Below, in pieces: positions 1-64,000 of a stretch of 64,000 bases of DNA. Every line of letters starts with the position of its first letter. Positions within the stretch are counted from its first letter, which is position 1. The notes under the pieces were generated by a model. That model searched no databases. It had not been told where the DNA came from and was given only the letters and a program-made list of their open reading frames with translations. Where the stretch lies: assembly GCF_900105675.1 (NCBI RefSeq), contig NZ_LT629786.1, positions 6,448,001-6,512,000 of the forward strand, given 5' to 3'. Source of the DNA: Pseudomonas synxantha (GTDB lineage: Bacteria > Pseudomonadota > Gammaproteobacteria > Pseudomonadales > Pseudomonadaceae). The translations under genes and the position numbers were made by a program.

Positions 1-132
1 GTGGTGGAACATGGCGGCCATATCGAGATCGACTGCCAGTTCTGCAACGAGCGTTATCTGTTCGATGCCGCGGATGTAGCCCAATTATTCGCCGGAGCAG
101 GTATCGACACCCCTTCCGACACCCGCCACTAA
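1..132 (+). CDS. hslO: Hsp33 redox chaperone HslO, C-terminal fragment
   Basis: Only the last 43 codons are present; the gene starts before the window. The fragment contains a C-x-x-C pair in QFCNERYLF, which matches the second half of the zinc-binding cysteine cluster of Hsp33, the redox-switched holdase chaperone of the cytoplasm. In that family the four C-terminal cysteines bind zinc when reduced and form disulfides on oxidative stress. Position directly upstream of pckA in the same orientation agrees with the hslO-pckA order known in Pseudomonas. The TAA stop is at 130-132. Confidence 0.85.
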
Positions 133-216
133 AACGTTTAAGCACAGGTAAATTACCTGTCGAATGCCGGATTAGAGGCGTTCTGACGGGAGGGCCCTAC
201 TCTTTTTGGGCTTTTC

Positions 217-307
217 TGGCATAATCCGGCCCACTTTTTTCGCGGTAGTAGTGCGCAACTTTCTACTACAAAACGTTTGGAGCACTCGGCCATAGGCCGA
301 CGGGGAA
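217..307 (+). promoter_or_regulatory. pckA promoter and structured leader
   Basis: An extended -10 element (TGG followed by CATAAT at 220-225) lies about 90 bases before the pckA start. The leader holds two inverted repeats: GTAGTAG at 245-251 pairing with CTACTAC at 263-269, and CGGCC at 287-291 pairing with GGCCG at 295-299, just before the ribosome site GGGGAA (302-307). The palindrome AAACGTTT occurs at 132-139 and again at 271-278. The hairpins are seen; a regulatory role is inference. Confidence 0.4.
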
Positions 308-311
308 CCTC

Positions 312-1853
312 ATGACGCAAGCCAATAACGCCGTATACACCGATCTGAGTGTTGACGATCTGGTCAAAGAAGCCCTGCAGCGCGGTGAAGGCGTGCTTGC
401 CGATACTGGCGCGCTGGTCGTAGAAACCGGTCATCGTACCGGGCGTTCGCCGGTTGACCGTTTCATCGTTGAAGAGCCTTCCACCCAGGACGCCATTGCC
501 TGGGGCCCGATCAACCGCAAGTTCCCGGCCGACAAGTTCGATGCCCTGTGGGCTCGCGTCGAGGCGTTCAACAACGCGCAAGAGCATTTTGTGTCCCACG
601 TGCATGTAGGTGCTTCCGAAGACCACTACCTGGCCGTGAAAATGACCACCCAGACTGCCTGGCAGAACCTGTTCGGTCGTTGCCTGTTCATCAACCCGGC
701 CCAGTACAACCCGGCCGGTCGTGAAGAGTGGCAAGTGCTCAACGTGGCCAACTTCGAGTGCGTGCCAGAGCGTGACGGCACCAACTCCGACGGTTGCGTG
801 ATCCTCAACTTCGCCCAGAAAAAAGTGCTGATCGCCGGCATGCGTTACGCCGGTGAAATGAAAAAGGCCATGTTCTCGGTGCAGAACTTCCTGCTGCCGG
901 CCTCCGACGTATTGCCGATGCACTGCGCCGCCAACATTGGCGAAGCAGGCGACGTGACCCTGTTCTTCGGCCTGTCCGGCACCGGCAAGACCACCCTGTC
1001 CGCCGACGAAAGCCGTTACTTGATCGGTGACGACGAGCACGGCTGGGGCGAAGGTGTGGTGTTCAACATCGAAGGCGGTTGCTATGCCAAGTGCATCGAC
1101 CTGTCGGAGAAGAACGAGCCGGTTATCTGGAAAGCCATCAAGCACGGCGCTGTGCTGGAAAACGTCGTTATCGACGAGGCCAAGCACGCCGACTACGCCG
1201 ATGTCAGCCTGACCCAGAACAGCCGTGCCGCCTACCCGCTGGAGCACGTTGCCAAGCGTTCCGAGCACAACCTGGGCGGCGAGCCAAACGCGGTGATCTT
1301 CCTGACCTGCGACCTGACCGGTGTACTGCCGCCCGTGTCGATCCTCAGCGAAGAACAAGCGGCCTACCACTTCCTGTCCGGCTACACCGCGTTGGTGGGC
1401 TCGACTGAAATGGGTTCCGGCAGCGGTATCAAGTCGACCTTCTCCACCTGCTTCGGCGCGCCGTTCTTCCCACGCCCAGCCGGTGAATACGCAGAGCTTT
1501 TGATCAAGCGTATCCGTGGTTTCGGCTCCAAGGTCTACCTGGTCAACACCGGCTGGACCGGCGGCGGCTACGGCGTCGGCAAACGCTTCAACATCCCGAC
1601 TACTCGCGGCGTGATCGCCGCGATCCAGAGCGGCGCGTTGATCGGTGCGCAGACTGAACACCTCGACACCATCAACCTCGACGTGCCATTGGCCGTACCG
1701 GGCGTTGAAACCGGCCTGTTGAACCCACGTAACACCTGGGCTGACAAAGCTGCCTACGACGAAGCCGCGAAGGCGCTGGCTGGTCTGTTTATCGAGAACT
1801 TCAAGAAGTTTGAAGTGAGCGATGCGATCAAGGCGGCGGGTCCTAAGTTGTAA
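312..1853 (+). CDS. pckA: Phosphoenolpyruvate carboxykinase (ATP)
   Basis: A 513-residue ATP-dependent PEP carboxykinase, which converts oxaloacetate plus ATP to phosphoenolpyruvate, CO2 and ADP in the cytoplasm and opens gluconeogenesis from organic acids. The kinase P-loop [11 protein letters not shown] is at about residues 220-230, followed by the metal/ATP-binding stretch [34 protein letters not shown] and the C-terminal GGYGVGKRF segment are also typical. Length fits the family. The ATG at 312 has GGGGAA upstream. It stands alone, with its own leader and a terminator after the stop. Confidence 0.97.
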
Positions 1854-1871
1854 GACTTAGCTGTTGTGAAA

Positions 1872-1898
1872 AAGCCGCCTCCTACAGGCGGCTTTTTT
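1872..1898 (+). terminator. Rho-independent terminator of pckA
   Basis: AAGCCGCC (1872-1879) pairs with GGCGGCTT (1887-1894), followed by a run of Ts, 18 bases after the pckA stop. Confidence 0.9.
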
Positions 1899-1910
1899 GT
1901 GCGCGCAGGG

Positions 1911-2774
1911 TTAGTGGGCGATGTGCAGCAGCACCGCGCCGACCAGCACCAGCACAACCCCGAGCACCTGTACCGCCGACAAGCGCTCCTTGAAAAACAC
2001 AAACCCCAGGATCGCCGCAATACCGCCCGATAGTGTACTGATCACCGTCACCACCGATACCGACCCCGCCATCGCACCCCACGAAAACGCCGAGAACCCG
2101 CCGAGGTTCATCAGGCTCGCTCCGGTCAACGTCGCGCAATTTTTCAGCGGTGGGATCTTCAGGCCGTCCTTGATCTTCAGCACCATCACCACCAGCACGC
2201 ATAGGCCCACCAGGTACCCCAACCACAACATCGTTATCGGCCCCAGCGCCGGCAGTGTGTAGCGACCTTGCAGCCAGAAACTGGTGCCGTACAGCGTTGC
2301 TGCGAGCATGGCGTAGGCGATGGACAGGCGCGGGTTGTTGTGGGGCGTGCCGTTTTCCTTGTGGATGCTGGACAGGACCACGCCAATCACGCACAGGGCG
2401 ATGCAGCCCAGTTGTATCAGGCTGATGTGCTCACCGCTGGCCCAGGACAGCAGGGTGGTCACTACACCATAAGAAGTGACCAATGGCGCGACGATGGCGG
2501 CTTTGCCCAAGGCGAACGCCTTGGACAGTGCGAGGGCACCGGAAACGGTCAGCAGGGCGGCAGCGATGCCCAGGAGCCAGACGCTTAACGGAGCATCGAG
2601 GGATTTGAAAAGGTAGGTCGGGAATATGACCAGCAGCAAAGTCATAATCAGAAAGCCGAGGGCTTGGCCGAAATACACCGCGCGTTTAACGCCAACGGCG
2701 CGGGCATTGAGGCCCACCAGAAAGTCCGTGCCACCCCAGAGCAGGGCGGCCAGCAGGCCCATTAGTACGTCCAT
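1911..2774 (-). CDS. EamA/DMT-family inner-membrane transporter
   Basis: A 287-residue, very hydrophobic protein with about ten predicted membrane helices in two five-helix halves, the layout of the drug/metabolite transporter (EamA) superfamily. The N-terminus (GLLAALLWGGTDFLVG) is a typical first EamA helix, and the second half repeats the pattern around ASLMNLGGFSAFSWGAM. Members export amino acids, metabolites or drugs; the substrate cannot be told from sequence. It is convergent with pckA and seems to be a single-gene unit with a REP element upstream. Confidence 0.85.
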   Translation of the reverse strand: MDVLMGLLAALLWGGTDFLVGLNARAVGVKRAVYFGQALGFLIMTLLLVIFPTYLFKSLDAPLSVWLLGIAAALLTVSGALALSKAFALGKAAIVAPLVTSYGVVTTLLSWASGEHISLIQLGCIALCVIGVVLSSIHKENGTPHNNPRLSIAYAMLAATLYGTSFWLQGRYTLPALGPITMLWLGYLVGLCVLVVMVLKIKDGLKIPPLKNCATLTGASLMNLGGFSAFSWGAMAGSVSVVTVISTLSGGIAAILGFVFFKERLSAVQVLGVVLVLVGAVLLHIAH

Positions 2775-2822
2775 GTAAGGTCCTTGTTATGCATACCGCT
2801 CGCCAGATTAGCGCAGAACCAA

Positions 2823-2850
2823 TGTGGAAGGGGGCAAGCCCCCTCCCACA
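2823..2850. repeat. REP element
   Basis: Short imperfect palindrome TGTGGAAGGGGGC / GCCCCCTCCCACA, the core of the Pseudomonas REP family that recurs in this window at 6810, 7611, 11554, 13817, 22885 and 30309. Confidence 0.75.
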
Positions 2851-2873
2851 TTTGGATCTCAGTGCTCTTGGGA

Positions 2874-3230
2874 TCAGCTCAGGTTTTCCAAGGTCTGCGT
2901 GTCCCACCTGAGGGTCTTGCTCGCCAGGTAGAGCATGCCGATGGTCAGCGGTATTTTGTCGCCACGGCCTTTGGCGCGTCGCTTCAAGAATACGTCGAAT
3001 ACCGGCGGCTGAAAGTAACGATAAGCGTCGTAGTCGCTTAGGTCGACCCCGAAATCCTGTTCCAGCGCCTCCATGAATTGCTTGGCCTCAACGCCATCGC
3101 AAGCAAGGTCGAAGTTGAGCGAGGTTTGCAGGCTGATGGTCTTGTGTTTCGGCAGACTGAATTCTTCATGCAGCAATTGCAGGAGTTGCTGCATGACAGG
3201 ATCTTCGGGGAAGTTGGGGGCCAGGTTCAT
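2874..3230 (-). CDS. DUF1493 family protein
   Basis: A 118-residue soluble protein resembling the DUF1493 family (small acyl-carrier-like regulators in enterobacteria, function mostly unknown). Visible family traits are the N-terminal helix LLQLLHEEFSLP, the acidic stretch NFDLACDGVEAKQFMEALEQDFGVDL, and the C-terminal LTIGMLYLASKTLRWD. It stands alone between a REP element and the Fic module. No catalytic motif is visible, so no activity is proposed. Confidence 0.7.
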   Translation of the reverse strand: MNLAPNFPEDPVMQQLLQLLHEEFSLPKHKTISLQTSLNFDLACDGVEAKQFMEALEQDFGVDLSDYDAYRYFQPPVFDVFLKRRAKGRGDKIPLTIGMLYLASKTLRWDTQTLENLS

Positions 3231-3340
3231 GGTGGGTACGTAGGAGTGGGTGAGGGGGCTGTCGCGTTCAGGTGGTCAGTGGCTTAGAAGTGAGTTTGTT
3301 ATCGGGCAATAAACAGATAGTTTAATCGTTCGCGCTTCGA

Positions 3341-3940
3341 TCAGACACTGAGAGGCTTACTGATACACCGCCCAAAAATCGCCTCCAGTCCCCGATAGTC
3401 ACACGCCACCGCATCAATATTCGCCGGTATCCATGCCGCGTGTTTCACCAGCCACCAGTTCACCGAAAACCCCGCATTCACGATGATCTGCTCAAACAGG
3501 ATCCGCTGTGCCCGTCCATTGCCTTCGCGGAAGGGATGGATGACATTCAGATCGCCATAAGCTTCAGCGATTTGGTGGACGAGATCGGCCTGGGATGCGC
3601 CGACATACCAATTGGCTTCCAGCATGCGTTGAATGATTTTTGCAGCTTCCGGTGGGATACGCTCCGGAGTGCAGAACAGCGTGTCACCTTTCTGGATGTT
3701 GACGCTGCGCAGTTCGCCAGCCCAGTCATAAATGTCGCCGAACAGGATGCGGTGAATGTGTTGCAGACGTTCGAGGTCGTAGGGCGGCGGAAAGAGCGGA
3801 AGGTTGCCTACTGCAATTTCGGATAACTCTCGCTCGGCCTGATGCAGGCGTGCTTCATCGAGCAAATCGAGGCGGTTGCGCAGGACGCTGCTACCGGGGT
3901 AGCAGTACGGGTCCTGGCCCACCCCGTATTTGTCGAGCAT
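3341..3940 (-). CDS. fic: Fic-domain AMPylating toxin
   Basis: A 199-residue single-domain Fic protein. The core motif HPFREGNGRAQR (about residues 135-146) supplies the catalytic His, the phosphate-binding EGN and Arg. Such enzymes transfer AMP or other nucleotide moieties to target proteins; stand-alone bacterial Fic toxins often modify DNA gyrase and topoisomerase IV. The upstream partner ends in TGATG, overlapping this start by one base, so the two are translationally coupled. I see no inhibitory (S/T)xxxE(G/N) helix inside this protein, consistent with inhibition by the separate small partner. Confidence 0.9.
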   Translation of the reverse strand: MLDKYGVGQDPYCYPGSSVLRNRLDLLDEARLHQAERELSEIAVGNLPLFPPPYDLERLQHIHRILFGDIYDWAGELRSVNIQKGDTLFCTPERIPPEAAKIIQRMLEANWYVGASQADLVHQIAEAYGDLNVIHPFREGNGRAQRILFEQIIVNAGFSVNWWLVKHAAWIPANIDAVACDYRGLEAIFGRCISKPLSV

Positions 3941-4110
3941 CAGCGGGAGGTGTTGCGGTACTTGGCCAGGACGGCTTCGCGGGTCGGCAGGGGCTTGTCG
4001 ACATCGGCCGGTTGGGTATCGAACCCTTCCAGGCGCAGGCTGGCCAGGTAATTGGAACGGCGGATCTTATGATAGTGATCCTGTTTTTGCTCAAACGTCA
4101 GTTCGCTCAT
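3940..4110 (-). CDS. YhfG-like Fic antitoxin
   Basis: A 56-residue protein starting at the ATG at 4110, which has AGGAG eight bases upstream. The sequence MSELTFEQKQDHYHKIRRSN followed by YLASLRLEGFD resembles YhfG, encoded next to fic in E. coli, and the VbhA class of antitoxins that block the Fic ATP site. An upstream extension to 4212 is open but lacks a good ribosome site. Order antitoxin-toxin with one-base overlap is the usual layout. Direct inhibition is inferred from the family. Confidence 0.75.
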   Translation of the reverse strand: MSELTFEQKQDHYHKIRRSNYLASLRLEGFDTQPADVDKPLPTREAVLAKYRNTSR

Positions 4111-4398
4111 TGCAGCGTACTCCTGGTTAGCAAGGCTTTGATTGTAGCGCAATGCATCAACGTACAGGCAGGTTAAAAAACCACCAACAACCTGACATGG
4201 GAACGCGGGCAAGGCCGCACCCTACATTCGATTCTGGCGCTTCCTGCTATTTCCTAGGAAAAGTCCCACTTCGGCCCTGGGCCATCCTTCGCCCTGTGTA
4301 TCATTCTGTCTCTTTTTTCCTTGCGACCTTTCTCGATTCGCTGAGTTTCCCAGGCTATGTTTTTGAGCCAACCCAGCGGTCAATGGAGTGACAGCCTT

Positions 4399-6336
<1,938 letters not shown>

Positions 6337-6348
6337 CGAGACTTGCCG

Positions 6349-6780
6349 ATGCCTGACTCAACGCTCCTGCGCGCCGATTACCGCTACTTCCAGCCAATCA
6401 CCACGCGCTGGCATGACAACGATGCCTATGGGCATGTGAACAACGTCACCTACTACAGCTTTTTCGATACGGCGGTGAATACCTACCTGATCGAACAGGG
6501 CGGGCTGGATATTCACGACGGTGAGGTGGTGGGGTTCGTGGTGAGTTCGGCGTGCGATTATTTTGCGTCGATTGCATTTCCCGAGCGCATTGAAATCGGC
6601 ATGCGAGTGGGCAAGCTGGGTAATAGTTCGGTGCAGTATGAGCTGGCGGTGTTCAAGGCCGGCGAAGAAGAGGCCTGCGCTGCGGGGCGCTTTGTGCATG
6701 TGTTTGTGGATCGGGCGTCGAACCAGCCGGTGCCGATTCCGGCCGTGTTGCGTGAGGTGTTGCAGCGACTGGTGGTTTGA
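6349..6780 (+). CDS. Hot-dog fold acyl-CoA thioesterase (YbgC/FcbC type)
   Basis: A 143-residue single hot-dog domain protein. The segment TRWHDNDAYGHVNNVTYYSF carries the catalytic Asp and the HVNN signature of 4-hydroxybenzoyl-CoA/YbgC-type thioesterases, which hydrolyse acyl-CoA in the cytoplasm. It begins 12 bases after the helicase stop and is probably co-transcribed with it, though a functional link is not obvious. ATG at 6349 is preferred over the TTG two codons upstream. The acyl substrate cannot be told from sequence. Confidence 0.85.
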   Translation: MPDSTLLRADYRYFQPITTRWHDNDAYGHVNNVTYYSFFDTAVNTYLIEQGGLDIHDGEVVGFVVSSACDYFASIAFPERIEIGMRVGKLGNSSVQYELAVFKAGEEEACAAGRFVHVFVDRASNQPVPIPAVLREVLQRLVV

Positions 6781-6809
6781 CGCTATTTGGCAAACGCCGC
6801 TGAAGCAAA

Positions 6810-6838
6810 TGTGGGAGGGGCGTACCGCCACTCCCACA
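6810..6838. repeat. REP element
   Basis: Degenerate REP palindrome, TGTGGGAGGGGC and CACTCCCACA arms, between two convergent genes. Confidence 0.6.
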
Positions 6839-6869
6839 CAGGTGCTGTGTTCGTCAGGTCACGTATTTA

Positions 6870-7352
6870 TCAGTCGCGATAACGGTGCTTGTTCTTGCGA
6901 TGCCCATAGGCATGGCCGCGGCCTGGGTGGCCATCGCGGTAGTAACGACGGTCGTCACGGTCGCGATCGCGATAACGGCGGTCGTCACGATCACTGTCGT
7001 TACCCATGTAGTTGCCCAATGCGCCACCTGCACCACCGCCGGCCGCAGAGCCGATCAGTGCGCCGGTGCTGCCGCCGACACTGCGGCCCACGACGTTGCC
7101 ACCGGCTGCGCCCAATGCGCCGCCAATGGCGGCTTCGCCTCGGCTACGCTTGTCGGCACCGACCGCACTGCCGCCCGCGCCGCCCAGGGCTGCGCCAATG
7201 GTCGAGCCGGTGTTGCCGCCCAACTGTTGGCCGACAACAGAACCTAGAACCCCGCCCAATGCGCCGCCTACACCGGCTTCGGTGGTGCCACCGGCCATGG
7301 CTGCGCCACTGACCAGGCCAAGGGACAACAAGAGAATCGAGGAAAACTTCAT
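6870..7352 (-). CDS. Secreted glycine-zipper protein
   Basis: A 160-residue protein with a clear Sec signal peptide (MKFSSILLLSLGLVSGAAMA) and a long Gly/Ala-rich middle built of GxxxG repeats, the glycine-zipper pattern of envelope proteins that insert in or lie against membranes. The last 45 residues are unusually rich in Arg, Asp, Tyr and His. There is no lipobox cysteine, so it is predicted to be periplasmic or peripheral. It stands alone. Function unknown; glycine-zipper proteins often affect envelope stability. Confidence 0.8.
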   Translation of the reverse strand: MKFSSILLLSLGLVSGAAMAGGTTEAGVGGALGGVLGSVVGQQLGGNTGSTIGAALGGAGGSAVGADKRSRGEAAIGGALGAAGGNVVGRSVGGSTGALIGSAAGGGAGGALGNYMGNDSDRDDRRYRDRDRDDRRYYRDGHPGRGHAYGHRKNKHRYRD

Positions 7353-7438
7353 TCAGGGAAACCTCAAGGGGATGACGGCGCGATCCTGAGGTTGTATCGA
7401 GACGCTGACAATCGAAATCCGACCGGCGGCAGAGGTTG

Positions 7439-7446
7439 TATACAAT
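7439..7446 (+). promoter_or_regulatory. TTGTATACAA palindrome and -10-like element
   Basis: The 10-bp perfect palindrome TTGTATACAA (7436-7445) runs into a good -10 hexamer TACAAT (7441-7446). Palindromes of this form are typical operators of FadR-type GntR regulators. It precedes the candidate small RNA below. Binding is inference. Confidence 0.35.
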
Positions 7447-7449
7447 TTG

Positions 7450-7543
7450 CTAAGTTACTGTTTTTTATCGGGAACTTAAGTTGTTTTTACAGGTCTTTAG
7501 TTACTTCGGAACGGCCGCTTTTATGCAAAAGCGGCCTTTTTTG
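7450..7543 (+). ncRNA. Candidate small RNA with strong terminator
   Basis: The 318-bp gap between two minus-strand genes holds a plus-strand terminator: GGCCGCTTTT (7513-7522), loop ATGC, AAAAGCGGCC (7527-7536), then six Ts. No protein gene on the plus strand leads into it, so an independent short transcript is implied. Two promoters are possible: the -10 at 7441-7446 (RNA of about 90 bases), or an AlgU-like pair GAACTT (7472-7477), 16 bases, TCTTTA (7494-7499), giving only about 40 bases. No known RNA family was recognised. Confidence 0.4.
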
Positions 7544-7575
7544 TGCCCGCAGAATCTGTCGTGACTGTGCTGGCC

Positions 7576-7645
7576 TCAAGTCCCCCTCCCATATTTGAAA
7601 TGCATTCCAAGTGTGGGAGGGGGCTTGCCCGCGACAGCGGTGGTT
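7576..7645. repeat. REP doublet
   Basis: A partial REP arm (CCCCCTCCCATATTTG, 7582-7597) faces a second REP unit TGTGGGAGGGGGCTTGCCCG from 7612, an inverted pair of the REPIN type, just past the stop of the oxidoreductase gene. Confidence 0.6.
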
Positions 7646-7670
7646 CAAGCAACGAATAGTTCGGATCAAG

Positions 7671-10019
7671 TCAGGCCGAGCGTGCCATGATCAGCCCGCT
7701 GTCACTTGCGGCTTCTAGACGGATCGCGACGAACTTCGACGTCGGCGTGTGGCTACCCTCGCCAGTGCTTTCCAGCGGCACCAGTGGATTCACCTCCGGG
7801 TAGTACGCCGCTGCCTGCCCCGCCGGAATATCAAACGCCAGCAAGGTAAAGCCCTTCACACGGCGCTCACGGCCATCCTCCCACAACGACACGATGTCAG
7901 CCTTCTGCCCTGGCTTGAAGCCCAGGCGGATGATGTCGGCTTCATTGACGAACAGCACGTCACGCTGGCCCTTGACCCCGCGGTAACGGTCGTCCAGGCC
8001 ATAGATGGTGGTGTTGTACTGATCGTGGGAGCGCATCGACTGCATGATCAGGTCCGGCACCCGGCCCGTGGCATGGGTTCGTTCGTGGATCAGGTCCTTG
8101 GGCAGGATGTTCGGGCGGAAGTTGGCGCGGCCCGATGGTGTGTTCCAGCGGCGTGCACCGGCCGAGTTGCCAAGGTAGAACCCCCCTGGGTGCTTGATGC
8201 GCTCGTTGAAGTCCTTGAAGCCCGGGATGGTGTCGGCAATCAGGTCGCGAATGCGCCCGTAATCGGCCACCAGCCAATTCCAGTCCACCGGTTTGCTGCC
8301 CAAGGTGGCGGCGGCAATCCCGGCCAGGATCGCAGGTTCAGACTTCATCTGCGCCGACAGCGGTTGCAGTTGGCCGTTGGAGCCATGGACCATGCTGAAC
8401 GAGTCCTCCACCGTCACCGCTTGCGGGCCGTCGGCCTGGATGTCGATATCGGTACGTCCCAGGCACGGCAGGATCAGCGCGTCTTTACCGTGCATCAGGT
8501 GGCTGCGGTTGAGCTTGGTGCTGATCTGTACGGTCAGGTCGCAATTGCGCAACGCTTCGAAGGTGCGCAGGCTGTCTGGTGTGGCTTGGGCAAAGTTGCC
8601 GCCCAGGCCGATAAACACTTTGGAGCGGCCTTCGAGCATGGCGTGAATCGCCTCCACCACGTTGTGGCCGCTGTCGCGTGGCACCTGGAACTGGAAGCGA
8701 CGCTCCAGCGCGTCAAGGAAGGCTACCGGTGGGCGTTCATTGATGCCCATGGTGCGATCGCCCTGCACGTTACTGTGGCCCCGCACAGGGCACAGGCCGG
8801 CGCCGGGGCGGCCGATATTGCCGCGCAGCAGCATCAGGTTGGCGATTTCCTGGATGGTCGGTACCGAGTGGCGGTGCTGGGTAATCCCCATCGCCCAGCA
8901 CATGATCACGTTCTTGCCTGTGGCGTACATGCGCGCCGCTTGCTCGATTTCAACCAAGGTCAGGCCGGATTGCTCGACGATTTCTTCCCATGACGTGTCG
9001 TCAATCTGGCCCAGGTACTCCAGTACGTTGGTGGTGTGCTCGTTGAGGAAATCATGGTCGAACACCGCTTCCGTGCCTTCGGCCAGGGCCTGGCGTTCCC
9101 ACAGCAGCAGAAACTTGGCCATGCCACGCAGGATGGCCATGTCGCCGCCCAACGCGGGGCGGAAGTAGGCTGTATTGGTTGGCTTGTCACCGTTGGTGAG
9201 CATTTCCAGCGGATGTTGCGGATGCTGGAAGCGTTCCAGACCGCGCTCTTTCAGTGGGTTGATACACACCACCTGGGCGCCGCGTTTCACCGCCTCGCGT
9301 AGCGGTTCAAGCATGCGCGGGTGGTTGGTGCCGGGGTTCTGGCCCCAGACGAAAATAGCGTCGGCATGTTCGAAGTCGTCAAAGGTCACGGTGCCTTTGC
9401 CCACGCCCACACTCTGGGCCAGGGCTACGCCGCTGGCCTCGTGGCACATGTTCGAGCAGTCCGGGAAGTTGTTGGTGCCGTAGGCGCGTACAAACAACTG
9501 GTACAGGTAGGCGGCTTCGTTGCTGGCGCGGCCCGAGGTGTAGAACTCGGCCATGTTCGGGCTGGGCAGTGCGTTGAGGTGCTTGCCGATCAGGTCGAAG
9601 GCCGCTTCCCAACTGATGGGCATGTAGCGGTCGGTCGCGGTGTCATAGCGCATCGGCTCGGTCAGGCGGCCCTGGTATTCCAGCCAGTAGTCGCTTTGCT
9701 CCAGCAAGGCTGTGACGCTGTGCTTGGCGAAAAACGCCGCATCGACGCGGCGCTTGGTGGCTTCCCAGTTGACCGCTTTTGCGCCGTTTTCGCAGAACTT
9801 GACCATGCCGCTTTCCGGCGAGTCGCCCCAGGCGCAGCCCGGGCAATCGAAACCGCCGTTCTGGTTGGTCTTGAGCATCATGCGGATGTTTTTCAGCGCA
9901 TTGTCACTGGTCAACCAGGCTTGCGCTACGCTGATCAGCGCGCCCCAGCCGCCAGCCGGGCCTTTATAAGGCTTGTAGCGCGGGGTTGGGGTTTGGTCGG
10001 CTTGGTGGTGAAGGCTCAT
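7671..10019 (-). CDS. YdeP/FdhF-type molybdopterin oxidoreductase
   Basis: A 782-residue molybdopterin-guanine-dinucleotide enzyme of the formate-dehydrogenase-alpha-like (YdeP) branch. The N-terminus has FDCPGCAWGD and CENGAKAVNWE; the body carries FYTSGRASNEAAYLYQLF, FVWGQNPGTNHPR and the C-terminal cofactor-binding domain with RSHDQYNTTIYGLDDRYRG. The true substrate of this branch is uncertain; in E. coli YdeP is linked to acid resistance. The start at 10019 overlaps the fdhD stop as ATGA, so the two are coupled and fdhD very likely serves this enzyme. No membrane anchor or export signal is seen. Confidence 0.88.
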   Translation of the reverse strand: MSLHHQADQTPTPRYKPYKGPAGGWGALISVAQAWLTSDNALKNIRMMLKTNQNGGFDCPGCAWGDSPESGMVKFCENGAKAVNWEATKRRVDAAFFAKHSVTALLEQSDYWLEYQGRLTEPMRYDTATDRYMPISWEAAFDLIGKHLNALPSPNMAEFYTSGRASNEAAYLYQLFVRAYGTNNFPDCSNMCHEASGVALAQSVGVGKGTVTFDDFEHADAIFVWGQNPGTNHPRMLEPLREAVKRGAQVVCINPLKERGLERFQHPQHPLEMLTNGDKPTNTAYFRPALGGDMAILRGMAKFLLLWERQALAEGTEAVFDHDFLNEHTTNVLEYLGQIDDTSWEEIVEQSGLTLVEIEQAARMYATGKNVIMCWAMGITQHRHSVPTIQEIANLMLLRGNIGRPGAGLCPVRGHSNVQGDRTMGINERPPVAFLDALERRFQFQVPRDSGHNVVEAIHAMLEGRSKVFIGLGGNFAQATPDSLRTFEALRNCDLTVQISTKLNRSHLMHGKDALILPCLGRTDIDIQADGPQAVTVEDSFSMVHGSNGQLQPLSAQMKSEPAILAGIAAATLGSKPVDWNWLVADYGRIRDLIADTIPGFKDFNERIKHPGGFYLGNSAGARRWNTPSGRANFRPNILPKDLIHERTHATGRVPDLIMQSMRSHDQYNTTIYGLDDRYRGVKGQRDVLFVNEADIIRLGFKPGQKADIVSLWEDGRERRVKGFTLLAFDIPAGQAAAYYPEVNPLVPLESTGEGSHTPTSKFVAIRLEAASDSGLIMARSA

Positions 10020-10855
10020 GGCTGGTACTCCATCGCTGGGCTGTAAACCCGCGGCGCGCTTTTCTGCGGCAGGTGGATGAGATTGAGGTTGTGCCGACGT
10101 GCCCATTGAAGGGCCAAGCCGGTGGGCGAGGACAGGCTGACCAGCGTCTGGATGCCGGCGCGCAGGACTTTCTGGATCAATTCGAGGCTGCAGCGACTGG
10201 TGACAATCGCCAGGCCGCCGTTGGTCGGGATGTTTGCGCGGACCAAGGCGCCGATCAATTTATCCAGGGCGTTGTGCCGGCCGATGTCTTCGCGACCCAC
10301 CAGCAATTCGCCCTGATTGTTCATAAACACCGCCGCATGCACCGCGCCGCTGTACTGGCCCAGAGGCTGGAATGCACTGATGCGCTGGCGCAGGCCATCG
10401 AGCCATTCGGCGGGCGGCAAGGGCGCGCCGGGCAGCACTTGCAGGTCGGGCAGTGCCTGTTCAACCGCTTCTACTCCGCACAGGCCGCAACCGCTGGTGC
10501 CCGCCAATTGGCGGCGCTGCTGCTTGAGGTTCCAGAATGCACGGCTGGAAATCTGCACCTGAGCATATTGGGCAGAGCCGCAGCCGCTGATCTTCAGGTC
10601 ATAGATGTCGCTGACGTCGGTGATAATGCCGCTGCCGAGGCTGAAGCCGACAATGAAGTCTTCCAGGTCCGTGGGCGTCACCAGCATCACCGCCTGGCTG
10701 ATATCGTTATAGGCAATCGCCAACGCCACCTCTTCGGCCAGTGCAGTACTGGCGATTTCTGTGTGTCCAAGATTGCAATATTGATAGCTCTGGCTGGCGA
10801 CGGGCGCGGTCGTTTCGAGTGCGGGCGCCGCGCAGGTTGGGCGCTTGGCGTTCAT
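10016..10855 (-). CDS. fdhD: Formate dehydrogenase sulfurtransferase FdhD
   Basis: A 279-residue FdhD protein, the sulfurtransferase that passes sulfur from IscS to the molybdenum cofactor and is needed to activate formate-dehydrogenase-type enzymes in the cytoplasm. The conserved pair of cysteines is in SGCGLCG at residues 121-127, matching the C-x-x-C that carries the persulfide. GREDIGRHNALDKLIG is also a family signature. It is the first gene of a two-gene operon with the oxidoreductase, overlapping it by four bases. Confidence 0.95.
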   Translation of the reverse strand: MNAKRPTCAAPALETTAPVASQSYQYCNLGHTEIASTALAEEVALAIAYNDISQAVMLVTPTDLEDFIVGFSLGSGIITDVSDIYDLKISGCGSAQYAQVQISSRAFWNLKQQRRQLAGTSGCGLCGVEAVEQALPDLQVLPGAPLPPAEWLDGLRQRISAFQPLGQYSGAVHAAVFMNNQGELLVGREDIGRHNALDKLIGALVRANIPTNGGLAIVTSRCSLELIQKVLRAGIQTLVSLSSPTGLALQWARRHNLNLIHLPQKSAPRVYSPAMEYQP

Positions 10856-11032
10856 GGGGCAGTACCACCGGCGGATGGGTCAGTGTTTAGACTAGGCGCG
10901 ACAAAGGGTCGCGTCTAATTGCCAGTATTGATCTGTTGATAGATGGCGTCGATCACGGTGGAATCGCCGCTTCACTGCGGGCTTATTCCAAGGGTGAGTG
11001 AATTCAATACTTTTGAGTCTTTGGTGGCTCTG

Positions 11033-11060
11033 GAACCCAAGTCTGTAGGACTGGTCTAGT
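11033..11060 (+). promoter_or_regulatory. AlgU-like promoter of the BON-LysM gene
   Basis: GAACCC (11033-11038), 16 bases, TCTAGT (11055-11060) resembles the AlgU/RpoE consensus GAACTT-N16-TCTGA and would start transcription about 35 bases before the ATG at 11100. Confidence 0.4.
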
Positions 11061-11099
11061 CTTGGGCATCTGGAAATTAAATCCCAAGGAGAGCGCACC

Positions 11100-11540
11100 A
11101 TGAGTATTTTCAGTTTTATCAAAGAAGCCGGCGAAAAGATTGTCGACCTGTTGACGCCGGGTAATGCGAATGCGAGTGAGCAGTTGAAGGAGCATGTGAG
11201 CAAGGTGGGCCTGGGTAATCCAAACGTGCAGACCACGGTGGATGGCGACAAGGTCACGGTGACTGGTGAAGTTGCTACGCAGGAAGAGAAAGAGAAGATT
11301 CTGTTGGCGTTGGGCAACATTGCTGGTGTGGCGAGCGTGGATGATCAGATCACTGTATCGGGCCCTGCGGTTGCCGCTGCTCGTTTCGTCGTGGTGAAAA
11401 AGGGCGACACCCTCAGCGCGATTTCCCTGGCGGTGTACGGTAACGCCAACCAGTACAACAAGATCTTCGAGGCCAACAAACCACTGTTGTCGCACCCGGA
11501 CAAGATCTACCCAGGCCAGACACTGCGTATTCCTGAGTAA
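11100..11540 (+). CDS. kbp: BON-LysM protein (Kbp/YgaU-like potassium-binding protein)
   Basis: A 146-residue protein with a BON domain (about residues 25-88) and a C-terminal LysM domain (about 93-144, VVVKKGDTLSAISLAVYGNA). Length and domain order match E. coli Kbp (YgaU), a cytoplasmic potassium sensor induced by osmotic stress. There is no signal peptide, which supports a cytoplasmic role despite the LysM domain. A strong AAGGAGA ribosome site precedes the ATG, and the upstream AlgU-like promoter agrees with envelope/osmotic stress control. Confidence 0.88.
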   Translation: MSIFSFIKEAGEKIVDLLTPGNANASEQLKEHVSKVGLGNPNVQTTVDGDKVTVTGEVATQEEKEKILLALGNIAGVASVDDQITVSGPAVAAARFVVVKKGDTLSAISLAVYGNANQYNKIFEANKPLLSHPDKIYPGQTLRIPE

Positions 11541-11553
11541 TAGGCAGAACAAA

Positions 11554-11644
11554 ATGTGGGAGGGGGCTTGCTCCCGATGGCGGTGGTTCAGTCACCTGAT
11601 ACTTGGCTGATACACCGCCATCGGGAGCAAGCCCCCTCCCACAT
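11554..11644. repeat. REPIN (inverted REP pair)
   Basis: Two REP units face each other: the 30-base arm starting TGTGGGAGGGGGCTTGCTCC at 11555 is matched by its near-perfect reverse complement ending at 11644, with about 30 bases between. This is the full REPIN structure mobilised by RAYT transposases in P. fluorescens. Confidence 0.85.
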
Positions 11645-11648
11645 GGGT

Positions 11649-12311
11649 TTAGAGCCCGGCAATGAGATCGCGGTAATCCTCCACTGCCGCGAACTCTGCG
11701 GTGTCCTTTTGTCCTTTTTTGCTATCGGGCTCTTTCACCGCCAGCAGGTGCCCCACGCCGAAATCCCGGGCGCTGCGCAGGATCGGCAAGGTGTCATCGA
11801 TAAACAGGCTACGGGCCGGATCGAAACGGATGTCGGCTTGCAAGGCTTCCCAGAATTGCGGGTTTTCCTTGGGGAAACCGTAGTCATGGGAGCTGATCAA
11901 GCGCTCGAAATAGGGCGCCAGTTCAATGCGTTCCAACTTCAATGACAGCGAATCACGATGAGCATTGGTGATCAGGATCACGCGCTTGCCGGCCTGTTTG
12001 ATCGCCGCCAGGAACGTATCGGCATCCGGGCGCAGGGCGATCAGGTGGGCGGTCTCCAGCTTGAGTTCGCGCACCGGGATCGCCAGCTCAGTGCTCCAGA
12101 AATCCAGGCAGTACCATTGCAACTGTCCGGCGTTACGCTCGAACAGTGGTTGCAACTCCATCTCGGCCATGGCGCGGCTCACGCCGTGCAGTTCGGCGTA
12201 ACGCTGGGGCAAGTGCTCCATCCAGAAATGGTTGTCGTAATGCAGGTCGAGCAAGGTGCCGTCCATGTCCAGCAGGACGGTGTCGATGGCGTGCCAGGGC
12301 AAAGAGGGCAT
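11649..12311 (-). CDS. yrfG: HAD-family GMP/IMP nucleotidase YrfG
   Basis: A 220-residue haloacid-dehalogenase-fold phosphatase. The nucleophile motif DMDGTLLD is at about residues 15-22, motif II is ILITNAH, and the metal-binding acidic motif is FIDDTLPIL. It matches YrfG, which dephosphorylates purine nucleoside monophosphates (GMP, IMP) in the cytoplasm. It is divergent from nudE, which also acts on nucleotides, and this yrfG/nudE/cysQ cluster is conserved in Pseudomonas. Confidence 0.9.
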   Translation of the reverse strand: MPSLPWHAIDTVLLDMDGTLLDLHYDNHFWMEHLPQRYAELHGVSRAMAEMELQPLFERNAGQLQWYCLDFWSTELAIPVRELKLETAHLIALRPDADTFLAAIKQAGKRVILITNAHRDSLSLKLERIELAPYFERLISSHDYGFPKENPQFWEALQADIRFDPARSLFIDDTLPILRSARDFGVGHLLAVKEPDSKKGQKDTAEFAAVEDYRDLIAGL

Positions 12312-12398
12312 GGTGCGTTCTCATGTAAGTAAAGATATCCGACACAGACAATCGGAAAAGCCACGGTATAGTAACCCGATCACGCCAAGGAGCCGCTT

Positions 12399-12965
12399 AT
12401 GCGCCAGAAACCCACTGTCCTCGCCCGCGAAATAGTCGCCAGTAGCCGTTTGTTCCGCGTGGAGGAAGTGCAATTGCGCTTTTCCAATGGCGTTGAACGG
12501 ACCTACGAGCGTCTGGTGGGGCGAGGCACGGGCTACGGCGCGGTGATGATCGTGGCGATGATCGACGAGGATCATGCGCTGCTGGTGGAAGAGTACTGCG
12601 GTGGCACCGACGAGTATGAATTGTCCTTGCCCAAAGGTTTGATCGAGCCGGGCGAGGATGTGTTGGCGGCGGCGGATCGCGAACTCAAGGAAGAAGCCGG
12701 CTACGGCGCAAGGCAGCTGGAGCACATCACCGAACTGTCGTTGTCGCCTGGTTATATGAGCCAGAAAATCCAGGTGGTGCTGGCCACCGATCTGTACGAA
12801 GAACGCCTTGAAGGCGATGAGCCTGAACCGATGCGCGTGGAGCGGGTCAACCTGCGTGAGTTGTCGGCGCTTGCGCAAAACGAGCAATTCAGCGAAGGCC
12901 GCGCCCTGGCCGCGCTGTACTTGGTAAGAGACCTGTTGACCCAGCGTGGAGCGTTCAACGCATGA
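12399..12965 (+). CDS. nudE: ADP-compounds hydrolase NudE
   Basis: A 188-residue Nudix hydrolase. The complete Nudix box runs from Gly80 to Tyr102 (GLIEPGEDVLAAADRE then LKEEAGY). NudE cleaves ADP-linked metabolites such as ADP-ribose, NADH and Ap3A to AMP products, clearing reactive nucleotides from the cytoplasm. Its stop overlaps the cysQ start by four bases (ATGA), so the two form an operon; the products of NudE and CysQ both feed AMP recycling. An AAGGAG-type site precedes the ATG. Confidence 0.93.
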   Translation: MRQKPTVLAREIVASSRLFRVEEVQLRFSNGVERTYERLVGRGTGYGAVMIVAMIDEDHALLVEEYCGGTDEYELSLPKGLIEPGEDVLAAADRELKEEAGYGARQLEHITELSLSPGYMSQKIQVVLATDLYEERLEGDEPEPMRVERVNLRELSALAQNEQFSEGRALAALYLVRDLLTQRGAFNA

Positions 12966-13798
12966 GCGAACTGTTTTTAGGCCACCCATTTATCGCCCCT
13001 GTCATTGAACTGGCGCGCCAGGCCGGTGAAGCCATCCTGCCGTACTGGCGTGCCGATGTCGCCGTGACTTCAAAAGCGGATGATTCGCCGGTAACGGCTG
13101 CCGATCTGGCCGCCCATCATCTGATTCTCGCTGGCCTTACTGCTTTGGATCCGAGCATTCCGGTACTGTCCGAAGAGGATGCCGATATCGATCAAAGCGT
13201 GCGAGCCGGCTGGCAGCGTTGGTGGTTGGTGGATCCGCTGGATGGCACCAAGGAATTCATTTCTGGCAGCGAAGAATTCACCGTCAATATTGCCCTGATC
13301 GAACAGGGTCGCGTGGTATTCGGCGTGGTATCAATGCCTACCACTGGCCGTTGCTATTTCGGCGGCGCGGGCCTTGGGGCTTGGCGTTCGGATGTAAATG
13401 CCGCGCCCAAGCAGATTCAAGTACGCCAGACCCCGGCTGCGGGCGAAGCGTTTACCGTGGTGGCCAGCCGTCGCCATACCAGCGCCGAGCAAGAGCGCCT
13501 GCTGGATGGTTTGAGCGAAGGTTTGGGCGAGCTGAAACTGGCGAATATCGGCAGCTCGTTGAAGTTCTGCCTGTTGGCCGAAGGCAGCGCCGATTGCTAT
13601 CCACGCCTGGCGCCGACGTCACAGTGGGATACTGCCGCGGCCCAGGGGGTGCTGGAAGGGGCAGGGGGCGAGGTGTTGGAGTTGAATGGTCAGCCGTTCA
13701 GCTACCCGGCGCGGGAATCATTGTTGAACCCATTCTTTTTGGCGCTGCCCGCGAAGGCTGCATGGCGCGAACGCCTATTGACCCTGGCCAGATCTTAA
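12962..13798 (+). CDS. cysQ: 3'(2'),5'-bisphosphate nucleotidase CysQ
   Basis: A 278-residue inositol-monophosphatase-fold enzyme. Metal-binding motifs are EED at about residues 71-73, DPLDGTKEF at 91-99 and the later WDTAAAQGVLEGAGG. CysQ removes the 3'-phosphate of 3'-phosphoadenosine 5'-phosphate, a toxic by-product of sulfate assimilation, yielding AMP. It is translationally coupled to nudE and ends in front of a REP element. Confidence 0.95.
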   Translation: MSELFLGHPFIAPVIELARQAGEAILPYWRADVAVTSKADDSPVTAADLAAHHLILAGLTALDPSIPVLSEEDADIDQSVRAGWQRWWLVDPLDGTKEFISGSEEFTVNIALIEQGRVVFGVVSMPTTGRCYFGGAGLGAWRSDVNAAPKQIQVRQTPAAGEAFTVVASRRHTSAEQERLLDGLSEGLGELKLANIGSSLKFCLLAEGSADCYPRLAPTSQWDTAAAQGVLEGAGGEVLELNGQPFSYPARESLLNPFFLALPAKAAWRERLLTLARS

Positions 13799-13816
13799 GA
13801 TCACAACAGGGCAAAG

Positions 13817-13844
13817 TGTGGGAGGGGGCAAGCCCCCTCCCACA
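13817..13844. repeat. REP element
   Basis: Perfect 28-base REP palindrome (TGTGGGAGGGGGCA and its complement) between the convergent cysQ and thioesterase genes. Confidence 0.75.
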
Positions 13845-13848
13845 TTTT

Positions 13849-14304
13849 TTAGCGGTGCAGGACGTATTGGCCGGTAAAGGTTACTGCCCTCTCTGCGCTG
13901 CCTGCATTCACAATCCATGTCTCCAGTGCCAACCGCGCCCGCCCATAACGCTTGTACGTCGCCAAAAAACGCTTCCACACCTTCTCTTCCGGCGCTGCGC
14001 AAATGGCTGTCGCATCCCGCGTCACTGGCAGTGGATAACTGATCTGCCCTTCCTGAATCACGATATGCCCGTCTTCAATCCCTTCTTCGCGCAATTTCAG
14101 GTGCAGCCAACCCCAACCCGCGAGCACGGCGCCGCAATAAAGGCTGCCGCCAAACATGGTGCTCTTATGGTTGATGTTGGCTTGCAAAGGTAAATGCAGA
14201 TGCAGTTGGTCGTGCTGCCAGTCGAGCACCTTCAGACCCATCTCCCGGGTAAGGGGGATATCGTGGTGCAAAATGGATTCCAGATAACGGCTGTCGCGGC
14301 TCAT
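13849..14304 (-). CDS. YiiD C-terminal-type thioesterase
   Basis: A 151-residue hot-dog protein like the C-terminal domain of YiiD. The conserved features are the N-terminal IPLTREMGLKV strand and NHKSTMFGGSLYCGAVLAGW with the family Asn and Gly residues. It probably hydrolyses an acyl thioester, substrate unknown. The ATG at 14304 has AAGAGG upstream and is preferred; a GTG at 14334 would overlap the dctD stop as GTGA. It is the last gene of the rml-dct transcription unit, or close to it. Confidence 0.8.
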   Translation of the reverse strand: MSRDSRYLESILHHDIPLTREMGLKVLDWQHDQLHLHLPLQANINHKSTMFGGSLYCGAVLAGWGWLHLKLREEGIEDGHIVIQEGQISYPLPVTRDATAICAAPEEKVWKRFLATYKRYGRARLALETWIVNAGSAERAVTFTGQYVLHR

Positions 14305-14330
14305 GTAGGCCTCTTGGCAGGTTGCGGTTG

Positions 14331-15716
14331 TCACTCGTCGTCAGCGCTGTGGTTGGCGCTGTCAGCGAAGTTCAGGCCGTGCTTGCGCAGTTTGTCGTGC
14401 AACGTTTTGCGCGGCACGCCCAGGGCTTCGGCGAGGCTGCGCAGGGAACTGTGGGGGCGGGTCAGTTCGGCGGCGATCAGGCTCTTCTCGAACTGCTCGA
14501 CCTGCTCGCTCAGGCCGCCAGGGGTGGAGGTCAGCACGCCAGCTGCCGGGTTGTCCTGAGTGTTATCCAGCGCCAACTCCAGGCCCAGGGCGAAACGCTC
14601 CGCAGCGTTTTGCAGTTCGCGCACATTGCCCGGCCAGCTGTGGCGCAGCAATAGCGCGCGCTGGCCCGGTTGCAGCTCATGCAGGGGCAGGCCATGGCGG
14701 CTGCTGGCCTCGTCGGCGAAATGCTGGAACAGCATCAATGCATCTTCGCCCCGCTCGCGCAGGGGTGGAATGCGCAGCGGCGCGACATTGAGGCGGTAAT
14801 ACAAGTCAGCCCGGAAACGGCCCTGGTCGGCGGCCTGGCGCAGGTCTTCCTTGGTGGCGGCGATAATGCGGATATCCAGCGGGATCAACTGATTGCCCCC
14901 CAGGCGCTCCACCACGCGCTCCTGCAACAGGCGGAGCAACTTGACCTGTACATCCAGGCTCATGCTTTCGATTTCATCGAGGAACAGCGTGCCGCCATTG
15001 GCGAACTCGAACTTGCCGATGCGGCGTTTCTGCGCACCGGTAAACGCGCCCGGCTCATGGCCGAACAGTTCGCTTTCCACCACCGATTCGGCCAGCGCCC
15101 CGGCATTGATCGCCACAAACGGGCCGCTGCGGCGGCTCGACAGATCATGCAATGCACGGGCGACGACCTCCTTGCCCGCCCCGGTTTCGCCCAGGATCAG
15201 CACATCGGCCTTGGTCGCGGCCAGCGCCCCAATTTGCTCGCGCAGGCGCAACATTTGCGGCGAGTGCCCCACCAGGCGTGTGCTCAGTTGCTGGCGATCA
15301 CTGAGGGCCAGACGCAGGCTGCGGTTATCCAGCACCAGGCGACGCAGGGCCAAGGCGCGGCGTACGCTGTCGAGCAGGGCGTCGCTGGCGAAGGGTTTTT
15401 CCAGGAAGTCATAGGCGCCGGCCCGCATGGCTTGCACTGCCAGCGGCACGTCGCCATGGCCGGTGATCAGCAGCACCGGCAGATCCGGGTCCTGGCCGTG
15501 CAGTTCGGCCAATAGTTCCAGGCCGTCCATACCGGGCATGCGGATATCGCTGACCACCACTCCCGGCCAATCGCGGGACAGGCGTGCGGTGAGGCCGCTG
15601 GCTTCGCCCAGGGGCAGGACTTTCAACCCGGCCAGGTCCAGGGTCTGGCACAAGGCCTGACGCAGGTGGGGATCGTCGTCGATCAACACCACCTGAATCT
15701 GGTTATCGATACTCAT
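14331..15716 (-). CDS. dctD: Sigma-54-dependent response regulator DctD
   Basis: A 461-residue NtrC-family regulator. The receiver domain has the phosphoacceptor Asp57 (VVVSDIRMPG) and Lys in LEKPF near 107. The AAA+ domain has Walker A GETGAGKE (176-183) and the sigma-54 contact motif GAFTGA (223-228). A Fis-type helix-turn-helix closes the protein (SLRSLAEALGVPRKTLHDKL). Following rmlBACD and paired with dctB, it matches DctD, activator of C4-dicarboxylate uptake. The dctPQM transporter genes that accompany it in P. aeruginosa are not here. Confidence 0.88.
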   Translation of the reverse strand: MSIDNQIQVVLIDDDPHLRQALCQTLDLAGLKVLPLGEASGLTARLSRDWPGVVVSDIRMPGMDGLELLAELHGQDPDLPVLLITGHGDVPLAVQAMRAGAYDFLEKPFASDALLDSVRRALALRRLVLDNRSLRLALSDRQQLSTRLVGHSPQMLRLREQIGALAATKADVLILGETGAGKEVVARALHDLSSRRSGPFVAINAGALAESVVESELFGHEPGAFTGAQKRRIGKFEFANGGTLFLDEIESMSLDVQVKLLRLLQERVVERLGGNQLIPLDIRIIAATKEDLRQAADQGRFRADLYYRLNVAPLRIPPLRERGEDALMLFQHFADEASSRHGLPLHELQPGQRALLLRHSWPGNVRELQNAAERFALGLELALDNTQDNPAAGVLTSTPGGLSEQVEQFEKSLIAAELTRPHSSLRSLAEALGVPRKTLHDKLRKHGLNFADSANHSADDE

Positions 15717-17521
15717 ACACTGCGGTCCTCGGACGGTTGCAGACTGACGCCCGGCGAGCCGGCACGCAATTTCAAGGTTAACAGCGCGCCGCCTTCCTTG
15801 TGGTTGGCGAACAGCAGTTCACCGCCAAAGGCACGCATCAGGGTGTCGCAGATCGCCAGGCCCAAGCCCAGGCCCTGGGTGCGCGTCTTGGTGGTATAGA
15901 ACGGCTCGCTGGCGCGGCCCAGGGCTTCCAAGCAAAAGCCCGGGCCATTGTCGCGAATGTACAGGTTGACGCCCTGTGCAGTGGTTTCGGCACTCAGCCA
16001 GAGTTTGCGCGGCGGACCTTTTTCGGTGAGGGCGTCGAGGGCATTGGCCAACAGGTTGCCCAGCACTTGGCGCAGGCGGGTTTCACCGGCCTGTACCCAC
16101 AGGGTTGCCTCCGGCAGGTCGCGGATCAGCTCCACTTCCATCGAGCGCCGCCGCTTGGCCAGCAACGCCAGGGCGTCGTCCAGCGCCGGTTGCAGGGCCA
16201 CGCTCTCCGGTGCGTGGCGGTCGCGACGGGCGAAGGCGCGCAGGTGGGCGATGATCGAAGCCATGCGCCCGGTCAATTCGCTGATCAGCTTGAGGTTGCC
16301 GCGGGCATCGTTGGTGCGTTCGTGGTCGAGCAGGATTTCGGCGTTTTCCGCATAACTGCGAATCGCCGCCAGCGGTTGGTTCAGTTCATGGCTGATGCTT
16401 GCTGACATGGTCCCCAGTGCCGAAAGTTTGCCGGCCTGCACCAGGTCATCCTGGGCGCGCACCAGTTCCTGCTGGGCGTGCTCACGTTCCAGCACTTCCT
16501 GTTTCAGGCGCCGGTTGAGGCCCTCCAGGTCGCTGGTACGCTCGGCCACGCGCATTTCCAACTCGCGGCGGGCCTTGGCTTCGAAGGCGATACGTTCCAG
16601 GTAATGCCGGCGGCGCTGCATGATCAAGCCCAGCAACAGCATCAGCACCAACAGCGCGGCACCACCGACGGCCATCACTGTGCGCACCGGGCGATTGATC
16701 AGCGAGCGCGGTGCGAGGATTTCCACGTTCCAACCGGTCTCGGCGATGGCCGTGGATTGGCGCAGCCAGGCGCTGCTGCTCAGGCTCAGCGGTTGCGGGT
16801 CGCGGGTCGGGTAGGGCTGGATGGCAATGATGGCCTGGCGTTCTTCGGTGGTCAGTGGCCGCGTGGCGCGGAATCGCCATTGTGGGCGTGAGGTGAGGAT
16901 CACCACGCCGTTGTGGTCGGTGACCAGCAGTTGTTCCGGGGTATTACCCCAGAGGCTCTCGGTGTGGTCCAGGTCGACCTTCACCACCAGCACACCGATG
17001 ATCGTGTCGCCATCACGTACCGCGGCGGCAAAAAAGTAGCCGCGCTTGGCCGAGGTGGTGCCCAGGCCGAAAAAGCGCCCCAGGCGCCCGGCCATGGCCT
17101 CGCTGAAATACGGACGAAAGGAAAAATTACGTCCGACAAAACTGTCTTGTTTGTCCCAGTTGGACGCGGCCAGGGTCTTGCCGGTGGTGTCCATCAAATA
17201 CATCACTTCCACCCCGGCCTGGGCGGCGACGTCCTTGAGCAGCAGGTTGGCGTTGGCCAGGTTGGTGCTGACCTGGGGCGCGTCCAGCGCGGTGCGCAGC
17301 GCCGGCAGGTCACCGAGGATCTGCGGCAGCACTTCGTAGCGGTGCAGGGTGCCCAGCAGGTTGGCGACATAGAGATCGAGGGTCTGGCGATTCTGCCCGG
17401 CCAGTTCGCTGCGGTAATAGCGCTCGGCCAGGTGCTCCAGTGGCCACAACAGCGGTGCCAGGCATAATGCCAGCAGGGCAAGGCTGCGCCAGCGGGGTCT
17501 TCGCGCAAGGGGTGGAGTCAT
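15713..17521 (-). CDS. dctB: C4-dicarboxylate sensor histidine kinase DctB
   Basis: A 602-residue membrane sensor. The N-terminal helix (LALLALCLAPLLWPL) and a second helix near residue 285 flank a large periplasmic dCache/PDC sensing region. A cytoplasmic coiled coil leads to the H-box SASISHELNQPLAAIRS and the ATPase domain with N box NLLANALDAL and G box DNGPGF. It should phosphorylate DctD in response to succinate, fumarate or malate. The stop overlaps dctD. The ATG at 17521 is chosen; longer starts would run into rmlD. No transporter gene is adjacent. Confidence 0.88.
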   Translation of the reverse strand: MTPPLARRPRWRSLALLALCLAPLLWPLEHLAERYYRSELAGQNRQTLDLYVANLLGTLHRYEVLPQILGDLPALRTALDAPQVSTNLANANLLLKDVAAQAGVEVMYLMDTTGKTLAASNWDKQDSFVGRNFSFRPYFSEAMAGRLGRFFGLGTTSAKRGYFFAAAVRDGDTIIGVLVVKVDLDHTESLWGNTPEQLLVTDHNGVVILTSRPQWRFRATRPLTTEERQAIIAIQPYPTRDPQPLSLSSSAWLRQSTAIAETGWNVEILAPRSLINRPVRTVMAVGGAALLVLMLLLGLIMQRRRHYLERIAFEAKARRELEMRVAERTSDLEGLNRRLKQEVLEREHAQQELVRAQDDLVQAGKLSALGTMSASISHELNQPLAAIRSYAENAEILLDHERTNDARGNLKLISELTGRMASIIAHLRAFARRDRHAPESVALQPALDDALALLAKRRRSMEVELIRDLPEATLWVQAGETRLRQVLGNLLANALDALTEKGPPRKLWLSAETTAQGVNLYIRDNGPGFCLEALGRASEPFYTTKTRTQGLGLGLAICDTLMRAFGGELLFANHKEGGALLTLKLRAGSPGVSLQPSEDRSV

Positions 17522-17555
17522 GGGGATCGCGCCTGTGGGTACAGGCGCATTATGC

Positions 17556-18437
17556 CTAGTGCTGCTGTGCAAGACACTCTTGCAATGCGTCCTGCCACTG
17601 CGGCTGGCTGACCTGCCATTGCTGCTGCAGCCGCTTGCAGTCCAGGCGCGAGTTCAGCGGGCGCTTGGCGGGGGTCGGGTAGGCGCTGGAAGGGATCGGC
17701 TCCAGTTCGGCGCAGGCTTTCCCGTCGGCCCGCAGCTGCGCGCCAATGGCCTCGGCGAAGCCGAACCACGAGGTTTCGCCTTGGGCGGTCAGGTGATAGA
17801 CGCCCCATTCCCCGGCCTTGCCGGCTTGCCACTGCTCAATCAGCAAACGGGTGCTGTTGGCGATGGTCCCCGCCCAGGTCGGCGCACCGATCTGGTCGGC
17901 CACGATGCGCATCTGCGGTTTTTCCTGCAGCAGGCGTTGCATGGTCAGCAGGAAGTTCTTGCCGTGGCTGGAATACACCCAGCTGGTGCGCAGAATCAGG
18001 TATTGGCCACCCACGGCAGCAATCGCCCGCTCGCCTGCCAGCTTGCTCTGGCCGTAGACACCCAATGGGTTTGGCGTGTCGTTTTCGGTGTACGGGGCAG
18101 GTTTGCTGCCGTCGAACACGTAGTCGGTCGAGTAGTGGATCAGCGGGATGCCCAATGCCTTGGCTTCCTCGGCTAGGATGCCGGGGGCGACAGCGTTGAT
18201 GGCAAAGGCTGCGTCCGGTTCGCTCTCGGCCAGATCAACGGCGGTGTGCGCGGCCGCGTTGATGATCAGGCCGGGGCGATGGGCGCGTACCTGTTGGCGG
18301 ATCAGGTCGGCGTTGGCAAGGTCCAGCTGATCGCGGCCCAGGACGATGAGCTCGCCCAGGCCCTGGAGCCGCTGTTGCAGCTCTTGGGAGACTTGGCCGT
18401 GTTGGCCGGTGATGAGGATTTTCAGGGAAGCCGTCAC
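17556..18437 (-). CDS. rmlD: dTDP-4-dehydrorhamnose reductase
   Basis: A 293-residue short-chain dehydrogenase/reductase, last step of dTDP-L-rhamnose synthesis: NAD(P)H-dependent reduction of dTDP-6-deoxy-L-lyxo-4-hexulose. The nucleotide-binding glycine motif is ITGQHGQVSQ near the N-terminus; HYSTDYVFDG and NPLGVYGQSKLAGE supply the catalytic Thr/Ser-Tyr-Lys region. A GTG start at 18437 overlaps the rmlC stop as GTGA, which fixes the start; the upstream open stretch lies inside rmlC. Confidence 0.95.
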   Translation of the reverse strand: MTASLKILITGQHGQVSQELQQRLQGLGELIVLGRDQLDLANADLIRQQVRAHRPGLIINAAAHTAVDLAESEPDAAFAINAVAPGILAEEAKALGIPLIHYSTDYVFDGSKPAPYTENDTPNPLGVYGQSKLAGERAIAAVGGQYLILRTSWVYSSHGKNFLLTMQRLLQEKPQMRIVADQIGAPTWAGTIANSTRLLIEQWQAGKAGEWGVYHLTAQGETSWFGFAEAIGAQLRADGKACAELEPIPSSAYPTPAKRPLNSRLDCKRLQQQWQVSQPQWQDALQECLAQQH

Positions 18438-18979
18438 AGGAATAAGTCCGCGTCTTTCAGGTTTGCACCGTTTTGATCCTTGGCGGACAGCGTCGGTGTG
18501 CCGTTGAGCTGCCAATCGATGTTGAGATCCGCGTCGTTCCAACGAATGCAACGCTCCGCAGAGGGCGTGTAGTAATCCGTGGTCTTGTAGAGGAATTCGG
18601 CGTAATCGCTCAGCACCACGAAACCGTGGGCAAAACCCGGTGGGATCCACAACTGGCGATTATTTTCGGCAGACAGTCGCACGCTGGTCCATTTGCCGAA
18701 GTGCGGGGAGCTGCGGCGGATATCCACCGCCACGTCCAGGACTTCGCCAGCCGTCACACGCACCAGTTTTCCCTGGGCGTGTTCTACCTGATAGTGCAAG
18801 CCCCTGAGCACGCCCTTTTGCGAGCGTGAGTGGTTGTCCTGCACAAATTGCAGTTGCAGCCCGCTGGCTTTTTCAAACTCACGAGCATTGAAACTCTCAT
18901 AGAAAAAGCCGCGCTCATCGCCAAAAACCTTGGGTTGGATGATCAATACATCGGGCAACTCAGTGGCGGTTACATTCAT
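18434..18979 (-). CDS. rmlC: dTDP-4-dehydrorhamnose 3,5-epimerase
   Basis: A 181-residue cupin-fold epimerase, third step of dTDP-L-rhamnose synthesis. Family signatures are [20 protein letters not shown] with the catalytic His, [19 protein letters not shown], and [15 protein letters not shown]. Full length. It overlaps rmlA upstream and rmlD downstream by four bases each, so the four rml genes are one tightly coupled operon for rhamnose donors used in LPS and rhamnolipid. Confidence 0.96.
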
Positions 18980-19851
18980 TTAGTGTTCCCGGCGAGCATG
19001 TACAAGTACTGGCCATAGCCGGTTTTGCCGAAGTATTTGGCGCGCTCCAGCAGATAGTCTCGGTCGATCCAGCCGTTCTCGTAGGCGATCTCTTCCAGGC
19101 AGGCTACTTTCAAGCCTTGGCGGTGTTCGATGGTCTGTACGTAGGTAGAGGCTTCCAACAGACTGTCGTGGGTGCCGGTATCCAGCCAGGCGAACCCGCG
19201 GCCGAATCGCTCTACGTGCAGATCACCGCGCTGGAGGTAGGCATTGTTGATGTCAGTGATTTCCAGCTCGCCGCGTGGCGATGGCTTGACCGCCTTGGCG
19301 ATCTTGATCACGTCGTTGTCGTAGAAATACAGGCCAGTCACGGCGTAGTGGGACTTTGGCTTCAACGGTTTTTCTTCGATGGACAGGGCACGGCCTTCTT
19401 GGTCGAAGTCGATTACACCGAAACGCTCTGGGTCTTTGACCCAGTAACCGAAGACGGTAGCGCCCGAAGGGCGTTCGGCTGCGCCGCGCAATTGATCGCT
19501 GAAATGCTGGCCGTGGAAGATGTTATCCCCCAGGATCAAGCACACAGGATCATCGCCAATGAACTCTTCACCAATGATGAATGCCTGCGCCAGGCCATCC
19601 GGCGAAGGCTGCTCCGCATAGCTGAAGCGCACACCGAACTGGCTGCCGTCGCCCAGCAGGTTACGGTACTGCGGCAGATCCACTGGGGTAGAGATCACCA
19701 GGATGTCCTTGATCCCCGCCAGCATCAGCACCGAGATCGGGTAGTAGATCATTGGCTTGTCATACACCGGCAACAGCTGCTTGGACACGCCCAGGGTAAT
19801 GGGGTGCAAGCGGGTGCCGGAACCGCCGGCCAATACAATGCCCTTCATCAT
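18976..19851 (-). CDS. rmlA: Glucose-1-phosphate thymidylyltransferase
   Basis: A 291-residue nucleotidyltransferase, first step of dTDP-L-rhamnose synthesis (glucose-1-phosphate plus dTTP to dTDP-glucose). The N-terminal motif [20 protein letters not shown] binds the nucleotide, [15 protein letters not shown] and LGDNIFHG carry further active-site residues. The family is feedback-inhibited by dTDP-rhamnose. Length is standard and it overlaps rmlB and rmlC. Confidence 0.96.
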
Positions 19852-20930
19852 GCGATCAAATCCTTTGCGTCAGTGTTGCCCAATCGTTCACCTTGATAAC
19901 TGCCATCCTGGACCCTGCGGCACCATTCCAGATTATCGAGGTACCACTGCACGGTCTTGCGCAGTCCGGTCTCGAAGGTTTCTTCCGGGACCCAGCCCAG
20001 CTCGCGCTCGATCTTGCTGGCATCGATGGCGTAGCGTTGGTCGTGGCCCGGGCGATCCTTGACGAAGGTGATCAGGTCGGTGAATTTTTCTACGCCGGCT
20101 GGGCGTTGTGGCGCCAGCTCTTCCAACAGGGCGCAAATGCCACGTACCACGTCGATGTTCTTCTGCTCGTTATGGCCGCCGATGTTGTAGGTTTCGCCCA
20201 CAACCCCAGTGGTTACCACTTTAAGCAGCGCGCGGGCATGGTCCTCGACGAACAGCCAGTCACGCACCTGCAAGCCATCGCCGTACACCGGCAGCGGCTT
20301 GCCCGCGAGGGCGTTGAGGATGACCAGTGGGATCAACTTTTCGGGGAAGTGGAACGGCCCGTAGTTGTTCGAGCAGTTGGTCAGCAGCACCGGCAGGCCA
20401 TAGGTGCGCTGCCAGGCGCGTACCAGGTGGTCTGAGGCCGCCTTGCTCGCGGAATACGGCGAGCTGGGGGCGTAAGGCGTGGTCTCGGTGAAGAGATCGT
20501 CCACGCCGTGCAGGTCGCCGTAGACCTCGTCAGTGGAGATGTGGTGGAAACGAAACGCGCTCTTCGCCGGTTCTGCCAGCTTCTGCCAGTAGGCCCGGGT
20601 GGCCTCCAACAGGCTATAGGTGCCAACGATATTGGTCTGGATAAAATCCGACGGGCCGTCAATGGAACGGTCGACGTGGGATTCAGCCGCCAAATGCATG
20701 ATGGCGTCAGGCTGGAAGCGAGCAAGTATGGCGCTCACGGTGGCCTGGTCGATGATATCGGCCTGGACGAACTCATAGCGGCTGTTGGACGCGATACTGG
20801 CTAGCGACTCGAGGTTGCCGGCGTAGGTCAGCTTATCCAGGTTGAGCACTTCATGCTCGGTGTGTTGAATCAAGTGCCGGATCAGGGCCGAGCCAATAAA
20901 TCCGGCGCCGCCGGTGATGAGAATGCGCAT
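19848..20930 (-). CDS. rmlB: dTDP-glucose 4,6-dehydratase
   Basis: A 360-residue extended SDR enzyme, second step of dTDP-L-rhamnose synthesis. The NAD-binding motif GGAGFIGS is at residues 7-14, STDEVYGDL carries the active-site Thr-Asp-Glu, and [10 protein letters not shown] gives the catalytic Tyr-x3-Lys. First gene of the rmlBACD operon, with the dctBD pair following rmlD on the same strand. Confidence 0.97.
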
Positions 20931-21308
20931 GTCGAGGGCCTTTTCCTTAGACGGACATTAAGCGAAAGAAGCATAGCTTGAGTTGTGAATCGGGCCGGCG
21001 CAAGCGCCGCGAGCATAAGGGGTTGATTAAAACCCCTGAACAATGGCGATATAGACGTCTGAAAAAACAAACGCCGTCACAATGTTGTTGTCCCTGTTGA
21101 CCCATCGTGCCTGTTCGAACGGCACTATGGACAGCACGCGCGGCGGCTTTGTTCTGTAAATCTGTCGTGATGACCACGCCACAATCGCTTGTCGATAGTT
21201 ATCGACTACTTCACGTTTTTATCGATGTTAACCCTGATTAACCGCTTTTAAAGCCGATTTTTATCCGTTATAAAGTCGACCTTCACCCCATTCGGAGCCC
21301 TGATCGCC
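20931..21308. promoter_or_regulatory. Divergent control region between rmlB and aguA
   Basis: A 378-base gap between divergent genes, more AT-rich than its neighbours. It holds a perfect inverted repeat GTCGATAGTTATCGAC (21191-21206) and a hairpin GGGGTT/AACCCC near 21017-21034. The first is a candidate operator for aguA, in front of which it lies about 100 bases. No small gene or RNA is evident. Confidence 0.4.
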
Positions 21309-22415
21309 ATGACCACCCTGCACAGCACCCCTCGCGCCGATGGCTTCCACATGCCTGCCGAATGGGCGCCACAGACCCAAACCTGGATGATCTGGCCTGA
21401 GCGCCCTGACAACTGGCGCTTGGGCGGCAAGCCGGCGCAGGCAGCCCATGTGGCCGTGGCCAAGGCCATTGCCCGCTTTGAACCGGTGACCGTTGCAGTT
21501 TCCGCCGGCCAGTACGAGAACGCCCGTGCGCGCCTGGATGTGCCCAATATCCGCTTGGTGGAGATGTCCAGCGACGATGCCTGGGTGCGGGACACCGGCC
21601 CGACGTTCGTGATCAACGACAGCGGCGAAGTGCGTGGCGTGAACTGGGATTTCAACGCCTGGGGTGGTTTCGACGGCGGCCTTTATTCGCCGTGGAACCG
21701 TGATTCCCAAGTGGGTGGCAAGATCCTCGAGATCGAACGGGCGCCGCGCTACCGTACTGAAGGCTTTGTGCTTGAAGGCGGTTCGATCCATGTGGACGGC
21801 GAGGGCACCCTGATCACCACCGAAGAATGCCTGTTAAACCGCAATCGCAACCCGCACCTTGATCGAGCAGCGATCGAAGCAGTGCTCAGCGATCACCTGG
21901 CGGTGGATAAGATCATCTGGCTGCCGGACGGCCTGTTCAACGATGAAACCGACGGCCATGTGGATAACTTCTGCTGCTACGTGCGTCCGGGTGAAGTGTT
22001 GCTGGCCTGGACCGATGACCCACAAGATCCGAACTATGCACGCTGCCATGCGGCCATGGATGTGCTGCAAAACAGCACCGATGCCCAAGGCCGCTCGTTC
22101 ATCGTGCATAAAATGCCGATCCCGGGGCCGCTGTACGCCACTGAGGAGGAGTGCGCCGGTGTCGACCCGGTGGACGGCAGCCAAGAGCGTAATCCGACCG
22201 TGCGGTTGGCCGGTTCCTACGTCAACTTCCTGATCGTCAACGGCGGCATCATCGCGCCGAGTTTCGACGACCCGCTGGACAGCCAAGCCAAGCAGATCCT
22301 GCAGAACCTGTTCCCCCAGCACGAGGTGGTGATGGTGCCGGGGCGTGAACTGTTACTGGGAGGCGGCAATATCCATTGCCTGACTCAACAACAGCCAGCC
22401 CCGCAGAGAAATTGA
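21309..22415 (+). CDS. aguA: Agmatine deiminase
   Basis: A 368-residue agmatine deiminase, which converts agmatine to N-carbamoylputrescine and ammonia in the arginine decarboxylase route to putrescine. The guanidino-group fold residues are visible: [38 protein letters not shown], the His-Asp segment [14 protein letters not shown], and the nucleophile Cys357 in [10 protein letters not shown]. Length is exactly as in P. aeruginosa AguA. Here aguA stands alone, without aguB or aguR beside it. Confidence 0.96.
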
Positions 22416-22476
22416 GTGCAGTTGTAACAACGCCTTGATGGCAACCGGGGCACGGTGTGATTGCAGTGTTCCCGGC

Positions 22477-22510
22477 AAGCCCGCGGCCCAGCCAGGTTGC
22501 GGGCTTTTTT
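22477..22510 (+). terminator. Rho-independent terminator of aguA
   Basis: AAGCCCGC (22477-22484) pairs with GCGGGCTT (22499-22506), then a T run. Confidence 0.88.
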
Positions 22511-22650
22511 ATACCTGAACGCCAATGAACACTGGGAATTGGCATAGCTCTTGTATCGCTGTCGTAACAATGGCCCAGGGTGATGACTGCACAGATCTGT
22601 CACAAACCTTGAGTAAGTTAGCCGCTCACGCAGCAGGAGAGAGCGCTGAA

Positions 22651-22878
22651 ATGAATGCCGATATCAACCCTATCTACATGCGCCCATTCCACCCGACGCG
22701 AGTTAACGGCGACGCGATCCATGCGCTGGCGCTCTGGTTGAAGGCAAACGGCTCGAGACAGATCAGGCAAGCGCCTGACTGGCGCAGCGTGATGCGTGAA
22801 CGCTACCCGGTGGGGTTGTTCACGGAGGATGAAGTGCGCGAGCTGTGTGACCTGATGTGTAACTCTAAGGCGCGCTGA
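22651..22878 (+). CDS. Small conserved protein, function unknown
   Basis: A 75-residue protein starting at ATG 22651 with a strong AGGAGAGAG site. It is basic and soluble (MNADINPIYMRPFHPTRVNG at the N-terminus, then a helix with DAIHALALWLKANGS). No domain was recognised. It lies after the aguA terminator and before a REP element, so it has its own promoter. The clear ribosome site and lack of a good competing frame support it as a real gene. Confidence 0.6.
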   Translation: MNADINPIYMRPFHPTRVNGDAIHALALWLKANGSRQIRQAPDWRSVMRERYPVGLFTEDEVRELCDLMCNSKAR

Positions 22879-22884
22879 GACCTT

Positions 22885-22912
22885 ATGTGGGAGGGAGCAA
22901 GCCCCACCCACA
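22885..22912. repeat. REP element
   Basis: Imperfect REP palindrome, TGTGGGAGGGAGC and GCCCCACCCACA arms, between convergent genes. Confidence 0.65.
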
Positions 22913-22930
22913 GGTTTCATTTATTCGGCC

Positions 22931-25018
22931 TTAGAAACTGTAGGTACCGGTGACGACCAGGCTACGCGGCTCTCCCGGTTGAATCTGCGCCGCGCTGGTC
23001 GCCGAGGCATAGTAGTTTTTGTCGGCGATATTGTTGAGCGCCGCCCTTATGTCCCATTCCTTCTGACGGAACCCGGCCAGTGCGTCCCAGCGCCCATAGC
23101 CCGGCAGCACCACGGTATTGAGGTTGTCGGCGTAACGATCACCTACCAGGGTCAAGCCGGTTTCCGCGTACCAACCCATTTCGGGCTTCCAGGTGATGAA
23201 CAGGCTGGCATTACGCTTGGCTACGTCGCTGATGCGTTTGCCTTCAAAGCCATTGTTGTCCTTCTCCACCTTGGCGTCCTGCAGCCCCACGCCGCCGCGT
23301 ACGTACCAATTGTCGACGATCTTGCCGGTGGCGGTCAGCTCCACGCCGCGTGAGCGTTGCAAGCCTGTGAGCAGGGTAATGGTGCGGTCCAGCGGGTCGC
23401 TGGTGCGGCGGTTGTAGAGTTCCAGCTCGTACACGGCCAGGGTGGTGCTCAGGCGGTCGTCGAGCCAGTCGCTTTTCACGCCGATTTCTTTTTGCTTGGT
23501 CAGCTCGGGGCTCAGGTCATTGGCGCCGCCGGCCGCATTCGGCGTGATACCGATCAGGCCGCCGCCTGCGGGTGTGAAGGTCTTGCTCCACGAGGCATAG
23601 AACGAATGATGCTCCAGCGGCGTCCACACCAGGCCGACGCGTGGGCTGGTGCTATGGCTCTTCACGTTTTGCTGGGTATTGAGCAGCTTGCTGGTGGTGT
23701 CCACTTCAAAGCGGTCGTAACGCAGCCCGCCCAGGAGCTGCCACTGGTCATTCAGGCGCAGTTGGTCCTGCACGTACAGGGCGCGGCTTTCGACTTCGGT
23801 GTGGTTGTTGCTCGAAACGCTCATGCTCCCGGTGTGGCTCAGGTGGCGATTGGGTTGGTTGAGGTCCAGGCCCGGCACGGCCTGGCCGCCTCGATTGACG
23901 GCGGTGGCGGAGTACAGCTTCGGATCGCGGCGCTGGCTGCCCAGCTCAATACCGGTGAGCAGGCGGTGCTCCAGGCCGAAGGTGTCGAAACCACCTTCCA
24001 GCTCAAGGTTGTTGAACACATTGCGGGTGGTCAGGTCCTGCTGCCAGTGCTGGCGGGTGACGGTGTTGGTTTTCGGGTCGTAGCCGGTCTGGTAGGTGTT
24101 GTCGAAATCGCTGTCGAGCTTGAACACTCCGAGGGTGTGGCGCAGTTGCCAGTTGGCGTTGAGCTCATAGGCGAGCTTGGAACGCAGGGACTGGGATGTA
24201 TCGTCGATGTAATCGCCGCTATCGAAATAAGTGGTGCTGCGGCTTACATCGGCCGGGCGCCCGTTGACCCCGGGTATGCCGCGGTCCGGCGTGCGGTTGT
24301 AGCGGCTGTATTCGTATTGCACCAGCCAGTTCAGCTCAGGGGTGAGCTGCCAGCTCATCGACGGTGCGAACAACTGGCGGTTGCCACTGACCCCATCGCG
24401 AAAGCTGTTGTTGTCCTGGTTGCCCATGTTCAGGCGCAGGCTGATGGTGTCAGTCGGATCGGTGCTCAGGTCGGCATACAGGCTGCGCAAATCATTGCTG
24501 CCGCCTTGGGCTTCGATGCTGGATTTCAGCCCCTGGGTAGGCAGTTTGCTGACGCGGTTGACGATCCCACCCTGGCCGCCGCGCCCGTACAGCACCGCAG
24601 CCGGGCCCTTGAGCACTTCGATGCGCTCGATGTTATGCAGGTCGCGCACGTACTGGCTGTCGTCGCGGATGCCGTCCAGATAGAAATCGTTGCTCGCGTC
24701 AAAACCGCGTATGCGCAAGCTGTCGAAGCGCGTGTCGGCGCCGCTGCTGACGTTAGGGATGCCGCTCAACGCCTGGCCCAGGTCGTTGGTGCCGTAGGAG
24801 CGCAGGCTTTCGGTCTTCACGGAATCGATGGCCTGGGGCACGTAGCGCACAGAAGTGGCGGTGCGAGTGGCGGTGCTGGTTTCCTTGACGCGTGGGTCGT
24901 CTTCGTCAGCCTCGGCGTTGATCGAGGTTGCAGGCAATACCGTGGTCGCATTGGCAAAACCGACAGACAGCAAAACAGAGAGCCCTAGGGAAATGGGCGT
25001 CAGGCGCGGGACAAGCAT
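22931..25018 (-). CDS. TonB-dependent siderophore receptor
   Basis: A 695-residue outer-membrane receptor. After a signal peptide (to about ANA, residue 24) comes the plug domain with SLRSYGTNDLGQALSGIPNV, RGFDASNDFYLDGIRDD and RIEVLKGPAAVLYGRGGQGG, then a 22-strand barrel ending in SLVVTGTYSF with the terminal aromatic Phe. This is the TIGR01783 siderophore-receptor class, catecholate-like; the ligand is not certain. There is no N-terminal signalling domain, so no FpvA-type sigma control. The start at 25018 is favoured because the Fur-like box lies just upstream. Confidence 0.9.
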   Translation of the reverse strand: MLVPRLTPISLGLSVLLSVGFANATTVLPATSINAEADEDDPRVKETSTATRTATSVRYVPQAIDSVKTESLRSYGTNDLGQALSGIPNVSSGADTRFDSLRIRGFDASNDFYLDGIRDDSQYVRDLHNIERIEVLKGPAAVLYGRGGQGGIVNRVSKLPTQGLKSSIEAQGGSNDLRSLYADLSTDPTDTISLRLNMGNQDNNSFRDGVSGNRQLFAPSMSWQLTPELNWLVQYEYSRYNRTPDRGIPGVNGRPADVSRSTTYFDSGDYIDDTSQSLRSKLAYELNANWQLRHTLGVFKLDSDFDNTYQTGYDPKTNTVTRQHWQQDLTTRNVFNNLELEGGFDTFGLEHRLLTGIELGSQRRDPKLYSATAVNRGGQAVPGLDLNQPNRHLSHTGSMSVSSNNHTEVESRALYVQDQLRLNDQWQLLGGLRYDRFEVDTTSKLLNTQQNVKSHSTSPRVGLVWTPLEHHSFYASWSKTFTPAGGGLIGITPNAAGGANDLSPELTKQKEIGVKSDWLDDRLSTTLAVYELELYNRRTSDPLDRTITLLTGLQRSRGVELTATGKIVDNWYVRGGVGLQDAKVEKDNNGFEGKRISDVAKRNASLFITWKPEMGWYAETGLTLVGDRYADNLNTVVLPGYGRWDALAGFRQKEWDIRAALNNIADKNYYASATSAAQIQPGEPRSLVVTGTYSF

Positions 25019-25063
25019 GGGGGTGAGTATCCAAATGGTCTGGCAGAGAAATAGTGCGCGAAT

Positions 25064-25082
25064 GGTAATGCTTTGCATTTGC
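25064..25082 (-). promoter_or_regulatory. Fur-box-like operator
   Basis: On the minus strand GCAAATGCAAAGCATTACC agrees at 13 of 19 positions with the Fur consensus GATAATGATAATCATTATC and lies 46 bases before the receptor start, the expected place for iron repression. Confidence 0.5.
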
Positions 25083-25301
25083 GCGTGTTATCTATTCCCT
25101 AAGGTGCTGACTGTTAGAATTGTTACTTGATGTGTTTTCAAGGGATATGGAAGAGAATTGCGGGCGTTTCCAGCGGCGCTTTGGCCCAGTGCTTAGACGA
25201 ATATCGCCTAAATACAGACGATTCACGAAATTGACACATAGTTCAACGCGCGCATAGGATTGCCCCCAACGCCTGTGGCTAACCACCATGACTCATCCAA
25301 T

Positions 25302-25346
25302 AAAAAAAGGCCCGCGGCAGTTCAGTCGTCCGCGGGCCTTCTTTTT
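25302..25346. terminator. Bidirectional terminator upstream of the porin gene
   Basis: AAGGCCCGCGG (25307-25317) pairs with CCGCGGGCCTT (25330-25340), flanked by seven As on the left and Ts on the right, so it can end transcription either way. It lies about 85 bases before the oprD-family start. The remaining gap 25083-25301 shows no gene. Confidence 0.75.
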
Positions 25347-25431
25347 GCGGAAGAAAGTCGACACCAGAAAAAAGCAACACGGGGCCTGGTGTCACAGCGC
25401 GTACTCAACTCGTACTAAGGAATATAAGAAA

Positions 25432-26718
25432 ATGTTGAAGCAACGGATGAGTCTGATCGCTCTGGGGATTTTGAGCGCATCGACAGCAATGGCAAACGAC
25501 CAGGAGCAATCCAAGGGTTTCGTTGAAGATAGCCACCTGAACATCGCCGCACGTAACGCCTACATCAGCCGTGACTACAAAAACGGCAAGCAGGACAAAG
25601 CCGAATGGGGCCAAGGTTTCATCGGCAAGTTCGAGTCCGGCTTCACCCAAGGCACCGTGGGTGTGGGTGTGGATGTGATCGGTCAATACGCTATTCGTCT
25701 GGACGGTGGTAAAGGTCGCAGCGGTGCTGGCGGCATCGACTTCTTCAAGCAAGGTGACAGCGGTGAAGCCGCCAGCGACCTGGCCAAAGGCGGCGCAGCC
25801 GTCAAGGCGCGTATCTCCAACACCGTGATCAAGTACGGTCAGCAGATGCCAGCCGTGCCGGTCCTGCAATACGACAACTCGCGCCTGCTGTCGGAAACCT
25901 ACGAGGGTACCTCGATCGTTTCCAAAGAGATCGCCGGCCTGCAACTGGACGCCGGTCACTTCACCAAGGAAGCTCGCAAGAGCGCCGAGGGCAGCGACAG
26001 CGGCCGCTTGAAGAGCATCAACTACATTGGTGGTAGCTACAAATTCACCGAAAGCCTGTCGGCTGCGCTGTACGCCTCCGACATGCAGGACGTGCTGAAG
26101 AAGCAATACGTCAACGTCAACTACGTGCTGGCGCTGCCAGAGAAACAATCGCTGACGTTTGACTTCAACGGCTACAAAACCAAGCTCGACCGCAGCTTCG
26201 CCCTGGAAAACCAAGGTGATGCCGACGCCCGCGACAACAAGATCTGGAGCCTGGGCGCCACCTGGGCTGTTGGCCCGCACAGCTTCACCATCGCTCACCA
26301 GCGCAGCACCGGCGACACCGGCTACCTGTACGGCGGGTACCGTAATGCGGGCGGCATCGGCGATGGCGGCAATACCATCTTGCTGGCCAACTCCTACTGG
26401 TCCGACTTCAATGGCAAGGATGAGCGCTCCTGGCAAGCAGGTTACGGCATCGACTTCGCCACCTTCGGCGTACCGGGCCTGACCTACAACATTGCCTACG
26501 TGCGCGGCACCAACATCGACGACGGCACCGGCCGTGGCGATGGCACCGAGCGTGAGATCTGGAACCAGTTCAAATACGTCGTACAGAGCGGCCCAGCCAA
26601 AGACCTGAGCCTGCGTGCTCGTGCCTCGTGGTTGCGCGTTTCCAACAACGCCAGCAACTACAACGTTGGCGGTAACGAACTGCGCCTGTTCGCCGACTAC
26701 CCGATCAACGTTTTCTAA
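25432..26718 (+). CDS. OprD-family outer-membrane porin
   Basis: A 428-residue porin. A signal peptide (MSLIALGILSASTAMA) precedes DDESHLNIAARN-type first strands; FVEDSHLNIAARNAYISRD and WGQGFIGKFESGFTQGTVG are the usual OprD N-terminal signature, and the barrel closes with RLFADYPINVF. OprD channels admit basic amino acids, peptides or organic acids; the substrate is not assignable, though it resembles the OprE branch. AAGGAAT precedes the ATG at 25432. A terminator-like hairpin lies in the upstream region. Confidence 0.92.
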   Translation: MLKQRMSLIALGILSASTAMANDQEQSKGFVEDSHLNIAARNAYISRDYKNGKQDKAEWGQGFIGKFESGFTQGTVGVGVDVIGQYAIRLDGGKGRSGAGGIDFFKQGDSGEAASDLAKGGAAVKARISNTVIKYGQQMPAVPVLQYDNSRLLSETYEGTSIVSKEIAGLQLDAGHFTKEARKSAEGSDSGRLKSINYIGGSYKFTESLSAALYASDMQDVLKKQYVNVNYVLALPEKQSLTFDFNGYKTKLDRSFALENQGDADARDNKIWSLGATWAVGPHSFTIAHQRSTGDTGYLYGGYRNAGGIGDGGNTILLANSYWSDFNGKDERSWQAGYGIDFATFGVPGLTYNIAYVRGTNIDDGTGRGDGTEREIWNQFKYVVQSGPAKDLSLRARASWLRVSNNASNYNVGGNELRLFADYPINVF

Positions 26719-26753
26719 TTGATCGAGCGTCGCGCCTGATTCCAGGCAATAAG

Positions 26754-26779
26754 AAACCCCGACTGGTTCGGGGTTTTTT
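26754..26779 (+). terminator. Rho-independent terminator of the porin gene
   Basis: AAACCCCGA (26754-26762) pairs with TCGGGGTTT (26768-26776), then Ts. Confidence 0.9.
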
Positions 26780-26825
26780 ATTGCCTGGCGGCGAGTGTTT
26801 TCGCCTGGGTGGAGTGTCCTGAATG

Positions 26826-28403
26826 TCAGGCCTTGATCGGCGCAAGCTTCTTGCAGTTTTCCTTGCGTGCGGGGTATTGCTCGCACTTGCGCAGCACGGT
26901 TTGTACCTGCTGCGTATTCTGCAGTTGCTGGTTGGCCAACAGCTTTTCAGTGATGAACAGTTCTTCCGAGCCCAGATTGCGTTCGGCCTTGTCGATCATA
27001 GCCAGCGCCGCTTGCCCATCACCCCGCTTGAGGTGGTAGCTGATCATCAAGTCATAGGTAGAAGGGCCAGCCAGGGACCAGTCCTTGATCGCCTGCAACT
27101 CTTTCAGCGCTTCGCTGTTTTTACCCTGGGCCAGGCGCACGGTATAGGCGGTGCGCCGAATACTCGGCTGGTCCCTGACCGGCGAAGCCAGTGCCTGGCG
27201 GATAAACCTTTCGGCATCCGGCACTTTGTTTTTCTCCAAGGCATCGATGGCGAAGTACGCATCTTTATAACCCTGCAAGGCCTTCGCCACTTGGGGCGTG
27301 TTCTTCATCTTCGACCAGCTTTGCGGGTTGACCCGGGCGCGGCGTTCCTGGCGATATTCGCGTTGCAAGTACTGGCGCAGCTCGGTGTCGCGGTCCATGG
27401 CCGACATATGCGAGCGGTTGAAGTACTGGGTGGTTGCGGTGATGCCGGTGGTCAGGCCGTCCTTGACCAGCACGTCCAGCTCTTTGGTGAACTGGTTGAG
27501 ATTGAACTGCTGCAGCGAATCCTGCATGGCATTCTTGCGCGCCGTGAGAAAGCCCGTGAGCAATGGCTTCTGCTTGCCCTGGAAGTCGTTGAGACGCTCC
27601 AGGCTATGGGTGGCGGCGCGCGGGGCGTAACCGGCGCGGATCATCAAGTCGGTGCCGAGCAGGTCGGCCTGGTCTTCCTGGCTGCGGCCCCAGGCGGTGC
27701 TCCACACCTGGTCGGAAAAGGTATTGGCCAGGGCGGTGTACAGCACTGTGTTACCGATGGTCTTCTGGGTGCCGGCCGGGTCTTTGCTGAACAGCTTCAT
27801 CGTTCCGGAGCTGCGGTCGACGCCCGTATCGGCAGCCATGGTGGCCAAGGCGACCGTGGAGGCGACGGTGGTGAACATGTCTTTCTGCTGCTGGAAGGCG
27901 GCCATGCGGTCATGGTGATGCAGCAGCACATGGCTCATTTCATGACCAAGCATTGCCGCGATTTCGTCTTCGCTGGCAACGTTGTCGAGCATCCCCAGCG
28001 GCACGAACAGGTTGCCGTAAGGGTCCGCCGATGGCCCGAAACCATAACTGTCGGTGATCTTCACCTGTAGCGGCGGCAACTCCCCCGGCCAGCCCTTGGA
28101 CAAGCGCGTGACAATGCCCTGCAAGTAGCCTTGCAGCATCGGGATATCCACCAGGTTCTGCTGGCGCGCCTCGGCGGCCGGCACCGCCCGCCCGTCATAG
28201 CTCAGGCGCTGCTGGCTCTGGCGCTGTGGGTCGAGCTTGTAATACTGGCGCACGTCGGTGTTGTCCACATAGTGGCCCTGGACCCGGGACTGGGTCGAAG
28301 GCCCCACCAGGTTCAGAAACGCCTGGTCTGCGCCCTTCAAGGTCGCGCAACCACTGAGCACGGAACAGGCCAACAGGCTGGCTGCCACTCGATATCCCTT
28401 CAC
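26826..28403 (-). CDS. M48-family zinc metalloprotease lipoprotein
   Basis: A 525-residue lipoprotein. The start is a GTG at 28403 with AAAGGAG eight bases upstream; the signal peptide ends in the lipobox LSGC. The zinc site HEMSH lies in MLGHEMSHVLLHHHDR (about residue 160) with the third ligand Glu in SQEDQADLLG. The C-terminal half is TPR-like. This matches BepA/YfgC-type and related periplasmic M48 proteases that handle misassembled outer-membrane proteins. It follows a CHASE2 protein and a small periplasmic protein on the same strand. Confidence 0.88.
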   Translation of the reverse strand: MKGYRVAASLLACSVLSGCATLKGADQAFLNLVGPSTQSRVQGHYVDNTDVRQYYKLDPQRQSQQRLSYDGRAVPAAEARQQNLVDIPMLQGYLQGIVTRLSKGWPGELPPLQVKITDSYGFGPSADPYGNLFVPLGMLDNVASEDEIAAMLGHEMSHVLLHHHDRMAAFQQQKDMFTTVASTVALATMAADTGVDRSSGTMKLFSKDPAGTQKTIGNTVLYTALANTFSDQVWSTAWGRSQEDQADLLGTDLMIRAGYAPRAATHSLERLNDFQGKQKPLLTGFLTARKNAMQDSLQQFNLNQFTKELDVLVKDGLTTGITATTQYFNRSHMSAMDRDTELRQYLQREYRQERRARVNPQSWSKMKNTPQVAKALQGYKDAYFAIDALEKNKVPDAERFIRQALASPVRDQPSIRRTAYTVRLAQGKNSEALKELQAIKDWSLAGPSTYDLMISYHLKRGDGQAALAMIDKAERNLGSEELFITEKLLANQQLQNTQQVQTVLRKCEQYPARKENCKKLAPIKA

Positions 28404-28416
28404 CGCAACGCTCCTT

Positions 28417-28782
28417 TTATTGATTGCAACCGGCACCAAAGCCAATGGTGGAATTATTGCGGCTGTCCTTGGCCTGGCTTTTGGTCAGGCCCTGGCAAGG
28501 CAGGTCGACGACGTTCAGCGGCGGTTCGATGCGCAGGTCCATGGTGTCCAGCCAGACCTTCTGGCCGGCCAGCTCTACCTGCACCAGGTCCAGCGCCTGG
28601 TTGTACTGCAACACCGGCACGGGCTGGGTGGGCGCATCCTTTTTCGCCAGCTCACGCTGTTGCTTGCCCTGTTCGTCGAGCACCGTCACCGGGTCGGCCA
28701 GGAACGCTTTGATACTGTGAGTTTCCGCCCAGGCACCTGGGGTGAAGAGGGCGGCGAGCAAGACGATGAGGCTTCTGTTCAT
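28417..28782 (-). CDS. Small secreted protein of the CHASE2/M48 operon
   Basis: A 121-residue protein from ATG 28782, with signal peptide MNRSLIVLLAALFTPGAWA. The mature part contains VPVLQYNQALDLVQVELAGQ, a strand-rich, SH3-like stretch, and two cysteines (LPCQGL and GAGCNQ) that could pair in the periplasm. Only 13 bases separate its stop from the M48 start. No named family recognised; a role with the M48 protease is inferred from position alone. Confidence 0.75.
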   Translation of the reverse strand: MNRSLIVLLAALFTPGAWAETHSIKAFLADPVTVLDEQGKQQRELAKKDAPTQPVPVLQYNQALDLVQVELAGQKVWLDTMDLRIEPPLNVVDLPCQGLTKSQAKDSRNNSTIGFGAGCNQ

Positions 28783-28819
28783 CCTTGGGTTCCTTGAGTC
28801 AAATAGCAAAGCGGCACAC

Positions 28820-30163
28820 TCAGCGATCGCGGTCGAAGAAGGCTTCGATCCGCTCGCTGAACAACACCAACGACAGCAATACAATGCCCAGCACGTTGAC
28901 CGGGGTGATGTCATTGAGGCTCAGCAGCACACTGACCGCCGCCAACATCGACATCACCAACAGCCACGACGGGCACGGCGAGGTAAAAAACCAGATTTCC
29001 TGGCGCCGCCAACGGCTCCAGGCGCGATGGCCCGCCAGGCGCCGTGCGTGCAGCGCCTTGAGCACAGCAATCAACGCCAGCAGCCCGAGCTCCAGCAGGT
29101 CCAGCCAATTGAAGGGCAGGGCGGGGAAATTGGCCGGTTCATGGTCGTAGTTCATGCCTGAATTGATCAGGTTATCCAGGGCCATGGCGTGCAGGTAAAC
29201 GCCGGGGAGCTGGCCATGTACCGGTGACTCCACCCAGTCCCCGGTGGAGGCGATATTGGCGCCGACCAGCACCAGGCGGTCGTGGAGTAACTCGGCGATC
29301 AGGGCTTGGTCGTCCGGCTCGGTGACCTCCAGGTCACTGGCCGACAACGTCAGCGTATAAGGGCACCGCGCCTGGGCCGAGTCATCCAGCTTCCAGAACA
29401 CGGCCTGGAACAACTGCGCCACCCCGTCCAGCAAGAAATGCCGCGCCGCTGCGCAGTGGCGGATATCAGCAATACGCGCTTGTTCCGGCGCCAGCTTCAG
29501 GCCCCATTGCACCGCGATGGGCTGGCGCTGCGCAGCGGTTTGCGCATCCACCGGCGGTGGCTTGCACTCGTGCGTGGCACAGAACTCCCGGTACAGCGCC
29601 AAAGCGGGGGTTTCCATCAGCCCGGCCTGGGTGTGCTTGGCCAGTGGATACTTGTCATCCACCCCTTCCCACACCACCAGGGCTGGGCGGCTGACCTGCA
29701 TAAAAGGCGCCAGCGTATTGGCCTGGCCCGCCTCCGCACGCTTCAGCCCGGTATTGGCCAACCACAGCGGGATGCCCTGGCGTTGATAACGCTCAAACAC
29801 ATTCGCCAGCAACTGACTGCCCCGCGCCGGATCGCCCAACGAGTGGTCGTGGCTATACAGCAAATCCACAAACACCGCCCCAGGCTTGTACGCCAACAAA
29901 CGCTTAAACAACTTGCTCTGCTCGCCATAGGGCATGGGCCATGAGCTGTCATTGCGCATCAGGTAGGCATCATCAATCAACACCACCGCCACCCGCTGCT
30001 GCCCAAGGCTCGGGTAGTGGCTGGCGAACATACGATTGAGCCACTGCGCCGACGCCTTGTCGCTGGAACTGGCCAAGCCGAAAGGATCAAGAATCGCCAG
30101 CAACACGATGATGACCGCCAGCCAATAGCGGCGGTATTTGAACAGCGGAGGGTTGGACAACAT
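28820..30163 (-). CDS. CHASE2-domain membrane protein
   Basis: A 447-residue protein. After one N-terminal membrane helix (YWLAVIIVLLAILDPFGLA) comes a long periplasmic CHASE2 sensory domain (QRVAVVLIDDAYLMRND, GAVFVDLLYSHDHS, DRLVLVGANIASTGDWVESP, GVYLHAMALDNLI), then three C-terminal helices. No kinase, cyclase or other output domain follows, unlike most CHASE2 proteins. First gene of a three-gene operon with a small secreted protein and an M48 lipoprotein, hinting at an envelope-stress function. Confidence 0.85.
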   Translation of the reverse strand: MLSNPPLFKYRRYWLAVIIVLLAILDPFGLASSSDKASAQWLNRMFASHYPSLGQQRVAVVLIDDAYLMRNDSSWPMPYGEQSKLFKRLLAYKPGAVFVDLLYSHDHSLGDPARGSQLLANVFERYQRQGIPLWLANTGLKRAEAGQANTLAPFMQVSRPALVVWEGVDDKYPLAKHTQAGLMETPALALYREFCATHECKPPPVDAQTAAQRQPIAVQWGLKLAPEQARIADIRHCAAARHFLLDGVAQLFQAVFWKLDDSAQARCPYTLTLSASDLEVTEPDDQALIAELLHDRLVLVGANIASTGDWVESPVHGQLPGVYLHAMALDNLINSGMNYDHEPANFPALPFNWLDLLELGLLALIAVLKALHARRLAGHRAWSRWRRQEIWFFTSPCPSWLLVMSMLAAVSVLLSLNDITPVNVLGIVLLSLVLFSERIEAFFDRDR

Positions 30164-30271
30164 CCATGTCTCGATAAAAGCGCAAGCAAGGCGGGGTTTT
30201 TAAAGGAGTGGGGAGGGGGTGTCAATCGAATAAGTGGCTAAGTGCCATATTGCCTTTGGCTCGCCTTTCGC

Positions 30272-30300
30272 AAAAAGCCCCGACCTATTCAGGTCAGGGC
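30272..30300 (-). terminator. Terminator of the DUF3077 gene
   Basis: Read on the minus strand, AGCCCTGACCT pairs with AGGTCGGGGCT and is followed by TTTTTG. It lies about 60 bases after the DUF3077 stop. Confidence 0.7.
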
Positions 30301-30308
30301 TTTCCTTT

Positions 30309-30333
30309 GTGGGAGCTGGGCTTGCCCGCGATG
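30309..30333. repeat. Partial REP element
   Basis: TGTGGGAGCTGGGCTTGCCC, one arm of the REP family, inside the gap between the terminator and the DUF3077 gene. Confidence 0.5.
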
Positions 30334-30361
30334 ACGTCAGCCCGCGCACCACACGACTTCT

Positions 30362-30574
30362 TTATTGCTCAACATTCCCAGGCGACTCCAACACCTTCAC
30401 CACATCATCAATCACCGCCTTGCTCATCTCCTGCAAATAATGCGACGCCCAGGCATAACGGTCCGTGTCCTGCGTCATCGCCGCGTCTTCCGCGAGCAGC
30501 TTGGCGAGGTGGAGCAAGTCGGAAACGTGATGCAAGGCTTCATGCAGGGAAACACCGCTGTTGACGCGGAACAA
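30362..30574 (-). CDS. DUF3077 family protein, start region apparently frameshifted
   Basis: The 70 residues from the only in-frame start (TTG at 30574) look like DUF3077 (LFRVNSGVSLHEALHHVSDL, then a helical end). Open reading continues upstream with the family-like TLGVTPFSFHSD, but no start codon is in frame. A good ribosome site GGGAG and ATG at 30645 exist one frame off and stop after eight codons. A one-base indel just after the ATG would explain this, so the gene is either a recent pseudogene, a sequencing error, or starts at TTG. Confidence 0.55.
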   Translation of the reverse strand: MFRVNSGVSLHEALHHVSDLLHLAKLLAEDAAMTQDTDRYAWASHYLQEMSKAVIDDVVKVLESPGNVEQ

Positions 30575-30950
30575 AGGTTGGTCGGAGTGAAAGGAAAAGG
30601 GGGTGACGCCGAGGGTGGTTAACGCAGACGCATTTGTAACGTCATTGGTAGAACTCCCGTATCAAAGTGAGAGCTACCACGTTCGTCATTTGAACGAATG
30701 CGTGGCGCTAAGGCGCCTGCATCAAGTCGGGTTCTCAGGCCCGGTCGCCAAATCGCAGCGACGGGAACGAGATTAGCGTGGTGGGGCGTGGGGAGCAATC
30801 GGGAAAATAGATCTGTTGTGTTTCGAGTCCTACCTGAGCGGTGGGTACTGGTTGCTGATGCTAAGTAGGCGGCTCATGCAATTACCCTGTTTTACAATCT
30901 TGGCGCCGGTTACGGTAAAGCACGCCTGATATCAGAGTATGAGGCAAGAC
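30575..30950. other. Intergenic gap, leader of the DUF3077 gene and island edge
   Basis: Apart from the frameshifted 5' part of the DUF3077 gene (to 30645), this 376-base gap holds a bulged hairpin CCACGTTCGT / ACGAATGCGTGG (30677-30705) in the likely DUF3077 leader. I see no further gene or RNA. It probably marks the border between core chromosome and the accessory island. Confidence 0.4.
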
Positions 30951-31640
30951 CTACCAGTAGGCTGGTTTTACGGCCGGTTTTTTTCGTGTAGGTACTCGGG
31001 AGGGGAGCTGATGATCCGCGAGTTCAACTTCGGTTACCACATGACGCATCCAATTCGCATACTGCTTAAGAGAGCCCGGTACCGTGCGCTGTACGCCTTC
31101 GCGGTGTGGAAGGATGACTCCTATGCGCAGATCCGCAAAGTCTTCCCGGATCGCTTTTAAGGCTGGCGTCATATCGGTATCGCCCGATACCAAGACGATT
31201 TGCTGCGTTCGCTGTTCAGGCGGTAGGAATGATTCACGAGCTGCGAGACGGTACATGCTTATAGCAATATGAACATCCGTTTCCTTCTCCTCTAATTTCC
31301 AAACCTCGACTTGATCGGCTCTGGAGGCAGGCGTGTCCTTGTTGACAAAGCGTGGGGCTTTGCCGGATTCAAGCTGATGGCGTCCGTAGAATACCTTTAC
31401 GTCACGCGCTATCAGGGCACGTAAATACGCGTCCTGGGCTTCTTTGGATTTGATGCCGCGACTGGCAAGGGATGGCTTGACGCCGGAGGTGAAGAAGCTG
31501 ATGGCGCTGACGAAGCTGTCTGGACATTCGACGCGAACGATATGGGATAGGAGGGACGGGAGGTCAAGCCATTTGTACGGAGTGCCAGCCAGCAGGCCGT
31601 AAAACAGGTTGTAACCGTCTACAAAGCAGGCTGTACGCAA
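30951..31640 (-). CDS. NYN-domain (DUF88/LabA-like) ribonuclease
   Basis: A 229-residue PIN-fold NYN protein. Acidic metal ligands are visible in CFVDGYNLFYG (residues 5-15), EKETDVHIAISMY and VLVSGDTDMTPAL, the expected set for an RNA-cleaving NYN nuclease. It starts with TTG at 31640 behind GGGGAC. It is the first gene of the accessory island. NYN proteins occur in tRNA/RNA turnover and in several phage-defence loci; which applies here is unknown. Confidence 0.85.
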   Translation of the reverse strand: MRTACFVDGYNLFYGLLAGTPYKWLDLPSLLSHIVRVECPDSFVSAISFFTSGVKPSLASRGIKSKEAQDAYLRALIARDVKVFYGRHQLESGKAPRFVNKDTPASRADQVEVWKLEEKETDVHIAISMYRLAARESFLPPEQRTQQIVLVSGDTDMTPALKAIREDFADLRIGVILPHREGVQRTVPGSLKQYANWMRHVVTEVELADHQLPSRVPTRKKPAVKPAYW

Positions 31641-31660
31641 AACTCAGTCCCCAGAAACGA

Positions 31661-31683
31661 AAAAACCGGCACAGGGCCGGTTT
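31661..31683 (-). terminator. Terminator after the 78-residue gene
   Basis: AAACCGGC / GCCGGTTT hairpin; on the minus strand it is followed by six Ts. It ends transcripts coming from 31851 leftward before the NYN gene. Confidence 0.75.
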
Positions 31684-31850
31684 CTTCACCCCAACTGCCA
31701 GAGAACTTAATCGCTGCGTACGGGGCTGAGTAGTGAGCCCATATTCCACTATTTGTTGAATAGATTCAATCGGGTTGATCATTTTTTTGATCGCCCGGAG
31801 TCACTGCATGCTACCTGCGTCATCTGCTGAAAATGCAGAGCAGATCGTCT

Positions 31851-32087
31851 TCACAGCGTCACAGGTCTCCAACAGAAATCACGAACTACGATGACATTGT
31901 TGCCATAAATGATGTGCAGATCGTTTCTCTTAAGCTGTTTCTGGATATTTTCCATCACGACTTCGGCCAGGCGTTCTCGTTCGCAAACCTGGTAGAACTG
32001 ATCCCATTTCAGAGTCATGCACTCATTCCCATTTTTTCGCATAATCTCGTTGAGTTCTGCTGCAATGCTCTGGGCTGTCTTCGCCAT
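31851..32087 (-). CDS. Small island protein, function unknown
   Basis: A 78-residue protein from ATG 32087 with TAGGA upstream. It is helical in the first half (TAQSIAAELNEIMRKNGNEC) and ends with HIIYGNNVIVVRDFCWRPV. Base composition is more AT-rich than the core genes. No family recognised. The upstream gap 32088-32463 is AT-rich and holds an 8+1+8 palindrome CCTGACTGTCAGTCAGG at 32445-32461. Confidence 0.55.
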   Translation of the reverse strand: MAKTAQSIAAELNEIMRKNGNECMTLKWDQFYQVCERERLAEVVMENIQKQLKRNDLHIIYGNNVIVVRDFCWRPVTL

Positions 32088-32463
32088 GATAATCCTACAG
32101 GTCTTAGTTTCTGAGAGTTGCAGGATTCTTATGCGGGTCTTGCGATATGTCAATGTGAATCTTAAAAAGTCCTTAAAATTGTCTTAGGGCGGACTAAAAA
32201 ACTTGCTTGAAACCTGTAAAAAACCTCATTAACGAGGCCTTGGAAAGGTGCCAAGGGCATGGTCCTGGTGATGGCACTACCGCGGGACTGGCGGCTCTTT
32301 ACGGCCGAGAGCCTGGGCATCTCATGATCTGGTCTCCTGAGCACTTCCGAGAAAGTGGACGGGTGGTGCCTGCACTGGCTGACGAGATCAACGCCGCGAG
32401 ATCCTGAGTCGAGTGAAGGCAGCTATGCGATGACCGGGGGCATGCCTGACTGTCAGTCAGGTG

Positions 32464-32868
32464 CAGTCCATTCCGTGGACTGCGGCACCATCATCTGCAT
32501 CGCTGTTGCTGGTGACTTCGGTGTTTGTCACGCCGATTGTCACGAGGGGAAATGCCGCAAAGCCTTGTACGAGTTGGGCTGCAGCAACGGTAGGAGCGCC
32601 CGTCTCTTTCCGGAAGAAAGAGACGGGCGCAGGTTGGCGCAAGGAAATGGCCAAGCGGATAGGTTGCTGCAGGGCAGCTATGAAAGGGAATGAGTTGCCG
32701 CAGTGGGCACGCAGGGAAAAGTAGGCATCCATCACATCGCTGTGACTGTGCGAGCCGCCGGACGCTAATCGCACTTTGGGTGAACCACCATGGTGTGGCG
32801 TAGCCTTAAAGGTTCTGGCTACCTGGGTTGCTGTCAACGACAGCGCTTTGCCCGATCTTTTCTACGCC
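32464..32868. repeat. 405-bp direct repeat, copy 1
   Basis: Matches 33634-34038 over 405 positions without a gap, with 19 substitutions (95% identity). It contains a very stable hairpin, GCCCGTCTCTTTC (from 32599) with a five-base loop and its exact complement, conserved in both copies. A minus-strand reading frame of about 127 codons spans each copy, but about 15 of the 19 changes alter amino acids, so it does not behave like a conserved protein. Confidence 0.85.
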
Positions 32869-32915
32869 TGTGGTTAATTCGGGTCAAGGCTCGAATTTTC
32901 GGCAGTTCTGCGGCT

Positions 32916-33035
32916 GTGGATGAAATTATCCACCGGTGGAAATCAGTGGTTTTCCACAGACAGTTGCGCGGGCTTTAGACTTTTTAAGTGAGGTCCATCC
33001 AAGCAGGGCGGCTTTGCAGCCCTGTTTGGATGGAC
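32916..33035. repeat. Cluster of nested palindromes
   Basis: GTGGAT/ATCCAC (32916-32933), TCCACCGGTGGA (32929-32940) and GTGGAAA/TTTCCAC (32936-32957) overlap in one 42-base stretch of TCCAC motifs resembling DnaA boxes. A 17-base stem GTCCATCCAAGCAGGGC (32993-33009) with its complement (33019-33035, one mismatch) follows. No protein gene lies here. Confidence 0.6.
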
Positions 33036-33063
33036 CCGCGTGGCAGAGCAGATTGCGAGAGTC

Positions 33064-33393
33064 TTACGGATGTACGCTTACTTTACTGCGGCACTTTAAA
33101 AGCCAAAGCAGTGTTAGCACCGTCGGCCAAAATAACGTGTTGAGAATGTCGTGAGCGCTTGCCTGCCAGCGCCAGTATCCGAAGCTTCCAATATCGTCTC
33201 GCCGATCTACCCACTCGCCTGCACACGCAATGATGAAAACAACCAGCCAGCCAAGGTATGGCCTGAATCGTCGGGTGCCAACGCTCAACGTCAAATAGAC
33301 CACCATGCCCAAATAGATATGCAGCGCGTCTTTTGACAGTCCGGTTGCCGCCACAATGGCGAGCTTGATGCTTTGTGCGGTTGAGATATCCAT
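33064..33393 (-). CDS. Small inner-membrane protein, function unknown
   Basis: A 109-residue protein from ATG 33393 with a GAGAGGGGG ribosome site. It has an amphipathic N-terminus, then three hydrophobic segments: LHIYLGMVVYLTLSV, YLGWLVVFIIACAGEW and LFWPTVLTLLWLL, with the acidic-basic stretch WVDRRDDIGSFGYWRWQASA between. No family is recognised. Its start lies two bases after the stop of an integrase remnant, so it was once the gene downstream of that integrase. Confidence 0.6.
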   Translation of the reverse strand: MDISTAQSIKLAIVAATGLSKDALHIYLGMVVYLTLSVGTRRFRPYLGWLVVFIIACAGEWVDRRDDIGSFGYWRWQASAHDILNTLFWPTVLTLLWLLKCRSKVSVHP

Positions 33394-33394
33394 A

Positions 33395-33579
33395 TCAATT
33401 CCCCCTCTCTGCGCCAATGCCAGGCTTCGCCTTTATCCGAGTAACGTTATCTCCGATCTGGTTGGCAAATTCGTGTGGAGTAACATGCTCCTGCCGGTTG
33501 GCCTCCAGATACCGGCTCCACCAGTTTATGATCAGTCTGCGCTCCTCAATGAACTCGGCCTTGTGGAAACAGGGGTCAG
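33395..33579 (-). pseudogene. C-terminal remnant of a P4-like tyrosine integrase
   Basis: The minus-strand frame reads CFHKAEFIEERRLIINWW and SRYLEANRQEHVTPHEFA, which resembles the extreme C-terminus of P4-type integrases (the helix after the catalytic Tyr, with EERR and WW). The frame begins right where the catalytic tyrosine would be, and a TAA lies a few codons upstream; everything before it is missing. It ends at 33395. The break falls on the repeat at 33571-33634. Confidence 0.5.
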
Positions 33580-33634
33580 ACCACCATTATTGAAAACATG
33601 CTCTGACCCCTATTTTCCCTGACCCCTATTTTCC
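33571..33634. repeat. GGGGTCAGA inverted and tandem repeats
   Basis: AGGGGTCAGA (33571-33580) is inverted at 33602-33611, and the 16-base unit CTGACCCCTATTTTCC is tandem at 33603-33618 and 33619-33634. Sequence of this type often marks insertion hot spots next to transposase genes; none is present here. It abuts repeat copy 2. Confidence 0.6.
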
Positions 33635-34038
33635 AGTCCATTCCTTGGGCTGCGGCACCATCATCTGCATCGCTGTTGCTGGCGACTTCGGTGTTTGTCA
33701 CGCCGATTGTCACGAGGGGAAATGCCGCAAAGCCTTGTACGAGGTGGGCTGCAGCAGTGGTAGGAGCGCCCGTCTCTTTCCGGGAGAAAGAGACGGGCGC
33801 AGGTTGGCGCAATGAAATGGCCAAGCGAATAGGTTGCTGCAGGGCAGCTATGAAAGGGAATAAGTTGCCGCAGTGGGCACACTGGTAAAAGTAGGCATTC
33901 ATCACATCGCTGTGACCGTGCGAGCCGCCGGACGCTAATCGCGCTTTGGGTGAACCACCATGGTGTGGCGTAGCCTTAAAGGTTCTGGCTACCAGGGTTG
34001 CTCTCAACGACAGCGCTTTGCCCTATCTTTTCTACGCC
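33634..34038. repeat. 405-bp direct repeat, copy 2
   Basis: Second copy of the 32464-32868 repeat, 1,170 bases downstream in direct orientation, with the same 13-base-stem hairpin. It begins exactly at the end of the tandem CTGACCCCTATTTTCC units and ends 12 bases before the ImmA/IrrE stop. Confidence 0.85.
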
Positions 34039-34049
34039 GGTCTGATCAC

Positions 34050-34976
34050 TCAACCCCGCAGTTTCAGCTCCCTCACCCGTTTGATCACAAACTGTTCAAA
34101 CAGAGGGTGCGCGGTCACCACATCGTACATTTCATATTTTGTGAATGCTCGGATAACGGCTCCGCAAATTTCCGCCTCGTCGAGCGCTTTGTTTTTGCCG
34201 TAAGCAGCAGCAAGAATGCCGTTCATGTTCTGCAAATATCCCTGCGTGTCAGTGTCATGCAGGATTTGGTTGAAGACTTCCCGCCACGGCCTTTTGTCTA
34301 CTTCCCGTATGTCGCGGCCGATGAAGGTCCAGCTCATATAAAACTGGCCGTCTATTTCAAAGCTTTCGAAACGACAGTCTGTCTGAAAGGTTTCGCTGCT
34401 GACTTCGGCGTTTCGTTCTGGCGGGTACGGCGCCGTTTGGGATCTTCGCGTGCTGAGAACTCTGGATGTGCTGTCCACTTGTACGCAAATCACGGGCTGC
34501 GGGAGCGGGCGTAATATTTTATTGAATGTTGCTTCTTTGGATGCCCCAGCCTGGGTAAGGACCGAGCGGAAATAGTGCTCCACACTGGGTGCGGCTTTGT
34601 AGGCTTCAAGCAACCAGTCAGATGGCATCAACAGCTCTGCGGCAAAGCGATTGGCTTCGGTCTCCATTTGGCTGTAGGCAGCATCCACTTCCCGGTTCTC
34701 CAGGTGGGAGACGATTGTGCCTGTGTGCCATGGGATAACTACGTGCCCGATTTCATGGGCCAGCGTAAATTTTCGACGGGTAGCAGGTGCGCTTGAGTTG
34801 ATCAGGATGCGGGGCTTGGTTGCAGCACCAATACCAATGGTGATTCCGTCCACGCCGAACGGCAGTTCAAGGTATTCAAGCTCTCCATAGGCAGAGGCTA
34901 GCTGTTCTAGATCGTAAGGCGGTGTCAGCTTGCGGATGGCCAGGACGCGACTGGCCATTTTTTCTTCTGGGGTCAC
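34050..34976 (-). CDS. ImmA/IrrE-family metallo-endopeptidase
   Basis: A 308-residue protein with an N-terminal peptidase domain: zinc motif HEIGH in FTLAHEIGHVVIP (about residues 73-77) and the downstream Glu in ETEANRFAAELLMP. Such proteases cleave a partner regulator or antitoxin (ImmA cuts ImmR, IrrE cuts DdrO). The C-terminal half is family-unknown. Start GTG at 34976 overlaps the upstream stop by one base. Third gene of an operon headed by an E3-type nuclease domain. Confidence 0.88.
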   Translation of the reverse strand: MTPEEKMASRVLAIRKLTPPYDLEQLASAYGELEYLELPFGVDGITIGIGAATKPRILINSSAPATRRKFTLAHEIGHVVIPWHTGTIVSHLENREVDAAYSQMETEANRFAAELLMPSDWLLEAYKAAPSVEHYFRSVLTQAGASKEATFNKILRPLPQPVICVQVDSTSRVLSTRRSQTAPYPPERNAEVSSETFQTDCRFESFEIDGQFYMSWTFIGRDIREVDKRPWREVFNQILHDTDTQGYLQNMNGILAAAYGKNKALDEAEICGAVIRAFTKYEMYDVVTAHPLFEQFVIKRVRELKLRG

Positions 34977-35287
34977 TAGATCTTGCCCACGCTGCGTAGC
35001 CAGGCTTCGACTTTGGTCGCTTCAGCGACCGATCGTGCGCGTGCAGCAATCGCAAATTTGTCTTGATCGAGTTGGTCCTTAAGAGAGGTGCCGTACTTGT
35101 GGGCAGTCAATACAAAAGGTAAGACAGACGGGGTGGTTGACCACAGTTGGTACTCTTCCCACTTCATGCCCAGGTATTCATGCAGTTGCATGTCGGCACC
35201 TTGACGGCCCTCGTGCCAGTCCTCGACGAATCGGTCGATCTCTTCTTCCAGCACATCGCCTTTAAGGCAAAGCTCTACAAAATTCAT
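34976..35287 (-). CDS. Candidate antitoxin/immunity partner of the E3-type nuclease
   Basis: A 103-residue, slightly acidic, mostly helical protein. Notable is LHEYLGMKWEEYQLW in the middle. Start ATG at 35287 lies nine bases after the nuclease stop with GAGG between, and its stop overlaps the peptidase start. It has no resemblance that I can see to colicin E3 immunity proteins. Position suggests that it neutralises the nuclease and might be the substrate of the ImmA/IrrE protease; both ideas are inference. Confidence 0.7.
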   Translation of the reverse strand: MNFVELCLKGDVLEEEIDRFVEDWHEGRQGADMQLHEYLGMKWEEYQLWSTTPSVLPFVLTAHKYGTSLKDQLDQDKFAIAARARSVAEATKVEAWLRSVGKI

Positions 35288-35296
35288 ATGAACCTC

Positions 35297-35614
35297 TCAG
35301 TTCGGTTTGATCCTTCGTCCGCGGACGGCAGGTTTCAAAGCAAGCCCGGTTTCAGGGCAGACCGAACCCAGGTGAAAGCCACGTCGGTCGAAGACTTCAA
35401 ACTCGCCGTGAAGCGAATCCCATGAGTAGTATCGTTGCTCTACGGCATCAAAGTAATACTTACGGCCACCCTCTACATACGCGACTCTGAAACCGCTGAC
35501 AATAGAAGGATCAGGCCTAGGTTTGCCGCCCATCCAAGGTTCCCTTAATCCTGAAAACTGGTCCCGGCGTTTTCGCCAAGGAGGGGCCGGACTATACCGT
35601 AGCTGGATTGGCAT
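35297..35614 (-). CDS. Stand-alone colicin-E3-type 16S rRNase domain
   Basis: A roughly 105-residue protein whose second half, YYSWDSLHGEFEVFDRRG then FHLGSVCPETGLALKP, aligns with the cytotoxic domain of colicin E3. The catalytic triad spacing is kept: Asp, His three residues later, Glu four after that (DSLHGEFE), as D510/H513/E517 of ColE3, which cuts 16S rRNA in the decoding site. There is no receptor-binding or translocation domain, so it would act inside the producing cell. The exact start is uncertain (ATG 35614 or TTG 35656; neither has a good ribosome site). Confidence 0.8.
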   Translation of the reverse strand: MPIQLRYSPAPPWRKRRDQFSGLREPWMGGKPRPDPSIVSGFRVAYVEGGRKYYFDAVEQRYYSWDSLHGEFEVFDRRGFHLGSVCPETGLALKPAVRGRRIKPN

Positions 35615-35689
35615 GGGCCGCAGGCTGGAGTGCGGATTCGTTTCAAGAAATCGCAAACTGCATATGAGGGAGCCTGGGATCTCCAGAAC

Positions 35690-35718
35690 GAAAAAACCCG
35701 CCAGAAGGCGGGTTTTTC
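35690..35718. terminator. Bidirectional terminator
   Basis: AAACCCGCC / GGCGGGTTT hairpin with As before and Ts after, between the tRNA fragment and the E3-type nuclease operon. Confidence 0.75.
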
Positions 35719-35760
35719 GGGGGTTCCAGAGATTTTGAAAGCCTTCTCTGGAACCTTGTA

Positions 35761-35809
35761 TGGTGCCGGCACCAGGAGTCGAACCCGGGACCTACTGATT
35801 ACAAGTCAG
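35761..35809 (-). other. Prophage attachment site: 3' part of tRNA-Thr(UGU)
   Basis: Read on the minus strand these 49 bases are the 3' two-thirds of a tRNA-Thr: anticodon arm CTGACTTGTAATCAG, T arm GGTTCGACTCC and acceptor end GGTGCCGGCACCA. The 5' third is absent; prophage sequence follows instead. This is the duplicated core made by integration into the 3' end of the tRNA gene. The intact tRNA should be at the other prophage end, beyond the window. Confidence 0.85.
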
Positions 35810-35993
35810 CTACCTTAGTGAGGATCGGTCTAGCGTGTAGCGGATCTTTTGTACGCTAGGTGCGCCGCTTTCGCCCTTATTTTGCTGCTACCTGCTCCAT
35901 TGATGTACGCGAAAAATACTGAGGTTCTGTCCAGCATTCTCTACCACTTGGCTGTGGATAAATCTGTGGGCATCTTTCGGTTTAATCAGTTGC
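35810..35993. promoter_or_regulatory. Attachment-site arm region
   Basis: CTAGCGT (35830-35836) is inverted as ACGCTAG (35853-35859), and a perfect DnaA-box sequence TGTGGATAA lies at 35953-35961. Sites like these next to int usually bind integrase, excisionase or host factors; this is inference. Confidence 0.35.
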
Positions 35994-37142
35994 TCAATCG
36001 CCAGACGGGTTCACGGTTGGAATGCTGAGGTCGTACACATCCATCATGGATTCGTCCTTGTGGCCAGAGGCTTGTTGCTTGTCTGCCCGGGTGCCCACCG
36101 TGTCGGTGATGCCCTTGCGCTTGAAGTCGTGCATCCCGAATCGCTGCTCTTCAGTTAGAACGCCTTTCTCGATCGCCTGCACGATCAGCCGCTGGAAGGC
36201 TGTATCAAGACCCGACTTCGACAACTGTCTGCCGGTGGCGGCAATAATCAGGAAGCGCTGGTCTGCCCGGATTGGTACAGGCACACGTTTTCGCTCCCAC
36301 GTCTCCGACCTGACGGCCTTGGCCGCATCCCATGCGGCGCGTAGCCGAGGCGTCCAGCGAACGATATTGTCCCGGCTACCCTTCCGGCGGTTGGTCAGCA
36401 CGCCCTCGGCGAGCTCGTTCTCGTCGGTTAGGGTGATTGTCTCGATACCGCGCAGACGGCAGAGATAGCCGATCTCCATCACATACCACAGGTAAGGTGA
36501 GCACGCCCCGGGCTGCCCGCTCTTGAGCTGGCCTTGCTGCTGCGCGAACCTGATCAGGTTGATCATCACCGTGTCGTCGGGCAGCCTCCGCTGCTTGCGC
36601 TCTTTGGGCGACTCGATGCCTTTTGCGGGGTTATCCTTCACGAACCCCCGGTTACGGCCCCACTGCATCACGCGGCGCAGGTAGCGCAGGGCGTGTGCGG
36701 CCTTCGATGGTTTCCCTTCCTGGGCGATCTTGTCGATTACCCGCTGGATCAGTGCCGGCGTGAACTTGAGTACGGCCAGCTCGCCCAATGGCTTGCCCAG
36801 TTTTGTCGGGAACGCCAGTAGCACGTCGCGGGAATAGACGTAGTCGTCGTGGGTTTTCTCGCTGAGCACCTTGTATTGGTCGCTCTTGTGGAATTCGTCG
36901 CACAGATACTGGAGGCTGTCGCGGTCTACGCCATTGCGCTCCTCGATGAGGCGGTGGAGCTCTGAAAGCGTCACATTGCCCGCGCACAGGTTCTGCCGCT
37001 GGCGCCGGCCGGCCTCGTTGAAATACAGGATGTACCAGCACCCCGCCCCGCGGTGGTCGAAATACACCGAGCGTGGCAGGGCCGCCTGGTCAATATGTCC
37101 AGGGATGTTCGGGTTGTGCTGGCGCTTCCTTCCTCGCTTCAT
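35994..37142 (-). CDS. int: Tyrosine-type phage integrase
   Basis: A 382-residue site-specific recombinase. The catalytic residues are visible in order: Arg in CRLRGIETI, Lys in RRKGSRDN, the His-x-x-Arg-like HDFKRKG, His in ASGHKDES and the nucleophile Tyr in DVYDLSIP near the C-terminus. It would integrate and excise the prophage at the tRNA-Thr site 185 bases away. The start overlaps the stop of the DUF4224 gene (ATGA). It is the last gene of the leftward operon. Confidence 0.95.
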   Translation of the reverse strand: MKRGRKRQHNPNIPGHIDQAALPRSVYFDHRGAGCWYILYFNEAGRRQRQNLCAGNVTLSELHRLIEERNGVDRDSLQYLCDEFHKSDQYKVLSEKTHDDYVYSRDVLLAFPTKLGKPLGELAVLKFTPALIQRVIDKIAQEGKPSKAAHALRYLRRVMQWGRNRGFVKDNPAKGIESPKERKQRRLPDDTVMINLIRFAQQQGQLKSGQPGACSPYLWYVMEIGYLCRLRGIETITLTDENELAEGVLTNRRKGSRDNIVRWTPRLRAAWDAAKAVRSETWERKRVPVPIRADQRFLIIAATGRQLSKSGLDTAFQRLIVQAIEKGVLTEEQRFGMHDFKRKGITDTVGTRADKQQASGHKDESMMDVYDLSIPTVNPSGD

Positions 37143-37345
37143 ACAATGTCCGCATCATACTTTTCTTGATCGATTGGCTTGAGGCCGCCCGCCTGGTTGA
37201 CCAGGTCGACGGTGGTCCAGGGCCCCTTTCTTCCGAGGAATATCCGTATTCCTTCCCCGCGCAACGCCTTCTCCACGTCAGCACGCCGCGTATATCCGGT
37301 GATCCGCTGCAACTCCTCAAACTCTATGACTCTAGCTGCGCTCAT
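37139..37345 (-). CDS. DUF4224 protein, probable excisionase
   Basis: A 68-residue protein resembling DUF4224: FEELQRITGYTRRADVEKAL followed by a basic strand GIRIFLGRKGPWTT. The fold is a small winged-helix-like DNA-binding domain, and genes of this family directly precede int in many Pseudomonas and Burkholderia prophages. Together with the four-base overlap with int, this suggests an excisionase/directionality factor. No experiment is implied. Confidence 0.7.
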   Translation of the reverse strand: MSAARVIEFEELQRITGYTRRADVEKALRGEGIRIFLGRKGPWTTVDLVNQAGGLKPIDQEKYDADIV

Positions 37346-38067
37346 GTCTGCCCGCCTTCGTGTCGCGACACGTTTTCGTTATCTGCGGATTGTGTCGCGA
37401 TCTCTTTCGGCCCGGCGCCAAGGATCGGCGTCTTACGATAGCACTCAGCCGGAAAGCCATACTCCCGGCAGGCGCAACCCTCGCCACATTCATCTTCGCG
37501 CTGCTCGATCCGCAACAGGCCGTGCTTCACCGCAATGTCTTGAATGTCGCCGCCGTCAAAGCTGCCGCCCTCGAAGCTGGCGTTGATCATCTCGACGGCG
37601 AATGCTTTGAGCTGGCCGCGCTCCGCAACTGCCGCCTTTACACGGGATGGTAGGTCGCTGAATCCGTGGCGCTTAAGTGGTTCTTCCGGACCGCGAACTT
37701 CGATTGCGGTGTTGCGGAGCAGATCGGAGAGCCGGTCACACAGGTCCGCTGCTTCCTGTTCGTCAGCTGAGAGCTTCTGGATCTGCTCGCGCTGCGTTCT
37801 CAGGGCTTCGTCCGGCACCAGGGTGTGGCCCGGCAGATCGCCGCCCAGGTACGCCAGCAAGGTCTGCGCCTCGTCGTGGTACATGTGGCGCTCGGCCTGG
37901 TTCTCGTCCTGGTCGTGCTCGCCATCCACGAAACGCTTGAGCAGGAAGGCCAGAGCTTGACGCTCGGTCTCCAGATCCTTGAAGGCAGATGCGGATGGCA
38001 GTTCGCCCCGGCAAAAGGCCAGGCGCTGTGCGGCGTCGAGTGACCCGTAGTCGATTTTTTTATTCAT
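37342..38067 (-). CDS. Phage protein, function unknown
   Basis: A 241-residue, acidic, mostly helical protein. The first half has long charged helices (ERQALAFLLKRFVDGEHDQD), and the C-terminal part carries a cysteine group CGEGCACREYGFPAEC that could bind metal. No family recognised. It is in the leftward operon, overlapping the DUF4224 gene by four bases. Confidence 0.65.
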   Translation of the reverse strand: MNKKIDYGSLDAAQRLAFCRGELPSASAFKDLETERQALAFLLKRFVDGEHDQDENQAERHMYHDEAQTLLAYLGGDLPGHTLVPDEALRTQREQIQKLSADEQEAADLCDRLSDLLRNTAIEVRGPEEPLKRHGFSDLPSRVKAAVAERGQLKAFAVEMINASFEGGSFDGGDIQDIAVKHGLLRIEQREDECGEGCACREYGFPAECYRKTPILGAGPKEIATQSADNENVSRHEGGQT

Positions 38068-38227
38068 GACTCGCCCCTCGCTGAAAGTGGTCAGCCAGCA
38101 CCCGGCGGGCGTCGATACCGCACGATGCCGACATGGCGTAGATCTGGCCGAAGGTGGTCTCCCGGCGCTGCAGGGCGTTGAATAGATCGATCAGGCGCTG
38201 GCCCTTGGTACCGTTGCGACGAGTCAT
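38060..38227 (-). CDS. Small phage protein, function unknown
   Basis: A 55-residue basic protein from ATG 38227 (MTRRNGTKGQRLIDLFNALQ), which looks like a short helical, possibly DNA-binding, segment. An in-frame extension to 38284 would overlap the neighbour heavily, so the ATGA overlap at 38224-38227 is preferred. It overlaps the 241-residue gene by eight bases. Confidence 0.55.
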   Translation of the reverse strand: MTRRNGTKGQRLIDLFNALQRRETTFGQIYAMSASCGIDARRVLADHFQRGASHE

Positions 38228-38505
38228 AGCTGGAACCCTTTTCCCGGTGGGCGTGGAGTGGTGTGCAATTGCTCGCTTTGGCACATGGAAGTTGCCAGGG
38301 AAGCCCGTGCCGCCTGGCTTTCGTCGGCGGCAGTGCCGGTGGGCGTCTGTAGGAGCGAGCTGTCCGGCAGGCAGCTGATACCGGTGTTGTTCAAAATCCA
38401 GCAGGTGACGCCGCGCACGCTGTCGTGCTGGACATCGATCAGTTGCTCGCCGGCCGTGGCCTGACCATCGATCAGCAGCAGGATCATGGTGATGATGGTT
38501 TTCAT
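38224..38505 (-). CDS. Small secreted phage protein, function unknown
   Basis: A 93-residue protein from ATG 38505. It has a short signal-like N-terminus (MKTIITMILLLIDGQATAGE) and three cysteines in the mature part (GVTCWILNNTGISCL), suggesting a periplasmic protein. Overlaps on both sides by four bases fix its frame in the leftward operon. No family recognised. Confidence 0.6.
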   Translation of the reverse strand: MKTIITMILLLIDGQATAGEQLIDVQHDSVRGVTCWILNNTGISCLPDSSLLQTPTGTAADESQAARASLATSMCQSEQLHTTPRPPGKGFQL

Positions 38506-39236
38506 GGCTGTTCCTCCCAGTCCCAGTTCAGTTTCGGATTTACCGGCGGGTAGCATTGCAGGGTTACCAGGTCGATCAATGTGAAGTGGCCACCCATCCA
38601 GGCGCCGGTGTCGATGTGGTAGACGTTGCCGAGGATTGCCGGCTGGCGCACTGGTGTGTGCCCGACGATGACCGCGCGCACGCCACTGACTCCTTCATGG
38701 TTTTCGTCCGTGATACGGCTGCGCGACCACTGGCAAATAGCGTCCACGTTCAGCAGACCAGGCATCTTGCCGTTGAGCGCATCTCGCAGCGTCGACCACA
38801 CAGGGAAAGGGCAATCGGCGTGCACGATCCCGACCAAACCTTCAGCGGTCACAACCTCAATCGCCACGGGTAGGTCAGCCAGCAAGGCGGCATAGCAGCC
38901 ACGCTCTACAGAGGGCAGGCCCAGCATCCAGGCGCCACCGTTCTCGACGTGCAGGTTGCCCGCGCGGCCATCAGGGTCGAAGTGATAGGCGTCGTACACC
39001 ATCGCCTCATGGTTGCCCTGGACGGCGAAGAACCACGGCTTGGCCAGCCATGTATCCACATCCGCAGATTCAGGCCCGCGGTCGACCAGATCCCCCACGC
39101 TGAACAGACGGTCAGCGGCAGGGTTGAAATCGATAGCGTCCAGCGCGGCCTGCAGCTTAGTGAAGTGCCCGTGCACGTCGCCGACGGCGAAGTCTCGGCC
39201 GGCGGTGTTGAGTTCGAATCGCTGGAACTTGTTCAT
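38502..39236 (-). CDS. Metallophosphoesterase (lambda PP-like Ser/Thr phosphatase)
   Basis: A 244-residue calcineurin-like phosphatase. Metal ligands are seen in FAVGDVHGHFTKL (GDxHG), FSVGDLVDRGPES (GDxVDRG), VQGNHEAM (GNHE) and later HTPV. This is the set of phage lambda protein phosphatase, which dephosphorylates Ser/Thr/Tyr and RNA-related substrates. Its role in the phage cycle is unknown. It is coupled to both neighbours by ATGA overlaps. Confidence 0.88.
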   Translation of the reverse strand: MNKFQRFELNTAGRDFAVGDVHGHFTKLQAALDAIDFNPAADRLFSVGDLVDRGPESADVDTWLAKPWFFAVQGNHEAMVYDAYHFDPDGRAGNLHVENGGAWMLGLPSVERGCYAALLADLPVAIEVVTAEGLVGIVHADCPFPVWSTLRDALNGKMPGLLNVDAICQWSRSRITDENHEGVSGVRAVIVGHTPVRQPAILGNVYHIDTGAWMGGHFTLIDLVTLQCYPPVNPKLNWDWEEQP

Positions 39237-39979
39237 GGGCGAGCCTCCCCGGCGATCATTGCCAGTTGGGCCAGCAGGTCATCGGTACGCCCGTAGAAGC
39301 GGCCGGTGTCCTCGTTGATGAATTGGCCCAGCACCTCGGCCACCGCCGGGCTGGCGGTCAATCCGCCCAGGTCGCAAACTGCTACGTTTGTAGCAATATC
39401 GCTCGATGGTTCATGCACGAATGCATCAGCCTTGATCTGCAGCACCTTCACCGGGCGGATGCCTTTTTTCTGGCTGACCCAGTTGCTGTCGGGATAGCTC
39501 CAGGGAAGCATGTGCATGCACCATGCCGTGGCCGATCCTTCCTTCTGTGTGCTGGACCAGTAGGTGTGCGTGCAGGCGAAGGCGTTGGGCGCATCCGTGT
39601 CGTTTCCGAATCCACTTTGACGGCCCCAGTCCTTGATCTGGAGAAGGTTGGAGCGCAGCAGGTTCAGCTCCTCAATGGCCGGAATGTGCCAGCCCCAGGA
39701 ACCGCGCACGTTCATGGCCAGCACCTGGCGCGCGATGGCGCTGCCTTCCTCGGCCATTGCCTTGGTGTTGGCCATGCCGTCGTAGCGGCTTTGGGTGCCA
39801 CGGATTCGAGGCTTGGGGCCATCTTGGTCCCACCAATGGGCGGTGGTCTCAAAATCTCGGCCGGCGTCGATCAGCGCGAACTCGGCACCGTCGAAGAATA
39901 TCCGGCCAGCGTAGAAGCCGCCGGCGAATGGTTGGCCGATCGCGGGCAGGGCGGCGGGGGATATCTGGCGGCGTTTCAT
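39233..39979 (-). CDS. DUF1566-like phage protein
   Basis: A 248-residue protein whose middle resembles DUF1566: GWHIPAIEELNLLRSNL, THTYWSSTQ and QKKGIRPVKVLQ, the pattern of lectin-like/FGE-fold surface domains with a closing RPV strand. There is no signal peptide. It sits in the leftward operon, overlapping the genes either side. Function unknown. Confidence 0.65.
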   Translation of the reverse strand: MKRRQISPAALPAIGQPFAGGFYAGRIFFDGAEFALIDAGRDFETTAHWWDQDGPKPRIRGTQSRYDGMANTKAMAEEGSAIARQVLAMNVRGSWGWHIPAIEELNLLRSNLLQIKDWGRQSGFGNDTDAPNAFACTHTYWSSTQKEGSATAWCMHMLPWSYPDSNWVSQKKGIRPVKVLQIKADAFVHEPSSDIATNVAVCDLGGLTASPAVAEVLGQFINEDTGRFYGRTDDLLAQLAMIAGEARP

Positions 39980-40233
39980 TCGGTACCCTCCATCAAATTG
40001 CCCGTGGTCATGCCGAACACCACCGCTTCTGTACCCAGGGCTTTCTGCCCATAGGGAAGCTGTGCGATCAGTGGCTGCGCATCGTTCAGGCTTGGCAGTT
40101 TGAACACCACGGTCAGATAGGCGGGCTCGGCGCCGATCATTCGCAGGCGGTCGTCGATGTGCATTGGGTCGGCAGGTTCAGGAATAATTTGTGGAATATT
40201 TTGTAGTGCGTTTTGTTGTTCAGCGGTGCTCAT
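39976..40233 (-). CDS. Phage protein, function unknown
   Basis: An 85-residue protein from ATG 40233 (MSTAEQQNALQNIPQIIPEP). Second half strand-rich (PAYLTVVFKLPSLNDAQPLI). Overlaps the DUF1566-like gene by four bases. No family recognised; first of the tightly overlapping cassette that runs left to int. Confidence 0.55.
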   Translation of the reverse strand: MSTAEQQNALQNIPQIIPEPADPMHIDDRLRMIGAEPAYLTVVFKLPSLNDAQPLIAQLPYGQKALGTEAVVFGMTTGNLMEGTE

Positions 40234-40310
40234 TTCACTTTCTCCGGGCAAGCCGAGGGCGTGCCGATTAACTTGGCTATCAACGGAAGTTGATGTATTA
40301 CTTGGTGGAG

Positions 40311-41003
40311 CTAGTGTTGCGTGCTGGAACTACCGATAAGTAGCGATCCGGCGTACTTGACGAACTCTACTGTTGCGTCCCTTGCCTTCTTGGCTGCCTC
40401 CTTGTGGCCCTCGCCAGCATCGAGACTGGCCTTGAGCTGATTACGGAACACTGCCTGCAAAGTTGTCAGCAGTAGCTGCTGGTCCAGGGTCAGAGTTTCA
40501 CGCTGACCCGCAGCAATACCCATTGCCGAATTGATCGCTTTGTTGGCGTTGATATGGAAAATCTTTTCTGGCGTGGTGCTACCGCGCTCTTCTGCGCGAA
40601 GTGCCAGGGCTTTAACTTCGTCGTGCATTTCTTTGTAAAGCGGCAGGTACTGCAAGTTGCTGACAGTTTCCTTGTTGCGCGCCTCACGAAAGGCCATGAC
40701 CAAATCGGCCTTGAGGTCGACAACTACTTCTGTGTTGCGGGAAAGTGCCAACAGGTAGTACGACTGATCTTCGTTGAGTAGCGCGAATTTCTCTGGTCGA
40801 CCACCAGCAGAACCAGCTTTAGGTTTATCCGTTTGAAACGGAAGAACCCCGAACCGCTGAAACTTCGGTTCGTACTTCTCGATCAGCTCAATCGTGCTCT
40901 TGTGATTGTTGCCCAGGTCCATGGCGATCAGGCGGCTATCAATCCGTGGCTCGCCTCGAAATGTGGTCACTTGAAGATTAATGCTGCCTCCGACTGTGAG
41001 CAT
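40311..41003 (-). CDS. Rha-family phage regulatory protein
   Basis: A 230-residue protein with an N-terminal Rha domain (RIDSRLIAMDLGNNHKSTIE, ELIEKYEPKFQRFG, FALLNEDQSYYLLALSRNT, AFREAR), the winged-helix-like domain found in lambdoid phage regulators. The C-terminal 110 residues are helical and may be an oligomerisation or antirepressor region. It belongs to the leftward operon under the repressor-controlled promoter at 41771-41799. Confidence 0.85.
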   Translation of the reverse strand: MLTVGGSINLQVTTFRGEPRIDSRLIAMDLGNNHKSTIELIEKYEPKFQRFGVLPFQTDKPKAGSAGGRPEKFALLNEDQSYYLLALSRNTEVVVDLKADLVMAFREARNKETVSNLQYLPLYKEMHDEVKALALRAEERGSTTPEKIFHINANKAINSAMGIAAGQRETLTLDQQLLLTTLQAVFRNQLKASLDAGEGHKEAAKKARDATVEFVKYAGSLLIGSSSTQH

Positions 41004-41005
41004 GG

Positions 41006-41323
41006 TTAGCAGTAACCGTCTGCCGTTCTGGCCTTGACGATCTGGCGTACTTGATCAGGGGTGAACACCAGCGCTGACTGAAAGCCGCTGGAGGCCGTGC
41101 GTGCGCGCTTCGGCTCGAAGCCCAGGCGCATCACATAGCGACGGGCTGCGCTGCGATCCATTTTGATGAGGTCCGCCAACTCCCGGAGGGTGGTCAGCTT
41201 TGCCGGAGCGCACCCGCCAGCATCCTCGACAAGCTTGAGGTCCGATTTCTGGACCTCAACACGAACATGCGGAGCGGACACCTGAGCGGCCTCGGATTCA
41301 ATCGCAATGGTTACGTTGATCAT
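41006..41323 (-). CDS. Small phage DNA-binding protein candidate
   Basis: A 105-residue protein from ATG 41323 (MINVTIAIESEAAQVSAPHV). The middle TTLRELADLIKMDRSAARRY looks like a winged helix-turn-helix recognition region, followed by basic residues RLGFEPKRART. Its stop is three bases before the Rha start. Regulator of phage genes is inferred, not shown. Confidence 0.55.
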   Translation of the reverse strand: MINVTIAIESEAAQVSAPHVRVEVQKSDLKLVEDAGGCAPAKLTTLRELADLIKMDRSAARRYVMRLGFEPKRARTASSGFQSALVFTPDQVRQIVKARTADGYC

Positions 41324-41354
41324 GGGCCGTTCCTGCCTCAGAGATTCAGGTTGG

Positions 41355-41732
41355 TTAAGCAGCATGGAAAGCCTCGATGCGGCGGACGGCCACGCGAGTT
41401 TCAATGCGGCGTTCGCCTGGGCGGCGGATGCGGTTCATGGAGTTATCGTTTGTGGCGGACTGCCCAACGAGGACTGCACAGATGGTCAGGATCATTGGGC
41501 TGATCAAGCCCCGGCGGAAGGCCTCGGCGACCAGTGCCGGTCGTTTATAGACGCCAAGCTTGTGCATGCAGGACTCGATTCGACCCTTGATTGAGCGCGG
41601 CGAGAGCCCGTCATGCTTGGCGATCTCTTTGTCAGTCTGGCCGGCAGCAACGGCCAGCAGGCAAGACAGCTCGCGTTCGGCTAGGCCGAGCCCGAGGTTT
41701 CCTTTCCATGTACCGTTGCTGATGAATTGCAT
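41355..41732 (-). CDS. LuxR-type HTH regulator of the phage
   Basis: A 125-residue protein with a LuxR/GerE-type helix-turn-helix (LAERELSCLLAVAAGQTDKE, then IAKHDGLSPRSIKGRIESCM) at residues 17-58 and no receiver or ligand domain. First gene of the leftward operon. Its promoter is a copy of the cro promoter with the same two operators, so it should be repressed in the lysogen. Role unknown; orphan LuxR domains of this size usually bind DNA as dimers. Confidence 0.75.
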   Translation of the reverse strand: MQFISNGTWKGNLGLGLAERELSCLLAVAAGQTDKEIAKHDGLSPRSIKGRIESCMHKLGVYKRPALVAEAFRRGLISPMILTICAVLVGQSATNDNSMNRIRRPGERRIETRVAVRRIEAFHAA

Positions 41733-41770
41733 GATGGGCCACCCGTGACCAAAGTTGGTTTCAGGTGGCT

Positions 41771-41813
41771 ATAGTGCTGGCGGGATTTATTCGTGTCAAT
41801 CCTTGCGGGATTA
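41771..41813 (-). promoter_or_regulatory. Leftward early promoter PL with two operators
   Basis: On the minus strand TTGACA (41799-41794), 17 bases, CACTAT (41776-41771). Two operator copies, AAATCCCGCCAG (41788-41777, in the spacer) and TAATCCCGCAAG (41813-41802, upstream of -35), are 25 bases apart, exactly as in the rightward promoter at 42617-42659. Confidence 0.75.
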
Positions 41814-41817
41814 TTTT

Positions 41818-42582
41818 TTACAGTCCGGGTATTTTTGCATCGACAACGCGACCAATGATCTCCCAGTCGTCATCAATCTCTACTGGCTTGTAAGCTGGGT
41901 TGAGTGGGATGAGATACTCCGTGCCCGCGTCATACAGGTATTGCTTGAAGGTTTTTTCTCCATCGCGGTGCCGTGCTATGTAAAACTTTCCACTGATCAG
42001 ATCGAAGCCTTCAGGCTTGACCAGGATTTTCGTACCCTCGGGAAAGCTGGGGTTGGTCTGGGAAGTCATCGATGGGCCTCTCACGTCGAGCCAATAGCCG
42101 GTATCGCCAGCATTTTCGGTTGAGTCAAGATGCTCGTCCGCGTGGCCTGCGCGATAATTGTCTGGCGACTCCGCCCGATCACCCGCTGCAATCCAACTAA
42201 TCAATGGATAGCTCCTTGCTGCCTTCCATGGTTGCTGAGTAGGCGCTACGTTCGACTCAGAAATCTCGGCGAAGAACCTCACGTGCTCTAGAGCCTTTTC
42301 TGACAGAGAGGCGTTCGCCTCCCCCATTACAGCAATAGCCTTGGCCAAGCGCGGGCTGAAGCTCGAAACAGGGACCCCAAGAAGCCTGGCCACCTTTGCG
42401 GCGAACTCAACGTTCAGGGCATTCCTGCCGTTCAGGTAATGGCTGAATGACCCCTGGTTCATACCAAGCGCCTCTGCTGCCGTCTCCTGAGTCAGGCCAA
42501 GCTCTTTTCGCTTTTCCCAGAATATTGATTTGAGTGTCGCGCACTCTTCAAGTCGCTCTGGTGACAGGGTTTTCTTTTTCAT
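41818..42582 (-). CDS. CI-like phage repressor with S24 peptidase domain
   Basis: A 254-residue lambda-CI-type repressor. The N-terminal HTH runs through REL GLTQETAAEALGMNQ into GSFSHYLNGRN. The C-terminal S24 domain has the catalytic Ser in DVRGPSMTS and the Lys in EKTFKQYLY; RecA-stimulated self-cleavage would occur near the AAGD of WIAAGDRA. Start ATG 42582 is chosen over 42627 because of the AAGG site and lack of family N-terminal extension. It lies between the two operator modules. Confidence 0.9.
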   Translation of the reverse strand: MKKKTLSPERLEECATLKSIFWEKRKELGLTQETAAEALGMNQGSFSHYLNGRNALNVEFAAKVARLLGVPVSSFSPRLAKAIAVMGEANASLSEKALEHVRFFAEISESNVAPTQQPWKAARSYPLISWIAAGDRAESPDNYRAGHADEHLDSTENAGDTGYWLDVRGPSMTSQTNPSFPEGTKILVKPEGFDLISGKFYIARHRDGEKTFKQYLYDAGTEYLIPLNPAYKPVEIDDDWEIIGRVVDAKIPGL

Positions 42583-42616
42583 GAGGAGAACCTTATGTCT
42601 GGCGGCATTGAAATTC

Positions 42617-42659
42617 AAATCCCGCAAGCATTGACTTTAAAAAATCCCGCCAGCACTAT
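42617..42659 (+). promoter_or_regulatory. Rightward early promoter PR with two operators
   Basis: TTGACT (42631-42636), 17 bases, CACTAT (42654-42659). Operators AAATCCCGCAAG (42617-42628) and AAATCCCGCCAG (42642-42653) flank and fill the spacer. Drives cro; the repressor promoter must lie within the same divergent gap. Confidence 0.78.
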
Positions 42660-42691
42660 TTAAAAAGAACCGAAATAGTGGAGTCACTCCG

Positions 42692-42979
42692 GTGCAGCGA
42701 ATTCCTCTTGCTGAATACGCAGCAAAGCGACATGCCGGGACAGCCGAGAAGCTCGGAATGAGCCAAGGCTCTTTGAGCAAGGCTATCCGTGAAGGGCGGT
42801 CCATCTTCGTGATCGTGTCCGAAGACGGAAACCTATCCGCCCTCGAAGAAAAACCATTTCCTGGACAGAGGCGGCATAGCTCGCCCAACCAACACCCACA
42901 GAATAGTCCCCTAGGGTCTGGAGTGTCAGGTTCAGAAGTCCCTGTGAATTCATCCAGTACACAGCAGGAAATTCCATGA
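42692..42979 (+). CDS. Cro-like repressor
   Basis: A 95-residue protein starting with GTG at 42692 after GGAG. Residues 1-60 look like lambda Cro/YdaS: IPLAEYAAKRHAGTAEKLGM then SQGSLSKAIREGRSIFV, a helix-turn-helix followed by a strand. The tail (SPNQHPQNSPLGSGVSGSE) is low-complexity. Divergent from the CI-like gene across shared operators, it should turn off repressor synthesis during lytic growth. Confidence 0.82.
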   Translation: MQRIPLAEYAAKRHAGTAEKLGMSQGSLSKAIREGRSIFVIVSEDGNLSALEEKPFPGQRRHSSPNQHPQNSPLGSGVSGSEVPVNSSSTQQEIP

Positions 42980-43035
42980 ACAACCGCAACCCATCCCGGT
43001 TTTTGCTGTCTGGCTGACTTTTCTCCAGGCAACAA

Positions 43036-43060
43036 AAAGCCCGCTTCGCAGGCGGGCTTT
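43036..43060 (+). terminator. Terminator-like hairpin after cro (tR1 position)
   Basis: GCCCGC (43039-43044) pairs with GCGGGC (43052-43057) but only three Ts follow. It lies between cro and the long rightward operon. Confidence 0.6.
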
Positions 43061-43119
43061 AAGTCGCTACCAGTTCGCAGCTGGTGGCTTTGTATCTCAT
43101 CGCTTGAAGGAGCGAGAAA

Positions 43120-43455
43120 ATGTCACACCCAAAAAATACCACCGGCTCGCCTTTAGCGCAAGACTCCCTCACAGCTGAGGTTGAGTTTTGCGAAACTCCA
43201 ATCAGCAACCAAGGGACAGAAATGCTCAAGGTTGCAGCGGGCATCGAATGCCGAGACGCAGTTGAAAAGGCTAGGGCGCTTTCCTCTGGCCTTGGCCAGA
43301 TCTGTAAGCATATGCACGATGCAGTGAATTACGGCGACCTGGTTTGCTGCGATGGGCTGGAGACGCTGTCTTTTGTTGCAGAAGCTATCAGCGCCCTGCT
43401 CTGGTCCGTACAGAAAGGTCTTCCCTCGGAACTCGCAGAGAGGGAGCAAGCATGA
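43120..43455 (+). CDS. DUF3077-like phage protein
   Basis: A 111-residue protein with a good GAAGGAG ribosome site. Residues 30-100 (KVAAGIECRDAVEKARALSS, ETLSFVAEAISALLWSV) resemble DUF3077 proteins of Pseudomonas, the same family as the frameshifted gene near 30,400. Function of the family is unknown. First gene after cro; overlaps the next by four bases. Confidence 0.6.
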   Translation: MSHPKNTTGSPLAQDSLTAEVEFCETPISNQGTEMLKVAAGIECRDAVEKARALSSGLGQICKHMHDAVNYGDLVCCDGLETLSFVAEAISALLWSVQKGLPSELAEREQA

Positions 43456-43751
43456 ATATCCAGGCGAATGAAATTAAGGAACTGGCTGACGAAGCGGAAT
43501 TCCAGGTGCTGGCGACCATTGATATTTGCAACTGGGTTGCTGCCATCGCTCGCGCCATCGCTCGCGACGTTGAAACTGGCGGCGGCGTAGATGTTCCTGT
43601 GCTGGCTGACTTGGCCAAGTACTTTGATGACTCCGGCGCGACCAGTCTTGAAGCGGCTTTTGAGCAGTTCAAGAAGATCGCGGCCCTTGTTCCTGCGCCA
43701 CGTTCCGCGCAACTCGAAAACGTGGCGCAGGAATCGGAGGTGCAGCCATGA
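43452..43751 (+). CDS. Phage protein, function unknown
   Basis: A 99-residue helical protein from ATG 43452 (overlapping the previous stop as ATGA). Residues like EAEFQVLATIDICNWVAAIA suggest a helical bundle. No family recognised. Overlaps the next gene by four bases. Confidence 0.6.
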   Translation: MNIQANEIKELADEAEFQVLATIDICNWVAAIARAIARDVETGGGVDVPVLADLAKYFDDSGATSLEAAFEQFKKIAALVPAPRSAQLENVAQESEVQP

Positions 43752-43984
43752 CCCGGTCCCGCGAGCTCTGTAACAACATTGATGCCCGCCTTCGTGTAAT
43801 TCGCGGCCTTGCAGTCATCCTCATGGATAACGATTGCTTCAAGATTGAGGCAACAGGTAATGCGCCCGCCCAGCTTGATGCTGAAAACGAAATGAGCCTC
43901 CATGAGGCGGTCCACCTCCTTTCTGATCAAGCCCAGCATGAGCTGATTGAGCTGGTCGACTTGTTGGGAGGTACACCGGCATGA
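43748..43984 (+). CDS. Phage protein, function unknown
   Basis: A 78-residue acidic helical protein (SRELCNNIDARLRVIRGLAV). Coupled to both neighbours by ATGA overlaps in the rightward early operon. No family recognised. Confidence 0.58.
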   Translation: MTRSRELCNNIDARLRVIRGLAVILMDNDCFKIEATGNAPAQLDAENEMSLHEAVHLLSDQAQHELIELVDLLGGTPA

Positions 43985-44487
43985 AGACCTCTATCCCTAA
44001 ATCCAAACGCCCTTTGCCTAAAAGTAAGCAGATTGGCTTGCGAGCTAAGCCTGACGAGAAGAGTGCGTGGGAGCGCCTGCCATTTGTAGGCAAGGATCAC
44101 AGCAAGCACTTCTCAAGCTGGGACGTTCCACTCACTGGCGGTTTCTTCGGAGGCATCGAAGTGGGGCGCGTGGCTGGACGCATGTTCCTTAAATACCTGC
44201 GCGATGAGCGTCAAAACCCTTGCAGGCTGGGCAGCATCAGCCTGAAAAGCGTGCTCGCTTCAATGGACGCCAAAGTAGCTTCTACTGACGAGGAAAAGTG
44301 GTCTCTGGAAGGTCACCGTGCCGGCTTTATGGGTGAGATCAGCTACTGGCTTGAATCCGCAGCCGAAAGACTGGGGGAAAGCTTTGACGCCATCCCCATG
44401 CGCTCCTTTGTCCAGATGGCGAATGAAGACCTGGAGCGTACAGACGAAGCTTTTAATGCAGCTATCAACTCGAAGGTGAGCCAATGA
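43981..44487 (+). CDS. Phage protein, function unknown
   Basis: A 168-residue protein with a very basic N-terminus (SIPKSKRPLPKSKQIGLRAK) and a mixed body including LTGGFFGGIEVGRVAGRMFL. The basic tail suggests nucleic-acid contact, which is inference. It overlaps both neighbours by four bases. Confidence 0.6.
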   Translation: MKTSIPKSKRPLPKSKQIGLRAKPDEKSAWERLPFVGKDHSKHFSSWDVPLTGGFFGGIEVGRVAGRMFLKYLRDERQNPCRLGSISLKSVLASMDAKVASTDEEKWSLEGHRAGFMGEISYWLESAAERLGESFDAIPMRSFVQMANEDLERTDEAFNAAINSKVSQ

Positions 44488-45287
44488 CCATCGCCAAATT
44501 CCAAGGCGGCGATGCCGTCATCACCATCCACAATACCCAGCTGCCCATCGTTGAGTATCGCGGCCAGCGTGTTGTCACGCTCGCCATGATTGATCAGGTG
44601 CATGAGCGCCCGGAGGGGACTGCCGGCCGAACCTTCACGGCCCACAGGGAAAGACTGATCGAGGGGGAGGATTATTTCTTTGCCGACACCAGCCAAAAAG
44701 ACGTTTTGCGTTGTTTTGGCATTGAGGTGCCAAACCGGGGGCTGACCCTGCTGGCAGAGCAGGGCTATCTGATGCTGGTCAAGCCTTTCACTGACGACCT
44801 GTCTTGGGCCGTCCAACGGCAGTTGGTAAACAGCTACTTCAGAGTCGCACCCGCGCTGGCGCCGCCGCTTCCTGCGGACTATATCGGCGCGCTGGAACAT
44901 CTGCTGGCTTCGAAGCGTGCAGAGCAGTTGGCGATCGAGCAGCGTGACAAGGCCATCGAAACCAAGGCCGAGATCGGTTCGCGCCGTGAAGCGACAGCGA
45001 TGGCCACGGCTTCGGCGGCTGTTCGCCAGGCCAACCAATTGAAGGAAGAGCTCGGACGCGGGCTGCGGCAGGCCACGGTCGCCGCCGTGGAGAAGGTCTG
45101 CAAGCGCAAGTTCGGCAAGCAGGGTTTCCGCCCACTGAAGAACTGGTGCGCTGAGAACGGCGTGCAAGCCCCGAAAGTCCACGATCCGCGTTATGGCTGG
45201 GTTCGCTCCTGGCCCGCAGCTGCCTGGGCAGACGTTTACCGAATTGACCTGGCTGACCTGTTTGGCGCCGACGGAGATTCCCAATGA
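44484..45287 (+). CDS. ORF6N-domain phage antirepressor
   Basis: A 267-residue protein. The N-terminal 90 residues are an ORF6N domain (TQLPIVEYRGQRVVTLAMID, HRERLIEGEDYFF, GLTLLAEQGYLMLVKPF), found in phage antirepressors of the Bro/KilA-N group. A long helical linker follows (about 130-215), and the C-terminal segment KRKFGKQGFRPLKNWCAENG resembles a DNA-binding end. It probably modulates the phage switch or host regulators. Confidence 0.82.
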   Translation: MTIAKFQGGDAVITIHNTQLPIVEYRGQRVVTLAMIDQVHERPEGTAGRTFTAHRERLIEGEDYFFADTSQKDVLRCFGIEVPNRGLTLLAEQGYLMLVKPFTDDLSWAVQRQLVNSYFRVAPALAPPLPADYIGALEHLLASKRAEQLAIEQRDKAIETKAEIGSRREATAMATASAAVRQANQLKEELGRGLRQATVAAVEKVCKRKFGKQGFRPLKNWCAENGVQAPKVHDPRYGWVRSWPAAAWADVYRIDLADLFGADGDSQ

Positions 45288-45730
45288 TCAAAAACAGCCC
45301 TGTTGTCGCCTGTCTCACCATGGAGATCGCGGCGATCATCCGACAGCACCTCAGCGTGCCAGAACCAACCGCAAAGGGCGGCGACCTGGTATCGCTCGTC
45401 CAATCCTACTGGCGCATCCATAACCTGATTGATGCCCCGGAAGACAAGCCTCGCACAAAGCGTCACCCGTTGAACCAAGGGCAATTGATCGACTTGGAGC
45501 GCGTCTCTCTGACCATCTACCGACAAATCATGGCGTTGACCGGGCTGAGCTTCTATCCGTCATGGCAAGTCTGTGTGGCTGCCGTCCGCATTGAGGCGGC
45601 AGGGGGGCTACTCGATTCCGAGATTGGCCTGGCCGAGGTAGATCGGCTCAAGAAATGGGTGGATGAACTTGGCTTCAAAGCCCAGATCATTGCCGAGCGC
45701 TGGATGGTGGAAGAGGGGGCAACGGCATGA
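45284..45730 (+). CDS. Phage protein, function unknown
   Basis: A 148-residue soluble protein in the early operon, coupled at both ends. The C-terminal ERWMVEEGAT and the LSFYPSWQVCVAAVRIEAAG segment give no recognisable family. Overlap-phased start supports it. Confidence 0.58.
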   Translation: MIKNSPVVACLTMEIAAIIRQHLSVPEPTAKGGDLVSLVQSYWRIHNLIDAPEDKPRTKRHPLNQGQLIDLERVSLTIYRQIMALTGLSFYPSWQVCVAAVRIEAAGGLLDSEIGLAEVDRLKKWVDELGFKAQIIAERWMVEEGATA

Positions 45731-46323
45731 ACAACGTTATCGATTTTCCTCTGGTGCAGGCCGTGGAGATTATCAACGAGGCCCACTTCGAAAAGTTTGA
45801 AGACGCGGCACTCATGCTCATGTCCTTCGAAAAGCTGGCAGATGCAGTCGAGGTTGTTTCTGAGGGTGGCGAGATCCACGAACGTGACGACACCCACGTC
45901 GGCCTGATGGAGGCTTGCATGGCGCTCGCGGTGATGTTTCGCCGTAGAACCGGGCATGACGTACAGACGGTATCTGCTGACCACCTGGACCAAGAGAGGC
46001 GGGGCTTGATGGAAGGCGTTGAGGTTAATTCGCTACCTATTCCAGTCAGGCCTTCTGCGCTTAAACCGCTTCCAACAGAGGCTTTCAGGGGGGTGCCGAC
46101 CGCGGATCTGGCTAGGGTTGGATTCAACTACATCAGCCGATCGCATGAGCACATCAAGGGTAACTGCCCGAAACTCATTGAGCTGGATCTCGCCCGCGCG
46201 CACTCGCTTGACGCCATGGGGGCGCTTGTTGTCCTGATCGAGAGGCTGTCGGGCGGCGTGGCTTCGATTGCCTGCGGCGAGACGCCAATTGCCAATGCTC
46301 CAGGCTCGGAGACGCTGCAATGA
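45727..46323 (+). CDS. Phage protein, function unknown
   Basis: A 198-residue protein in which two helical parts (FEKFEDAALMLMSFEKLADA and LDLARAHSLDAMGALVVLIE) flank a Pro-rich linker (PIPVRPSALKPLP). Early operon, overlaps both neighbours by four bases. No family recognised. Confidence 0.58.
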   Translation: MNNVIDFPLVQAVEIINEAHFEKFEDAALMLMSFEKLADAVEVVSEGGEIHERDDTHVGLMEACMALAVMFRRRTGHDVQTVSADHLDQERRGLMEGVEVNSLPIPVRPSALKPLPTEAFRGVPTADLARVGFNYISRSHEHIKGNCPKLIELDLARAHSLDAMGALVVLIERLSGGVASIACGETPIANAPGSETLQ

Positions 46324-46556
46324 CCACCCCTATGGAATCAACTACCGGGATTCCGGTAGTTACCCCCACCACCGCCGAAGTGGTCGCCGGCCCCTGGCCC
46401 AACTACTCCAATTGCCGCCACCTGCCTGAGCGTGACCGCTGGGAGGTCTACGGCATGGCCAAGGCTGCCCGCGGCGCCCTGCAAGACCGTGGTGTCGTCA
46501 TGACCGAGACCTATGACGCGTTCATCGCCCGGATCACGCGGGAGTTGAACCTATGA
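46320..46556 (+). CDS. Phage protein, function unknown
   Basis: A 78-residue protein with a Thr/Pro-rich N-terminus (TTGIPVVTPTTAEVVAGPWP) and a helical end. It directly precedes the replication gene and overlaps it by four bases. No family recognised. Confidence 0.55.
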   Translation: MTTPMESTTGIPVVTPTTAEVVAGPWPNYSNCRHLPERDRWEVYGMAKAARGALQDRGVVMTETYDAFIARITRELNL

Positions 46557-47353
46557 GCATTCAATCCATGGTGTGGGCGCTGGAGCAGCAAGAGATCAAA
46601 GACTCTACCTGCCGTCATGTGTTGCTGTGCCTGGCCAACTACGCAGGCAGCGATGGGCGCGGGGCTTTCCCTTCAGCATTGACTCTGGCGGTCGACACCG
46701 GTCTTTCCGAGCGCACGGTGCGTTACAAGCTGGACGCCCTTGAGGCTGCTGGCCTGATTCGCCGCGGTAATCAGTCGATCGCGGCCGCTTACATTGACCG
46801 TCACGATCGTCGCCCGGTGGTGTATGACCTTATCGAAAAACGGGGTGCACCAGATGCACCCCGCTCCGAACGGGGTGCAAATGAAGACGCTACGGGGTGC
46901 AGCTCAGAACAGAACGGGGTGCAGATGAAGACAGAACGGGGTGCAGCAGCTGCACCCAATACGTCATCTACCCGTCATCTATCCGTTAATAAACCAAAAG
47001 AAGGCGCAGACAAGTCTGCTGGCCCACGAGGGAAGTCGGGCAAGTTCGATCCGTTGACTGCCAAGCCGGCAAACGCATCGGAACAAGCCTGGGCTGACTT
47101 CTGTGAAATGCGGAAGGCCAAGCGCGCACCACTGACCCTGCGAGCCTGTGAGTTGATTGCCAAGAAGCTGGCCAACCATCCAGAGCCCGACGCGGTGCTG
47201 GATAAGTCCACCACCAGCAGCTGGTCGGACATCTACCCAGAATCGGTGCTGGCTGGTGCTGGTGCCAAGAACGGTAAACCGTCGGCGTTCAACAACCTGC
47301 CCACCCACACCCCGGATATGTACCAAGGAGGCGAAGATGGCCCAGCGTTCTAA
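46553..47353 (+). CDS. O-like phage replication initiator (HTH)
   Basis: A 266-residue protein. The N-terminal winged helix (SIQSMVWALEQQEIKDSTCR, then LTLAVDTGLSERTVRYKLDA, LEAAGLIRRG) is the HTH_36-type domain of phage replication proteins such as lambda O. A low-complexity middle with GCSSEQNGVQMKTERG-like repeats is encoded by iterons, which suggests that the origin is inside the gene as in lambda. Followed by DnaC- and DnaB-like genes. A C-terminal helical part could recruit the helicase loader. Confidence 0.82.
   Translation: MSIQSMVWALEQQEIKDSTCRHVLLCLANYAGSDGRGAFPSALTLAVDTGLSERTVRYKLDALEAAGLIRRGNQSIAAAYIDRHDRRPVVYDLIEKRGAPDAPRSERGANEDATGCSSEQNGVQMKTERGAAAAPNTSSTRHLSVNKPKEGADKSAGPRGKSGKFDPLTAKPANASEQAWADFCEMRKAKRAPLTLRACELIAKKLANHPEPDAVLDKSTTSSWSDIYPESVLAGAGAKNGKPSAFNNLPTHTPDMYQGGEDGPAF
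46840..46957. repeat. Iterons, candidate phage replication origin
   Basis: ACGGGGTGCA occurs at 46840, 46870, 46892, 46914 and 46936; the last four are spaced exactly 22 bases apart. Inverted partial copies TGCACCCCG (46855-46863) and TGCACCC (46950-46956) flank them. All lie within the initiator gene. Confidence 0.75.
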
Positions 47354-48134
47354 TTTCCGCCGCCAGCCTGAGCAGCGCACCTTCGCCGGCGAGTGCCCGG
47401 TCCACGGCGCGGTTGATCGCTCCGAGGTTGAGCAGTTCGACGGCTCTCTGGCAGTACGCCCGTGCAAACAATGCCAGTTCCACGGCCTGCGCGTAGCGCC
47501 ACGGGGGAGCGACGAACATTCGCAGGCGCTGGCCAACCTGCAAGCCGAAAGCGTCAACAGCGCGCTTGTAGGCTCGGGCATCACGCCGCGGTTTGCCGAT
47601 AGCACTCTCGCCACCTACCGCGTCACCACCCCATCCATGACCCTGGCGCTGGAAACTTGCCAGGGCTATGCCGACAACTTCGGTGAGCACTTCCAGGCGG
47701 GGCGCAACCTGCTTTTGTGCGGGAACGTCGGTAACGGCAAGACGCACCTGGCCAGCGGCATCGTCCAGCATGTGATTCGTCAGCACCGTGCCGTGGCAGT
47801 GATCACCACCGCAGCCGAAATCATCCGCGTGTTCAAGCGCTCGATGGATCGAACCGCCGGCTACACCGAGGGCGATGTGATCAATGAGTTGGCGAGTTTC
47901 GACTTGTTGGTGATCGACGAGATTGGCGCCCAGGCCGGCACTCACTACGAGCTGTCGGTTCTGCATGAGGTGCTGGATCGCCGTTACAACCTGGTTCGCC
48001 CGACAGTGGTGGTGTCCAACCTCAACGCCCAAGGTCTGAGCCAGTACATTGGCGAGCGAGCCCTTGACCGGCTGCGCGAGAACAAAGCGCTGCTGGTCGG
48101 TTTCACCTGGGAATCGGCGCGGGGGCGTAAATGA
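47337..48134 (+). CDS. DnaC-like helicase loader
   Basis: A 265-residue AAA+ protein from ATG 47337 (strong AAGGAGG upstream; overlaps the previous gene by 17 bases). A zinc-like N-terminus (CPVHGAV, RPCKQCQFHG) precedes the ATPase: Walker A CGNVGNGKTHLASG, Walker B LLVIDEIGAQ, sensor VVVSNLNAQ and arginine finger in GERALDRLRENK. It would load the replicative helicase at the phage origin, as DnaC or lambda P does. Confidence 0.9.
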   Translation: MAQRSNFRRQPEQRTFAGECPVHGAVDRSEVEQFDGSLAVRPCKQCQFHGLRVAPRGSDEHSQALANLQAESVNSALVGSGITPRFADSTLATYRVTTPSMTLALETCQGYADNFGEHFQAGRNLLLCGNVGNGKTHLASGIVQHVIRQHRAVAVITTAAEIIRVFKRSMDRTAGYTEGDVINELASFDLLVIDEIGAQAGTHYELSVLHEVLDRRYNLVRPTVVVSNLNAQGLSQYIGERALDRLRENKALLVGFTWESARGRK

Positions 48135-49534
48135 ACCACGAGGACAAGTATTACCGTCTCGAGGCCGAGCAGGGCGTGCTGGGCGCGATCATGATCGCCT
48201 CGCTCAACGAAAGCGCCGGAATGCTGGACGAGATCATCTCGCAGATGAAGTCTGGCGACTTCTGGCACCAGGACAACGCTGCGCTGTTCGATGTGATCTG
48301 CGACTGTCATGCGCAGCGTATGCCTGTTGACGCGGTGACGCTGGGCTCGATTCAGCACTATCTGCCCAGCGGGACATCCACTCTCCAATACACCATCGAC
48401 CTATGCCGAGGCGTCCCATCGGCGGCTAATTGGAAGAGCTATGCCCAGCAGGTTAGGAAGTGGGCGCTGGTGCGTCAGTTTCGCGACCTTGGGCGAATCG
48501 TGGACAGCGGCGTTTATGACGATCTGCCAGCAGATGAAATCCTTGATCAGTGTGATTTGGCGCTGGCCGACCTGCGTGACCTGAAGGCATCTGGAAAAGC
48601 AGGTTACAAGCGGATGAGCGATGTTTTGCCGATTGTGCTGGATCACATGGATGACGTGCTCAACGATAAGGCGCCTCCGAAGCTCTCTACCGGCCTGGCG
48701 GATCTGGACAAGCTGATTGGCTTTCTGCGCCAAAAATCAATGGTGGTGATTGGAGGTCGACCGGGCGGCGGCAAGACAATGCTGGGGCTGCAGATCATGA
48801 ATCACGTTGCTACTCGCGGCCACGGCGTAGGGCTGGTGGTAAGTCTTGAGATGCCTGGTGAACAACTGACACTGAGGACCATTGCGAGCCTGGGCGGCGT
48901 AGACCTGCGTCGGATGGATGAGGTCAAGTGCCTGGAGCAAGAAGAGTGGAACCGGATAGGCGTCGCGGCCGGAAAAATCAAGGAGGCAGAGCTCTACCTG
49001 CTCGACACTCCAGGCCTGACGATGCCAGCCATCCGAGCCGAGGCGTTGAAGCTCCAGCGCGAGGTTGGGCTCGATATCCTGATGATCGACTACGTGCAGA
49101 TCGTTGGCACTGACGGCAAATCACAGAACCGGGCGGACGCGGTAGCCAAGGTTTCGATCGCGATCATGAATCTCAGCCGAGAGCTCGCGATTCCGATCCT
49201 GGTGCTGGCGCAGCTCAATCGAGGCCCGGCCAATCGGCCAGGCAAGAAACCACAGGCCAGCGACCTCAAGGAAAGCGGCCAGATTGAGCAAGACGCGGAC
49301 GCGGTGATCCTGGTGCATTACGACCGGGACTCTGAGATGGGCCAGCAGGGCGTCACCGAGTTGATTCTGGATAAGGGGAGGCAAGCCGAAGCCGGCTCAT
49401 GCCTGGTACAGCGTCAAGGCCAGTTCGGGCGGTTCGTCAACTTTGCGGGCCGTGAGCCCACCCAGGAAGAGGTGGAGATCAGCCGCCCCTTCTCCAGCCA
49501 GTACAAGGGGAAGAAGAACAATGAGAAGTTTTAA
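48131..49534 (+). CDS. DnaB-like replicative helicase
   Basis: A 467-residue hexameric helicase. The N-terminal domain (EQGVLGAIMIASLNESAGML, FWHQDNAALFDVICDCH) is followed by the RecA-like ATPase with Walker A VVIGGRPGGGKTMLGLQIMN, Walker B LDILMIDYVQIVG and the Gln/Arg motif in LKESGQIEQDADAVILVH. Length fits DnaB. The phage carries its own helicase and loader, so replication needs little host initiation machinery. Overlaps dnaC-like gene by four bases. Confidence 0.93.
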   Translation: MNHEDKYYRLEAEQGVLGAIMIASLNESAGMLDEIISQMKSGDFWHQDNAALFDVICDCHAQRMPVDAVTLGSIQHYLPSGTSTLQYTIDLCRGVPSAANWKSYAQQVRKWALVRQFRDLGRIVDSGVYDDLPADEILDQCDLALADLRDLKASGKAGYKRMSDVLPIVLDHMDDVLNDKAPPKLSTGLADLDKLIGFLRQKSMVVIGGRPGGGKTMLGLQIMNHVATRGHGVGLVVSLEMPGEQLTLRTIASLGGVDLRRMDEVKCLEQEEWNRIGVAAGKIKEAELYLLDTPGLTMPAIRAEALKLQREVGLDILMIDYVQIVGTDGKSQNRADAVAKVSIAIMNLSRELAIPILVLAQLNRGPANRPGKKPQASDLKESGQIEQDADAVILVHYDRDSEMGQQGVTELILDKGRQAEAGSCLVQRQGQFGRFVNFAGREPTQEEVEISRPFSSQYKGKKNNEKF

Positions 49535-50114
49535 GCTGCTGGACCGCCTGCTGGGGCGCAACGCCGAGCCGTTCGTGCCTGGTGCGCACTTGAGCGCGCT
49601 TAGCTCAAAGATGGAGGCTGGACAGTGCTGGATCGTCCCGGAGGGCGCCGTTGTTGTCCCGTCACCTCCAGAGCCGAAGTACCCGGAAGCCGAGCGAATC
49701 GCCGCGTCGATCCGAGATTTCCCCGAGGACTGGGGCTGGGAGCGCAAGGGGTACGACCTGGTCCACATCCCCAGCGGGTTCAGGCTGTGGGTGGCCAATG
49801 AAGACTATGGCTTGGCCGAGGTCCACCCAAATAACGGAAAGACGGACTTCACGAAGCCTGAGCAGGCAATCATCTGGCCGGCTGTGGCCGATTGGCTTGG
49901 ACACCGAAAGGTCGGGTTCACTGGGAGACTTCCGAAGGCGACCATCACCGGGCGCAGAGGGACTTACTGGTGCTTTGCTCAAGAGCATCCGTGGGCTGGC
50001 GTAGGAAGCTCGCCCGCGGAGGCTTATCGAATCTGGAAGTTCGCCATTTCGGTGGAAGCGCGCGTCGACATAAGCCCTGGGGAATACCTTCAACTGCGGA
50101 GTGTGAAGCTATGA
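49521..50114 (+). CDS. Phage protein, function unknown
   Basis: A 197-residue protein from ATG 49521, overlapping the helicase end by 14 bases. Trp-rich stretches (FPEDWGWERKGYDLVHIPSG, GTYWCFAQEHPWAGVG). No family recognised. Coupled to the next gene as ATGA. Confidence 0.6.
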   Translation: MRSFKLLDRLLGRNAEPFVPGAHLSALSSKMEAGQCWIVPEGAVVVPSPPEPKYPEAERIAASIRDFPEDWGWERKGYDLVHIPSGFRLWVANEDYGLAEVHPNNGKTDFTKPEQAIIWPAVADWLGHRKVGFTGRLPKATITGRRGTYWCFAQEHPWAGVGSSPAEAYRIWKFAISVEARVDISPGEYLQLRSVKL

Positions 50115-50290
50115 CTCGCTCCAAAACGTTAGACGGGATCGTCAGAGGTGCTGAGGCCGAGCAGACAGGCGTTAGATTCCAATATTCACGTTTTCCGCTA
50201 CAAGCCACGGATTGCGGGACCTGCGCCCTGCATCCACAAATTGTGATTGTGGAGGTTTGTAAAAGCCTCGGGAGTGCCGCAAATGAGTAA
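50111..50290 (+). CDS. Small phage protein, function unknown
   Basis: A 59-residue protein from ATG 50111 (TRSKTLDGIVRGAEAEQTGV). The middle DCGTCALHPQIVIVEVCKSL carries a C-x-x-C. Overlaps both neighbours. No family recognised. Confidence 0.5.
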   Translation: MTRSKTLDGIVRGAEAEQTGVRFQYSRFPLQATDCGTCALHPQIVIVEVCKSLGSAANE

Positions 50291-50567
50291 CGTAACGGCG
50301 GCATTGCCGCGTAAAAGCCTGACCTCTGACGAGCGGGATTTTCTGAAACAAGGTAACCGGCTGCTGCTCGACAAGCCCAACGGCCGTATCGGCGCCGCCG
50401 CACTGATGGACCTGGTCGCAGACTGGGGAAACCACCGCGGCAGCCTCGGATTCCAAGACTACGCCCGCCGGTGGATCACCGAAGGGCACGCCAAGAACAA
50501 AATCGCCGACAAGATGCTCCGTGAGCTGTTTGGCCTGAACGAACCGACACCGAGGAAAGCGGCATGA
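50283..50567 (+). CDS. Phage protein, function unknown
   Basis: A 94-residue basic protein from ATG 50283. GRIGAAALMDLVADWGNHRG and DYARRWITEGHAKNKIADKM suggest a helical nucleic-acid-binding protein. It precedes the Q-type gene and overlaps it by four bases; its position resembles ninB/nin-type genes of lambdoid phages. Confidence 0.58.
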   Translation: MSNVTAALPRKSLTSDERDFLKQGNRLLLDKPNGRIGAAALMDLVADWGNHRGSLGFQDYARRWITEGHAKNKIADKMLRELFGLNEPTPRKAA

Positions 50568-50947
50568 ATACAAGAAAACCTTCGCGTCTGCCGCTGGGCG
50601 ATACCGAGTACATGCTTGAGCAATGGGGCTTCTGGCGCATGGATGGCATGGGCGTACCGAGCTATGTGTCACCGTCCTGGGCGATCATGCGGGACATGGT
50701 CCCGTCGACGAGCAAGTCATACGTCATCACGGACGAACTGGCCAGCGTCGTTGATGGTGCGGTCGCCAGGCTTTGCAAGCGTGCGCCAGAAATGGGCGAC
50801 TTCATTTGGCTCTACTATGGAGCCAAGTGGCCAGCCAAGCGTATTGGCAACAAGTACGACATGAGCGAGGCAAAGGCCAGGGAGATCATCAAAACGGGAG
50901 TCGGATGGATAGACTGCTCACTGGAAAAATTCATCGAAGCCGCATAA
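50564..50947 (+). CDS. Q-type late antiterminator
   Basis: A 127-residue protein of the phage antitermination Q family (PF06530-like): QWGFWRMDGMGVPSYVSPSW near the start, CKRAPEMGDFIWLYYGAKWP, YDMSEAKAREIIKTGVGWID and the terminal helix. Q proteins bind DNA at the late promoter and let RNA polymerase read through terminators into the lysis and head/tail genes. It is the last early gene and is followed by the expected promoter and terminator. Confidence 0.82.
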   Translation: MNTRKPSRLPLGDTEYMLEQWGFWRMDGMGVPSYVSPSWAIMRDMVPSTSKSYVITDELASVVDGAVARLCKRAPEMGDFIWLYYGAKWPAKRIGNKYDMSEAKAREIIKTGVGWIDCSLEKFIEAA

Positions 50948-50952
50948 AAAAC

Positions 50953-50981
50953 TTGCACACGCGGAATAGCCCTGTTTTCAT
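50953..50981 (+). promoter_or_regulatory. Candidate late promoter PR'
   Basis: TTGCAC (50953-50958), 17 bases, TTTCAT (50976-50981), just after the Q-type stop and about 40 bases before a terminator, the arrangement on which lambda Q acts. Confidence 0.5.
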
Positions 50982-51023
50982 GGCACCGTGTTCAGCTTTT
51001 CAAGCGCGACACCACATCGAAAG

Positions 51024-51047
51024 CCCGGCCACTGCGCCGGGTTTTTT
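51024..51047 (+). terminator. Terminator in the tR' position
   Basis: CCCGGC (51024-51029), loop CACTGC, GCCGGG (51036-51041), then six Ts. It lies between the Q gene and the first late gene. Confidence 0.88.
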
Positions 51048-51079
51048 ATTGCCTCGAGTTCAACCTTCTGGAGATGCGC

Positions 51080-51244
51080 ATGAAGCTAAAAGCCAAAAGC
51101 AATCTGCTGGAGCGCGCCAGAACGGCATGGGAGGCGGTCGCACGCCAAGTTGGCGAGAACGACTTCTCGCGCCATCCGCGCACCGGCGAGTATTTGCATC
51201 CCGGTGTCGCCATGGGTTGGCGGATCCACAAAAAGAATCTGTAG
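51080..51244 (+). CDS. Small late phage protein, function unknown
   Basis: A 54-residue basic protein (MKLKAKSNLLERARTAWEAV; end GWRIHKKNL) with GGAG six bases before the ATG. It is the first gene after the tR'-type terminator. HPRTGEYLHPGVAMGW could be a loop. No family recognised; the ribosome site is the main support. Confidence 0.5.
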   Translation: MKLKAKSNLLERARTAWEAVARQVGENDFSRHPRTGEYLHPGVAMGWRIHKKNL

Positions 51245-51328
51245 TTTCACCTGTAGCCAGGACAGCCCTCGGGAAGGCCTGGACGTCGATAGCCGGATAG
51301 TGCGACGTACGGAAATAACACCGGCAGC

Positions 51329-51469
51329 ATGAGCAGCTCATTCCTGTGCTATTGGGGCTGGCTCAAGCAGACCGAGGGGAAAGACCCTCACACCTATTTC
51401 AAGGCTCTCCATGTCGGCGGGCCTTCGTCGTTTCTGGAGCACGGTAATGACCGATCAAGCGAAGAATGA
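51329..51469 (+). CDS. Very small late phage protein, function unknown
   Basis: A 46-residue reading frame from ATG 51329 (MSSSFLCYWGWLKQTEGKDP), overlapping the next gene by 23 bases. The upstream GGAA is weak. Aromatic-rich, no family. Listed because no other gene covers 51245-51446. Confidence 0.35.
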   Translation: MSSSFLCYWGWLKQTEGKDPHTYFKALHVGGPSSFLEHGNDRSSEE

Positions 51470-51959
51470 TGCTCAACCAGTGATTGATGCGGTCGTCGTT
51501 GGTGACGCCCAACGTCTGCTCCGCGCACTGCGTGGACTTGCCAAGGCGCTGCCCGAGGTGTTTATCCGTGTTACTGGTCAGTTGTTGAGTACCAAGCAGT
51601 GTGAAAGCGTAAGCGCCGTATGTTTCGGCTTCGGCGCCATCAGCGACTTCTATCACGTTGATGGCAAGGTATTTGGTGCGGTGTACACCGACACCTTCCT
51701 GCTGATTCGCCAGGCTGGCCCAATGGGTGTTGGCATGGCTTACGAAGAGGTCAGGAAGCTGGTACTTGAGGTGCGTGCCGAGTACGACGAAACGGTTCTG
51801 AAGAAGGCGATGCAGCTCAAGGAATCACTGGAAGAGCTGGACCGGCTACTGAGCGGCCACTCTTTCGCTGATAGCAAGCTGACCAGTATGGCTCACGCCG
51901 ACCTGTTCAAAGGTCAAGCCCTGCTGGTAGCGGCCCTGAACCCGATCAAGCGTGAATGA
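51447..51959 (+). CDS. Phage protein, function unknown
   Basis: A 170-residue protein from ATG 51447 with TGGAG upstream. The middle CFGFGAISDFYHVDGKVFGA looks like a small alpha/beta domain and the C-terminus is helical (VRAEYDETVLKKAMQLKESL). No family recognised. It lies between the late promoter and the holin. Confidence 0.6.
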   Translation: MTDQAKNDAQPVIDAVVVGDAQRLLRALRGLAKALPEVFIRVTGQLLSTKQCESVSAVCFGFGAISDFYHVDGKVFGAVYTDTFLLIRQAGPMGVGMAYEEVRKLVLEVRAEYDETVLKKAMQLKESLEELDRLLSGHSFADSKLTSMAHADLFKGQALLVAALNPIKRE

Positions 51960-51985
51960 TCCTGATCGGGTAGCGGAGAATGAAT

Positions 51986-52534
51986 TTATGGCTGGACCAA
52001 GATTTTTTGCAGGAAAGCGGTTTGGCGGGTTAACTCCTCACGCATTTGTGCTTCATCCGGAGCTTGAATGTAAATCTGAATGTCTGCCGTGTACGCCCAG
52101 ACACTCTCTTCCTTCAGCCAGTGCCTACGCAGCCGCACTTCAAACGGAAGGGCGTTATCTGGGAACTCATCACTGTGAGCCAGAGCAATCACGATGCTCC
52201 GGGATAGCACTAGATAAGGATCCGGCGTCTCTGCCCACTGGCGGTTCCTAAAAATAACCGCCACATACATCGATCGCGTGATGCCAGCTTCAGTTTTCGT
52301 CGTTGTGTGCGCGCATCGGAAGGTTTCGAAGTCTTGGCCAGGGCCATTGATGGCGCGAATCAATTTCTCGAGTTCTGGCTCACCTTTGAGTTCTGGTATC
52401 TCGTTGATCCGTTCAGGCTCCTTCGACAACCAGATCATTGGGTGGTGGCCTGTCTCGATATCTGTCGCATACGGCAGGTTCCGATGCCCTGTGGTGTACG
52501 TGATTTGAACACTTGCTGTTTTTTCGTTTTCCAT
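51986..52534 (-). CDS. Minus-strand moron candidate, function unknown
   Basis: A 182-residue protein on the strand opposite to all surrounding late genes, from ATG 52534 with AAAGGA 13 bases upstream. Body: ELEKLIRAINGPGQDFETFR, SMYVAVIFRNRQWAETPDPY, WAYTADIQIYIQAPDEAQMR. No family or signal peptide recognised. The reversed orientation and a flanking terminator at 52588 are typical of morons expressed from the lysogen, for example superinfection exclusion or host-fitness genes. Function is not assigned. Confidence 0.6.
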   Translation of the reverse strand: MENEKTASVQITYTTGHRNLPYATDIETGHHPMIWLSKEPERINEIPELKGEPELEKLIRAINGPGQDFETFRCAHTTTKTEAGITRSMYVAVIFRNRQWAETPDPYLVLSRSIVIALAHSDEFPDNALPFEVRLRRHWLKEESVWAYTADIQIYIQAPDEAQMREELTRQTAFLQKILVQP

Positions 52535-52587
52535 GAGTTGCGTGCGTCCTTTCTGTGTGGAAGCCGAACGATAGCACGGAGCCATAT

Positions 52588-52612
52588 GCCTGCCATTGAG
52601 CGGGCTTTTTTA
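52588..52612 (+). terminator. Terminator upstream of the holin gene
   Basis: GCCTGC (52588-52593) pairs with GCGGGC (52600-52605), then six Ts. Confidence 0.75.
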
Positions 52613-52644
52613 TTCCCTCACTCCCTAACCGGGAGGATATCGAG

Positions 52645-52974
52645 ATGAACATGCCAGACAAACCAGACACATGGGCGTTCGCGTTCGCATGGTTTAGCCA
52701 GCACTTCCCTTTGATCGGCGCCGCCTTGCTGTCTGCCGCGATGGCGGTGTTGCGGATCACTTACGGTGGCGGCACTCGACGCCAGATGCTGGTCGAGGGT
52801 GCCATCTGCGGTGGTTTGACCCTGACCATCATTAGCGGACTGGAGTTCTTCGGCCTGCCTCAGACCATGTCCACCTTTGTCGGCGGCTGGGTTGGCTTCC
52901 TGGGTGTGGAGAAGATCCGCGCCATTGCTGACCGGGTTACCGACTTCAAGCTTCCTGGCCGCAAGGTCGAATAA
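52645..52974 (+). CDS. Lambda-family phage holin
   Basis: A 109-residue membrane protein of the phage_holin_3-like (lambda S/HP1) family. Three hydrophobic helices: LIGAALLSAAMAVLRITYGG, LVEGAICGGLTLTIISGLEF and TFVGGWVGFLGVEKIRAIAD, with a basic tail. It forms the inner-membrane lesion for lysis. GGGAGGATATCGAG precedes the ATG. No endolysin gene is next to it. Confidence 0.88.
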   Translation: MNMPDKPDTWAFAFAWFSQHFPLIGAALLSAAMAVLRITYGGGTRRQMLVEGAICGGLTLTIISGLEFFGLPQTMSTFVGGWVGFLGVEKIRAIADRVTDFKLPGRKVE

Positions 52975-53028
52975 TCCGCGCCACGTTTTCGAATGCGCCA
53001 AATCGTGGCGCGCAACAAGGACCACACC

Positions 53029-53205
53029 ATGAGCACAGTCAGCGCCGAGTACTACCAGATCAAAGGCATGGTCAGTGATATGCCAGCTGAAGAGCAGGCT
53101 GAGGTCGTCCGCGTAGAATCCCTGGTGGTGGAGCTGGCCAATACCTCTCAGTCAGCAGCGCTTGGTGTGATGCTGGCCTCGATCAAGCTTTCGCTGGAGG
53201 CGTGA
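53029..53205 (+). CDS. Small late phage protein, function unknown
   Basis: A 58-residue acidic protein from ATG 53029 (MSTVSAEYYQIKGMVSDMPA, ending LGVMLASIKLSLEA). No clear ribosome site beyond AAGGAC. Overlaps the next gene as ATGA. No family recognised. Confidence 0.55.
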   Translation: MSTVSAEYYQIKGMVSDMPAEEQAEVVRVESLVVELANTSQSAALGVMLASIKLSLEA

Positions 53206-53393
53206 TGGCTTGCAGTGGATGCGCCGCCCGGCGCGAATGGCTCAACAAGATGAAGAGGCTGGCATATGAGCGAGCAAGTGAGCTGCTTACTGGTCGAGTT
53301 GCTGACCGAGCAGAAGAAGCAGACCTCCCTGCTCGAACAGATAGCGAGCCAGCAGATTCTGATGATCGAAGTGCTGGCGGACGAGCAGGGTGA
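53202..53393 (+). CDS. Small Cys-motif phage protein, function unknown
   Basis: A 63-residue protein starting with MACSGCAARREWLNKMKRLA; the CSGC and basic helix recall small proteins encoded beside holins in Pseudomonas phages. It overlaps the upstream stop as ATGA, which fixes the start, and overlaps the next gene by 128 bases in another frame. The C-terminal half is Asp/Ala-rich and may not be conserved. Confidence 0.5.
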   Translation: MMACSGCAARREWLNKMKRLAYERASELLTGRVADRAEEADLPARTDSEPADSDDRSAGGRAG

Positions 53394-53448
53394 GCAAGAC
53401 CCGGACGCCATGCCGTTGACCTACATGGATGGGAGCAAGGTGACCTGA
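53266..53448 (+). CDS. Small coiled-coil phage protein, function unknown
   Basis: A 60-residue protein (VSCLLVELLTEQKKQTSLLE then QIASQQILMIEVLADEQGEQ), heptad-like leucines suggesting a short coiled coil. Its stop overlaps the HNH start (TGATG). It shares 128 bases with the preceding gene in a different frame. Position between holin and HNH gene could suit a spanin-like or packaging accessory, but no such motif is seen. Confidence 0.55.
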   Translation: MSEQVSCLLVELLTEQKKQTSLLEQIASQQILMIEVLADEQGEQDPDAMPLTYMDGSKVT

Positions 53449-53780
53449 TGGCTCGCCTCCAGACCCTGGGTAATAGGGTCGCCACCCAAGGCAACAGACT
53501 GGCAACCGCGGCACCTGGTTCGTGGAGGACTGGCAAGACCACCTCTAGCCAGCGCGGGTACAACTACGAATGGCAGAAGGCCCGACTGGTGCACCTCAAC
53601 GAGAACCCGCTCTGTGTGTACTGCCAGCGCGAGGACAAGGTGACGGCAGCGAACACCGTCGACCACGTCATACCTCACCGAGGAGACATGACACTGTTCT
53701 GGGATCGAGCCAACTGGATGAGCCTGTGCGGACCTTGCCACTCATCGAAGAAGCAACGAGAGGAGGCGCAGGGTGCCTGA
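53448..53780 (+). CDS. HNH endonuclease of the packaging module
   Basis: A 110-residue HNH nuclease. Zinc cysteines LCVYCQRE and LCGPCHSSKK frame the His motif NTVDHVIPHRGD and the Asn in FWDRANWMSLC. Located just before the terminase genes, like HK97 gp74, which works with terminase in cos cleavage. A nuclease role in packaging is inferred from this position. Confidence 0.88.
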   Translation: MARLQTLGNRVATQGNRLATAAPGSWRTGKTTSSQRGYNYEWQKARLVHLNENPLCVYCQREDKVTAANTVDHVIPHRGDMTLFWDRANWMSLCGPCHSSKKQREEAQGA

Positions 53781-53933
53781 GTCGATCTGTAGCACGTCAC
53801 TCGCACCTTGAGGCACGCCAACTCCCCGATCTGAGACCCGGGGGCGGTCAAATTATGGAGACCGACTTTTCTCCAGACCACTCCCCCTCTCACGCGCAGA
53901 TTTTCTCCCCCTTTTGAAAAAGGAATTCAGCAA
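53781..53933. promoter_or_regulatory. Candidate cos/packaging region
   Basis: A 153-base non-coding gap between the HNH and small terminase genes with a G-rich core GACCCGGGGGCGGTCAAA (53836-53853). In HNH-cos phages the cohesive-end site lies here. Confidence 0.4.
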
Positions 53934-54341
53934 ATGGCAGGCGTCAAAGGCAAGAGCGGGGGCGCTCGCCCCAACTCTGGCGGCGCTCGGCCGGGTGCTG
54001 GCCGGAAAAAGAAGGTTGATCCTGAATCAGCAAACTCCTCGGCGGTGTCCGTGGAGTTCGAGCCGCAGCCACACGGCGGTGCGCTGAAGCGCGAGAAGGC
54101 GGTTCCAGTTCCGGCTCCTGAGATGGACATGCTGTCCCTACTGACCAAGATTGCACTTGGCCAGCTGGATGCCAGCCCAATACAGGTTCGGGCAGCTATT
54201 GCCGCCGTTCAATACACCCATGTCAAAAAGGCAGATGGCGGTAAGAAGGACGAGCAGCAGAAGGCAGCCGAGCAGGCCGCTGGGAAATTCTCCCGGCAGG
54301 CACCACCCAAATTAGTAGCAACGAACGGTAAGCAGGTTTAG
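53934..54341 (+). CDS. Terminase small subunit
   Basis: A 135-residue protein with a low-complexity basic N-terminus (GGARPNSGGARPGAGRKKKV) and a C-terminal helical part (LLTKIALGQLDASPIQVRAA). The GAGRP-type start is typical of small terminase subunits of HK97-like phages. AAAGGAA precedes the ATG. It would recognise phage DNA for packaging and hand it to the large subunit, encoded three bases downstream. Confidence 0.75.
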   Translation: MAGVKGKSGGARPNSGGARPGAGRKKKVDPESANSSAVSVEFEPQPHGGALKREKAVPVPAPEMDMLSLLTKIALGQLDASPIQVRAAIAAVQYTHVKKADGGKKDEQQKAAEQAAGKFSRQAPPKLVATNGKQV

Positions 54342-54343
54342 CT

Positions 54344-56035
54344 ATGGAGTGGTCGACAGCGTGCCCCGACTGGGAGCGGCGGTTGGTCGCCCGCGAATCG
54401 ATTATCCCGCCGCCGATCTTCGTGGAGGAGGCCGAGCGCGCCCTGCAGATCTTCAAGGAACTACGCGTCCCTGATCTGCCAGGTAAGCCACGGATGGCGG
54501 ATTGCTGTGATGAGTGGGTGTTCAATTTCGTTCGCTGTATCTTCGGGGCCTACGATGCTGAGACTGGCAAGCAGCTGATCCGAGAGTTCGGCCTACTGAT
54601 CAGCAAGAAAAACACGAAGAGCACCATCGCAGCCGGCATCATGCTCACCGCACTGATCCTGTGCTGGCGAGAGGAAGAAGAGCATCTGATCCTGGCTCCA
54701 ACCCGCGAGGTCGCTGACAACGCATTCAAGCCGGCGGCGGCCATGGTCAGGGCTGACGCAGAGCTGTCAGCAATGTTCCATATCCAGGATCACATCAGGA
54801 CCATCACGGACCGCACCACGCGGAACTCGTTGAAGGTCGTTGCCGCTGATACCGATACCGTGTCAGGCAAGAAGTCGGGCAAAGTTTTGGTCGATGAGCT
54901 TTGGGTCTTCGGCAAGCGCTCCAATGCTGAATCCATGTTTATGGAAGCGCTCGGTGGTCAGATCTCTCGCGAAGAGGGGTGGGTCATCTTTCTGACAACC
55001 CAGAGCGATGACCCTCCCGCCGGCGTGTTCAAGGAGAAGCTGAGCTACTGGCGGAATGTGCGGGACGGCAAAATCCTCGATCGCAAAACACTGGGCATCT
55101 TGTACGAATTCCCCTTGCAGATGATTGAGGACAAGGCGTACCTCAGGTCAGAAAACTTCTACATCACCAACCCCAACATAGGCCGCTCGGTTAGCGCTGA
55201 GTGGTTGGGTGACGAGCTCAAAAAGAAACAGGGCGCCTCTGATGGCACCCTTCAACAGTTTCTGGCTAAGCATCTCAACATCGAGATAGGGCTGAACCTG
55301 CGCTCGGATCGTTGGGCTGGCGCAGAGTTCTGGGAGGTTCAGGCCGCTCCGGAGGGGCTGACGTTCGAGCAGTTGATTGACCGGTCTGAGGTCGTCGACG
55401 TTGGGATTGACGGAGGCGGCCTCGATGACTTGCTTGGTTTTGCTGTTGCTGGCCGCGACAAGCTCACCCGTCAGTGGCTGCTCTGGACGCACGCCTGGGC
55501 TCACCCATCCGTGCTGGAACGGCGCAAGAGCGAAGCTCCGCGCTTTCGCGACTTCTCCGTAGAAGGTGATTTGACTCTGGTTGAGACAATCGGCGAGGAC
55601 GTGCAGGAGGTCGCTGAGTTGGTCGCTCGGGTCGAAGCTGCCGGCTTACTCGACAAGGTCGGGGTCGACCCGTCAGGCATCGGCGCCATTCTCGACGCGC
55701 TCGCCGAGGCCGGGATTCCGGAAGACAAAATTATCGGCATTAGCCAAGGCTGGAAGTTGAACGGCGCAATCAAGACCACTGAGCGAAAGCTCGCCGAGGG
55801 CGGCCTGGTCCATGGCGGCCAACCAATGATGGCCTGGTGCTGTGGCAATGCGCGGGTGGTACCAGCCGGTAACGCAATTTTGATCACCAAGCAGGCGTCG
55901 GGCCTGGCGAAGATCGACCCCTTGATGGCGGCCTTTAACGCTATCTCGCTGCTCTCGCTTAACCCCCAGGCCCAGAGCGGCCTCGACAATTACCTGGCTG
56001 ATGGGTTCTTCGGACTTATCGGCTCGAACTCATAG
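54344..56035 (+). CDS. terL: Terminase large subunit
   Basis: A 563-residue HK97-type large terminase (Terminase_1 family). The ATPase domain has the atypical Walker A SKKNTKSTIAAG near residue 86 and Walker B VLVDELWVFG near 182. The nuclease domain shows metal-binding Asp residues in DVGIDGGGLDDLLGFAVAG and VGVDPSGIGAIL. It powers DNA packaging and makes the cuts. Length is standard. Confidence 0.93.
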   Translation: MEWSTACPDWERRLVARESIIPPPIFVEEAERALQIFKELRVPDLPGKPRMADCCDEWVFNFVRCIFGAYDAETGKQLIREFGLLISKKNTKSTIAAGIMLTALILCWREEEEHLILAPTREVADNAFKPAAAMVRADAELSAMFHIQDHIRTITDRTTRNSLKVVAADTDTVSGKKSGKVLVDELWVFGKRSNAESMFMEALGGQISREEGWVIFLTTQSDDPPAGVFKEKLSYWRNVRDGKILDRKTLGILYEFPLQMIEDKAYLRSENFYITNPNIGRSVSAEWLGDELKKKQGASDGTLQQFLAKHLNIEIGLNLRSDRWAGAEFWEVQAAPEGLTFEQLIDRSEVVDVGIDGGGLDDLLGFAVAGRDKLTRQWLLWTHAWAHPSVLERRKSEAPRFRDFSVEGDLTLVETIGEDVQEVAELVARVEAAGLLDKVGVDPSGIGAILDALAEAGIPEDKIIGISQGWKLNGAIKTTERKLAEGGLVHGGQPMMAWCCGNARVVPAGNAILITKQASGLAKIDPLMAAFNAISLLSLNPQAQSGLDNYLADGFFGLIGSNS

Positions 56036-56042
56036 GCTGAAT

Positions 56043-57257
56043 ATGGCATCTCGTTGGTACAACCCGCTGTCATGGCGCATGTTCGGCTACACCGATCCGG
56101 CCACCGGCAACTATGTTGAGGTTGACATGGTTGCCGGTGGGAAACGCACGAAATCAGGCGTGAAAATCACGGCGCAGACAGCCATAACAATCCCGATCGT
56201 ATGGGCGTGCGTGAAGATCCTGAGCGAGTCTGCCGCCGGGCTGCCACTGAAGCTATTTGAGGACACCCCCGCGGGCCGTGTACTGGTCGACTCCAAATCA
56301 AGGTCGGCACGGGTGCTCAGAAAGCCCAATCCGTACATGACCAAACTCAACTTCCTGAAGTGCGCCGTGGTGAACATGGCGCTGCGGGGGAATGCATACA
56401 GCATTATTGAGCGCGCTGATAACGGTGACTGGATCGGCTTCATCCCGGTGAGCGCGGACAACGTTCAGGTCGACACCTCTGACGACTTGATCTACTGGGT
56501 CACGATAGGCGGCAAGCGTTTCCCTGTATCGCCGGAGAACATGCTGCACTTCAAGCTGTTCAGCATGGACGGCATCAACGGACTGTCCCCTGTTGAGTAC
56601 CAGGCGGAAACAATGGGACTGGCCAAGACGGCGCAAAACTGGTCGGCGATGTTCATGCGCAAGGGCGGTTTTACCGGCGGCTACGTCATCTACGACCAGT
56701 TCCTGACGAAAGTACAGCAAGCACAGATCATGGAGAAGTTCCCTGACGTGCGGAAAGGCGACATCAACGACATCGGCTCGATGGGCATTTTGCAGGGCGG
56801 CCCGAAGATCGTGCCCGCCGGCCTGAGTCAGAAGGACAGCCAGTTCATTGAGTCCCAGCAGTTCCAGGAAGAGGCCATTGCCGGTTGCTATGGCGTGCCC
56901 CTGTACCTGGCCAACCGCGCTGGTAAGACCTCGATCATGGGCTCGAACCTGGAGCAGCAAACCAGCGGGTACGTGACCTTCGGCCTTAAGCCCTACCTCG
57001 ACGCGATCGAGGATGAGATCAACGACAAGCTCTTCCGCGATAAACCCCAGTTTGTGGAGTTCATTGTGGAGGGTCTGCTGCGCGCTGATAGCGCTGGCCG
57101 GGCCGCTTACTACCAGGCCGCGCTTGGCGGATCTGGGGGATCTGGGTGGCTGACGATTAACGAAGTCCGCGAGAAGGAAAACGAATCCCGGATGACTGGC
57201 GCCGAATACGACCGGGTCACCCGGTGGGAGATGCAGACCAATGCTAAGCAAGATTGA
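56043..57257 (+). CDS. HK97-family portal protein
   Basis: A 404-residue phage portal protein from ATG 56043. Family traits: VWACVKILSESAAGLPLKLF, NMALRGNAYSIIERAD, MLHFKLFSMDGINGLSPVEY, and the clip/wing region IAGCYGVPLYLANRAGKTS. Twelve copies form the ring through which DNA enters the head. It overlaps the protease gene by 17 bases. Confidence 0.92.
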   Translation: MASRWYNPLSWRMFGYTDPATGNYVEVDMVAGGKRTKSGVKITAQTAITIPIVWACVKILSESAAGLPLKLFEDTPAGRVLVDSKSRSARVLRKPNPYMTKLNFLKCAVVNMALRGNAYSIIERADNGDWIGFIPVSADNVQVDTSDDLIYWVTIGGKRFPVSPENMLHFKLFSMDGINGLSPVEYQAETMGLAKTAQNWSAMFMRKGGFTGGYVIYDQFLTKVQQAQIMEKFPDVRKGDINDIGSMGILQGGPKIVPAGLSQKDSQFIESQQFQEEAIAGCYGVPLYLANRAGKTSIMGSNLEQQTSGYVTFGLKPYLDAIEDEINDKLFRDKPQFVEFIVEGLLRADSAGRAAYYQAALGGSGGSGWLTINEVREKENESRMTGAEYDRVTRWEMQTNAKQD

Positions 57258-57885
57258 AGTCCCCTTTGAAGTTAAGGCCAGTGATGACCTGGGCAACTTC
57301 GAAGGTTATGCGGCAGTGTTCAATAACGTTGACTTGGGCGATGACGTGATTCTCCCTGGAGCATTCACCAAGGTGAAGACCACGCGCGCCGGGCGTCTGA
57401 AGTTGGCGCTATTCCATGACCTTACCCGCCTCGTAGGTTCGGCAGACTTCACCCAGGACAGTCATGGCCTTTACATCAAGGGCAAGGTGAACCTGGCGGT
57501 GAGCTATGCCCGTGACGCATACGAGCTGATGAAAGAGGGCACGCTCGACAGTATGTCGATCGGCTTCAACACCATCCTGGCTGCGTACGAAGAGCGTGAA
57601 GGTCGGAGCATCCGCATTATCAAGCAGGCGGAGCTCTGGGAGGCATCGCTGGTGCCTTTCGGCATGAACCCAGAGGCACAAGTCACCGACGTGAAGTCGG
57701 ACATAAGAATTTTTGAGAAGGCTCTGCGCGATCGCATGGGCCTTTCCCAAAAGGAGGCGGCAGCAGTCGCCTCGCTCGGCTACTCCGCAGTGCACCGCGA
57801 TGGTGGTACTGAGGCCACGGCGATCGTGGAAGGGCTGAAATCACTCTCCACCACTTTTGACAATTTTTTTAAGGTGTCGCCATGA
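57241..57885 (+). CDS. HK97-family prohead protease
   Basis: A 214-residue serine protease. GNFEGYAAVFNNVDLGDDVI and PGAFTKV form the start of the fold, LALFHDLTRLVG has the catalytic His, and GTLDSMSIGFNT the catalytic Ser. It cleaves the delta domain of the capsid protein during maturation. Order portal-protease-capsid is typical. Confidence 0.92.
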   Translation: MLSKIEVPFEVKASDDLGNFEGYAAVFNNVDLGDDVILPGAFTKVKTTRAGRLKLALFHDLTRLVGSADFTQDSHGLYIKGKVNLAVSYARDAYELMKEGTLDSMSIGFNTILAAYEEREGRSIRIIKQAELWEASLVPFGMNPEAQVTDVKSDIRIFEKALRDRMGLSQKEAAAVASLGYSAVHRDGGTEATAIVEGLKSLSTTFDNFFKVSP

Positions 57886-59087
57886 CCGATCCAATCCAAG
57901 AAGTAAAAGCCACGCTCGAAACCCAGCTGAAGGAAGGTTTCACTGGCTTGCAAAAGAAATACGACGCTGTTGCCGATGAGATGCAAAAAGGCAACACCGT
58001 CACCACCGAGATGAAATCGCAGATCGAAAAGCAGAAGGGCGAAATCGAGCGTGTGATCGAGCAGGTTCAGAAGCTGGAAGAGAAGGGCATCAAACTGCGC
58101 AGCCAGCCGGGCGAGGCCAAGAGCTTTATCGATCTGGTGAAAAATGACGACGCCTACAAGTCTTTGCAGGCGAAGAGCGTTTCCCTGGCCGATATCGAAG
58201 TGACCAAGTCCGACATGGCCAGCATGAAGGAAATGAAGGTCACCAGCGCCGGCATCGTTGCTCCTAACTACGATCCGGTCATCCAGCCCGGCATCCGCCA
58301 GGAACTGCGCATCCGCGATCTGTTGACCACGGTGCCGGTGTCTGGACAGAACTACACCTATTTCAAAGAAAACCTGCACACCCGCGGTGCGGCGCCGGTT
58401 GCCGAAGGGGGTTTGAAGCCCACCAGCAACGTGACTTTCACAACCCAAACCGACCGAGTCAAGAAGATCGCCGTCTGGATGCCAGTGACCGACGAGGCAC
58501 TGGACGACGTTCCTCAACTGATGGCCTACCTGCAGGAACTGCTGCGTTACGACCTCAAGCTCGAGGAAGAGCGCCAGATCCTGAAGGGTGATGGCACCGG
58601 TGAGAACCTGAATGGCCTGATGACCCAGGCCACCGTGTACGACGCGACGTTGACCAAGGCTGGCGATACCGCCATCGATCTGGTGCGCCGCGCGATCTAC
58701 CAGGTTCGCAAGCAGTCGATGCTTTCCGCCGACGGCATTGTGATGACCGAGCTCGACTGGATGAACATCGAGCTTCAGAAGGACGGCGAGAACCGCTACC
58801 TGTTCGCGAACCTGCAAGGATTGGTTACACCCGTCCTCTGGGGTCGCCCGGTTGTAACCTCCGACAGTGTCGATGAGGGTGATGTCGATACTGGCGGTGA
58901 GTTCCTGGTGGCGAACTTCGCGCGATCTTCCGTGCTGTTCGACCGCATGTCGTTCCTGTTCAAGATGGGCCTGATCAACGATCAATTCATCAAGAACGAA
59001 CGTGCCCTGCTGGTTGAAGAGCGCCTCGGTCTTGGTGTACGCCGCCGTGAAGGCCTGGTCAAAGGTCGCTTCGCTGCCGCGGCGTAA
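57882..59087 (+). CDS. HK97-family major capsid protein
   Basis: A 401-residue HK97-fold capsid protein. Residues 1-115 are a charged coiled coil (VTTEMKSQIEKQKGEIERVI), the scaffold-like delta domain, expected to be removed by the protease near residue 115-125. The mature part carries ELRIRDLLTTVPVSGQNYTY, KKIAVWMPVTDEALDD, and the closing FVKGRF-type end (GVRRREGLVKGRF). Start overlaps the protease stop. Confidence 0.94.
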   Translation: MTDPIQEVKATLETQLKEGFTGLQKKYDAVADEMQKGNTVTTEMKSQIEKQKGEIERVIEQVQKLEEKGIKLRSQPGEAKSFIDLVKNDDAYKSLQAKSVSLADIEVTKSDMASMKEMKVTSAGIVAPNYDPVIQPGIRQELRIRDLLTTVPVSGQNYTYFKENLHTRGAAPVAEGGLKPTSNVTFTTQTDRVKKIAVWMPVTDEALDDVPQLMAYLQELLRYDLKLEEERQILKGDGTGENLNGLMTQATVYDATLTKAGDTAIDLVRRAIYQVRKQSMLSADGIVMTELDWMNIELQKDGENRYLFANLQGLVTPVLWGRPVVTSDSVDEGDVDTGGEFLVANFARSSVLFDRMSFLFKMGLINDQFIKNERALLVEERLGLGVRRREGLVKGRFAAAA

Positions 59088-59104
59088 TCCCCTCAGCTTG
59101 CAAT

Positions 59105-59127
59105 GGCCGGCCCTGTGCCGGCCTTTT
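59105..59127 (+). terminator. Terminator after the capsid gene
   Basis: GGCCGGC (59105-59111) pairs with GCCGGCC (59117-59123), then four Ts. It lies 17 bases before the next ribosome site. Confidence 0.7.
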
Positions 59128-59143
59128 CGTTTCAGGAGGCAAC

Positions 59144-59362
59144 ATGAAAATCAAAGCAGTTTGGGGGTTCGTCGGTAACGCGACCCTGCTGGGTGCCGAA
59201 TCGACCACAGTGAAAGCTGGGCAGGTGTTTGGCGAAGTCGACGACGAATATGCCCATACCCTGATTGGCAAGGGGCTGGCGGAAGAAGTTGACGATGACG
59301 GAAAGACTAAGTCGACAGCGCCCAAGCAATCGAAGTCGGCGGCCCCGAAAGAGAACAAGTAA
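59144..59362 (+). CDS. Small head protein candidate, function unknown
   Basis: A 72-residue protein (MKIKAVWGFVGNATLLGAES) with a strong CAGGAGGC site. Strand-rich start, Lys/Ala-rich end (KQSKSAAPKENK). Genes of this size and place, between capsid and connector, occur in HK97-like phages and may decorate or stabilise the head; family not certain. Confidence 0.65.
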   Translation: MKIKAVWGFVGNATLLGAESTTVKAGQVFGEVDDEYAHTLIGKGLAEEVDDDGKTKSTAPKQSKSAAPKENK

Positions 59363-59650
59363 ATGATCGACCTGGCGCGCGTGAAGCTTCACCTACGAGT
59401 GGACGGTGATCAGGAAGATGCCCTCATCACCGGTTACATCGAGGGCGCCAAGTCCCATGTTGCCATGCACTGTGATCGTGAGCTTGTCGAGGGTTCCCCA
59501 GTCGAGCCTGATCAGATGGGAATCACCGCCGACGTTGAGCAGGCCATTCTGCTGTTGGTGGGGCATTGGTACGAAAATCGCGAAGACGCCGCAGCCGGCG
59601 TGACTCCGACAGCGGTGGAGCGTTTGCTCTGGTACAGGAAGCGTTTCTAA
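59363..59650 (+). CDS. Head-tail connector protein (gp6-like)
   Basis: A 95-residue protein of the Phage_connect_1/gp6-like family: DLARVKLHLRVDGDQEDALI, TGYIEGAKSHVAMHCDREL, and VEQAILLLVGHWYENREDAA with a closing AVERLLWYRKR. It forms the ring joined to the portal that connects head and tail. Stop overlaps the next start as TAATG. Confidence 0.85.
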   Translation: MIDLARVKLHLRVDGDQEDALITGYIEGAKSHVAMHCDRELVEGSPVEPDQMGITADVEQAILLLVGHWYENREDAAAGVTPTAVERLLWYRKRF

Positions 59651-59988
59651 TGGAAGCCGGAAAACTGTGCCACCGTGTCGAAATCCAGAACAAAATCACG
59701 CCGCGAGACCCGGTTACTGGCGACTTCCTTGCTCCGGCCTGGGTGGAATTTGCCAAGGTTTGGGCGGCGGTTGAGGATTTATCGGCCCGTGACATGATCG
59801 CCGCCAAGGCAGGCCAGTCCCAAGTGACTGGGCGGATGGTGATTCGCTACCGGGCCGGTGTGCTGCCGACAATGCGTGTGATCCATCGAGGCGAGACCTA
59901 CAGCATTGAGGGCCCGCCGCTTGCCGACAAGAAGTCCGGGCTTGAGTACCTGACATTGCTGGTTTCGAAGGGGGTGAAGGATGGCTAG
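59650..59988 (+). CDS. Head closure protein (Phage_H_T_join)
   Basis: A 112-residue protein from ATG 59650 (GKLCHRVEIQNKITPRDPVT, WAAVEDLSARDMIAAKAGQS, RVIHRGETYSIEGPPLADKK), the PF05521 head-tail joining family. It closes the connector after packaging. Overlaps both neighbours. Confidence 0.85.
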   Translation: MEAGKLCHRVEIQNKITPRDPVTGDFLAPAWVEFAKVWAAVEDLSARDMIAAKAGQSQVTGRMVIRYRAGVLPTMRVIHRGETYSIEGPPLADKKSGLEYLTLLVSKGVKDG

Positions 59989-60454
59989 CTCAATTTCTGC
60001 CCAGCTCCAAGGTGTGGCGTCGACGATCGACAAGATGCGGAGCCTGGCGCCGCGACTTCAGAAAAAAGGCCTTCGTCGGGCTGCCCGTGAAGCGATGAAC
60101 ATCATCCGCGACGACGTGAAAGCCCGCGCTAAGGCCCTGGATGATCCTGATACCAAGGAAAAAATCTGGCGCAACGTGATCACCCAGGAAGCGACCAAGC
60201 AATCCAGGCGCGAGGGAGGCGTGGTGATGCGCGTCGGCATTCGAGGCGGTGCCGGTTCTAACCAGCACAGCAAGGACGCAAGCGGAAACCCTGGCGGCGA
60301 CACGCGGCACTGGCGCTACATCGAGTTTGGCACCCAGTTCACGCCGCCGGCGCCATTCATGCGCCCGGCCTTCTCTTCAAATGTCGGCGCGGTAACAGAA
60401 CAGTTTGTCGCAAGCCTTGGCCGAGAAATTGATGCAGCGCTCAGGGGGAATTGA
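59981..60454 (+). CDS. HK97 gp10-family tail completion protein
   Basis: A 157-residue protein. The helical start KMRSLAPRLQKKGLRRAARE, the basic middle, and HWRYIEFGTQFTPPAPFMRP are marks of the HK97-gp10 family, which completes the tail terminus. Overlaps neighbours by eight and four bases. Confidence 0.85.
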   Translation: MASSISAQLQGVASTIDKMRSLAPRLQKKGLRRAAREAMNIIRDDVKARAKALDDPDTKEKIWRNVITQEATKQSRREGGVVMRVGIRGGAGSNQHSKDASGNPGGDTRHWRYIEFGTQFTPPAPFMRPAFSSNVGAVTEQFVASLGREIDAALRGN

Positions 60455-60822
60455 TGGACCCACCTATTTTTCTGGTTTGCTCCACCGATCCGGTCGTGAA
60501 TGCGCTCATCGGTTCGGGCGTTGACTGCCGAATTTACTCATTCGGCGAGGCGCCCGAAGGCGTCGTGAAGCCTTACGTGGTGTGGAACCTGATTGATGGC
60601 AATCCAGAAAACTACCTCGCAGGCCGACCGGACGCCGACGGCTTCACGTTGCAGGTCGACGTGTACGCCGCCAGCGCGGGGTCGGCAACACAGGTCACGG
60701 CAGCTTTGCGGGGTGCGCTGGAACTGAAGGCAAACATCACCCGCTGGGGCGCGTCAGGGCGAGACCCGACGACGAAGGACTACCACCGCAGCTTTGATAT
60801 CGACTGGATCACCCTTCGATAG
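60451..60822 (+). CDS. DUF3168 tail terminator protein
   Basis: A 123-residue protein with DUF3168 traits: [40 protein letters not shown] and [11 protein letters not shown]. This family gives the tail terminator (HK97 gp10/lambda U type) that fixes tail length and joins the connector. Overlaps the gp10-like gene by four bases. Confidence 0.82.
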
Positions 60823-60837
60823 AGCATCACCCCAATC

Positions 60838-60861
60838 AACCCGCCGAGTGCGGGTTTTTTT
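60838..60861 (+). terminator. Terminator upstream of the tail tube gene
   Basis: ACCCGC (60839-60844) pairs with GCGGGT (60850-60855), then seven Ts, just before GGAGAAAGCC and the ATG at 60885. Confidence 0.85.
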
Positions 60862-60884
60862 ATGCCCGACATTTGGAGAAAGCC

Positions 60885-61379
60885 ATGTCGATTCTTACCC
60901 AAGGCACCCAGGTTTACGCGTTGGTGCCGAGTGCGGCTGATCCCGCAGTTTTTGTGGTGCTTGAGATTGAGTGCGCAACCGCTTTCAGTCCAGGCGGTAA
61001 CCCAGCTGATCAGATCGAGGTCACTTGCCTGAGCGACAAGGTTCGTCGTTACCTGCGCGGACTGCGCACTCCAGGGCAAGCGTCTTTGACGCTCAATGCG
61101 GACCCGCGTAACGCGTCCCACGTTCGCCTTCACCAGCTTTCGGAAGATGACAGCATCGAGAGCGTCGCATGGGCTGTGGGCTGGTCGGACGGCACCGATA
61201 TTCCACCAACGCTCAATGCCGGCGGCGATGACTTTGTGCTTCCGCCATCGCGAACCTGGTTCGTCTTCGACGGCTATGTCTCGGACTTCCCGTTCGACTT
61301 CGCAGCCAACACTGTGGTGAGTACCGCCGCAACCATTCAGCGTTCCGGCGGCTCCGCCTGGATTCGCAAGACCGCTTAA
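60885..61379 (+). CDS. Phage tail tube (major tail) protein
   Basis: A 164-residue protein from ATG 60885. [40 protein letters not shown] and [12 protein letters not shown] resemble the phage tail tube fold of lambda V/HK97 type. It polymerises into the flexible tail tube. A terminator precedes it and the G/GT chaperone follows, which fits the standard tail cassette. Confidence 0.82.
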
Positions 61380-61388
61380 GGGGATCGC

Positions 61389-61724
61389 ATGAACCTGGCT
61401 CAACTTAAAAAGAAAGGGGGCGTCATCGCTGACGCCCTGGTGGCGCGGGAAGTGGAGTGGAAACACTTCGACGCCAAAGGCAAGGAGGTGACCGACAAGT
61501 TCAAAGTGCATGTTCGCCGGCATGCTTTCGGTGTCATGGAGGCGATGTTCGCCGGTGGCGAGGCCGAGCGCTTCAAAAACGCCCGGTACCTGTCGGCGAG
61601 CATCATGCTGGGCGACACCGGTGAGGAGGAATTGCCTTTTGAGGATGCGGTAAACCTCGATTCTGGCCTCGGCGTGGTGCTTCTGCAGGCTGTGAACGAG
61701 GTCAACAACCCGGTAAAAAACTGA
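61389..61724 (+). CDS. Tail assembly chaperone G
   Basis: A 111-residue protein of the TAC (lambda gpG-like) family: MNLAQLKKKGGVIADALVAR, VHVRRHAFGVMEAMFAGGEA, and the acidic FEDAVNLDSG. It ends with codons GTA AAA AAC then UGA. The heptamer A-AAA-AAC (61715-61721) at the end of the zero frame is a canonical -1 slip site, so a minority of ribosomes continue into T. The chaperone coats the tape measure protein before tail assembly. Confidence 0.88.
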   Translation: MNLAQLKKKGGVIADALVAREVEWKHFDAKGKEVTDKFKVHVRRHAFGVMEAMFAGGEAERFKNARYLSASIMLGDTGEEELPFEDAVNLDSGLGVVLLQAVNEVNNPVKN

Positions 61725-62008
61725 CGCCCGCCGATGAGTTGTTGCACGAACTGGTGCTCAACGGAGTCGGCGGGTGCTCAATCGCCGAGGCAAAGGCCAA
61801 TCTCTCATACGCTGAGGTTTTGGCCTGGTCTGCCTACCGCGACAAGCATGGAACGCTCAACCTTGGTCGCCGCATGGAGCTGTCTACGGCGATCATCGCC
61901 TTGCAGGTTAACCGAGGGGCGGGCGGTAAGGCCGAGATTGCTGATTTCATGCCGCACGCTGATCACCAAGCGCTTGCGCTAGAAAAGGCAATGGCGGAGT
62001 GGGCGTGA
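61721..62008 (+). CDS. T part of the G-T tail chaperone, read by -1 frameshift
   Basis: After slippage the -1 frame reads LTPADELLHELVLNG, then IAEAKANLSYAEVLAWSAY and helices to 62008, giving a 206-residue G-T fusion with the preceding gene. There is no ribosome site or ATG for a separate T; only a TTG at 61739. This is the layout of lambda G/GT and HK97 gp13/14. Confidence 0.82.
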   Translation: MTPADELLHELVLNGVGGCSIAEAKANLSYAEVLAWSAYRDKHGTLNLGRRMELSTAIIALQVNRGAGGKAEIADFMPHADHQALALEKAMAEWA

Positions 62009-62060
62009 TCACCGCCATGGATGGTGGTAGATTGCCTTCTTCTTACAGGGAGGGTTCTTG

Positions 62061-62372
62061 ATGGCCAAGTTTAAATTTTCAGTGATTTTTTTGGCTTTGT
62101 TTGCGTCTTCATCTTTTGTTCAGGCGGATGACGAGAGCTGCAACGCCATGGCCTTTTTAGCAAAGCAAATAATGGCTGGAAGGCAGGCCGGTGTGCCCAT
62201 GACAAAGGCTATCGAACTAAGCAAGAACGAGAATCAGACAATTGAAAAAATATCTCGTCTATTTGTCATTGCTGCGTATGAAGAACCTGCTTACAGCACA
62301 AAGGCCATGCAAGAAAAAGCGATCAATGAGTTTGAGAACAAAATGTATCTTCCTTGTATTAAGGAAGGCTAA
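62061..62372 (+). CDS. Secreted moron candidate before the tape measure gene
   Basis: A 103-residue protein from ATG 62061 behind AGGGAGGG. Signal peptide MAKFKFSVIFLALFASSSFV then QADDESC; mature part helical, with two cysteines (ESC and LPC). It is distinctly AT-rich against its neighbours and has its own terminator. In HK97 the superinfection-exclusion gene 15 sits at this same point, between T and the tape measure gene. Similar function is inference from position only; no homology is claimed. Confidence 0.65.
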   Translation: MAKFKFSVIFLALFASSSFVQADDESCNAMAFLAKQIMAGRQAGVPMTKAIELSKNENQTIEKISRLFVIAAYEEPAYSTKAMQEKAINEFENKMYLPCIKEG

Positions 62373-62387
62373 ATAATCAAGGCTGTA

Positions 62388-62410
62388 AACCCGCCCTAAG
62401 CGGGTTTTTT
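62388..62410 (+). terminator. Terminator upstream of the tape measure gene
   Basis: AACCCGC (62388-62394) pairs with GCGGGTT (62400-62406), then Ts; the tape measure ribosome site follows at once. Confidence 0.85.
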
Positions 62411-62429
62411 AATGCCTGGAGAAAAGTAA

Positions 62430-64000
62430 ATGGCATCTCGATCTCTTGGCACGCTGACTCTGGATCTGATAGCCCGTATTGGCGGCTTCCAGCAAGGAAT
62501 GGATCGCGCATCCCGGTCTGTTGCCAGCACTGGGGCCGCTGCTGATGCCGCATCGGCACGAATCAATGCGCTACAGGGTCAATTCCTGTCGCTATCGAGC
62601 GTCGCGTCAAAGATTGCTGGCCCTTTGGCGGCGGCATTCAGCCTAAACAGCGTATATCAGGCCACCGAGGCCTATAGCTCCTTAACGAATCGTCTCAAGC
62701 TCGTAACGAATGGGTCGGACGAACTGGTTGCGGCTCAGAAAGCTGTTTTCGACATTGCCCAAAGCTCTCGGCAGCCATTGTCGGCAACTGCTGAGTTATA
62801 TCAGCGAATTGCCACCAATCAGACAGCTCTCAAGTTGTCTGGAGAGGGTGTTGCTGGGGTCGTTGGGACGATCAGCAAGACTCTGGCGATCTCGGGTGCT
62901 TCAGCGGAGAGCGCTAACGCGGCGCTTATCCAATTAGGGCAGGCTTTTGCGTCCGGCGTGCTGCGCGGTGAAGAACTGAACTCCGTGATGGAGCAGGCCC
63001 CGGCGTTGTCCCAGGCAATTGCGGCAGGCATGGGCAAAACCGTTGGGCAGTTGCGCACGATGGGGGCTGCCGGTGAGCTTACTGCGCAGGCAGTGGTCAA
63101 GGCGCTACAAAGCCAAGCGGGCGCGGTGGACACCCTATTTGCCAAGACCGCCACGACAATCGGCAACAGCTTTACCGCGATCAGCAACTCAATGACTCGG
63201 CTTATCGGCGAATTGGATCAGGCCACCGGTGCGAGTGCGAAGGTGGCCGCTGAGTTTGTCGGATTGTCAAAAGCGATAGACGGAAGTTTGCCGGGCGCGC
63301 TGACCTCGTTGCGAAACAATTCCGACGCGCTCGCGCAAGCTATGACAACTGGGCTATACGTGGCGCTGGGGCGAGTCGCCGGTGGATTTGCTCAGCAAGG
63401 GGCTCAAGCTCTTTACGCTGCCGCTTCAAACCAAACGCTGTTGACCGCTACTGCCGCAACAGCGAAGGGCGACTTGTACGCAGCGCAGGCAAAGCAAATT
63501 GATGCGAAGGCTTTACTTCAACGTGCCAATCTTGAAATCGCCTCGGCACAAGGAAAGGTAGCTTCAGATCGTGTCAGGCAGGCATCTGAGCTCGCAAGCA
63601 TCACGACCGTTCAGGCGTCCCTGGCAGCAGAGCGCTTGCTGGAGCAGCAGCGGCTGGCGGCACAAATAAATGATACCGGCCGGGCCGCGTCGATCTCCCG
63701 CATTGCGGAACTTCGACTCGCTGAAGTTGCAGTCACAAAGAAAGTTGAGCAGGCCGAGCGTTCTCTTGCCTCGACTACCGTTGCGACCTCGCTGGAGATA
63801 CAGGCGGCATATGCGAAAAGAACAGCGGCTGCATTAGCGTACGGAGAAACCACTGCGGTCGTTAATGCTGCTGCGGTTGCATCCGACAGAGCTGCCGCTG
63901 CAGCCAGTATCGCCGGTCGTGCATTTGGTGTGATGGCCGCAGCAGGCCGCGGATTACTGGCTTTGATGGGCGGCCCGGTTGGTCTGCTTTTCGTTGCTGG
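62430..64000 (+). CDS. Tape measure protein, N-terminal part
   Basis: Open frame from ATG 62430 (CTGGAGAAAAG upstream) to the window end, 523 residues so far. SLGTLTLDLIARIGGFQQGM is the usual start of lambda-like tape measure proteins; the conserved block LTNRLKLVTNGSDELVAAQK, LSATAELYQRIATNQTALKL, GVLRGEELNSVMEQAPALSQ follows. Later long Ala-rich coiled coils appear. It sets tail length and is ejected during DNA entry. The C-terminal part lies outside the window. Confidence 0.93.
   Translation, partial: MASRSLGTLTLDLIARIGGFQQGMDRASRSVASTGAAADAASARINALQGQFLSLSSVASKIAGPLAAAFSLNSVYQATEAYSSLTNRLKLVTNGSDELVAAQKAVFDIAQSSRQPLSATAELYQRIATNQTALKLSGEGVAGVVGTISKTLAISGASAESANAALIQLGQAFASGVLRGEELNSVMEQAPALSQAIAAGMGKTVGQLRTMGAAGELTAQAVVKALQSQAGAVDTLFAKTATTIGNSFTAISNSMTRLIGELDQATGASAKVAAEFVGLSKAIDGSLPGALTSLRNNSDALAQAMTTGLYVALGRVAGGFAQQGAQALYAAASNQTLLTATAATAKGDLYAAQAKQIDAKALLQRANLEIASAQGKVASDRVRQASELASITTVQASLAAERLLEQQRLAAQINDTGRAASISRIAELRLAEVAVTKKVEQAERSLASTTVATSLEIQAAYAKRTAAALAYGETTAVVNAAAVASDRAAAAASIAGRAFGVMAAAGRGLLALMGGPVGLLFVA

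Follow-up and report, generated by a model that had tools for sequence, protein, structure and literature searches.

Colicin E3 cuts 16S rRNA between A1493 and G1494. The family to which its nuclease belongs has been placed in bacteriocins and contact-dependent effectors by one review (PMC9990079), and the active site proposed for colicin E3 comprises D55, H58 and E62, with H72 also pointed to (PMC3482391). Three-component toxin-antitoxin systems (TAS) with a COG2856 protease were predicted in 2009, with antitoxins of the Xre type and toxins of the RelE or PIN type (PMC2701414). The operon analyzed here lies on the minus strand of a 64,000-nucleotide stretch (the window) of a 6.84-Mb Pseudomonas genome. 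We consider it rather probable that its three genes form a toxin-antitoxin module whose protease releases an E3-type RNase.

Both the list of open reading frames and the sequence itself confirmed the three minus-strand ORFs where a preliminary description of this DNA had placed them, including a nine-base gap and a start/stop overlap. The E3-type nuclease ORF occupies 35297-35656 as a full frame of 119 aa from a TTG start. The gene for its 103-aa partner (34976..35287) starts 9 bases past the toxin stop, and the GTG start of the third gene, encoding a 308-aa M78 (ImmA/IrrE) metalloprotease (34050..34976), shares one base with the partner stop (TAGTG).

The toxin ORF matched the Pfam family PF09000 with 44.4 bits (cut-off 22), and colicin E3 itself was retrieved from the PDB by phmmer with the toxin (E 2.1e-5) and with the family profile (E 2.8e-12), so the E3 motif noticed beforehand goes beyond chance. 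In line with the reported lack of an import or receptor domain, PF09000 was the only family above cut-off in this free-standing domain, which has its own start within a frame of at most 119 aa. The translated toxin is most likely 78 aa long (35297..35533), because relatives start at the equivalent of Met42 of the 119-aa ORF, because this methionine is invariant and because AAGGGA lies upstream of it. Specifically, 16 of 26 related toxin proteins have 78-79 aa and start at this position, in nine the called gene is longer, and P0014 has 74 aa and a different start. Met42 was invariant in all 24 rows of an alignment that left out P0001, P0014 and P0017; in the window, its ATG follows AAGGGA by 7 bases, and most of the listed relatives have a comparable motif there. 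The ORF reaching 35656, taken as the first gene in the preliminary description, was thus recovered, but the translated toxin is probably the shorter product, and the part of the frame upstream of its start probably remains untranslated.

In the 78-aa numbering, D39, H42, E46 and H54 were invariant in 18/18 intact toxins picked for diversity. They are also present in the window toxin, whose catalytic stretch D39-x2-H42-x3-E46 lies at 35396..35419, and they align with colicin E3 (E 2.8e-12). Retention of the triad hence holds for diverse intact toxins, but not for every relative: in the 24-row alignment, the glutamate and the second histidine are both lost in P0006, and P0013, a natural toxin-partner fusion, lacks the end of the toxin and carries Asp in place of Glu. 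Toxins of P. libanensis, P. khavaziana and one P. fluorescens strain are identical to that of the window over all 78 residues. By analogy with colicin E3, the toxin would cleave 16S rRNA in the decoding centre.

Given that the nuclease family is a bacteriocin family, the locus could also stem from a bacteriocin or polymorphic toxin, be it as a remnant or as a solo cassette, and the partner would then be the immunity protein; solo toxin cassettes have been described beside polymorphic toxins (PMC3482391). An E3-domain match of some sort was found in 170 of 398 Pseudomonas genomes, and the matches listed lay mostly in open frames of some 400 residues, the size expected of bacteriocins. However, six genomes stood out with 151.9-162.6 bits (one with an internal stop), while the next match reached 50.7 bits, and 22 standalone toxins were separated from 25 bacteriocin-type domains by one branch of the tree (93/80; 60 columns). 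Further, the toxin has its own start with a ribosome-binding-like site and no delivery domain, it is accompanied by an intracellular protease, and the partner profile matched no PDB chain by sequence up to E 1, immunity proteins included. The homologues are not mere colicin fragments devoid of the partner, a possibility raised beforehand, as relatives come with it. A bacteriocin origin of this kind is the least probable of the explanations considered here. Short, low-scoring E3 frames without this partner were also detected, e.g., in G049 (63 aa), G169 (74 aa) and G124 (70 aa), and therefore further standalone E3 proteins may exist; the weak short-frame match of G074 (L056) groups with bacteriocin domains in the tree.

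With regard to the partner, no Pfam family scored above cut-off, and fold searches gave no significant match, be it to HTH or to immunity proteins, although a missing match does not prove that no relationship exists. The protein collection held 655 relatives; among the 120 listed, none had a functional name and one (P0013) carried PF09000. The predicted structure is all-helical (mean pLDDT 85), with a confident domain of about 66 residues (residues 1-66, 35090..35287; mean pLDDT at least 90 per block) followed by a less certain helical tail (residues 67-103, 34979..35089). The negative charge of this acidic protein sits in the N-terminal domain, which is the part shared with orphan phage proteins, and in 20/20 loci the toxin is basic and the partner acidic. 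In keeping with this charge complementarity, the partner, the predicted antitoxin, would neutralize the toxin by binding.

A pattern-based scan with the toxin profile, covering one genome per species, yielded 21 loci. Profile searches located the partner at 20 of these and all three genes in the same order at 19, with hosts comprising Pseudomonas, Azotobacter vinelandii, Citrobacter freundii, Comamonas, Methylococcaceae MAGs and three Streptomyces. The two exceptions were Azospirillum (L028), where the partner has 87 aa and the third gene is missing, and L030, with a decayed toxin alone. Within the 19 trio loci, the toxin is broken in L017, L021 and L034 and the protease frame is short in L025 and L032. 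The trio was also present in the predicted viral contigs L004, L005, L098 and L102, so that the three genes recur as a conserved set in distant bacteria and in viral contigs. In L089 (MT835780, a gut phage record marked unverified), an HTH-type ORF is followed by toxin, partner and a 433-aa protease. The order in Gordonia phage Phabuloso is immunity repressor, E3-domain protein, 284-aa partner-domain protein, metalloprotease, HTH and integrase. Its partner protein carries the partner domain at the start and then continues for about 215 aa of unrelated sequence, and its M78 gene is small and scores 21.1 bits, just below the Pfam cut-off of 22.

The Gordonia phage pair is annotated in its record as HicA/HicB-like. 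This assignment was rejected, as gp52 is a PF09000 protein and gp51 matched no family up to E 0.1; HicA/HicB Pfam domains were not found in the window genes either. The HicA-like annotated toxin of this phage (L087, 3653-4159) is extended N-terminally, with approximately 110 additional residues preceding the E3 domain.

Several observations bear on the toxin-antitoxin identity of the first two genes. Intact toxins from the 21-locus scan had the partner next door, as co-directional small genes, in 17/17 cases, and no intact toxin of this family was met without it (0/17). Conversely, 34 of 61 distinct partner-domain sequences were full length, and the toxin was intact beside 28 of them and broken or missing beside 6 (L017, L021, L034, L076, L078 and L123, the last with the partner alone whole); the 6/34 count is conditioned on finding the partner, while the 17/17 count is not. 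The partner profile was found in 15 of the 398 Pseudomonas genomes, at or near full length in nine (E 2.6e-50 or lower), namely all six with strong toxin matches together with G155, G018 and G080, where the toxin is truncated or gone. Moreover, pairwise distances of the three proteins ran parallel over 18 loci (r 0.87-0.91; 0/2000 permutations as high), although these may reflect joint inheritance alone. By gene association and loss asymmetry, the toxin-antitoxin identity that the preliminary description had proposed is well supported at the level of sequence.

The third gene product had been taken for a zinc protease, and its HEIGH motif (34743..34757) indeed lies inside an M78 domain (PF06114, 60.1 bits, cut-off 22). 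HEXXH was present in 14/14 proteases, with H74, E75 and H78 invariant. In the predicted structure, the fold beyond the peptidase core matches PprI and CapP. With regard to a possible activation by ssDNA, R67, seven residues before the first HEXXH histidine, matches Arg85 of PprI and is invariant in 14/14, a residue that may be general in M78. On the grounds of fold and co-occurrence, a release of the toxin triggered by the protease is plausible.

The protease might nevertheless act elsewhere, e.g., on a phage or host repressor, and be merely co-transferred with a two-component E3-type toxin-antitoxin pair. Such a pair exists in Azospirillum L028 and in the predicted viral contig L040, where a short tailless partner and an intact toxin occur and the protease is absent, so toxin and partner can do without it. 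According to PMC2701414, Xre repressors are known or predicted targets of ImmA/IrrE proteases, and the set follows a repressor in three phage loci (annotated in Phabuloso, judged by eye in L089 and L040). However, the protease start overlaps or abuts the partner stop in the listed three-gene proteobacterial loci, the protease is kept across very diverged hosts, and it is missing at the two loci whose partner is tailless. Wherever the toxin was intact, the partner tailed and the contig continued, a protease gene came next (26/26 loci), including L003, L025 and L032, where its frame is split or short (one frameshift, two short) beside an intact toxin. We regard independent action of the protease as possible but unlikely. 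As tail and protease co-occur, and both are missing in L028 and L040, the tail is suggested as what the protease reads, two tailless loci being a thin basis for assigning it as recognition site. Tailless N-terminal domains were also found as toxin-free orphans in at least 11 viral contigs (L103, L105-L114); the orphan of L113 directly precedes a 1286-codon open frame.

Returning to the three-gene module with a protease-released RNase, the conserved gene order, motif matches, predicted folds and loss asymmetry described above would fit the following course of events. The 78-aa cytoplasmic relative of colicin E3 would be toxic by cutting 16S rRNA at the decoding centre, which would stop translation, and the N-terminal domain of the acidic helical partner would cover the basic RNase and inhibit it. 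A signal, e.g., ssDNA from phage attack or DNA damage, might activate the PprI/CapP-type metallopeptidase, which would cut or unseat the partner, most likely at its C-terminal tail, and so free the RNase. The biological outcome could be growth arrest or abortive infection.

The location of the operon beside a prophage, indicated in the preliminary description, was correct and can now be sharpened. A 50-base piece of the 3' part of a tRNA-Thr gene (35760..35809, minus strand) is repeated exactly 39.8 kb away, within a complete tRNA-Thr (6523566-6523615 of the genome, G000). Because of this exact repeat, the piece is taken as the attachment-site copy of a prophage, with its integrase at 35994..37142 on the minus strand (PF22022, 27.5 bits, cut-off 27) outside the operon, that is inserted between the tRNA-Thr and the operon. 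Between the tRNA fragment and the toxin, a GC hairpin with A/T-rich arms (35687..35718) was read from the sequence; it is perhaps the terminator of the tRNA side and is absent from the terminator scan output. The tRNA-Thr is immediately followed by the operon in P. libanensis (L014), and the operon or a remnant lies shortly after tRNA-Thr(TGT) in ten distinct Pseudomonas loci (L014, L016, L017, L018, L021, L034, L041, L043, L044 and L078). L015 retains the tRNA-Thr end only, and L020, L022 and L029 have no tRNA-Thr there. The Azotobacter operon was judged by eye to lie among apparent prophage tail genes.

Two features on the far side of the operon were recorded as well. An NYN-domain gene (30951-31640; PADLOC model HEC-09, E 8.4e-27) lies about 2.4 kb beyond it, and a 300-base direct repeat, 95% identical (32464-32763 and 33634-33933), surrounds a 117-aa ORF, each copy holding a 35-base palindrome-like block.

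These phage and prophage positions, together with the tRNA-Thr site, would suit a module that serves prophages and islands purely for addiction and plays no part in defence, its protease tuning antitoxin stability only. This reading is very unlikely in our view, as it does not readily explain a PprI/CapP-type protease, and chromosomal copies repeatedly lose the toxin and keep the partner.

Phages at the same tRNA-Thr end carry a 74-aa tailless partner N-terminal domain between integrase and att (UFJF_PfPro, L088 4001-4225; L097 4001-4225; L001 4476-4700); in L001, an intact toxin and partner follow directly downstream of it. This orphan is possibly a phage-borne antidote. Extending the protease-release module accordingly, a phage-defence relay may be envisaged in which the CapP/PprI-like protease reads ssDNA, cuts a new class of antitoxin and frees a domesticated colicin E3 nuclease on the cell's own ribosomes, with the tRNA-Thr phages carrying a tailless, protease-proof orphan antidote beside their integrase; this is a tentative and rather unlikely proposal.

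No description of this three-gene module was found in searches of published open-access papers, in agreement with the preliminary description, to whose author no system of this exact composition was known. Its kind is foreshadowed by the 2009 prediction, beyond which the class of the toxin, the antitoxin and a protease encoded separately are new. As in the COG2856 TAS, a toxin and an antitoxin are joined by an M78 protease predicted to cut the antitoxin. There, by the account in PMC2701414, an Xre HTH protein serves as antitoxin and is often part of a fusion with the protease, whereas the partner here is helical, without a recognized HTH family, and the protease is separate; a RelE or PIN toxin as in those systems was rejected, since the toxin is a PF09000 protein. 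With the rRNase domain of colicin E3 and pyocin S6 (PF09000), the toxin shares catalytic residues and nuclease family, but it has 78 aa, no receptor or translocation domain, a separate group in the tree and an attached protease, and its partner matches no known immunity protein by sequence. RelS-RelI, as presented in PMC13284704, likewise pairs a small antitoxin with a 78-aa toxin that cuts 16S rRNA, as predicted here; in contrast, that toxin is RelE/ParE-like, cuts in the anti-Shine-Dalgarno region and belongs to a two-gene system.

If the proposed module is real, it would be, within the open-access literature searched, the first of its type to use the colicin E3 nuclease as toxin, and a weapon against neighbours would have become a switch acting on the ribosomes of the cell itself. 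Three small genes would then suffice to test the 2009 prediction of three-component ImmA/IrrE systems directly, and an antitoxin family would be added for which no relatives with a known function are recognized. The CapH-CapP pair of CBASS and DdrO-PprI of Deinococcus resemble it in their protease fold and in the concept that ssDNA triggers the cleavage of a small partner (set out in PMC10904395); no CD-NTase was found in the operon or among the neighbouring proteins scanned. In those systems, however, the substrate is a transcriptional repressor, while the partner here is a predicted direct protein antitoxin, so that proteases of the PprI/CapP class would be linked to an effector that inactivates ribosomes directly, instead of to a repressor of transcription.
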